IMG/VR virus record: IMGVR_UViG_3300045999_005937
Span: 1 to 24,322 of that record
DNA: 24,322 nucleotides
DNA from: a virus
Strand: one strand, 5' to 3'
The notes under the pieces were generated by a model. It was given only the letters and a program-made list of their open reading frames with translations, did no database searches and had not been told where the DNA came from. Below, in pieces: positions 1 to 24,322 of this stretch. The number at the start of each line of letters is the position of its first letter. Within the stretch, counting starts at the first letter, position 1. The position numbers were made by a program, and so were the translations under genes.

Positions 1-101
1 GAGATCGCCCGGGGCGTCGTCTAAAAGCTCTATTTAAAAAAAAGAGACATTGCGGGCAGAGTTAGGTATACATTGCGGCTCACTATTTTATATTTAGTCC
101 T

Positions 102-180
102 CGCGCGTGTGCGCGTGTACATGTGCGTGTGCGCCCGCGTGTGTGCGTGTACGCGTGTGTATGCGCGTGGGTGTGCGCGT
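102..180. repeat. Alternating purine/pyrimidine tract, Z-DNA-prone
   Basis: Three runs of strict purine/pyrimidine alternation, mainly GT and GC steps, cover 102-134, 136-169 and 170-180, separated only by single breaks. Alternating CG and CA/TG steps are the sequence type that most readily adopts left-handed Z-DNA under negative supercoiling. Nothing comparable is seen elsewhere in the window. Confidence 0.8.
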
Positions 181-310
181 TACATTCGCGCGAGCGTACG
201 CCTGCGCGTTTCCTTTTACCTTGAGCGAACCGAGTGCATGGAATGATAAGCACCGTTGATGGATCAACCCCTTGACGGATCGCACTGATCCGGGCCATGC
301 TTTGCTCATC

Positions 311-326
311 GATCGATTGATCGATT
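311..326. repeat. Tandem octamer GATCGATT x2
   Basis: Two perfect head-to-tail copies of GATCGATT (311-318 and 319-326) are followed at once by AACCTAGATA (328-337), whose exact reverse complement TATCTAGGTT lies at 493-502. The group is part of the repeat-rich left region. Confidence 0.8.
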
Positions 327-494
327 GAACCTAGATAACCGAATACAGATCCGCGCCAGGCCGAACGGGCCGCGCGATGACACCCAGGGTGTGACCGTGG
401 GCAAGCTGCCGCCGATGGTAGGGAGAACATCCCCGAAGTGTAGGTAATGGCAGGCGTGGTGTGCCCGAACGTGAGCGGCGGATCTGTAAAGGTA

Positions 495-514
495 TCTAGG
501 TTGACGAACCTAGA
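495..514. repeat. Perfect 8-bp hairpin
   Basis: TCTAGGTT (495-502), a GACG loop (503-506) and AACCTAGA (507-514) form a perfect stem-loop. The same arm occurs again near 328-337. There is no T-run after it, so it looks more like a protein-binding or cruciform element than a terminator. Confidence 0.7.
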
Positions 515-530
515 CAATAGAATAGTTATC

Positions 531-591
531 TGTAACTAAGGGCAAAGTAGTTCTTACTCCCTGGTGTGGCGATTGCCTCGCCTTAGTTACA
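531..591. repeat. Inverted repeat of TGTAACTAAGG
   Basis: TGTAACTAAGG at 531-541 is matched by its exact reverse complement CCTTAGTTACA at 581-591, enclosing 39 bp. A smaller hairpin, GGCGA/TCGCC, lies just inside the right arm. The arm sequence recurs at 716-725, 802-810, 940-948, 1484-1492 and 5709-5718, so this is a dispersed element and not a single chance palindrome. Confidence 0.75.
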
Positions 592-715
592 GTTAGCTGT
601 TTAATATCAGCATCGTCAGAATACGGACGTAGGGCGCGAGAGATCCCCGAGCACAATAGAGTTGCAACCCGACTCGCTAGGTGTGCACGATGCGAATGTC
701 AGCAGGTATCTTGTC

Positions 716-810
716 TGTAACTAAGACAATGTATCGACGCTAAATGTCAGCAACTCTCGTCAGGTTGCAGCTGAATACAACTACATGCTGTCCGCTTGTA
801 GTTAGTTACA
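716..810. repeat. TGTAACTAA / TTAGTTACA inverted pair
   Basis: TGTAACTAAG (716-725) faces TTAGTTACA (802-810). It is the second inverted pair built from the same nonamer as the 531-591 pair. Direct repeats of AATGTCAGCA occur between and beside them (about 695 and 743). Confidence 0.6.
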
Positions 811-953
811 GTGCACAAGCTGTGTCCAGCGTAACTGTCTATGGTGCAGGTACGCTGGACAAACTACCTAAGCTTCACCACGGCGTGTCCCGTGCGATGG
901 CAGCGCAGGATTTTATAGTTTGTGTGCACAACTGTGCTCTGTAACTAACTACA
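797..953. repeat. 15-bp perfect inverted repeat, imperfectly extended
   Basis: TGTAGTTAGTTACAG at 797-811 has its exact reverse complement at 939-953. Beyond the perfect part, similarity continues inward (GTGCACAAGCTGTG against the inverted CACAACTGTGC), giving an imperfect dyad of roughly 27 bp per arm. The arms contain the TTAGTTACA nonamer. Confidence 0.75.
824..860. repeat. 10-bp perfect hairpin
   Basis: GTCCAGCGTA (824-833) and TACGCTGGAC (851-860) are exact reverse complements with a 17-nt loop. The hairpin is nested inside the larger 797-953 dyad, giving a structured block upstream of the first gene. Confidence 0.75.
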
Positions 954-1160
954 TACAGCTATTTAGTTTTAGTCAGTGAGCTCAGCTTCTAGTTGAGCGG
1001 ATCCATGTATCAGCTAGCGCATTGTCGCTTGGTAGGTATCAGGATCAAGTTAGATCATTTGTGATCACAGGCTGTAGATTCTCTCCTCAAGCTTCACAGT
1101 TTGATGAGGGATTCACTCCCTCTTTGTTGTTAGCTACCAGCCATGTAGCTGGTGAATGTT

Positions 1161-1478
1161 ATGAACATCAAGACCAACAATCAACCACGCCAGCCTATGT
1201 CTGGCCTGACCCTTGATCTCTTTGTCGGTGACAAGCAAGCTGCCAAGATTCGACAGCAGTTTGATTACCTAACTGACACTGAGTTCGAGGATGAATCATT
1301 CATTATGTACAAAGGTTATGTGTACGCAATGTCTGACTTCATGCGTATCGAACAGGATTCTACTGGTGATCTAGCACAGTCTGGCTGGCATGGTTACAGC
1401 TCAGATTCATTCTTTAGCGGTGTGTTAATCAAACTGTGTGATGACGGAGATGTCATCATGGGCCGCTATTGCTCCTGA
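1161..1478 (+). CDS. Hypothetical small phage protein
   Basis: This is the first convincing gene of the window, 105 residues from the ATG at 1161. An internal ATG at 1197 (residue 13) starts a better-looking protein at MSGLTLDLF and may be the true start. The product is acidic, with a middle part around FIMYKGYVYAMSDFMR and an aromatic, Gly-rich end (GWHGYSSDSFF, then VIMGRYC). I do not recognise a family. It heads the train of small plus-strand genes and lies just after the repeat-rich left region, so it is probably an early gene. Codon use looks like that of its neighbours. Confidence 0.65.
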   Translation: MNIKTNNQPRQPMSGLTLDLFVGDKQAAKIRQQFDYLTDTEFEDESFIMYKGYVYAMSDFMRIEQDSTGDLAQSGWHGYSSDSFFSGVLIKLCDDGDVIMGRYCS

Positions 1479-1483
1479 CTAAC

Positions 1484-1512
1484 TGTAACTAACCCAACGC
1501 AATCTGATCATG
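1484..1512 (+). promoter_or_regulatory. Shared leader: CTAACCCAA to TGATCATG
   Basis: The bases before the gene at 1510 read TGTAACTAACCCAACGCAATC followed within a few bases by the start. Near-copies lie before the starts at 1714 and 2125: CTAACCCAAT, a short C/G-rich spacer, then the ATG. The three leaders share sequence although the genes do not, so they look like a duplicated gene-start module, perhaps for translation or transcript processing. Confidence 0.5.
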
Positions 1513-1680
1513 AACATCCTCCAGTACAAAGTTGTGTCTTATCTTGTATCTACTGATGGACAACCCTATGTGCATGGTTATTACGATACGCAAGATGTTG
1601 CCGAACGTGTAGCCAACAACTACAACGTTATGTTTAATAACGGCGGAGGCAAACTGTACGCAAAGGTAGAGAAAGCCTAA
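1510..1680 (+). CDS. Hypothetical protein, 56 residues
   Basis: A 56-residue open frame starting MNILQYKVVSYLVSTDGQ and ending KLYAKVEKA. The start has no Shine-Dalgarno sequence but carries the ATC-ATG context seen in several neighbours, and the shared CTAACCCAA leader precedes it. The pattern of two short strands, a helix (DTQDVAERVANNYN) and a final strand suggests a small alpha/beta fold. I know no function. The spacing and the absence of overlap with other frames support a real gene. Confidence 0.6.
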   Translation: MNILQYKVVSYLVSTDGQPYVHGYYDTQDVAERVANNYNVMFNNGGGKLYAKVEKA

Positions 1681-1713
1681 TTGTACCTAACCCAATCCCA
1701 TCGCAATCTAACC

Positions 1714-1929
1714 ATGACCAAAGAGTCTTACTACTTTGTCGCTGAGCGTACAACAACTCGCCGTGGTTGTACTCAAGACAAGCAGGAACTTATCTGCATC
1801 AACGCCGATAGTTTCCACGCTGCTGATAAGTGGATCAACGCCAACTACACAAATTGGATTCACTATCACGTCACCGATCCCGCGCCTTATCTGTTCACTG
1901 CCACCAACTTTTGCGCTTACTCTGCCTGA
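1714..1929 (+). CDS. Hypothetical protein, 71 residues
   Basis: The frame is open from 1681, but the ATG at 1714 fits the spacing after the shared CTAACCCAA leader, so it is chosen as the start. The product begins MTKESYYFVAERTTTRRG and has aromatic-rich segments (KWINANYTNW, HYHVTDP). Three Cys are present without a metal-site pattern. It resembles its neighbours in layout: strand, loop, strand, helix beginning ADSFHAADKW, strand. Function unknown. The next gene starts two bases after its stop. Confidence 0.6.
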   Translation: MTKESYYFVAERTTTRRGCTQDKQELICINADSFHAADKWINANYTNWIHYHVTDPAPYLFTATNFCAYSA

Positions 1930-1931
1930 TC

Positions 1932-2096
1932 ATGACTTACTACATCAACCGTCAAGCTGGCCGTTATCACGAAACGGTCGATGAGTTTGCATCACGTTCT
2001 GAGGCAGATCGTATGTGCAAAGAGTATCAATTCGGCGAGCACGGTAGAGCTTACTTCTACGTCTCTCGTGTTGCACGTCCTAACTGGACTATCTGA
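1932..2096 (+). CDS. Small conserved phage-type protein (ETxDEF...YxVS type)
   Basis: This 54-residue protein starts MTYYINRQAGRYHETVDEF and continues with SRSEADRMCKEYQ and AYFYVSRVARPNW. The arrangement Tyr-rich strand, ET-x-DEF, helix with EAxxMxxEY, then YxVSxRxxxxW is one I recall from many small phage and cyanophage proteins with no assigned function. The start is set by TGATCATG: the stop of the gene before (TGA) is followed after two bases by this ATG, suggesting coupled translation. The family resemblance is from memory. Confidence 0.7.
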   Translation: MTYYINRQAGRYHETVDEFASRSEADRMCKEYQFGEHGRAYFYVSRVARPNWTI

Positions 2097-2124
2097 CTTT
2101 AACTAACCCAATCGCGCCCTGATC

Positions 2125-2307
2125 ATGCAAACACTTTACATCTACGATCCTCGTTACTCTGTCCACATCAATCGACCAACCACGTTCACTTATTCGGAGG
2201 CAACTAACGCTGCAGCTGCTGCAGTTCGCAGGGGCAGAGCATACGAACTGTGGGAGAACGGTCGCATGGTTGCTAAAGGTGGTCCTAGTAGCACACTCGC
2301 ACGCTGA
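2125..2307 (+). CDS. Hypothetical protein, 60 residues
   Basis: A 60-residue protein (MQTLYIYDPRYSVHIN at the start) with an Ala-rich helix (EATNAAAAAVRRG) followed by an ELWENGRMVAKGG strand-turn-strand. The pattern of N-terminal strands, one helix and a final hairpin is shared with other tiny products in this train. Its start carries TGATCATG context and the third copy of the CTAACCCAA leader. No function recognised. Confidence 0.6.
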   Translation: MQTLYIYDPRYSVHINRPTTFTYSEATNAAAAAVRRGRAYELWENGRMVAKGGPSSTLAR

Positions 2308-2309
2308 TT

Positions 2310-2504
2310 ATGTACAACTCAAACACACAACTTGACCGCGAATTCATGCGTCGCATGATCCGCGCGTATGAACAAGATCTGCTGCAGTTAGTTAGCGAAA
2401 CTCCTGATCATCCTGGTGGTGATTGGGCACGCGAACATCTTGCAAAGCTAGAAGAACTGCGCACCCAAACATTTAGTCCACTTGCACAAACTGTTTCCTT
2501 CTGA
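2310..2504 (+). CDS. Hypothetical helical protein, 64 residues
   Basis: The product is mostly helical and charged: a first helix LDREFMRRMIRAYEQDLLQL, a short PDHPGGDW break, then WAREHLAKLEELRTQ. It starts two bases after the stop of the preceding gene (TGATTATG), so the two are probably translated together. The two-helix hairpin form is typical of small phage accessory proteins, but no family was recognised. Confidence 0.6.
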   Translation: MYNSNTQLDREFMRRMIRAYEQDLLQLVSETPDHPGGDWAREHLAKLEELRTQTFSPLAQTVSF

Positions 2505-2506
2505 TC

Positions 2507-2725
2507 ATGACAAACTTCAATCACATCAGCCACTTTCACAAAGACCAACTACTACACACGCTTAGTTATCACATGACGTCAGAATTGCGTCGCATCTTAA
2601 TGCGTGAGTGCCCAGCTGCATACAACTCACTGTGTGGACGTGTAGTTATCACGTCGCAGGTGCATGATACGGGCCGCAAGGTCATCGAGCGCCCTGAGAA
2701 TGTAGACCTTAGCGAGTTTGATTAG
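2507..2725 (+). CDS. Hypothetical protein, 72 residues
   Basis: This 72-residue protein starts again at a TGATCATG junction, two bases behind the previous stop. It has a His-rich first part (FNHISHFHKDQLLH), a helix LSYHMTSELRRILMREC, a strand GRVVITSQV, and an acidic end (DLSEFD). It is the last gene before a small intergenic hairpin and the CCGCACACATTAACA leader. Function unknown. Confidence 0.6.
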   Translation: MTNFNHISHFHKDQLLHTLSYHMTSELRRILMRECPAAYNSLCGRVVITSQVHDTGRKVIERPENVDLSEFD

Positions 2726-2726
2726 A

Positions 2727-2758
2727 CTCGCTTCGCGAGGCGCCCGCACACATTAACA
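2727..2758 (+). repeat. Dispersed hairpin plus CCGCACACATTAACA leader, copy 1
   Basis: CTCGC-TTC-GCGAG (2727-2739) forms a perfect triloop hairpin, followed by CCGCACACATTAACA (2744-2758). The same 15 bases occur after a CCGC-TTC-GCGG hairpin at 5723-5752, and related hairpins sit at 4820-4832 and 6842-6854. Each precedes a gene start by about 10-40 bases. There is no T-run, so this is not an ordinary terminator. Confidence 0.65.
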
Positions 2759-2766
2759 CCGACATC

Positions 2767-3021
2767 ATGGATAACACTCTGCCCCGATACACAGATACAG
2801 ATGGTTGTACCTATGAGTACGAACCCCCAGCTACATTATGTAGTCTCAGGCGATACAATATCGCACACTGTGCAAGACAACGTATGCAAGATGCACACTG
2901 TTTAGGTTACCACGCGGGCGATAACCACAAACCGTGGACAGAATTATGGAAGCGCGAGCGTATGAGCTTCTGGTCAACACTCGCACACTCGATTCCACAC
3001 AACTTCAAAGTAAACCGCTAA
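2767..3021 (+). CDS. Hypothetical protein, 84 residues
   Basis: The product is rich in Cys, His and Arg: MDNTLPRYTDTDGCTYEYE at the start, then a CSLRRYNIAHCARQRM helix and DAHCLGYHAGDNH. The spaced Cys and His residues might bind a metal, but they do not match a zinc-finger pattern I can name. It follows the first copy of the dispersed hairpin/leader. Its start has CATCATGG context and no Shine-Dalgarno sequence. Confidence 0.6.
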   Translation: MDNTLPRYTDTDGCTYEYEPPATLCSLRRYNIAHCARQRMQDAHCLGYHAGDNHKPWTELWKRERMSFWSTLAHSIPHNFKVNR

Positions 3022-3053
3022 CGCGGGCCAAATCACACAATCATTCCATCATC

Positions 3054-3362
3054 ATGACAACACGTTTCGAACCTAATCTAGTATTACTAGATACTCATGG
3101 AGTATACATTCCAATGTTGTATTGTGCAGATGCTGACGAACACTGGGCTAACTGTGTAGGTGTTGACTACAACGACGTGCTTACTTGTCAGGCTGGCCCA
3201 GATCATCCCTGGTACTGGGAGTCGTGGAATAACATCCTAGACAATGCGAGCATTGTTAGCGATGGTGTTACCTGGCGTTTACATCAGAATGGAGATCTCT
3301 GGGAAGTCCCTGATGGTTACGAATTCGATGACGATTGCGGTATCCCGATAACACCTTTGTAA
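3054..3362 (+). CDS. Hypothetical protein, 102 residues
   Basis: The frame is open further upstream, but that part overlaps the gene before it; the ATG at 3054 sits in the usual CATCATG context after an A/C-rich leader and is preferred. The product is acidic and Trp-rich (DHPWYWESWNNILD, then VTWRLHQNGDLWEVPDGYEFDDD). It looks like a small all-beta protein with repeated W-x-x strands. I do not recognise it. It starts 32 bases after the previous stop. Confidence 0.6.
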   Translation: MTTRFEPNLVLLDTHGVYIPMLYCADADEHWANCVGVDYNDVLTCQAGPDHPWYWESWNNILDNASIVSDGVTWRLHQNGDLWEVPDGYEFDDDCGIPITPL

Positions 3363-3395
3363 CCACGCCTGCCAACATCACATCACACAAACATC

Positions 3396-3614
3396 ATGAT
3401 CAGCCTAACAGTTGTTGATGAGTACGGTGTAACCTACGCCGTAGACACATTCCTATCAGTGCAAGACGCCAAAGATGCACTGTGGCAGCTCGAATCTTAT
3501 TTAGATGAAGCACAAACTCCAGCACGCTACTACCAACTGCAGGATGCAATCTCTGACCTACGCCAACAAATCTCCGAACACGAATCAAATGACGAAGCGA
3601 CAGGTTCTCTCTGA
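3396..3614 (+). CDS. Hypothetical protein, 72 residues
   Basis: A small acidic protein: an N-terminal beta hairpin (SLTVVDEYGVTYAVDTF) followed by two helices (VQDAKDALWQLESYLDEA and YQLQDAISDLRQQISEH). Its last 26 bases overlap the start of the next gene in another frame, typical of packed phage genes. The ATG is in CATCATG context. Function unknown. Confidence 0.6.
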   Translation: MISLTVVDEYGVTYAVDTFLSVQDAKDALWQLESYLDEAQTPARYYQLQDAISDLRQQISEHESNDEATGSL

Positions 3615-3771
3615 ATTCCGCGATCTGTGGGCAGATATGGTTGAACACGATCGTTACTTGCGTGGTGATCATGTAGCAAAACGTACTGCCTTTAACGACT
3701 TTGTAGATCTACTTAACAAACAACGTCAAGTAACCGATCACCAAGCCTACACTTGGACAAACCCTTTCTAA
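3589..3771 (+). CDS. Small conserved phage-type protein (VTDxQAxxWTNPF type)
   Basis: The frame is open from 3505, but the ATG at 3589 gives a compact 60-residue protein and overlaps the previous gene by only 26 bases. It reads MTKRQVLSEFRDLWADMV, then GDHVAKRTAFNDFVDLL, and ends VTDHQAYTWTNPF. I recall this arrangement, a KR-x-xF-x-xFVD core and an ending like VTD-Q-WTNPF, from small uncharacterised phage proteins. The biochemical role is unknown. Family resemblance is from memory and should be checked. Confidence 0.7.
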   Translation: MTKRQVLSEFRDLWADMVEHDRYLRGDHVAKRTAFNDFVDLLNKQRQVTDHQAYTWTNPF

Positions 3772-3775
3772 CACA

Positions 3776-3952
3776 ATGAACAACGCTTTCCCTTACGACA
3801 TTTACACATTGGATTCACATTCTCTGTCCTACCACGCTCTCGCTCGTTACAGACAGATTCTCCTTCGTGAGAACATCCCTGACGAGATTGCAGACATCAT
3901 TGAGGAGCGTCTCATCCCCGCATTAGAGAGCATCGTCGACAGCGACTACTGA
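3776..3952 (+). CDS. Hypothetical protein, 58 residues
   Basis: A 58-residue open frame begins at ATG 3776, four bases after the previous stop. It starts MNNAFPYDIYTLDSHSLSYH and continues as two acidic helices (ARYRQILLRENIPDEIADII and ERLIPALESIVDSDY). It is the last gene of the first plus-strand train; the next two genes lie on the other strand and end tail to tail against it, with three bases between. No function recognised. Confidence 0.6.
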   Translation: MNNAFPYDIYTLDSHSLSYHALARYRQILLRENIPDEIADIIEERLIPALESIVDSDY

Positions 3953-3955
3953 CCT

Positions 3956-4159
3956 TTAACTAAACGAATCGACCGCCAATCCTGCCAACCCGCCAAACAA
4001 TGCGGGGCGGCTCTCAGGTTTATCAATACCTGTGGGACTCAATCCGGGCACGCCTGAGATGTAACCGACCGCACCTAACGGAAACCTTCCGATAACACCT
4101 AGCGGACCTACATTCTCTTCAATGTATCTAGCTAAAAACTCTGCAGGAAAGCTCCCCAT
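3956..4159 (-). CDS. Gly/Pro-rich hypothetical protein (minus strand)
   Basis: A 67-residue protein from the ATG at 4159; a GTG four codons earlier is also open. The ATG is chosen because AAGAAAGG lies about 11 bases upstream on the coding strand, one of the few good Shine-Dalgarno sequences in the window. The middle is Gly-, Pro- and hydrophobic-rich (GPLGVIGRFPLGAVGYISG, then VPGLSPTG), and the end has FGGLAGLAVDSFS. It could be a small membrane-associated or structural protein, but no transmembrane helix is clear. It forms a pair with the minus-strand gene upstream at 4196-4426. Confidence 0.6.
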   Translation of the reverse strand: MGSFPAEFLARYIEENVGPLGVIGRFPLGAVGYISGVPGLSPTGIDKPESRPALFGGLAGLAVDSFS

Positions 4160-4195
4160 CACACTATGCACCTTTCTTAAACAATAACAGATGAA

Positions 4196-4426
4196 TCAAA
4201 CACCACGGAGCTCAATGCCGCTGATCTGATTTTGCAGCCTTTTTAACGTATCTTTGTGCATCGAAGGATCACCAAGCTCGCCTTTAAGTATCATGTCGTA
4301 CAGAATACGGGCTTCTTCACGATGCCTCTTTCTATCTTCGTAGTCCGACGCGACTAATGAACTAATGGGTTCATTAGCAATTGCATCACCAGCAAACCGC
4401 ATCAATCTACCTAACACTCCACCCAT
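4196..4426 (-). CDS. Hypothetical helical protein (minus strand)
   Basis: A 76-residue protein starting MGGVLGRLMRFAGDAIANEP, with an amphipathic first helix, and then charged helices (YEDRKRHREEARILYDMILK and KDTLKRLQNQISGIELRG). It lies 36 bases upstream of the other minus-strand gene and probably shares a transcript with it. The pair interrupts an otherwise plus-strand region, which suggests a separately acquired or separately timed cassette. The first glycine-rich helix followed by coiled-coil-like helices resembles small virion or membrane-associated proteins, but this is only a guess. Confidence 0.6.
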   Translation of the reverse strand: MGGVLGRLMRFAGDAIANEPISSLVASDYEDRKRHREEARILYDMILKGELGDPSMHKDTLKRLQNQISGIELRGV

Positions 4427-4452
4427 CCTATCAACACACGAGGAACATCACC

Positions 4453-4800
4453 ATGCGCCAAATCGAAAAGCAAATGCTCACCGCGATTCACAATCGTAAA
4501 GACTGGAAGTGCGCTAACACGCAAGTCACCGTAACTTACTTCGCCCACGCTGATCGACTGATCGACCGCACAACTGTGTTCCTGCACGGTAGCCCGATTG
4601 CACAGATCAGCCCCGATACAGTTACGATCTGCGACTACGGCTACCAGACACCCACAACTAAGTCCAGACTAAATGCTATCCTGCATGAGCTGTGTGGGGC
4701 TTCTATTTATCAGAAGGATCACAAGTGGTATGGTCATGCAATCGAGGAAGCCGATTGGGAGATCGAACCCAACACTTCACACTGTTTCGTCAGGGGCTGA
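4453..4800 (+). CDS. Conserved small protein (LHG...TTKSRLNA type)
   Basis: The 115-residue product begins MRQIEKQMLTAIHNRKDWK and has three recognisable blocks: NTQVTVTYF, VFLHGSPIAQIS, and YGYQTPTTKSRLNAIL, followed by ASIYQKDHKWY. This order is one I recall from many small phage proteins of unknown role, including ones in cyanophages. GAGGAAC stands about eight bases before the ATG at 4453, so this start has a plausible Shine-Dalgarno sequence. The frame is open upstream over the minus-strand genes but lacks family content there. No enzyme motif is visible. Confidence 0.75.
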   Translation: MRQIEKQMLTAIHNRKDWKCANTQVTVTYFAHADRLIDRTTVFLHGSPIAQISPDTVTICDYGYQTPTTKSRLNAILHELCGASIYQKDHKWYGHAIEEADWEIEPNTSHCFVRG

Positions 4801-4819
4801 ATCACTATCATCGCCCGCT

Positions 4820-4853
4820 CCAGCTGCGCTGGGCCGCCCTCATAGTGTACAAT
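4820..4853 (+). promoter_or_regulatory. Hairpin (CCAGC-TGC-GCTGG) and -10-like TACAAT
   Basis: A perfect 5-bp hairpin at 4820-4832 is followed by GGCCGCC-like sequence, as in the dispersed leader copies, and then GTGTACAAT with TACAAT at 4848-4853. The start codon of the next gene is at 4874. No -35 element is visible, so the promoter call rests on the -10 alone. GCACACACTAACACC just before the ATG resembles the leader after the other hairpins. Confidence 0.4.
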
Positions 4854-4873
4854 CAAATGCACACACTAACACC

Positions 4874-5122
4874 ATGAAACTTGTAAGCTCACGTCACATC
4901 GACATTGCCAACCTTAAAGGCGCCATCGTAACTAACACGAATGGCGCCAAGTTTTACGTTCTTGGATTTGAGGTTGACGTTGAGTCCCACACGATCAACA
5001 TCGTGATGCAACCAACTGACGGCAGTGGTCCCGTAGGTTTGCTGTGGGATCACATTAAAGACTGGACAATCGCACTGCAGCCAATCCATTGGCTCAACGA
5101 CATTCTCACCATCACTAAGTGA
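4874..5122 (+). CDS. Hypothetical protein, 82 residues
   Basis: The ATG at 4874 is preferred over upstream in-frame codons, because those overlap the preceding gene and the intergenic hairpin. The product begins MKLVSSRHIDIANLKGAIV and reads as a beta-rich small domain (GAKFYVLGFEVDVESHTINI, VMQPTDGSGPVGLLWDHIKD), ending LNDILTITK. It may be a small SH3- or OB-like barrel. I do not recognise the family. The next gene starts one base after its stop, so they are probably translated together. Confidence 0.6.
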   Translation: MKLVSSRHIDIANLKGAIVTNTNGAKFYVLGFEVDVESHTINIVMQPTDGSGPVGLLWDHIKDWTIALQPIHWLNDILTITK

Positions 5123-5123
5123 A

Positions 5124-5471
5124 ATGACACAACAACATCCCATCACCCCACCGCGGGAGCTAGTGAAGCAGTGGATCAAAGAGTGTGACCAGCCAGACAA
5201 TCCGCGCTGGCAGGAATACGAGCAAGACATCGCCAACCGCACCGCCCAATGGGCCGCCGACCAGGAGCTGGAGGCGTGTTGTGAGTGGCTGATACTGAAT
5301 GGTTACGGAGCAGCCACCAGCAGACTCCGCACGGCCCGCCGCCCCAAGCCGCCGAGCTTGAAGGAGCTGGCGCTTGACGATTTGCGCATTGCTTTTGATA
5401 GGGGCTGTTTAAGCGGAATACAGGCTGACACCATCCGCCGCGCCCTTGAACAACTAGCCGACGACAAATGA
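5124..5471 (+). CDS. Synechococcus-type small protein (ELEACCEWL...ARRPKPPS)
   Basis: This 115-residue protein has ITPPRELVKQW, AAQW-like WAADQELEACCEWL, RTARRPKPPSLKELAL and a final DTIRRALEQLADDK. I recall this order of blocks, tryptophan/cysteine helix, then RRPKPPSLKE, then TIRRALE, from uncharacterised proteins of Synechococcus and their phages. No activity is known to me. Its base composition is clearly more GC-rich than its neighbours (GCCCGCCGCCCCAAGCCGCC region), which suggests recent arrival from a GC-rich host genome. Stop and next start overlap as ATGA. Confidence 0.7.
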   Translation: MTQQHPITPPRELVKQWIKECDQPDNPRWQEYEQDIANRTAQWAADQELEACCEWLILNGYGAATSRLRTARRPKPPSLKELALDDLRIAFDRGCLSGIQADTIRRALEQLADDK

Positions 5472-5716
5472 AACGCGCAGAACTAATCGATCTGTACGCT
5501 GACATCACCGTAAGCTCAATGGATTACAGCGAGCTCGAAATGTTTGTGTACAACGCAATCGCAGAACAACTCGAAAAGACGGACAAAGACGATCTGATCG
5601 ACAGGTTCTACAAAGACATTTGTATGAGCGACCCGAAAGATCTATGGGACATCGGGCGCACAGTCTTAACTAAAGAGGAAGTCGAATCGTATTTGGCTTC
5701 GAAACAATGTAACTAA
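5468..5716 (+). CDS. Acidic hypothetical protein, 82 residues
   Basis: The start ATG overlaps the stop of the previous gene (ATGA), which indicates translational coupling. The product is acidic and helical (MKRAELIDLYADITVSSMDY, FVYNAIAEQLEKTDKDDLI, then LTKEEVESYLASKQ). Its stop lies inside a TGTAACTAAG element (5709-5718), the same sequence that is repeated in the left region. No function recognised. Confidence 0.6.
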   Translation: MKRAELIDLYADITVSSMDYSELEMFVYNAIAEQLEKTDKDDLIDRFYKDICMSDPKDLWDIGRTVLTKEEVESYLASKQCN

Positions 5717-5722
5717 GCAACT

Positions 5723-5752
5723 CCGCTTCGCGGGCCGCCGCACACATTAACA
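5723..5752 (+). repeat. Dispersed hairpin plus CCGCACACATTAACA leader, copy 2
   Basis: The hairpin CCGC-TTC-GCGG (5723-5733) is followed by GCCG and then CCGCACACATTAACA (5738-5752), an exact 15-base match to 2744-2758. The RlpA-like gene starts 20 bases after it. The leader between this element and the ATG is A/C-rich and poor in G. Confidence 0.7.
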
Positions 5753-5771
5753 TCAACAACATCACTTCACA

Positions 5772-6089
5772 ATGAAACGTTTGCTGTTCTTGCTGCCTTT
5801 TGCTGTCCTCAATCCTCTCGAAGCTCGTACAGTTACAGCTACCGTTTATCACGAATGGTACCACAACAGAGTCACATACTGCGGTCAAACATACCGACAC
5901 TGGGGTATTAGCGCAGCACATCCCTGGTTACCTTGCGGCACGAAAGTTCGTGTCACCCATGGCAATAGAACGCTAACTGTACCAATACAGGATCGCTGCG
6001 AATGCGACTCGATTGATCTCAGTGCAGGCGCAGCATACCGTTTAGGCGTACCCTTAAATGACATACGCAAGGTACAGATCAGCTACTAA
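5772..6089 (+). CDS. Secreted RlpA-like double-psi beta-barrel protein
   Basis: A 105-residue protein with a clear signal peptide (MKRLLFLLPFAVLNPLEA, cleavage likely near residue 19) and then an RlpA-like double-psi beta-barrel: TATVYHEWYHN at the first strand, WGISAAHPWLPCGTKVRVTH in the middle (the family's TAAH-x-LPFGT block), and PIQDRCECDSIDLSAGAAYRLG near the end (the family's DRGP...IDLS block, with both Asp kept). RlpA proteins bind or cleave peptidoglycan glycan strands, so a role in host wall remodelling or lysis is plausible. The extra Cys pairs suggest disulphides. Whether it is catalytic is uncertain. Confidence 0.75.
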   Translation: MKRLLFLLPFAVLNPLEARTVTATVYHEWYHNRVTYCGQTYRHWGISAAHPWLPCGTKVRVTHGNRTLTVPIQDRCECDSIDLSAGAAYRLGVPLNDIRKVQISY

Positions 6090-6678
6090 TCCCTTGACAC
6101 ACTTTACAATTGCACTCAACAGCATCTAGATAATTTAGGGGTTTACCTATCTTATCTAAACCAAACTCGACAACTTTATCGTTGTACGCACGAGCGGCTT
6201 CGAGTTTGCAAGTGAAGTAACCGAGATGTGTGCTTTTGCGCTCGTTTATCAGCCGCGTTTTCCATCTTCCACGCTGCCTATCCCAACTCGCTCCTATAAC
6301 GCCACTGCTGTTGTTAGTCATTATCCTTCGATTATGGCTCTGCAGGGAACTATTGCCAAGTCTTAAATTGTTCGCATTATTGTTTAACGGATTCCTATCT
6401 TTATGATCTACCTCAAGCTCACAGGGATCAATCTTATTTACCATGAAATAAATTATTCTTGACGCTCTATAGTTCTGACCGTCAGCTTTAACGTACCAGT
6501 CAAACCTCCCATCACATGGTTTAACTATCGTACCGGCCACGCTTTCAGCTAAATGCCCGCCCCTGGTTACTTTACGCACCAATCCCGAATGCTTCCCGAA
6601 CTGAGACTCCGCAATCGGTACAACTTCAAACAGTTCGTTTAGCCGCTCAAGCGGCGGCAGTGGTAAAGTCTTAGGCAT
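6079..6678 (-). CDS. HNH homing endonuclease with AP2 domain
   Basis: A 199-residue protein on the opposite strand to its neighbours. Residues about 75-118 form an HNH_3-type nuclease: VDHKDRNPLNNNANNLRLG with Asp91-His92 and a later HN pair (Ser-His115-Asn). Residues 125-174 form an AP2 DNA-binding domain (SSGVIGASWDRQRGRWKTRL, then LGYFTCKLEAARAYN). A CNCKVC motif ends the protein. This architecture is typical of free-standing phage homing endonucleases that cut DNA to spread their own gene. The start is taken at ATG 6678; a GTG at 6723 would add 15 residues and lies inside a hairpin. Its 3' end overlaps the RlpA-like gene by 11 bases, tail to tail, so it probably inserted here as a unit. 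Confidence 0.9.
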   Translation of the reverse strand: MPKTLPLPPLERLNELFEVVPIAESQFGKHSGLVRKVTRGGHLAESVAGTIVKPCDGRFDWYVKADGQNYRASRIIYFMVNKIDPCELEVDHKDRNPLNNNANNLRLGNSSLQSHNRRIMTNNSSGVIGASWDRQRGRWKTRLINERKSTHLGYFTCKLEAARAYNDKVVEFGLDKIGKPLNYLDAVECNCKVCQGISS

Positions 6679-6704
6679 CGGCCTGGTGCTACAGGTTGAT
6701 CGTG

Positions 6705-6741
6705 CCCCAGGGTGTTGACGCACCGCTGGGGTTTAAATTTT
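6705..6741 (+). terminator. Hairpin with T-rich tail upstream of the HNH gene
   Basis: CCCCAG-GGTG (6705-6714), loop TTGACG, CACC, one bulged G, and CTGGGG (6726-6731) form a stem of about ten pairs, followed on the plus strand by TTTAAATTTTA. It could stop plus-strand antisense transcription through the HNH gene, or fold as the 5' leader of the minus-strand HNH transcript. The orientation is uncertain. Confidence 0.5.
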
Positions 6742-6782
6742 ATCACACGCTACTGAACAGGAATTAAGAGGTTCTTCAACCC

Positions 6783-6824
6783 TTAAACCCTGTGGGGCTT
6801 ACCTGTTCGCCACGCTGCTACGGT
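6783..6824 (+). promoter_or_regulatory. Candidate promoter: TTAAACCCTGT box and TGC-TACGGT
   Basis: TTAAACCCTGT lies at 6783-6793 and an extended -10-like TGC-TACGGT at 6816-6824. The same 11-base box recurs at 7595-7605 before TGC-TACCAT, and TTAAACCCC precedes TGG-CACAAT at 22267-22304. The next start codon is at 6873. The -10 match is weak, so confidence is low. Confidence 0.35.
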
Positions 6825-6841
6825 GATGGCTTGTGTTCACT

Positions 6842-6854
6842 CCCGCTTCGCGGG
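6842..6854 (+). repeat. Dispersed hairpin CCCGC-TTC-GCGGG
   Basis: A perfect 5-bp triloop hairpin followed by CCGCC, as in the copy at 5723. Here the rest of the leader is short: the zinc-ribbon gene starts only 18 bases later at 6873. Confidence 0.6.
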
Positions 6855-6872
6855 CCGCCTGCATAATTTACG

Positions 6873-7268
6873 ATGAAGTTCTCGAAAGACAACCAACCGC
6901 CAAGGGATCTTACTCAGTGTCCCAAATGCGACAAACACGCTTTCTATGTTCTGGAGACTCGTTCAAACAGAACGTACATAAGACGGCGAAAACACTGTAA
7001 AGAATGTAAGCATCGCGCCACCTTTTACGAGATCTCACAGGAGAGATACCAACAGCTTGAGGAAGACTCTAAGACTCTCAAGAGTTTGCTCGCCCATCTA
7101 CAAGAACATGTAACGGGAGGCGGAGAACCGATTGTAGAAGTTAAAGCTCCGAACAAAATCACAATCCCGTGTGATCAATGCGGCCATGCGAACGGCGACA
7201 GATGCTCATTCGATTACCCTGAGGCGTTCACACTAGAAGCACACGATTGCTCTATGTTCACTGAGTAG
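6873..7268 (+). CDS. Zinc-ribbon protein resembling the NrdR N-terminus
   Basis: A 131-residue protein with eight paired cysteines. The first set (Cys16-x2-Cys19, Cys42-x2-Cys45) frames FYVLETR and YIRRRKHC and ends with RATFYEIS. This matches the zinc ribbon of NrdR regulators (CPxC, SR, IRRRRxCxxC, RFTTYE), but the ATP-cone that follows in NrdR is absent. Instead there is a coiled-coil helix (residues 55-80) and a second metal-site-like block, PCDQCGHANGDRC with a last Cys126. It probably binds DNA or another nucleic acid as a phage regulator. Calling it NrdR itself would be wrong. It follows a hairpin/leader repeat and a candidate promoter. Confidence 0.65.
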   Translation: MKFSKDNQPPRDLTQCPKCDKHAFYVLETRSNRTYIRRRKHCKECKHRATFYEISQERYQQLEEDSKTLKSLLAHLQEHVTGGGEPIVEVKAPNKITIPCDQCGHANGDRCSFDYPEAFTLEAHDCSMFTE

Positions 7269-7414
7269 TATAAGAACGCAAATCCTGTTAAGTGAGAGCT
7301 GTTTTACAGAAAGTTTTAATTACTAAGCCGTTCGATACGGTATAACAACAAGTTAAACAGTGGTAAAGATAGCGAGCAGCGTTGTGATAAATTGATCCCG
7401 CTTTCTCTTATGCC

Positions 7415-7588
7415 ATGCGTAAACAAGAACCGTCGGTCAAAGAGTTCGACATCTTCAGCAACCACAAGGGACCGTGGAGTTATCTGTGTACGGTAGAAGC
7501 AAATAGCTTAAATGATGCAAAACTAATTGCGATGAGAGACAATGGAATCTACCATCACAACCAAGTCTCAGTTTATCCGAAAAAGTAA
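7415..7588 (+). CDS. Hypothetical protein, 57 residues
   Basis: A 57-residue open frame at ATG 7415, starting MRKQEPSVKEFDIFSNHKG and continuing WSYLCTVEANSLNDAKLIAM to an end at VSVYPKK. The pattern strand, N-x-x-DAK-x-I helix, strand resembles other tiny products of the window and small phage proteins that sense or modify host factors. I know no function. Positions 7269-7414 before it show no gene; they include a weak CCGT/ACGG hairpin at about 7328-7340. Confidence 0.55.
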   Translation: MRKQEPSVKEFDIFSNHKGPWSYLCTVEANSLNDAKLIAMRDNGIYHHNQVSVYPKK

Positions 7589-7594
7589 TTTGTG

Positions 7595-7631
7595 TTAAAC
7601 CCTGTACAGGGTGGTGGCTGTGTGCTACCAT
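7595..7631 (+). promoter_or_regulatory. Candidate promoter with 14-bp palindrome
   Basis: The block contains TTAAACCCTGT (7595-7605), the perfect palindrome ACCCTGTACAGGGT (7599-7612) and an extended -10-like TGC-TACCAT (7623-7631). TGTACA at 7603-7608 sits 17 bases before TACCAT and could serve as a weak -35. The palindrome overlapping that site is a likely operator. The next gene starts at 7689 after a GCGCACACAC leader. Confidence 0.45.
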
Positions 7632-7688
7632 TCTGTACAAGGCGGCACCGGCCTTTAACGCGGCGCACACACTTCACTCTGTATCTAC

Positions 7689-8111
7689 ATGACCATCAAA
7701 ACCTCCGATCTGGTTTCCCTCGGTGAGCGTGCTGCCTCGGCGTGGGATGAGTGCGACCAAGCTCTAGCTGCACTGAATCAAGCCTTCGGCACTCCCTTTG
7801 AGGCTGCCAAAGATAACTTGCTGCGCGACATCACAATCGCAGAGTCCGAAGGGATTGATCTCTCGGTCTTCAGCGGAACTGACAGCCGCTTCAAGTTCCC
7901 TGACCTGCGCACGAACATCGTTGTTCGAATCTCTCGTAAACCCACGCCGCACACCAAACTCGAAAAGCTTGCCGACAAAGTGGCGAAGCTGGAGCAGGAG
8001 CTCAAGGTTGCAAAGCTGCAACTCAAGCACACTGCCGAGCAACTTGTAGCCCAGCGTGAGTGCGACGAGCTCACCGACAAAATCACTCTGGCGTTTACCC
8101 GTCTCAAGTAA
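7689..8111 (+). CDS. Coiled-coil hypothetical protein, 140 residues
   Basis: The first half is a mixed helical domain (MTIKTSDLVSLGERAASAWD, then NLLRDITIAESEGIDLSVFS) with a central segment FPDLRTNIVVRISRK. The second half (residues about 92-138) is a classic heptad-repeat coiled coil: LEKLADKVAKLEQELKVAKL continuing with LKHTAEQLVAQRE. It probably forms a dimer or trimer. It overlaps the next gene by one base (TAATG). No family recognised. Its base composition is slightly more GC-rich than the small-gene train. Confidence 0.7.
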   Translation: MTIKTSDLVSLGERAASAWDECDQALAALNQAFGTPFEAAKDNLLRDITIAESEGIDLSVFSGTDSRFKFPDLRTNIVVRISRKPTPHTKLEKLADKVAKLEQELKVAKLQLKHTAEQLVAQRECDELTDKITLAFTRLK

Positions 8112-8269
8112 TGCGTAAGAAACTCGAAGACTTCGCTCTGTTCACAGCAGCCGGCATCATCACGGCTGTCACCGCTTTCGGTGCTCTTGGGATCAACCCC
8201 GGCGAGGCTCACCACTCTAAAGATTGCGGATCAACACAAAGTCTTGACGCTAGGTGCGCTAAGCACTAG
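8111..8269 (+). CDS. Small membrane or exported protein, 52 residues
   Basis: The start is set at ATG 8111, which overlaps the previous stop as TAATG; in-frame codons upstream lie in the coiled-coil gene. The protein has a charged start (MRKKLEDF), a hydrophobic stretch ALFTAAGIITAVTAFGALGI (about residues 9-28), then a polar tail with two Cys and several His (HHSKDCG). This is a signal anchor or signal peptide. It might be a lysis-related or envelope protein, but nothing identifies it. Confidence 0.6.
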   Translation: MRKKLEDFALFTAAGIITAVTAFGALGINPGEAHHSKDCGSTQSLDARCAKH

Positions 8270-8293
8270 TTTAGATCAGAGCTTGCGCTCCAG

Positions 8294-8320
8294 TCCCCTG
8301 TGTGATGCAGGGGATTTCTT
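8294..8320 (+). terminator. Rho-independent terminator
   Basis: TCCCCTG (8294-8300), a 7-base loop and CAGGGGA (8308-8314) form a perfect 7-bp stem, followed by TTTCTTCT. It lies 25 bases after the stop of the small membrane protein gene and separates that operon from the MoxR/VWA unit starting at 8354. Confidence 0.75.
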
Positions 8321-8353
8321 CTACCCACCACATCGGCACACATTTAACTAAGT

Positions 8354-9550
8354 ATGAACCACTACCTTCTGTCCTGCTCCATCTCTGCGGACGTTCGCCA
8401 ATCAGTTCAGATCAAGTTCGACGACCTTAAACTTCCTCAACAGGTTATCGACACACTCGAAGCCAACAACACTGTCAGTATCCGCCCGCACCTATCAAAT
8501 GCGCTGAAGGGTAAACTCGATGCGCTTCGTGTAAAGCAGCGTCAGCTGTACGATGCTTACTGCATCCATTATGGTGATGCTCACTTTGTAACCGCTTCTT
8601 ACTTCCAGGAAGCAAACGCGATGATCAAAGAGATCAAACGTGATGCTGAGGTTTACAACGCAGAACTTAAAGATCTGTGGGAGAGCGAGTACACTCGTTG
8701 GCAAGAAACAGCTAACGGTATTCTTCGCCCGCTGTTCTCTGAAGACATCGAATACTCCATCGCATTCGATGCGTACATGCGGTTCTTCCCCACGCGGGAA
8801 GAATATCGGAAACCGATTCGCGTCTCCGTTCTGGGTCCACTTCCCGTCTCGCTGCAGAAAGTAGAGGCTCCCATTGAGGGAGACATTGATTCCGTTCTTG
8901 CTTACGAGAATGCAATCAACACCCAACAAGTTTTAGAGGCGGCCAAAGCTTCTGCATCTGATAAAGCCCTGACACTCGGTGCACAACTGCTGGACGATCT
9001 GGACGTACGAAACGTAACTAAGATCGGACGTCAACAAACAGGTTCGGAAAAGAAACGCGGCAGCTGGCAAATCACTGCAGAGAAACTCAAGCTCATCAGC
9101 AACAGCGTTCCTACGTTCAGCGATCTGGCTGTGTTGGCTGATCGTCTGCTGCAATCAGGGAACAATTTACAATCCCCTGACCGTGGCGTGCGCACGAAAG
9201 CAGTAGAAGACTTCTACGCAGTACAGGAAGAAATCCGCACGGAGCTCTCTAGCATCTGTAACAGCCACAGCAACTCGCAGGGTCTCGAAAAGCTGCAGCA
9301 CTCTCTTGCACTCAGCTCTGAGTACAAACTGCTGTGTGAAAAGATCAAGACGGTTGAAAGTGCTAATGCTCTCAACCTTTTGGTCAAAGACGCCAACACC
9401 GAGATCGACATTTACGAACAACGGTCAAAACAGCTCCGTAAGCTCATCGCTCAACGCCGTGAACTTATCCAAGCTGCAGGCGAAAACCTTGACGAACTTA
9501 TCGAAGACATCAATGCACAACCTGAACAACAGTCGGAGGCTGACTTCTGA
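8354..9550 (+). CDS. Unknown 398-residue protein of the MoxR/VWA unit
   Basis: The first gene of a four-gene coupled unit. The protein is mostly helical. Residues about 60-120 form charged helices (MIKEIKRDAEVYNAELKDLW), residues 125-180 a Phe/Tyr-rich stretch (YSIAFDAYMRFFPTREEYRK), and the C-terminal half has long heptad-like helices (IYEQRSKQLRKLIAQRRELI). The end is acidic and finishes ADF. In phages and plasmids, helical proteins of this kind (for example DUF3150-type) are found beside AAA+/VWA pairs; I cannot assign it to that family with certainty. A likely role is adaptor or substrate of the ATPase. Its stop overlaps the next start as TGATG. Confidence 0.8.
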   Translation: MNHYLLSCSISADVRQSVQIKFDDLKLPQQVIDTLEANNTVSIRPHLSNALKGKLDALRVKQRQLYDAYCIHYGDAHFVTASYFQEANAMIKEIKRDAEVYNAELKDLWESEYTRWQETANGILRPLFSEDIEYSIAFDAYMRFFPTREEYRKPIRVSVLGPLPVSLQKVEAPIEGDIDSVLAYENAINTQQVLEAAKASASDKALTLGAQLLDDLDVRNVTKIGRQQTGSEKKRGSWQITAEKLKLISNSVPTFSDLAVLADRLLQSGNNLQSPDRGVRTKAVEDFYAVQEEIRTELSSICNSHSNSQGLEKLQHSLALSSEYKLLCEKIKTVESANALNLLVKDANTEIDIYEQRSKQLRKLIAQRRELIQAAGENLDELIEDINAQPEQQSEADF

Positions 9551-9759
9551 TGGACAGAAAAGTTTATGTGTTCAAGACACACAACGGCTACTTGTCCGAC
9601 ATTGATCATTACACGCACGATGCAGCACGAGCAGTATCGTTCGTCGATCTTGACTCAGCGGTCACACGTCTGGCTGCAGTCAGTGGGGTAATCAACCAAC
9701 CGATCTCAATCGAAGAAGTTTCACTTCCATTCCCTCTTCCTTTTCCTAAGCAAATCTGA
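9550..9759 (+). CDS. Small protein between adaptor and ATPase genes
   Basis: A 69-residue protein starting MDRKVYVFKTHNGYLSDIDH, with DAARAVSFVDLDSAVTRLAA in the middle and a Pro-rich end (VSLPFPLPFPKQI). Both of its ends overlap neighbours as TGATG, so it is translationally locked into the MoxR/VWA unit, and GGAG about ten bases before its ATG may help initiation. The fold looks like strand-helix-strand. The function is unknown, but the fixed position implies that it works with the ATPase. Confidence 0.7.
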   Translation: MDRKVYVFKTHNGYLSDIDHYTHDAARAVSFVDLDSAVTRLAAVSGVINQPISIEEVSLPFPLPFPKQI

Positions 9760-10946
9760 TGAACGACCAACTCTTCGGCAAACTTCAAAACTTCCGTGGG
9801 GCACTCAACGCTGCCACGCTCGAACGCGAGCACGTTATCGACGGTCTGCTCGCCTCCGTTATCTCAAAACAGAACGCCTTCTTGCTGGGTGCTCCGGGTA
9901 CAGGCAAGAGTGATCTGGTTCGCAGTGTATGTAAAGGTATCAAGGGCGCCAATTACTTTGGTTACCTCCTGACACCTACGACTGATCCCAGCGAATTGTT
10001 TGGTCCCGTCGCAGTCACCAAACTACTTAAAGATGAGTACACACGCGATGTAGACGGTTACCTACCGTCCGCACACATTGGTTTCCTAGACGAACTGTTC
10101 CGCAGCTCATCGGCAATCCTTAACTCTCTTTTGTCGCTGCTGAACGAGCGGACGTTCAACAACGGTAACCAAGTGATCGAAACTCCCTTGCAGTCGATCA
10201 TTGCTGCAACAAACAGCTGGCCGCAAGAGGAGTCACTTCAGGCTTTCGCGGACCGCTTCTTGTTCCGCCCAACAGTAGAGATGCTGAAGAAACCAGTATC
10301 CAAACGGACACTGGATGAGTGGGCGCTGGGCATCGAAGATCGCCCGCAGGTTGGCGAGTTTCTGACACTTTCCGAACTGAAAGAGATTCAGGAAGCTGCG
10401 AAGAAGGTCAAAGTATCCGATGACTTTCTAGACAAGTTCAACTCAGTGTGGCAGATGCTCGCACAACGGAGCATCACGATCTCTGACCGCCGACGTGTTC
10501 AGATTCTTAAATTCCTCCGAGCATGGGCAATTGTCCAGGGCGATGAGGAGCTGTACCCTGAGCACATGCACAATAGTCTTGTACACATTGTGTACAACGA
10601 TCTAGAAGATCAAAGCACTATCATCGAGATTCTGGAGCAGGAAGTTCCCACGGCTGAGCGGTTGTTTGCTGATGCGAAGCGAGCGGCAAGCGGAATCATG
10701 ACCGAGTTTGCAGCACTACGCTCCAGACAGCAGCAGAACAGCATCGGCTCCCTTAACGATCTCGTCGTTCATCTCCGTAAATACCATAAGGATATGAACA
10801 CGGTCAGGGACAAAGTAGATGAGCTTCTTGATGGATCTCGCATTCGTATGAGCATGGCTGTCAGATCCAGAGCCGTTAAGCTCTCTCAAAACCTTCAGAA
10901 CAACTGCGACACAATCGCTCAAGCCCTCAACGAAATCACTCACTAA
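9759..10946 (+). CDS. RavA/MoxR-type AAA+ ATPase
   Basis: A 395-residue AAA+ ATPase. Walker A is GAPGTGKS (residues 44-51), Walker B is FLDE with Asp111-Glu112, and sensor 1 is Asn152 in AATNSW. The blocks ELFGPVAV, GYLPSAHIGFLDE, AILNSLLSLLNERTFNNG and ALADR-like FADRFLFR match E. coli RavA (EVFGP, GYLPEAEIVFLDE, AILNTLLTAINER, LYDRMLIR). RavA works as a hexameric remodelling ATPase with the VWA protein ViaA, whose counterpart is the next gene. A CobS-type porphyrin chelatase reading is less likely. It starts in a TGATG overlap and ends two bases before the VWA gene. The C-terminal third is a long helical region (about 230-395). Confidence 0.85.
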   Translation: MNDQLFGKLQNFRGALNAATLEREHVIDGLLASVISKQNAFLLGAPGTGKSDLVRSVCKGIKGANYFGYLLTPTTDPSELFGPVAVTKLLKDEYTRDVDGYLPSAHIGFLDELFRSSSAILNSLLSLLNERTFNNGNQVIETPLQSIIAATNSWPQEESLQAFADRFLFRPTVEMLKKPVSKRTLDEWALGIEDRPQVGEFLTLSELKEIQEAAKKVKVSDDFLDKFNSVWQMLAQRSITISDRRRVQILKFLRAWAIVQGDEELYPEHMHNSLVHIVYNDLEDQSTIIEILEQEVPTAERLFADAKRAASGIMTEFAALRSRQQQNSIGSLNDLVVHLRKYHKDMNTVRDKVDELLDGSRIRMSMAVRSRAVKLSQNLQNNCDTIAQALNEITH

Positions 10947-10948
10947 CC

Positions 10949-12499
10949 ATGAATCTCCAGAAGAACTCTGAGTTTGTTCGTCTTGTAAATAACGAGCCGC
11001 TAACCCTAGTGTGCTCCGCTCTCGCAGACTTCCTTTGGGAAGATTTTGTCCGCGACACAAAGCCTAACGTTACCTATCTCGTTAACACTTACAACATCAA
11101 ACAACTCTCTAGGTTCGGTAAGGAGGTATTCGAGCGTTTATACAGTGCTGACGAAGTTAAGTGGCTAATCAGCGACGAAGACTTCGAGCAATACTTCAGG
11201 GCAATCTGTAACGGTGATACAACTAAAACACCTAAGGGCTACAAACCGGAGAACGCTGTCTGGTATTCGATCATGGGAGATCTTTCCCAGGCTGCTGCGT
11301 GGCCCACGCTGATCCAACGCTGCGTGGGCGAGCAGTTCAACTCCGGGAACAATGCAGTGCGCATCCTCAACGAAATCTCAAAAGTGATTGAGGAAGCAAT
11401 CCAGCAGAACATGTTCGATGTTCAGCTGCTGGTGGGCTCCGGTGATCAATTGCAGGAGCTCCGGGACCAGTACAACAAAGCTGTACAGAACGGAGACAAG
11501 GCTGCAGCGAACGAAGCTCGGATGCAGGGTAAGGAGTTGGGGCAGCGTATTCACGACGCGCTGCAGAATGTGAAGTCTCAAGTACAAGCAGAAGCGAACA
11601 CGATCGTCGATAAAGTTCTCGGCGAGAGTGACGAACAGAACGAAGATATCAGCAACCTGTTCGGCTCGATGCCCGGTAACGGAAAGATGCTGAGTGACCT
11701 ACAGGAAAAGAGGAATCTCGCTAACCGCTTGAGCAGGAACAGAACACTCAAGCAGATTGCTAAGAAACTCGGTGCTTTACGCCGGGTATGGACTGAGAGG
11801 AAACGAGCCAAGCCTGCGAAAGCTAACTACGAAGCGGTAACAGGTGCGAAGTTCAGTGACAGCGTGATCAACGCCTTCCCCACGGAGCTTGCGCTGGCTG
11901 GCTCGAAGGAAGGTCAAGCCCTGTTTGCTCTCAAGTATTCGCAGAAAACGATCCTCACCAAAGACTACACAGCATCCAGAACGGACTTGGGGCGCGGTCC
12001 TGTAATCATGTACGTCGATGTGTCGGGGTCGATGCACGGAGATCTGGAGCTTTGGAGCAAGGCAATTGCCTTAGTTATCTCTGAGCAGGCGCTGACTGAC
12101 AAGCGCTCTGTGCACATCCATCTGTTTGATACGGTTGTGGGTCACAGTGTTGAGGTAAAAAGTGGCACACCAAATACAAAGGAACTGATTGACTTCGTTG
12201 CGGGATGGACGCTGGGTGGGGGCACAAGCTTCAACGCCGTGCTAGCCCACGTGGTGAGTCAGAAGGAGAACTTGAAAAATTCCGACATTCTGGTTCTCAC
12301 CGACGGGAATTCGGAGGCAAGCCCCACTTGGATTTCCAGGGTAGACAGTTTGAAGCAGGAAACCGGCGCACAGATAACTACAGTTTGTCTGGATATGTCT
12401 GTGCCTGAAGTTTGCAAACGGTTCAGCGATGAGACTTACTCTGTAGACACATCGAATAACATCGATTCAATCGATGTAATTCAAAAGTGTATCCGATGA
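10949..12499 (+). CDS. ViaA-type von Willebrand A protein
   Basis: A 516-residue protein with an N-terminal helical region and a C-terminal VWA domain from about residue 345. The metal-ion-dependent adhesion site is complete: Asp357-x-Ser359-x-Ser361 in MYVDVSGSMHG, Thr426 in GGGTSF, and Asp452 in VLTDGNSE. The stretch WSKAIALVISEQALTDKRSV then HIHLFDT parallels ViaA (AKAFCLALMRIALAENR, then IMLFST). The middle has charged, Gln-rich helices (residues about 170-240) likely to form a coiled coil. In the known pair the VWA protein regulates and targets the RavA ATPase. Here it is the last gene of the coupled unit, and it ends just before a strong AAGGAG ribosome site of a new gene. Confidence 0.85.
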   Translation: MNLQKNSEFVRLVNNEPLTLVCSALADFLWEDFVRDTKPNVTYLVNTYNIKQLSRFGKEVFERLYSADEVKWLISDEDFEQYFRAICNGDTTKTPKGYKPENAVWYSIMGDLSQAAAWPTLIQRCVGEQFNSGNNAVRILNEISKVIEEAIQQNMFDVQLLVGSGDQLQELRDQYNKAVQNGDKAAANEARMQGKELGQRIHDALQNVKSQVQAEANTIVDKVLGESDEQNEDISNLFGSMPGNGKMLSDLQEKRNLANRLSRNRTLKQIAKKLGALRRVWTERKRAKPAKANYEAVTGAKFSDSVINAFPTELALAGSKEGQALFALKYSQKTILTKDYTASRTDLGRGPVIMYVDVSGSMHGDLELWSKAIALVISEQALTDKRSVHIHLFDTVVGHSVEVKSGTPNTKELIDFVAGWTLGGGTSFNAVLAHVVSQKENLKNSDILVLTDGNSEASPTWISRVDSLKQETGAQITTVCLDMSVPEVCKRFSDETYSVDTSNNIDSIDVIQKCIR

Positions 12500-12514
12500 G
12501 TAAGGAGAAAGACC

Positions 12515-12691
12515 ATGGACAATGTGTTTAAGGAGTTAATAGAGGAATATCACGAGAGATCAAACGGTGTCAGTTCCGTGAACAATAGAGGCCCGGAGGC
12601 CCCGGGTGAGTTCTTTTATGACAGCAAAACAGGAAAGCTGTACATAGCTGGCGCCGATGATGAAGGCGAATTAAAGTGGTTTGCACTCTGA
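12515..12691 (+). CDS. Hypothetical protein, 58 residues, strong ribosome site
   Basis: A 58-residue protein that starts MDNVFKELIEEYHERSNGV and ends KLYIAGADDEGELKWFAL. AAGGAG lies eight bases before the ATG, by far the best Shine-Dalgarno sequence in the region, while most neighbours have none. The second half (FFYDSKTGKLYIAGADDEG) reads as a small beta hairpin. Its role is unknown. The strong ribosome site suggests high or independently controlled expression. Confidence 0.65.
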   Translation: MDNVFKELIEEYHERSNGVSSVNNRGPEAPGEFFYDSKTGKLYIAGADDEGELKWFAL

Positions 12692-12701
12692 TGGACGTCT
12701 C

Positions 12702-13115
12702 ATGTACTTAGATACAATTCAGGAATCCTTAGAGCAAATTAGAAAAGAATATGAGACACACGAAGGAGGAATGCAAGACCTTCTCCGTTGGGTACAGGAT
12801 ATCTTAGAGAAAGAGTTAATGGATAAGAAACCTGGGCAGTATTCAAAGTTTGATTATCACGGCAACTTAATCCTGTACGACTGCCCATCAAAAGAACCAG
12901 GCTGCGGTTTCTTCTTAATCTCAAACGACAAAACAAACATGGAATACACTTATGTAATAGCAGATACGCTAGGTGAGCAATACGGCATGTCGGTCACTGA
13001 CGAAGATATAAAATTGACAATCTTAGATCTGAAGGAGCTCGCCATAAACTTCGTAACCGAGTTCTTCCAATTCAAGCTTTACTCATCAATCGCTTGCGAG
13101 GGTTTCGAGACCTGA
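12702..13115 (+). CDS. Acidic hypothetical protein, 137 residues
   Basis: The frame is open from 12681, but the ATG at 12702 begins after the previous gene ends and is preferred. The product starts MYLDTIQESLEQIRKEYETH, has a long acidic helical part (DLLRWVQDILEKELM), a beta segment (YHGNLILYDCPSKEPGCGFF) and a C-terminal helix (LKELAINFVTEFFQFKLY). No family recognised. The codon use is more AT-rich than in the VWA gene before it, which hints at a different origin. Confidence 0.65.
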   Translation: MYLDTIQESLEQIRKEYETHEGGMQDLLRWVQDILEKELMDKKPGQYSKFDYHGNLILYDCPSKEPGCGFFLISNDKTNMEYTYVIADTLGEQYGMSVTDEDIKLTILDLKELAINFVTEFFQFKLYSSIACEGFET

Positions 13116-13117
13116 GC

Positions 13118-13142
13118 AAACACCCGAGTAATGGGCTAGTAT
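13118..13142 (+). promoter_or_regulatory. Candidate -10 TAGTAT before the 13176 gene
   Basis: AAACACCC (13118-13125) is followed 11 bases later by GGC-TAGTAT with TAGTAT at 13137-13142. This resembles the TTAAACCC plus extended -10 pattern of other intergenic regions, but with weaker agreement. The start codon is 34 bases downstream. No -35 is visible. Confidence 0.3.
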
Positions 13143-13175
13143 GCGCCTTGTCATGACTCCCAACCTTCTTTGAAC

Positions 13176-13949
13176 ATGGCTTTTCAATTCCTTCTAAACG
13201 GCACCCCTCTGGATGCTGGCGACGCTGCCACGCTCATCAAAACCGTGAAAAATAGCCGATCCGCTCCGACCATTGAGCTGAGCGAGATCTTCGATACCTC
13301 GAAGCTCGATAGCAAAGCATTGTTCGAGATGGCGGTCGATATGGGATCGCAGGAGCTAGCGTCGCTGGCTTGGAAGATCTCCGTCGGAAAGCCAACGAAA
13401 AAGATGAAAGCCGGTCGCCCGGCTGCCCAGAAAACAGTCTGGGAAGGTCCGGAGGCTCTGATTGAGGAGCTGCATAAGTCCCAGTCCTACTGGGCTGTGG
13501 GAGCAGCGATGATCCTCGATTACTTCTCCGAGCTCAATGACTGGAGCACTCTTCGGAAGATCGCCATCTTTTACGTAAACGATATCGATGCGTCGGACAA
13601 CAAAGTCCCGCACGATTCCATCCTGTACAAAGGATTTACGTGGTCTGAAGAGCTGGATATGTTCGATCCATTGGTGCTCCGGACAGGGATTGAGCGCAAA
13701 GATACCTTCCACGTCAGCCCGATGTACCTGTCCCTCCGTGAAGGAATGAACTGGTGCATGAAGAACGGGCTCGTAGAGCAGAAGTCTCAAGTATCGTATG
13801 GCTCATTGGACGGAGCGAAGGGCAACACAATGCAGCGTGTTTACTACAACCTCCGACTGACAAAGCGTGGACAGGACGTCAGTCTCCTCTGGGCAGACTC
13901 GAACGAGTACATCCTTAACTTCTTCGCCTCTCGCCGCCAGGGTTCCTGA
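13176..13949 (+). CDS. Hypothetical protein with possible winged-helix end, 257 residues
   Basis: The ATG at 13176 is chosen; an in-frame TTG two codons earlier is unlikely. Three parts can be seen. Residues 1-65 are a small helical domain (LLNGTPLDAGDAATLIKTV). Residues about 70-85 are a basic linker with a GRP core (KKMKAGRPAAQK), like an AT-hook. After about residue 185 there is a winged-helix-like block (LREGMNWCMKNGLVEQ, later YYNLRLTKRGQDV), where the LTKRG pattern resembles the wing of many DNA-binding domains. I infer a DNA-binding or regulatory protein. No family assigned. It ends 30 bases before a strong terminator. Confidence 0.65.
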   Translation: MAFQFLLNGTPLDAGDAATLIKTVKNSRSAPTIELSEIFDTSKLDSKALFEMAVDMGSQELASLAWKISVGKPTKKMKAGRPAAQKTVWEGPEALIEELHKSQSYWAVGAAMILDYFSELNDWSTLRKIAIFYVNDIDASDNKVPHDSILYKGFTWSEELDMFDPLVLRTGIERKDTFHVSPMYLSLREGMNWCMKNGLVEQKSQVSYGSLDGAKGNTMQRVYYNLRLTKRGQDVSLLWADSNEYILNFFASRRQGS

Positions 13950-13978
13950 GCTGGTTCTCGGTAGCCAGAGTAGACTGC

Positions 13979-14004
13979 AAGCCTCGCTTCGGCGGGGCTT
14001 TTCA
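13979..14004 (+). terminator. Rho-independent terminator
   Basis: AAGCCTCGC (13979-13987), a TTCG tetraloop and GCGGGGCTT (13992-14000) form a 9-bp stem with one T-G wobble, followed by TTTC. It closes the unit that ends with the 13176 gene and lies just upstream of DNA polymerase, whose start codon is at 14027. Confidence 0.85.
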
Positions 14005-14026
14005 TTTCTCTATCATCATTTTCCTC

Positions 14027-15922
14027 ATGCAGGTTCGTTACATCCAAACAGCCGAACAGTTCAAGGAAGTTCTGCCTGAATTGAAGCAGATTCCGAAAAT
14101 GTGCTTGGACTGCGAAACAACGGGCCTGCAAGCGACAATCGCAAAGCTTCGCTTACTTCAGCTCTGTGATGCCACGCCGGAGATTGAAGATCGTACTGTC
14201 TACGTCTTAGATCTCTTTAAGTTCAAACCAAACGAAGAGCTTAAGGAACTTATAGAGTCCCGTGCCATGCTCCTGGCGCACAACATGAACTTCGACTTTC
14301 AGTTCCTCCTGTCCATCGGGATCGATTTTAAAAACAAGATCTTCGACACGTACGTCGCAGAGCGCGTCCTTCGTTCCGGTTTTAAGGAGAAACGGGTCAG
14401 CCCTAAGTCTCAGACTACGTACTTTACAGATGTCAGCTGCAGCCTGAAAGCTGTGGCAGAGCGCAGGCTCGAAATCGAAATCAGCAAGGAGCAGCAGAAA
14501 TCAGACTGGGGCGCCGAGGAACTCGACATCGAACAGATCAAGTACGCAGCAGGAGACGTCGACATCCTCCCACGCATCGCAGCATCCCAGTTGGCCGAAC
14601 TTAAAGAGGAGAACCTTCTATCAGTTTATGGGCTCGAATCTAAGTGCATTCGCCCCGTGGCAATGATGAGTTACAGCGGGTTCTGCGTCGATTTGACTAA
14701 GTTAAATAAGCTCAAAGCGTCTATCGAAGAGGAACTGGAACAGAAAACCGAACAGTTCGTTAAATCACTGGACGATAGACTTCCGGCAGATCTGAAACTT
14801 CCTCGGGGAATTGACGGAAAGGTCGCAGTCGGTAAGAGACCGAAAAAGGATTTTAATCCTGGATCCACGACGCAGGTTATTTCCGCCTTTACTGCTTGCG
14901 ATATCGAGCTGCCTAGAGACGCCAAGACGGAGAAGAAAACCCTCAACCAAATCGCTCTCGCAGAGTTCGACAGCGACGACCCCACGCTGAACCTTTATAG
15001 GCAACGTGTAAAGGTAGAAACAAAACTGGAGCACATCACCAAGCTGCTGGAAAATGTAAATCCAGTGACGCTGCGGATTCACTCTGGTTACAACCAGACA
15101 GGAGCAAACTCAGGACGCTTCACGAGCAACGGCGCCCCAAAGACAGCTAAAAAAGAAAAGAAAACAGTTTTTGCAGTCAACATTCAGCAAGTTCCTAGAG
15201 GTAAAGAATTCAGGGAGTGCTTCATCGCCGAGCCGGGATTCAAGCTGGTGATTTGCGACTGGGCTCAGATTGAACTACGACTCGGTGCGGAACTGATCAA
15301 CATCCCTCAGATGAGGCAGGCATTTAAAGATGACATCGATTTACACACAATGACTGCTAGTCTTATCTACAAGAAGGACTTACACGAAGTGTCTAAAGAT
15401 GAACGACAAGACGGTAAGACTCTGAACTTCGCCCTTTTATACGGAATGGGCTATAGAAAATACAAGACATACGCAGCACAGAGTGGAAAGATGTTGTCGT
15501 TGTCTGAAGCTAAGGTCGCACACGCTGCTTTCCACACTGCATACCCACGCCTGCGCATGTGGCACCGGGAGAGGGCGGCTCTGGTAGAAGACGGTTGGGC
15601 TTATGTACGTACAGCGTGCGGACGGCGCAGGCTTCTGAGTTACGACGACGCAACAATGATGTGTTCAGCTAACACCCTGATTCAGGGTAGTGGCGCAGAC
15701 ATATTGAAAATCGCCATTGCAGATCTAAACGAACACTTAAACGAAAATGTGCGGATGGTCGCGTGTGTGCACGACGAAATCGTACTCGAAGTACGAGAGG
15801 ATCTTGCTAATAAATACAAAGAGGTGCTGGAAACCGCCATGGTCCAGGCAGCTCAAAAAGTGTTAACATCTGTCCCAGCATCAGCAGATGCGAGTGTTGG
15901 TGATTCATGGGCCGCTAAATGA
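14027..15922 (+). CDS. polA-like: Family A DNA polymerase with 3'-5' exonuclease
   Basis: The replicative polymerase of the phage, 631 residues. The exonuclease domain has ExoI Asp28-x-Glu30 (CLDCETTGL), ExoII NMNFDFQF and ExoIII YAAGDVD, so proofreading is probably active. The polymerase domain has motif A DWAQIELR (Asp411), motif B RQDGKTLNFALLYG (Arg460, Lys464, Phe468, Tyr472) and motif C VHDE (582-584). The QGSGADILK helix before motif C is also kept. Phe468 is equivalent to E. coli Pol I Phe762; in phages this position correlates with lifestyle, Phe or Tyr pointing to virulent phages. No 5'-3' exonuclease domain is present, as is usual for phage enzymes. It starts just after a terminator, and its stop overlaps the next start (ATGA). 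Confidence 0.95.
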   Translation: MQVRYIQTAEQFKEVLPELKQIPKMCLDCETTGLQATIAKLRLLQLCDATPEIEDRTVYVLDLFKFKPNEELKELIESRAMLLAHNMNFDFQFLLSIGIDFKNKIFDTYVAERVLRSGFKEKRVSPKSQTTYFTDVSCSLKAVAERRLEIEISKEQQKSDWGAEELDIEQIKYAAGDVDILPRIAASQLAELKEENLLSVYGLESKCIRPVAMMSYSGFCVDLTKLNKLKASIEEELEQKTEQFVKSLDDRLPADLKLPRGIDGKVAVGKRPKKDFNPGSTTQVISAFTACDIELPRDAKTEKKTLNQIALAEFDSDDPTLNLYRQRVKVETKLEHITKLLENVNPVTLRIHSGYNQTGANSGRFTSNGAPKTAKKEKKTVFAVNIQQVPRGKEFRECFIAEPGFKLVICDWAQIELRLGAELINIPQMRQAFKDDIDLHTMTASLIYKKDLHEVSKDERQDGKTLNFALLYGMGYRKYKTYAAQSGKMLSLSEAKVAHAAFHTAYPRLRMWHRERAALVEDGWAYVRTACGRRRLLSYDDATMMCSANTLIQGSGADILKIAIADLNEHLNENVRMVACVHDEIVLEVREDLANKYKEVLETAMVQAAQKVLTSVPASADASVGDSWAAK

Positions 15923-16419
15923 GTGAATTAGTTAAGATCGAAAAAACCGCCGAGAAAGAAGTCTTTGCTATTAAGTTAGGTAAGACTTACTTGGCGGTAG
16001 TAAATGCAGATGATGATCTGTATTTCCTCCCGTCTCTGTACGAGTCACCGCTGGTAGCCTGCAACGCAGCTAGAGCAGAGAAACGGAAAAATAGTATTAA
16101 GCTGAACGTTAAGAAAAAAGTAAATAGTGCGCAGTCTAAGAAAAGCACTAAGATAGCGAAGGTAAATTCCCTCTACACCGAGGAGGAGATGTCCTCGCGC
16201 CCCCACTTAAGATTCCGAGAGGTCTGGGTGATCCTGAACCCACGCGGGGAATTTGTCGAAAAAGCTATAGAGGGTGCGACCCTCGTACAGTATCAGACGG
16301 ACAGAACAAAAGCCGAGATATTTAAAAGCTATGAGGACGCTTTATTTAAATTAAAAACACTTGATATGGTTGTTAAGAAAGGTCACTATTTACGCAGATT
16401 TTTTGAAGAGATAAAATAA
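15919..16419 (+). CDS. Basic hypothetical protein coupled to polymerase
   Basis: A 166-residue protein whose ATG overlaps the polymerase stop. The first 50 residues form a small beta-rich domain (EVFAIKLGKTYLAVVNADDD). The centre is a Lys/Ser-rich, probably unstructured linker (KRKNSIKLNVKKKVNSAQSK), and the end has a second small domain (FREVWVILNPRGEFVEKAIE) with a basic terminus. It could be a DNA-binding accessory factor of the polymerase. This is inferred from coupling and charge only. Confidence 0.65.
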   Translation: MSELVKIEKTAEKEVFAIKLGKTYLAVVNADDDLYFLPSLYESPLVACNAARAEKRKNSIKLNVKKKVNSAQSKKSTKIAKVNSLYTEEEMSSRPHLRFREVWVILNPRGEFVEKAIEGATLVQYQTDRTKAEIFKSYEDALFKLKTLDMVVKKGHYLRRFFEEIK

Positions 16420-16423
16420 GTGA

Positions 16424-16690
16424 ATGGCAGAAAAACAGCCTGAGTATGGTTTCCGTTTAGCGGGAGAGGCAATGCGTCCCGTAGTAGGTGCGGGCGCTAC
16501 GGCGGTTACTGGGGTGATTCCGCGAATTCCTTTAGCCGCTAAAGGCGGTATGGCGAGGGTAGCTCCCGAAGAAACCAACTCGCGTTTGATTCAGATTCGC
16601 AAAAAGATGCAAGATCAGACGGCGCCCACGCAGGCTGAAAGAGTTGCCGTAGAGCGATCTGCGTTTATGAACTACAAAGACTTACTGTAA
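16424..16690 (+). CDS. Small protein with YGFxLAG start
   Basis: An 88-residue protein that begins MAEKQPEYGFRLAGEAMRPV, then a Gly/Ala-rich stretch (VGAGATAVTGVIPRIPLAAK) and a charged helical end (SRLIQIRKKMQDQTAPTQAE). The first 15 residues resemble the start of the next protein (MAVRRRPSYGFSLAGTSFG), so the two may share a short N-terminal signal. No signal peptide or transmembrane helix is clear. Function unknown. It is close behind the previous gene (four bases between stop and start). Confidence 0.65.
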   Translation: MAEKQPEYGFRLAGEAMRPVVGAGATAVTGVIPRIPLAAKGGMARVAPEETNSRLIQIRKKMQDQTAPTQAERVAVERSAFMNYKDLL

Positions 16691-16703
16691 GAGCTCAAAA
16701 CTT

Positions 16704-16711
16704 GCTACGAT
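16704..16711 (+). promoter_or_regulatory. Extended -10-like TGC-TACGAT
   Basis: TTGC-TACGAT lies in the 44-base gap between two genes, with TACGAT at 16706-16711 and the GTG start at 16735. It matches TGC-TACCAT at 7623-7631 in seven of nine positions or better. No -35 element is visible. Confidence 0.35.
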
Positions 16712-16734
16712 CTTAGAAGATAGAGCTTAGTCGC

Positions 16735-17781
16735 GTGGCTGTACGGCGTCGCCCTTCCTACGGTTTTTCCTTAGCTGGGACATCCTTTGGTGTCAGTCCG
16801 GAAGCAGGAGTTTCGAAGAGCACGCTGGCACAACTATTTCCCGAATTAGACTTCGGGGCATCGGTAGCAACGACAGCGAGCACAGAAACAGAGCAGGTAG
16901 AAAAACCGGACGAAACAACTCCCTCTGCTGTTCCTACCACGGGGGTAGCAGCTGTTGGGGTAGAGGATAACGTTCCCGTTAGCGACTTACAGAAATACAA
17001 CATCGAAGGAAAGCTGACTTACGGCGCTCCTTTCAACATCCAAATCGGACCGACTGGTCCTCAAGGACGAGGCAGTCGTCTGGGTTACTCGGGTAGCGTC
17101 GCTCAAACACCTACTACTGCTCCTACTACACCGACTCAAGTCGGAGCAAGCTCCCAGTCTTCCGTAGCGCTTCCGGAATATAAAATGCCGGAGTTCGATT
17201 ATTCGCCTTTTGAAAGCTTGCTTGAGCAGGGTCGCGGTATCCTCAGCAGCATCCAGGAAGCGGCGAAGGGTATGACGACTTCCCAACAAATGGAGACACC
17301 GGCTCAAACAGAAACAACTCCTACGACCGAGACACCCTCTACACCGACTACACCCACTGCGACTCCGACGGCTGTTCCTGTTCGTCTGCAAGTTAAACAG
17401 GCTGCCGAGGCTGCGGGATCGCCGACGAGCTTAGGGAAGACGGGTGTGCAGGGTCTCTTATCGCAGGGAGTTGACGCTGCCCAAATCGAAAAACAAGCTA
17501 GGGCCGCTGGTGTTTCGCTTGGCGAAAAAGCACAGAGCGCTGTTGATCGCGCACAAGTCAAAGCAATTGCTCAGGCTCCCACGGGGCTGCAAGCACAGGT
17601 TCAACAAATCGCAAAGGCTACGGAATCCGGAAAGATTACGCAAGCTGCGGTCAACGCACTAATCAGCAGCGGAACAAGTGCGGCACGAATCGAAAGAGTT
17701 GCGGAAAAGCAAGGAATCGATATCGGTAAGCAAGCACAACAACTACTCGACAAAGCGCAAGATAAAAAAGGTAAGAAGTGA
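16735..17781 (+). CDS. Thr/Pro-rich multidomain protein with C-terminal repeats
   Basis: A 348-residue protein from a GTG start, with no better ATG nearby. It begins with the shared YGFSLAG motif and then alternates ordered and disordered parts: a Thr/Glu/Pro linker (40-75), a segment with a collagen-like GPTGPQG, a second Thr/Pro linker (residues 120-145), a helical piece (YSPFESLLEQGRGILSSIQE), and a third Thr/Pro linker. The last 130 residues carry two imperfect repeats of about 40 residues (VQGLLSQGVDAAQIEKQARA and VNALISSGTSAARIERVAEK, each followed by a G-x-x-x-G-x-x-A-Q segment). It looks like a structural or scaffold-type phage protein. The next gene overlaps it by a GTGA. Confidence 0.7.
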   Translation: MAVRRRPSYGFSLAGTSFGVSPEAGVSKSTLAQLFPELDFGASVATTASTETEQVEKPDETTPSAVPTTGVAAVGVEDNVPVSDLQKYNIEGKLTYGAPFNIQIGPTGPQGRGSRLGYSGSVAQTPTTAPTTPTQVGASSQSSVALPEYKMPEFDYSPFESLLEQGRGILSSIQEAAKGMTTSQQMETPAQTETTPTTETPSTPTTPTATPTAVPVRLQVKQAAEAAGSPTSLGKTGVQGLLSQGVDAAQIEKQARAAGVSLGEKAQSAVDRAQVKAIAQAPTGLQAQVQQIAKATESGKITQAAVNALISSGTSAARIERVAEKQGIDIGKQAQQLLDKAQDKKGKK

Positions 17782-18311
17782 ATCAGTACTCAATTGAACT
17801 TGAACGTAATAACAAAAAGTTAGTCCTCGCCGTCCAATCCAACGACACAGCTCATGTCCAGGCACAAGCCGTGGACATCTGCAGAGCTGTAGATGCTACA
17901 CAATATTCTATAAGCTACGAACAGATTGAAGAGTCTGCTTTAGCTAAATTGTTCCGTGACTTAGCTTTTAATAACTTCGAGTACACAAAGTGTTTCGAGT
18001 GGCAAGGTTCCTTCTCAAACAAACAACCCTGTTTTTACGTATTCGGAAAACGAATATACGCCCGTTATTCGATTATTCAATATCTGGACATCCCTAAGGA
18101 CAACTACTACCCAAAACCACGCTGCGGCAATCCGCAGTGCATCAACCCACTGCACTTCGATTACAAGTCAGCTAAGCATTCCAAACTCTCGCCAGGCGAC
18201 ATCAAAATCCTCAAAGCGCAACGACGCGAGGGAGCCAGCGTAAACCAAATCGCCAAGATTTTAAAAGTACACAGAGCAACTATATACAGGCATTTACAAC
18301 AAGTAGCCTGA
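17778..18311 (+). CDS. HNH-like protein with recombinase-type HTH
   Basis: A 177-residue protein from a GTG that overlaps the previous stop. Residues 70-128 follow the phage HNH scaffold: KCFEWQGS, an internal KRIYARYSII, then the zinc-type RCGNPQCINPLHF block (Cys116, Cys121, His126). The family's usual AHR and H-x-C histidines are replaced (ARY and PRC), so cleavage activity is doubtful. Residues 137-172 form a Hin/resolvase-type helix-turn-helix (LSPGDIKILKAQRREGASVN, then VHRATIYRHL). Together it reads as a DNA-binding protein built from a decayed HNH fold, possibly a regulator of the SSB-like operon that follows, or an endonuclease with altered chemistry. Confidence 0.75.
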   Translation: MNQYSIELERNNKKLVLAVQSNDTAHVQAQAVDICRAVDATQYSISYEQIEESALAKLFRDLAFNNFEYTKCFEWQGSFSNKQPCFYVFGKRIYARYSIIQYLDIPKDNYYPKPRCGNPQCINPLHFDYKSAKHSKLSPGDIKILKAQRREGASVNQIAKILKVHRATIYRHLQQVA

Positions 18312-18344
18312 TTTAACCCCAAACCGTTCTGGGACTGATATCAT
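18312..18344 (+). promoter_or_regulatory. Candidate promoter: TTTAACCCC and TGA-TATCAT
   Basis: TTTAACCCC (18312-18320) is followed by TGA-TATCAT with TATCAT at 18339-18344. The next gene starts at 18389. It fits the box plus extended -10 pattern seen at 7595 and 22267, and the 77-base gap between genes leaves room for a promoter of the SSB-like pair. Confidence 0.4.
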
Positions 18345-18388
18345 GGTGCGGTTCGACTGCGGTCGGACGCCCAAACCAAACCGGAACC

Positions 18389-19033
18389 ATGAACGTTTTT
18401 ATCCTCGGCCTTCGGGTCACAGCGAGCGCCGCTGAAGACGACGGAACTGTAAATGTACTTGCAGAGTCCCTGCCTTCAAACGAAAAACGCGTTGCGACGA
18501 GAGTTCAGCTGCTGCAGAAGGCTGACCACTACGTCGGAAAGCTTCTAAAGAAATTCGAAGAAGGGCAAACCATCCTGGCAATTGGTCCCACGCGGCCAAC
18601 TCCTGACGGTGTGCTGCAGATGCAACCGATGCTCGTGGTGACTGAGGAGAACTTCCAAGATCTCCTGGCAATCAACCTCTTTATCGCAACCGGCGGCTTG
18701 GGTCCCAAAGCTGAGGAGATGGAGATCGGCGACAACACCGTCACCAATAGGTCTCTCGCATGGCAGACCGAAGACCAAGAAACAGCGTGGATGAAGCTGT
18801 CGGCGTGGGGTGAGCTCTCGGCACAACTTGCTGAGCTAGCTCCCGGAACCCCAACGATTGGTGTGGGTAAAGTCTCAACCTCCGAGAAGGACGACAAGTC
18901 TTACCTCAACTACAATCTTGATAAGGTCCTTTACCTGCCTAAGGCATCACGTAAAGCACCTGTAAAAGCAGCCGATCCCGAAAAAGGGAAGGTTGCCGCT
19001 GCTGCTCTCGGTTCGATCGACTTTTCCCTCTGA
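18389..19033 (+). CDS. SSB-like single-stranded DNA-binding protein
   Basis: A 214-residue protein that resembles bacterial SSB in order of parts: a first strand MNVFILGLRVTASAA (SSB: MNxVxLxGRLTxDP), a long insert, then VTNRSLAWQTEDQETAWMKL, SAWGELSAQLAEL, and VGKVSTSEKDDKSYLNYNLD ending KVLYLP. These match the SSB pattern of W-x-x-V-A-W-G, A-E-x-L-x-K-G, V-x-G-x-x-x-x-x-Y and V-x-x-V-x-x-L. A linker rich in Lys and Ala and an end ALGSIDFSL follow. Bacterial SSBs end DDDIPF to recruit partners, and this end is related in kind. It is the first gene of a two-gene unit with the next, 12 bases apart. Confidence 0.7.
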   Translation: MNVFILGLRVTASAAEDDGTVNVLAESLPSNEKRVATRVQLLQKADHYVGKLLKKFEEGQTILAIGPTRPTPDGVLQMQPMLVVTEENFQDLLAINLFIATGGLGPKAEEMEIGDNTVTNRSLAWQTEDQETAWMKLSAWGELSAQLAELAPGTPTIGVGKVSTSEKDDKSYLNYNLDKVLYLPKASRKAPVKAADPEKGKVAAAALGSIDFSL

Positions 19034-19045
19034 TCCTCACTGACC

Positions 19046-19834
19046 ATGTTTATCGCTGGCGACTTTTCGGAATCCGAAATCCTCTGCAACATTCCGCCTC
19101 ACACCCTGCGTATCGATCTTCAAGCTCGCCGCTGGAAGTCTGACGTTGATCCCGACAACGCAATCGTAGACCGCAACGACAACGGTATCCCTATTGAGTT
19201 CATCCTCATCGGATTCACACCGTATTTTGGGAACCTCGGGATGCGTAATCAGGAAGAGTTCCTGCGTATTGCGTACATCGGTGTGTCACCCAACCACAGG
19301 TTGCTGCCTCCTCGGTGCATCACGACTTCGATGATCTCTGGCAAATCCAGTCAGAAAAATTTCATCGCTTACTTCCAAACTTTGTATAACAACCGCATTA
19401 ACTGTGCGTCTGTTATCACTTCAACCAAGTTCGTAACTCGCTCCTTTAACGAGCGTGATCCGATGACCGGTGCCGACGGGGCGAAGATCAACTTCAATTG
19501 CCTGGACTTCAGCGACCGTCCGGCTCAGAACGACGAAGAGGAAAAGCTCCTCAAAGACGTGTCCGAGTGGCTGGCTAAAGACGGAACAGGCATGGCGGCA
19601 AACGCACTGAAGAGCAGCATCCCTGGTGCTGATCTGATCGAACTGCCTTTGGGCAGCGATCACGCTGCGCTCAAAGCTGAGTTTGCGTCCACGCGGGGCC
19701 AAGCTCCTGAGCGTACGTTTGCTGCATCCGAACCCGAAGCCAAAGCTCTGAAGTCCGCTGAACCTCCTTCACCGAAAGCGAAGAAGGTAGAGCTAACCGA
19801 AGAACAAGCAAAAGCACTCGGAATTGATTTTTGA
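19046..19834 (+). CDS. SSB-unit partner protein with IDF end
   Basis: A 262-residue protein, probably translated together with the SSB-like gene. Residues 1-150 are rich in beta strands (ILCNIPPHTLRIDLQARRWK, IPIEFILIGFTPYFGNLG, then FLRIAYIGVSPNHRLLPPR), which would suit an OB-fold-like or other beta barrel domain. The last 110 residues are charged and flexible, with a Lys/Pro/Ala linker (EPPSPKAKKVELTEEQAK) and the terminus ALGIDF. That ending is shared with the neighbouring SSB-like protein (ALGSIDFSL), so both may bind the same partner. I do not recognise the family; a second ssDNA-binding protein or recombination mediator is a fair guess. A strong terminator follows. Confidence 0.7.
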   Translation: MFIAGDFSESEILCNIPPHTLRIDLQARRWKSDVDPDNAIVDRNDNGIPIEFILIGFTPYFGNLGMRNQEEFLRIAYIGVSPNHRLLPPRCITTSMISGKSSQKNFIAYFQTLYNNRINCASVITSTKFVTRSFNERDPMTGADGAKINFNCLDFSDRPAQNDEEEKLLKDVSEWLAKDGTGMAANALKSSIPGADLIELPLGSDHAALKAEFASTRGQAPERTFAASEPEAKALKSAEPPSPKAKKVELTEEQAKALGIDF

Positions 19835-19859
19835 GCTAACGTAAAAACGAAGCCAAGGC

Positions 19860-19892
19860 AGCGGTCTTTCTCGGAAGGCCGCTTTTATTATG
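19860..19892 (+). terminator. Rho-independent terminator overlapping the next start
   Basis: AGCGGTCTT (19860-19868), loop TCTCGG, and AAGGCCGCT (19875-19883) form a 9-bp stem with one T-G wobble, followed by TTTTATTAT. The ATG of the next gene (19890) sits in this T-rich tail, so that gene must be read from a transcript that passes through the terminator or from a start within it. Confidence 0.85.
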
Positions 19893-20279
19893 TACCTCAA
19901 CTGCATCTCAACAAAAATAAAGCAAGACGGTGAATGGGTAAGCCTTTTCGTAGAGGACGTGGGCTACGCGTACAACGTGGGTCTTGCGATTCACAAGTCG
20001 AGACGTGCGACGAACGATTGGTATCGAAACCGCAAGAACAAAAGAGCTCGCTCAGTCCTTACAAAACAGGGACCTCGTTCACTCGCTGCCTTACGTACAG
20101 CACTAGACATATTAAAGATTCACTTAGAAGTTACGACCGCCAAACCCCTCATGATTATGCCCAGTACAAAGCGAACCGCTGCCTTAGCTAAGTACCTCAA
20201 ACGACTTGGGTTTAAGGAGTATCCACAGGGTGAGCAACCTCTCTACTTGCTAATAACTCGTCAAACGCCGGGAGAATAA
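19890..20279 (+). CDS. Hypothetical basic protein, 129 residues
   Basis: The start ATG is embedded in the tail of the preceding terminator, and no Shine-Dalgarno sequence is seen, so expression could depend on readthrough. The product has an N-terminal beta part (MYLNCISTKIKQDGEWVSLF), a basic middle (RNRKNKRARSVLTKQGPRSL) and a C-terminal alpha/beta part (ALAKYLKRLGFKEYPQGEQP), which faintly recalls the end of GNAT acetyltransferases but lacks the acetyl-CoA loop. No function is assigned. Its 3' end overlaps the minus-strand NblA-like gene by 68 bases, tail to tail. Confidence 0.6.
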   Translation: MYLNCISTKIKQDGEWVSLFVEDVGYAYNVGLAIHKSRRATNDWYRNRKNKRARSVLTKQGPRSLAALRTALDILKIHLEVTTAKPLMIMPSTKRTAALAKYLKRLGFKEYPQGEQPLYLLITRQTPGE

Positions 20280-20454
20280 CTTTGTTCCTCGCACACCACG
20301 AGGCGAGGCTGGAAAACAATCGTTTGTTGATCAGAGACTGCTTATGCACCATCTCAAGGATCTGGAGAAGCCCGTCCTTATCTAACTTCTTCGCATCCAT
20401 CATCACTCGATTATGTAAGAACTCCTGTTCTTGGCTCATCCAATCGAGTTGCAT
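20212..20454 (-). CDS. nblA-like: NblA-like phycobilisome-degradation adaptor (candidate)
   Basis: An 80-residue minus-strand protein. Its core, residues about 8-45, can be aligned without gaps to NblA: EQEF (NblA EQQF), a variable helix, KKLDKDGLLQIL (QQMSREQAQEFL), then LEMVHKQSLINKRLF (VELYRQMMVREAMY). NblA is a small helical dimer that brings phycobilisomes to the ClpC protease, and some cyanophages carry it. The sequence here has a C-terminal extension of about 30 residues (SWCARNKVILPAFDELL), so it is longer than most NblA proteins. The start ATG at 20454 follows GAGGGAG at 13 bases. The gene reads against its neighbours. The match is a pattern read by eye, so homology is likely but unproven. 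Confidence 0.55.
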   Translation of the reverse strand: MQLDWMSQEQEFLHNRVMMDAKKLDKDGLLQILEMVHKQSLINKRLFSSLASWCARNKVILPAFDELLASREVAHPVDTP

Positions 20455-20543
20455 ACCGATAGAGCGGCTCCCTCAACGTTAATCACAAAAGCGGTCAGCG
20501 CTCAAGCTGTTTGCTAAGCTCCACACATTCTTCCGTTTTACGC

Positions 20544-21098
20544 ATGGCGTCGTTTTACACAATCCCTGAAGGCGTGACGCATCAACTGATTAAGCACAGT
20601 TACATCCAAGGCTCGATATTAGTCCCATATGATCCAAACGATACTCTGAGCAATCAGCTGCGAGCGCACAATTTTACAGTTACGACCAATAAGGACACTG
20701 ATAACTTGGTTAACCCGATCTGGTGGACAACCATGCGGGACAAACAGTACGACTGGGTTATCGCGAACACAACAGGCATTAACGATTACAGTGAGTACAT
20801 ACTCGACTACGGAATACAAGTAGCTAAGGAAGGCATAGCTGTACTCGATAGGCTCTCATTCATCGAACCAGTTACAAAGCGCAGGAACTTCCTGCTGTCG
20901 AACAAACTGTCGAACATGATCGTCTTATCGCCACGGCCTCGTTTCAGCTCGGTCAGTGCATCTCGTGATTCGGTCACAAGTTGCTGGTTTGTCTTCCAGC
21001 GTCCCGATAAGTGGATGGATGGCACACACGTGTCATACGCTGTAAATTGGGACGCAGCTCAAACGCTCCCGCCCCTCGATGACACCGCAATCAAGTAA
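20544..21098 (+). CDS. Degenerate DNA adenine methyltransferase-like protein
   Basis: A 184-residue protein from ATG 20544; the frame upstream has only a TTG start. It follows phage DNA N6-adenine methyltransferases in order: GSILVPYDPNDTLSNQL (where the family has EPxxGxG), YDWVIANTTGINDYSEYI (family DWVITNPPF), IQVAKEGIAVLDRLSFIEP, then RRNFLL and a terminal block LSPRPRFSSV then DSVTSCWFVFQRP. Both key motifs are lost: NPP[FYW] reads Asn75-Thr-Thr-Gly78, and the SAM-binding GxG reads PND. The rest of the fold is retained without frameshifts, so it is probably a catalytically dead relative with another role, such as DNA binding. It overlaps the next gene by 20 bases. Confidence 0.7.
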   Translation: MASFYTIPEGVTHQLIKHSYIQGSILVPYDPNDTLSNQLRAHNFTVTTNKDTDNLVNPIWWTTMRDKQYDWVIANTTGINDYSEYILDYGIQVAKEGIAVLDRLSFIEPVTKRRNFLLSNKLSNMIVLSPRPRFSSVSASRDSVTSCWFVFQRPDKWMDGTHVSYAVNWDAAQTLPPLDDTAIK

Positions 21099-21435
21099 AC
21101 TTGAGAAGTTCCAGCGTGCTGTGTGCGATAGGTTAGATAGGACAAATGAAAAACTCGATCGGGTTATTGCCCTACTGGTATCAGCACAGCTCCTCGAAGA
21201 GTGCGTGTCCCCTGAGGGAGAGATCCGCGATGCCCAACAGTGCGCGGAGATTGTTGTTGAAAGTTATTCAGCAGGTCTTTGCCTCACCGAAGAGTTGACG
21301 AACCGCACTCGGGATATCGAGTATCAAAAGTCCGAATTCTTTGTCGACGATGACGAAGATGAGGAAGAAGAGGATGATGATAGTGATGAAGATGATGGTC
21401 CTGATGAACCTCGACTTTTCTCGATGGCGTTCTGA
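21079..21435 (+). CDS. Protein with a very acidic C-terminal tail, 118 residues
   Basis: The first 85 residues are helical (KLEKFQRAVCDRLDRTNEKL, then RVIALLVSAQLLEECV and DAQQCAEIVVESYSAGLCL). The last 30 residues contain an almost pure Asp/Glu run (about residues 89-109) and end PRLFSMAF. Acidic tails with a terminal Phe occur in phage and bacterial ssDNA-binding proteins and in DNA mimics; here no OB-fold is seen, so DNA mimicry or protein recruitment are both open. The gene overlaps the methyltransferase-like gene by 20 bases, and a perfect hairpin follows its stop. Confidence 0.65.
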   Translation: MTPQSSKLEKFQRAVCDRLDRTNEKLDRVIALLVSAQLLEECVSPEGEIRDAQQCAEIVVESYSAGLCLTEELTNRTRDIEYQKSEFFVDDDEDEEEEDDDSDEDDGPDEPRLFSMAF

Positions 21436-21447
21436 TTTAATCGACTA

Positions 21448-21471
21448 AGATGTGTCCAAGTTGACACATCT
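21448..21471 (+). promoter_or_regulatory. 9-bp perfect hairpin directly before a GTG start
   Basis: AGATGTGTC (21448-21456), loop CAAGTT and GACACATCT (21463-21471) form a perfect stem that ends three bases before the GTG start of the nuclease gene. It occupies the place where a ribosome binding site would be. It may therefore control translation as an RNA structure, or act as a DNA operator. TTGACA appears within it, but no -10 is visible. Confidence 0.65.
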
Positions 21472-21474
21472 AAC

Positions 21475-22251
21475 GTGTCCCAAACACGACTTACTCTCAA
21501 CGGATTACGTCATTACAGATGTGATGGTGTTGATGTTCCGCTCCCTTCTGTAACAAGCGTTCTTTCTGCCACGCAGACCGAGGAAACGCGTAAGAAGCTA
21601 GCGCATTGGAACTTGGCAAATCCCGGTGCTGCTGATATGGCAGCAGAACGTGGTTCCTTTATCCATAACAGCGTAGAGAATCACATCAGAGGGCTGGCGG
21701 TAAGTCCCCCAGCTCAATACGCTCCGTATTGGAAAGACGTACCAGAAAAGGTAGACGAACTTCTAGAAGGTGGTCGCGTTCTGTGGAGTGAAAAGCCGTA
21801 CAACAAACCTGAGTGGCACAAATATGTCGGTGAAGATGGCGTCGGTCGTCTCCACTTTTACGATCCGATCAAAGCTCAGGGGTATGCCGGGTGCCCTGAC
21901 ATCATCTATCAGGATGGAAACGGCGAATTAATCCTGGGTGATTTCAAAACCAGCAACGGTCCGTACAGTTATAAATTCCCCAGCGCCAAAGTCCAGATGG
22001 AGGACAAGCTCCGAAAAGCTCTCGTATCTGGGGTTTTTAAATTGAAGAAAACTAAATTGCAGTTAGCTGCGTACGCAATTGCAGCAGAAACCTGCCTTGG
22101 AATCAAAATCAATAAAACTCAGATCATCGTAAGTACCGCAGTTCCTGAGTTTTCTGTTCAGGTATTTACTTTCGGACCAGAAGATCTGAAAAAAGACAAA
22201 GAAATGTGGTTTGAGGTCTTACGAAAGTTTTATGAGACTCGGCTTGCGTAG
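21475..22251 (+). CDS. PD-(D/E)XK exonuclease, RecB/Cas4-like
   Basis: A 258-residue nuclease with all landmarks of the RecB-like PD-(D/E)XK group: RGSFIHNSVENH with His64, GYAGCPDIIYQ with Asp142, LILGDFKTS with Asp156 and Lys158, and KLQLAAYAIA with Gln196 and Tyr200. The motifs GCPD...GDFK...QLAAY define the active site. Such enzymes act as 5'-3' or 3'-5' exonucleases in phage recombination or replication, or degrade host DNA. It lies in the replication block, directly upstream of primase-helicase, so a replication or recombination role is likely. The GTG start follows a perfect hairpin. There is no Cas4 four-cysteine cluster. Confidence 0.85.
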   Translation: MSQTRLTLNGLRHYRCDGVDVPLPSVTSVLSATQTEETRKKLAHWNLANPGAADMAAERGSFIHNSVENHIRGLAVSPPAQYAPYWKDVPEKVDELLEGGRVLWSEKPYNKPEWHKYVGEDGVGRLHFYDPIKAQGYAGCPDIIYQDGNGELILGDFKTSNGPYSYKFPSAKVQMEDKLRKALVSGVFKLKKTKLQLAAYAIAAETCLGIKINKTQIIVSTAVPEFSVQVFTFGPEDLKKDKEMWFEVLRKFYETRLA

Positions 22252-22266
22252 GCTCGGGTTTTTTGA

Positions 22267-22319
22267 TTAAACCCCTGCACCCACGCGGGGATCCGTGGCA
22301 CAATGGCTCTGCGCAGGGG
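22267..22319 (+). promoter_or_regulatory. TTAAACCCC box, nested hairpins and TGG-CACAAT
   Basis: TTAAACCCC (22267-22275), CCCCTGC (22272-22278) and GCAGGGG (22313-22319) are exact inverted arms enclosing an inner CCACG/CGTGG stem (22281-22299). The extended -10-like TGG-CACAAT lies at 22296-22304 and the primase-helicase start is at 22324. A further GGGTTT/AAACCC hairpin lies at 22256-22274. The region is either the promoter of the primase-helicase or a structured leader, and the two could be combined. Confidence 0.5.
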
Positions 22320-22323
22320 AACC

Positions 22324-24322
22324 ATGCTTTTTTTCTACTCCAAAAATCAAAAAGTTCGTCAGTTTGTAAACCCCAAAACTGGAAAGATAAATCCAGGTGG
22401 AAACTTCAGATCATTCAACGAGAACTGGGAAGCGTCAGAAGGAGACGCCGAGACGATCGCCAAGGCTACAGCAGCCGGTGACGGCTTATGCGCGTGGCAT
22501 CTGGTAAACGGTAAAAGAGTTAAAGATTCGACCGGTACGATTAAAGCTGGTCTGGTGATTATCGACATTGATAATCAAGCAGATCATAAAGACGAGAACG
22601 GAAACAAGGTACAAAAGCAAGAGCTAACTGTAAAAGAAGCTCTGGACCTGGATATATGTAAAAAGTACCTTAGCTTTGCGTACTACTCGCCAAGTACGAC
22701 GCCGGAGTGGCCTCGCTTCCGTCTCGTTTTTGGACTCGAAAGACCCATTGTCGACGCTGATTTTTATCAGTGGTTCGTGCGGGAAATCGCTGAGCAGATC
22801 CCTGGATCAGACCGGCGAGCAACGCAGGCGGTCAACCTGTTTTACGGCGGTAAGTCCGAGCAAGATCTGATCTGCTGGTCACACAAATACATACCAGTTT
22901 CAAAAATCAATGAGGGGCTGCAGGCTTACAACCTGATTCCCAAGGAAGTCAAGCGAGACGACGACCCAGCAGAGGCGCTGGAGATCGACACCACGCTGGA
23001 CGGGATAGACGTCGGGAATCTGCTGAGTTCCTCTGTCAGATCGATGCTGGACGGGGCTCCGGTGGAAGACCGGTCGTTCAGCATGACGGTTGCCCTGAAG
23101 GAGCTGATCGGTTGGGCCAACTGGCTCGGGGCGAACGAGCTGCCAATTAAGCAGCGACCCCTTGACATGGCGCACCAAATATTCGAGAATATCTACGAGT
23201 ACGACCCAGCCCTCGATGGCAAGTTCAACCGGATCCTCGGCAGCATCTCCGACGCATCCACGCTGCTTCCCGCTGTCGCCATGGCGTCTGAGGAAGGCGA
23301 GTCCGCACCATGGAAAAAGATAAAATATGTAGACCGGGCTCTGTTTGACAGCAAGTGCCCCGAAGCGATCAAAGAACAAATCAAAGCCAAAAAACCAAAA
23401 CCGAGTAACTCGATCCTGAGCATCGAAGACTTTGAGATCGAAGCGACTCCTGAACCGACATCGACATTAACAGTCACAGAAGATTTCCCCGAAATGCCCG
23501 CCACCCCTCAAACGCCTGCGCAGTTAGTTCAAATTCAGAACAACAACAGGCAGTTTTCCGAAAACGACATCGCCGAGATCATCGTAAGCAATTACGGTGA
23601 TAGCTTCCTATTTGATTCGAGCCTGGACGAGTTCTTTACATACGACAATGACGAGGGTATCTGGTATCTGAACGACGAACAACATATCAAACGGCGAATC
23701 GTAAGCACGCTGGATACCTTCATCCAGGCTGGTGTCCTGCCACGCTACAACTCGGCAACCGTTAACTCGGTGTTCCAGCTGCTGAAAGCCAAGCTGCTGC
23801 GCTCAGTTCGCGGCGGTCGCTCCTCGATCTGGCAGACCAACCGGGGCAAGGTTGCTTTTGAGAACGGTGTGCTCGACACCAAGACTCTGGAGTTCAAGCC
23901 GGGAAATCATAAAGACATGTATTTCCAGACCAAGCTTGCTTTCCAATATGGCGAAGATCCCAAATGCCCGAAGTTCATCAACTGGTTGGAGTGGGCAGTT
24001 GGCGCCGACAAAGTGGTGATCATCCAGGCATTCTGCCGGGCTGTACTGACGGGATATACAACTGGAGAAAAGTTCCTGCATCTGATCGGTGCGGGTGGTT
24101 CCGGTAAGTCCACGCTGCAGCAGATTTTGATTGCTCTGGCTGGTTTCACAGGCACACATACATCTGACCTGGAAACGATTGAGACTAACCGCTTTGAAGC
24201 TCACAGCCTGATCGGTAAGCGCCTACTGCTCCTGACTGACGAAGCTTCATTCAGCAAGCGGCTCGACACGCTCAAGAAACTGACGTCAGCTTCTGACACT
24301 CTGCGGGCAGAGCGGAAGTTCT
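22324..24322 (+). CDS. Primase-helicase, D5/P4 type (runs off the window)
   Basis: The open frame from ATG 22324 has no stop before the window ends, so 666 residues are visible. The N-terminal primase-like domain has VIIDIDNQ with Asp81 and Asp83, the TTPEWPRFRLVF strand and a DRRATQAVNLFYGGKS block, in the order seen in archaeo-eukaryotic primases. A disordered linker follows (residues about 360-400). The C-terminal superfamily 3 helicase has a D5_N-type block (FENGVLDTKTLEF, FINWLEWAVGADK), Walker A GAGGSGKST (589-597) and Walker B LLLLTDEAS with Asp639-Glu640. The combined enzyme opens DNA and makes primers for the polymerase. The start is preferred because it follows the AGGGG and hairpin leader. 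The end with sensor motifs lies outside. Confidence 0.9.
   Translation, partial: MLFFYSKNQKVRQFVNPKTGKINPGGNFRSFNENWEASEGDAETIAKATAAGDGLCAWHLVNGKRVKDSTGTIKAGLVIIDIDNQADHKDENGNKVQKQELTVKEALDLDICKKYLSFAYYSPSTTPEWPRFRLVFGLERPIVDADFYQWFVREIAEQIPGSDRRATQAVNLFYGGKSEQDLICWSHKYIPVSKINEGLQAYNLIPKEVKRDDDPAEALEIDTTLDGIDVGNLLSSSVRSMLDGAPVEDRSFSMTVALKELIGWANWLGANELPIKQRPLDMAHQIFENIYEYDPALDGKFNRILGSISDASTLLPAVAMASEEGESAPWKKIKYVDRALFDSKCPEAIKEQIKAKKPKPSNSILSIEDFEIEATPEPTSTLTVTEDFPEMPATPQTPAQLVQIQNNNRQFSENDIAEIIVSNYGDSFLFDSSLDEFFTYDNDEGIWYLNDEQHIKRRIVSTLDTFIQAGVLPRYNSATVNSVFQLLKAKLLRSVRGGRSSIWQTNRGKVAFENGVLDTKTLEFKPGNHKDMYFQTKLAFQYGEDPKCPKFINWLEWAVGADKVVIIQAFCRAVLTGYTTGEKFLHLIGAGGSGKSTLQQILIALAGFTGTHTSDLETIETNRFEAHSLIGKRLLLLTDEASFSKRLDTLKKLTSASDTLRAERKF

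Follow-up and report, generated by a model that had tools for sequence, protein, structure and literature searches.

The switch logic considered here is known from ribosome-mediated attenuators of the trp type, whose overlapping RNA segments, lying next to a translated stop codon, form alternative hairpins that exclude each other. In phage T7, the hairpins processed by RNase III separate early genes that precede the gene of the phage RNA polymerase. Among phage RNAs of other kinds, the put RNA of HK022 acts on RNA polymerase and is not known to do so by alternative pairing, and GOLLD and ROOL are long multi-domain RNAs associated with phages. The manA, wcaG, PhotoRC-II and glutamine cis-regulatory RNAs are structured leader RNAs of cyanophages (PMC2864571; PMC9964418). 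They precede metabolic or photosynthesis genes, and none of them was matched here in Rfam scans.

The window analysed here (the whole stretch of DNA, 24.3 kb, a virus record) contains a cluster of nonamer repeats and, further downstream, a small RNA element. The reading towards which we lean is that a leader RNA carrying nonamer arms ends in this two-state element ahead of the first early gene, and that the element serves elsewhere as an intergenic module. The element resembles trp-type attenuators in having overlapping segments, one of which has two mutually exclusive pairings, and in many copies the stop codon of an ORF lies next to them. The stop codon of an attenuator, however, is that of a leader peptide, whereas segment 1 of the element usually lies at the stop of an ordinary upstream gene; in addition, the element occurs in tandem copies within one phage, has a weak U tract, and its effect on expression is predicted. 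It shares with the T7 early-region RNase III sites the placement of hairpins between early genes ahead of a phage RNA polymerase gene, but differs in its fixed flanking sequence and in a third, competing segment. The leader of the window, compared with the put RNA by description only, is likewise a folded RNA that precedes early genes of a phage. It is similar to GOLLD and ROOL in being a long multi-domain phage-associated RNA, with no Rfam match to the leader; unlike in those RNAs, a gene leader follows here at a fixed distance.

Scanning 12 sources against Rfam 15 at gathering cut-offs returned only tRNAs, and with E values up to 5 the matches in positions 1–1700 of the window fell only within the low-complexity stretch 47–259, with none in the leader. 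The literature searched, which included few subscription papers, gave no description of either RNA. We know of no precedent for anchoring at stop codons, for use in tandem or for occurrence in different phages.

The genes of the window include a DNA polymerase, a primase, an exonuclease, a MoxR-kind ATPase and an HNH endonuclease (the MoxR assignment is our own reading). In its first 8 kb, only one gene, found in the Synechococcus phages S-CBS2 and S-RIP1, resembles named phages at the DNA level, and the nearest relatives of its DNA polymerase are those of Pseudanabaena phages, at <30% identity; from this similarity and this kinship, a cyanobacterial host is likely. BLAST searches of the leader, one element copy and two other loci against named phages found nothing relevant. 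The first early gene, at 1152–1478 on the plus strand, has relatives at 85–99% identity in 7 contigs.

Sequence, pairing and distribution of the two-state element

The element of the window occupies positions 1077–1126 of the plus strand, with segment 1 at 1080–1085, a hairpin at 1087–1104, segment 2 at 1106–1111 and segment 3 at 1117–1122. It scores 59.8 bits against our model R1, which was built with an identical copy (L055) among its members. The consensus is GAUUCUCUCC-[variable hairpin]-UGAGGGAUUC-CCCUC. Searching viral contigs for the exact pattern GATTCTCTCC-N(8–36)-TGAGGGATTC gave 86 stretches, with 0 for the backwards control. The same pattern was found in 8 stretches of a cellular collection of 257 billion bases, and the one of these searched with the model, a Prochlorococcus single-cell contig (L206), carries two element copies. 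With the model, at E values up to 1, the set grew to 151 matches from 99 sources, several contigs having 2–5 copies; 150 of these, including weak ones to E 0.8, constitute set A4, in which L023:647, L202:10573, L078:52 and L075:1445 appear doubtful. Copies from related phages are not independent.

The stem of the hairpin varies widely in sequence yet remains paired, with a covariation of 0.511 as against 0.140 for shuffled alignments (0/500 reach the observed value); the search pattern fixes the two 10-nt arms, not the hairpin. Furthermore, G-U cells outnumber A-C cells in the variable stem, by 86 to 9, and by 38 to 6 in model A3 (56 of the 81 unique exact copies, chosen by hairpin length).

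Segment 2 (GAGGGA) is able to pair with segment 1 (UCUCUC) or with segment 3 (UCCCUC), not with both at once, and the 1:2 pairing is stacked on the variable hairpin. All six pairs of the 1:2 helix are kept in 131 of 137 unique copies, and at least five Watson-Crick pairs of the 2:3 helix in 133 of 137. In some variants both partners of segment 2 have changed along with it: GCUGGA occurs with UCCAGC and CCAGCA, GAUGUA with UAUAUC and UACAUC, and GAAGGA with UCUUUC and either UCCUUC or CCUUC. In a swap test on 132 copies (those with gaps in the segments being left out), the 33 copies with a changed segment 2 scored 5.67 with their own segment 3, compared with a mean of 4.27 and a highest value of 4.82 in 2000 swaps. 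Moreover, a search for the GAAGGA type that fixed only segments 1 and 2 yielded 8 copies in 7 new contigs, and the predicted segment 3, UCCUUC, was present in 8/8. By computed energy the two states are close, with a median difference of 0.2 kcal/mol and 132 of 133 copies within 4; this near equality is partly due to the conservation of the segments themselves.

Of the 136 copies examined for a preceding gene (6 of 142 had <190 nt of upstream sequence and were left out), 84 are fused to the stop codon of an upstream ORF with ≥50 open codons, TGA starting one base before the element in 66, TAG two bases before in 17 and TAA three bases before in 1; at offsets from −60 to +39 no other position exceeds 4 copies. 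The next ATG usually lies 14–44 nt past the end of the model. At the element of the window there is a TAG (1075–1077), with no ORF of ≥50 open codons ending there. The same holds for most first copies in the phage group of the window, where no ORF ends at the element and several have TC in place of TA or TG before it. Comparison of the copies demonstrates both pairings, their joint covariation, the fusion with stop codons and the sense-strand bias, and the predicted structure is well supported for the element, as it is for the leader domain described below. Read-through of the stop codon into the next gene was considered and rejected, the hairpin lengths not being multiples of three.

Element copies, frequently arranged in tandem, separate small early genes from one another. 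BLAST groups the flanking ORFs, which are small, into 67 families; among the 72 of 182 scanned are some that match antirestriction proteins (ArdA), SSB and a DNA methyltransferase. Phage RNA polymerases make up two of the ten large proteins that were scanned, and some of these phages are therefore T7-like. Among cultured phages, the element is present in Cyanophage 9515-10a, P-SSP10, P-SSP6, P-SCSP-R27W and NATL2A-133 (the last at only 25.8 bits), all of them Tangaroavirus isolates with Prochlorococcus hosts; since the five were picked by similarity to one element-bearing locus, 5/5 is not a rate for the genus. In 9515-10a the element lies five genes ahead of the small early genes that neighbour the RNA polymerase gene. 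It was absent from the sequences examined of P-SSP7, Syn5, S-RIP1, S-CBS1 and S-CBS3 and from 24 kb of S-CBS2.

Integron attC sites have core boxes with GTT and AAC at their two ends. Neither was seen in the arms of the 56 aligned element copies, where the arms are fixed by the search pattern, nor, by reading, in the variants found with the model.

Nonamer arms and a probable long folded leader

The sequence-only reading had pointed to a cluster of inverted nonamers in alternating orientation upstream of the early genes, and this cluster is real. Exact copies of TGTAACTAA are found at 531 (+), 583 (−), 716 (+), 802 (−), 940 (+), 1484 (+) and 5708 (+), so that five of the earlier positions stand and two, given as 582 and 5709, move by one base. 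Seven copies compare with 0.12 expected from dinucleotide shuffles (0/100 reach 7); five of them are packed into 418 bp (531–948), with alternating orientation, and all seven fall within the first 5.7 kb of the window, so the frequency along the genome is not equal. In 17 loci, the window included, which are related and hence not independent, there are 39 copies in 11,050 nt of leader as against 26 in 225,025 nt elsewhere. The inverted pairs proposed at 11 and 15 bp are at least that long, 531/583 forming a 12-bp stem by sequence pairing (530–541/581–592, within 530–592 of the plus strand) and 802/940 one of 15 bp; extended to 21 nt, the arms are 86% and 95% complementary. In relatives that share the first gene the arrangement is found complete or in part, with arms at matching distances 5′ of that gene. 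The repeats form a region of regulatory type, conserved in position, ahead of the early genes, and in this the sequence-only reading was right.

The 802/940 pair (797–811/939–953) closes an RNA domain of ∼160 nt, domain D (796–954, plus strand), which was aligned over 23 loci between the two arms. Its predicted structure comprises the closing stem and two hairpins with 40 pairs in total, 92.4% of the cells being paired. The perfect 10-bp hairpin noted earlier at 824–860 lies inside domain D, as part of a larger hairpin at 823–861 (plus strand) with 93% complementary arms (823–837/847–861). Covariation within domain D was 0.362, compared with 0.159 after shuffling (0/500 reach it) and at most 0.080 when the structure was slid. 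Since the core of the closing stem hardly varies, it is the outer pairs that provide the evidence of compensatory change in that stem. Built from the 23 loci, with the window among them, model R2 scores the window at 141 bits in the sense of the genes, compared with 42 for the opposite strand. Outside the model it matches L197, L195, L015 and L068 at 2e-15 to 2e-9; domain D is kept in at least 27 loci.

On the gene-sense strand, G-U cells exceed A-C cells in domain D, and when the minus strand is folded the plus-strand G-U cells (52) still exceed those of the minus strand (39); the RNAalifold energy is slightly lower for the minus strand (−88.5 vs −82.9 for the plus). The fixed distance between the arms, the compensatory outer pairs and the sense-strand excess of G-U together indicate a folded transcript. 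Judging from the alignments, the nonamers are probably arms that pair within a long folded RNA, the 5′ leader of the early operon.

The extent of this leader may be placed at 309–1076 of the plus strand from folding z scores and from compensatory helices in relatives. The fold of 480–1155 has a z of −7.2 (−6.6 for the other strand), and further helices with compensatory changes in relatives reach back to ∼780 nt 5′ of the element, these being weaker evidence since they were chosen by energy. The folded region, of ∼750 nt, lies behind a promoter-like site, TTGACG-N18-CATGCT (272–301, plus strand), and ahead of the first early gene. By reading, TTGACN occurs at this upstream edge in 24 of 30 loci, most with TACCTT as the second box, which is weak in the window. 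Transcription would presumably begin at this site, and the large leader RNA may have a role. In L009, a small HNH-like ORF (9367–9732, minus strand; family by sequence reading) is inserted within the folded leader domain.

A large non-coding RNA that stands by itself, has its own 3′ end and precedes the element only by chance is another reading of the folded region, one that seems doubtful to us: the many helices over ∼750 nt and the retention of domain D in at least 27 loci would suit such an RNA, but relatives keep a fixed position ahead of the element, and between the folded region and the element no terminator rises above chance.

The other nonamers are of several kinds. The 716 copy forms the loop of a small hairpin, TTGTC/GACAA (711–729, plus strand), which is also a consensus helix in one group of relatives. 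Pairing of 716 with 802 (7–10 bp) was rejected in favour of 802/940 because it lacks support from outer pairs; an exchange of partners involving 716/802 is possible. The 1484 copy lies between ORFs in an intergenic linker repeat (1479–1504, plus strand), recognised by repeat comparison and found also at 1677 and 2093. Repeats of this CTAACTGTAACTAACCCAATC-like kind follow the stop codons of small early genes at 1479, 1677, 2093 and 3954 of the window and may be boundary sequences for gene exchange. The copy at 5708–5716 (plus strand) lies outside the structure and is the end of an ORF (5468–5716; TGT AAC TAA). As a general viral feature the inverted nonamer pair was discarded, since nearly all of 99 stretches proved on inspection to be AT-rich chance or coding matches; L019, L021, L036, L052, L120 and L166 were kept. 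In L007, the second element copy (1599–1670) has a variable stem made of nonamer arms (TGTAGCTA/TTAGTTACA).

A candidate switch and its rivals

The element may be an unrecognised gene switch, its state depending on whether segment 1 is free. A ribosome at a stop codon covers about the next dozen bases, and as segment 1 usually begins at the preceding stop, a ribosome finishing the upstream gene would cover segment 1 and favour the 2:3 hairpin. This hairpin, followed by a U-rich stretch, would most likely alter transcription or translation of the next gene, the candidate effects being an end of transcription, a pause or exposure of the next start codon. Both the ribosome as sensor and the direction of the effect are what we infer from the arrangement of the sequences. 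After segment 3, U makes up 42–56% at six positions with no strong run (108 copies, after removal of those whose sequence or 2:3 helix was too short), so that a classical terminator is unlikely in all copies; a terminator scan of the window gave no more than shuffles did. No ORF ends at the element of the window, hence a terminating ribosome cannot be the sensor there; where an upstream gene would otherwise lie, the window has the long RNA. A similar choice of partners would be open to the nonamer arms of this RNA, one of which sits in the loop of the 716 hairpin, but outer pairs back only 802/940.

More tentatively, the element could represent a class, so far undescribed, of stop-anchored intergenic switches, reusable across unrelated cyanophages, that read the upstream ribosome and tune an operon gene by gene, one lineage having placed a ∼750-nt RNA with exchangeable nonamer arms ahead. 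If so, a whole early operon would be tuned gene by gene in hosts that, to our knowledge, have no Rho. The early genes of cyanophages decide the takeover of the host in the most abundant photosynthetic cells, but little is known of how they are controlled; the structured RNAs of phages would gain a new family in the large leader RNA. As the element is carried by cultured Prochlorococcus phages, sensing of ribosomes at stop codons is directly testable.

An unlikely account is translation coupling, in which the 1:2 or the 2:3 state hides or frees the next start region after termination at the fused stop, with transcription unaffected. The stop-codon fusion itself, a start codon usually 14–44 nt past the model end and the weak U tract are all consistent with it; in the copies read by eye, however, segment 3 has no consistent complement near the start codon.

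We think it quite unlikely that the element is a site of RNA processing or stability, at which a host RNase would cut the hairpin and so split early transcripts into single-gene mRNAs. Such a cut site needs neither a third segment covarying with the second nor anchoring at a stop codon, even though tandem copies between early genes ahead of a phage RNA polymerase, in T7-like contigs, and a hairpin of variable stem are what processing would lead one to expect.

That the nonamers are DNA sites for a repressor, a sigma factor or an initiator, as in the operator array or origin of the sequence-only reading, is very improbable, for although their core hardly varies and occurs repeatedly in either orientation, the outer pairs covary, the G-U bias lies on one strand, the pairing distance is fixed and the 17 loci have no sign change of GC skew across the region (right side negative in 16, left side in 14, the left part of the window being only 177 nt). 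The same pairing distance, outer pairs and strand bias point to a folded transcript rather than to the boundaries of a small inserted element, which had also been suggested. A protein may recognise the near-invariant nonamer, as RNA or as DNA.

Two further features of the window were noted. Its MoxR-kind ATPase adjoins a protein that by eye is VWA-like (9759–12499), an unusual combination for a phage. A long tract of alternating purines and pyrimidines (GTGCGC) lies at 103–184, 5′ of the promoter-like site, and is also seen in several relatives, for example at 9180–9260 of L011.

Follow-up and report, generated by a model that had tools for sequence, protein, structure and literature searches.

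What does a phage do with a methyltransferase homologue that appears to have lost the means to methylate? Methyltransferase-like phage genes routinely receive the annotation DNA methyltransferase and are interpreted as serving anti-restriction. The question is raised by one such gene, here called PSEUDO1, at 20544–21098 (plus strand) of the stretch of DNA analysed (24,322 nucleotides; hereafter the window), whose source is a 24.3-kb virus record. A sequence-only reading had described it as an intact frame for a dead adenine methyltransferase, which could shield sites from host restriction or act as a decoy. The frame is indeed intact, running from an ATG over 184 amino acids without stops or frameshifts.

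Family, motifs and predicted fold

In profile searches PSEUDO1 matched phrog_799, 'DNA methyltransferase' (E=1.3e-8), as did all 28 of the aligned family members (best 2e-10). This match, together with common conserved blocks, places it in the phrog_799 family of phage DNA methyltransferases. None of the 28 had a significant Pfam match, tblastn of the window protein against the INPHARED phages found nothing, and sequence searches of the PDB returned chance matches only. Twenty-odd phage proteins with an intact NPP[FY] motif are colinear with PSEUDO1 over its full length, in agreement with the earlier claim that family order is preserved.

The two motifs said to be lost are indeed absent. Alignment places VPYDPND (residues 27–33; 20622–20642, plus strand) at the SAM-binding motif I, which reads EPCxGxG in active enzymes, and NTTG (residues 75–78; 20766–20777, plus strand) at the catalytic motif IV, which reads NPP[FY]. 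Functional N6-adenine DNA methyltransferases are characterised by [DNS]PP[YFW] at motif IV and by a GxG in motif I; the family here reads x-T-x-G at the former, and PSEUDO1 has VPYDP at the latter. Judged by these motifs, PSEUDO1 is very likely non-catalytic as an adenine methyltransferase.

Outside the two motifs, Y5, R103, L104, F106, E108, P109, R113, P130, R131, D142, T145 and W148 are invariant in active and inactive proteins alike. Five of them (R103 to P109) lie in a retained RLSFIEP block (20850–20870, plus strand) and D142, T145 and W148 lie in a retained DSVTSCW block (20967–20987, plus strand). Between these blocks, the alignment of active and inactive proteins shows a retained PRPRF block (20931–20945, plus strand), whose F134 probably corresponds to the aromatic position of motif VIII. 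The PRPRFSS...DSVTSCWFVF segment, previously described as an intact terminal block, is intact and occupies residues 130–151; it is not terminal, as 33 more residues follow to the C-terminus.

Structure prediction, which had been suggested as a check, supported a methyltransferase fold. An AlphaFold model from a 57-sequence alignment that included active homologues reached a pLDDT of 85.7 and a pTM of 0.83. The 28 inactive sequences alone gave a poor model (pLDDT 55.7), so the confident one leans on the active homologues. Built with their help, the model has the seven-stranded, Rossmann-like class I SAM-dependent fold with its elements in the right order; motif I forms the loop after beta1 (24–27) and motif IV directly follows strand 71–75, as in class I methyltransferases. 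Foldseek matched the model to methyltransferases including M.TaqI (TM about 0.52) and CamA, with E-values of ~2e-5 to 1e-4, and to phage methyltransferase-like proteins at a TM of about 0.7.

Clade-wide motif loss and selection

Scans of viral contigs yielded about 100 close relatives, and a wider set was assembled by searching with signature patterns that do not involve motif IV and then scanning all six frames. Among the resulting 125 distinct proteins, 22 carry NPP[FY] and 103 do not, one of the 103 being cut short ahead of the motif; the others have STMG, NTTG, STLG, ATTG, CTMG and similar sequences there, and no form intermediate between NPP[FY] and x-T-x-G was seen in the set. Likewise, a search of viral contigs for active orthologues or intermediates at the same genomic place found none. 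Deeper members, reached through contigs carrying the second degenerate methyltransferase described below, also lack NPP (SLLG, ITQG, ITHG). On the tree, a branch supported at 100/100 sets all inactive proteins apart; motif loss has a single origin, and whether NTTG is fixed in a clade, a question posed by the earlier reading, can be answered in the more general form x-T-x-G. One further relative, 70% identical, was found in GTDB on a 3.7-kb contig (L151, JAURMN010000017.1) of a Balneolales MAG. This is probably a mis-binned viral contig, and we do not accept Balneolales as the host on a single short MAG contig.

Purifying selection on the inactive proteins is strong: pairwise NG86 dN/dS has a median of 0.032 and a maximum of 0.125 over 86 pairs. 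Residues P28, D30, W60, W61 and G78 are unchanged among 96 distinct inactive sequences, and synonymous codons vary at the invariant Pro, Asp and Gly positions, with all four Gly codons used at G78. D30 and G78 stand where active enzymes have Ala and Phe. The W60–W61 pair (20721–20726, plus strand) is present in 96/96 and in the deeper members too; W60 is specific to the clade, and roughly half of the active relatives share W61. Position 75, where active relatives have the catalytic Asn, shows S, N, A, C, V, T and further residues; since it varies freely no side chain can be required there. The first Gly of motif I (G31) is Pro in 90 of the 96 and its Glu (E27) is V, A, I or C; the losses of motifs I and IV are fixed as far as the deepest members. 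From this pattern of conservation it follows that what the clade lost is precisely its SAM and catalytic motifs, where new residues became fixed, and that the remainder was retained. The sequence comparisons thus support a description of PSEUDO1 as apparently dead and selected.

The proposal that selection has kept the fold is borne out by the low dN/dS and by retention of the residues shared with active enzymes. Neutral decay, named as a possible refutation, was looked for and contradicted. We accordingly give practically no credence to a decaying pseudogene caught before loss of its frame: loss of the catalytic motifs is what such a gene would show, but the clade is deep, its dN/dS is about 0.03, synteny is kept, and the new invariant motif residues are encoded by varied synonymous codons. 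A still-active enzyme with an unorthodox motif, either x-T-x-G or the DPxW at 57–60, is highly improbable. The fold is retained and the [DN]-P-x-W at 57–60 vaguely resembles motif IV, but the freedom of position 75 and the missing GxG loop speak against activity. We rejected a motif IV relocated to DPIWW (57–61), P58 being S or L in 6/96 and the site not lying after beta4.

A replication operon and a second degenerate methyltransferase

PSEUDO1 lies in an operon with the order polA, g15919, g17778, OB gene, 19046 gene, opposite-strand gene, PSEUDO1, acidic protein, exonuclease, primase. From polA to primase this order is kept over 9 kb in nearly all loci, including members that are 45–47% identical. 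At its head is a family A DNA polymerase (14027–15922, plus strand; Pfam E=1.2e-63). An OB/SSB-like gene (18389–19033, plus strand) is assigned from a weak Pfam SSB match (E=0.0015) and synteny. Its lineage-specific neighbour (19046–19834, plus strand), which has no family match and is 63–75% conserved in divergent relatives, is called SSB-like by position only. The small opposite-strand gene just upstream of PSEUDO1 (20212–20454, minus strand) also lacks a family match; it is present in 305/323 PSEUDO1-match loci, a count that includes overlapping loci, and retains 42–66% identity in divergent relatives.

Immediately downstream, a conserved, acidic-tailed protein of 118 amino acids (21079–21435, plus strand) begins within the end of PSEUDO1. 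In nearly all members this gene's start overlaps or directly adjoins the stop of PSEUDO1, at offsets of -4 in 37, -1 in 14, -20 in 13 and -40 in 22 of 96. Family-wide, the tail usually ends in an aromatic residue, mostly Phe. SSB proteins carry C-terminal tails, and by analogy the acidic tail suggests a docking peptide. A PD-(D/E)XK exonuclease (21475–22251, plus strand; phrog_298 E=1.4e-24) and a D5_N primase/helicase identified by Pfam (22303–24321, plus strand, cut by the window end) follow. PSEUDO1 is present in 67/68 exonuclease loci, the remaining locus beginning at the exonuclease itself. This conserved and translationally coupled place is a better fit to a core replication function than to an accessory anti-restriction gene.

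Elsewhere in the window, a RavA-like MoxR AAA+ ATPase and, immediately after it, a ViaA-like VWA protein (9759–12499, plus strand) are kept in relatives, with NCBIfam matches of 3e-40 and 7.6e-21, below the cut-offs. A putative HNH and AP2-like homing endonuclease (6079–6723, minus strand) and a putative RlpA-like double-psi beta-barrel protein with a signal peptide (5772–6089, plus strand) were recognised by eye.

Larger contigs of the lineage were searched for an intact methyltransferase. PF01555, PF02086, PF00145 and PF13649 gave no match in 15–16 of these (35–87 kb, possibly incomplete), nor was a second phrog_799 match present in those tested; as far as searched, this phage lineage appears to have no intact DNA methyltransferase of the tested families. 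Instead of an intact partner, the search for Dam (PF05869) yielded sub-threshold matches about 24 kb from PSEUDO1, to a second degenerate protein. This 192-amino-acid Dam/phrog_111 relative has YPPR in place of NPPY, and when aligned with relatives of catalytic type their Asn falls at its Tyr or Phe. The motif is [YF]PPR in 96/98 loci and FPPN in 2/98 (overlapping entries of the same contigs included). About 100 loci are known, for example 1129–1704 (minus strand) of contig L422; a conserved upstream neighbour accompanies the gene in 79/80, and its dN/dS is about 0.024, from only 8 pairs. The two methyltransferase homologues mostly occur together: of the contigs selected for PSEUDO1, 13/13 with a length of at least 52 kb have the second, and of those selected for the second, 7/9 with a length of at least 60 kb have PSEUDO1. 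The second gene is absent from the 24.3-kb window fragment itself.

Synechococcus phage S-EIV1 encodes a homologue of this second protein, AHV82250.1 (L530:2398–2991, minus strand), which has FPPN and is also degenerate. The gene upstream of it matches the conserved neighbour (E=6e-12), and the Dam-like gene and its partner are thus common to S-EIV1 and the window relatives; PSEUDO1 is absent from S-EIV1. The same phage is the nearest isolate match for the exonuclease (36% identity), and its primase match is 32%. Chenard et al. (2015) present S-EIV1 in their title, cited by PMC5332604, as a new and widespread cyanophage lineage. Because of these matches, and since S-EIV1 is a cyanophage, the window phage likely has a cyanobacterial host.

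Possible roles and known systems

Most likely, PSEUDO1 is an old enzyme that a family of uncultivated, probably cyanobacterial viruses has reused for a new, non-methylating job. We give an even chance to the more specific reading that it is kept as a non-catalytic accessory that contacts DNA within the phage replication or recombination complex. On this model, PSEUDO1 would have a small phage N6-adenine DNA methyltransferase as its ancestor, having kept the fold and lost the usual SAM binding and methylation; it would contact DNA, and a replication role best fits its operon setting. It would probably be made together with, and work with, the acidic-tailed product of the overlapping gene, and would act beside the SSB-like proteins, the exonuclease and the primase. 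The inactive proteins are near neutral, with a median pI of 6.5 versus 7.8 in active relatives, and strong DNA binding is therefore not favoured.

The shield or decoy first proposed, in which a dead methyltransferase binds recognition sites or mimics a methyltransferase subunit and so blocks host restriction, would suit the ancestry of PSEUDO1, its retained candidate DNA-contacting residues and the second degenerate methyltransferase in the same phages. We consider it distinctly unlikely, since the gene is conserved and syntenic in a replication operon, whereas counter-defence genes are typically patchy and fast-evolving, and GATC gives no sign of avoidance or protection. GATC had been thought frequent here and read as low Dam-type pressure. 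That argument fails: the first kilobase has 9 sites, and the whole window has 168, where base composition predicts 94 and trinucleotides predict 184 (z = -1.9). Such a density is unremarkable in this sequence and uninformative on Dam, and we rejected enrichment as a signal. It is unlikely, too, that the former SAM and catalytic cleft (P28, D30, W60–W61, G78) now binds another ligand or performs other chemistry. Invariance of these residues in the inactive clade, replacement of Ala and Phe by D30 and G78, and the placement, by methyltransferase topology, of P28/D30 in the loop that follows beta1 and of G78 in that following beta4 would all fit; against this, there is no candidate ligand, the invariance could reflect structural packing, and the loop positions derive from secondary structure rather than coordinates. 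In a broader version, which is rather unlikely, one widespread phage lineage would have made two unrelated adenine methyltransferases into conserved non-catalytic proteins, with the same cleft residues of PSEUDO1 serving a new replication ligand or contact. A METTL14-like pseudo-subunit of a heteromeric methyltransferase, dependent on an active phage or host partner, might be imagined from the second methyltransferase-fold protein in most of these phages, but that protein also lacks the catalytic Asn (YPPR) and no intact DNA methyltransferase was found among the families tested, making this very unlikely.

As it stands, a whole lineage keeps two methyltransferase-like proteins without the catalytic motif, one of them inside a replication operon. 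If the accessory reading of PSEUDO1 is true, phage replication machinery would use DNA-methyltransferase folds as building blocks, automatic annotation would mislabel this phage group, and S-EIV1 would offer a cultured system for studying the second protein.

The open-access literature contained no described phage DNA-methyltransferase pseudoenzyme. Methyltransferase folds have been reused in nucleic-acid roles in Mtf1 and METTL14. The mitochondrial transcription factor mtTFB is a further case (PMC2860759). For PSEUDO1, mtTFB/Mtf1 and METTL14 are analogies only, being eukaryotic, of RNA-methyltransferase ancestry and not homologous at this level. M.TaqI and CamA share the class I N6-methyltransferase fold with the PSEUDO1 model, as judged by Foldseek, but are catalytically active and have extra target-recognition domains. 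The second protein (PF05869/phrog_111) resembles PSEUDO1 in having lost the catalytic Asn under strong selection, and differs in belonging to another methyltransferase subfamily, about 24 kb away. Closest are the small phage N6-adenine methyltransferases of phrog_799, including K139 orf8, Rhizobium phage 16-3 p096, Salmonella phage SSE121 gp175 and proteins of rV5-type phages and of Listeria and Staphylococcus herelleviruses, which share with PSEUDO1 a colinear fold and blocks of the RLSFxEP, PRxxF and DSVTxxW type. All 8 of the 8 phrog_799-like proteins checked from isolated phages keep NPP[FY], and most keep EPCxGxG, whereas the window clade has neither.
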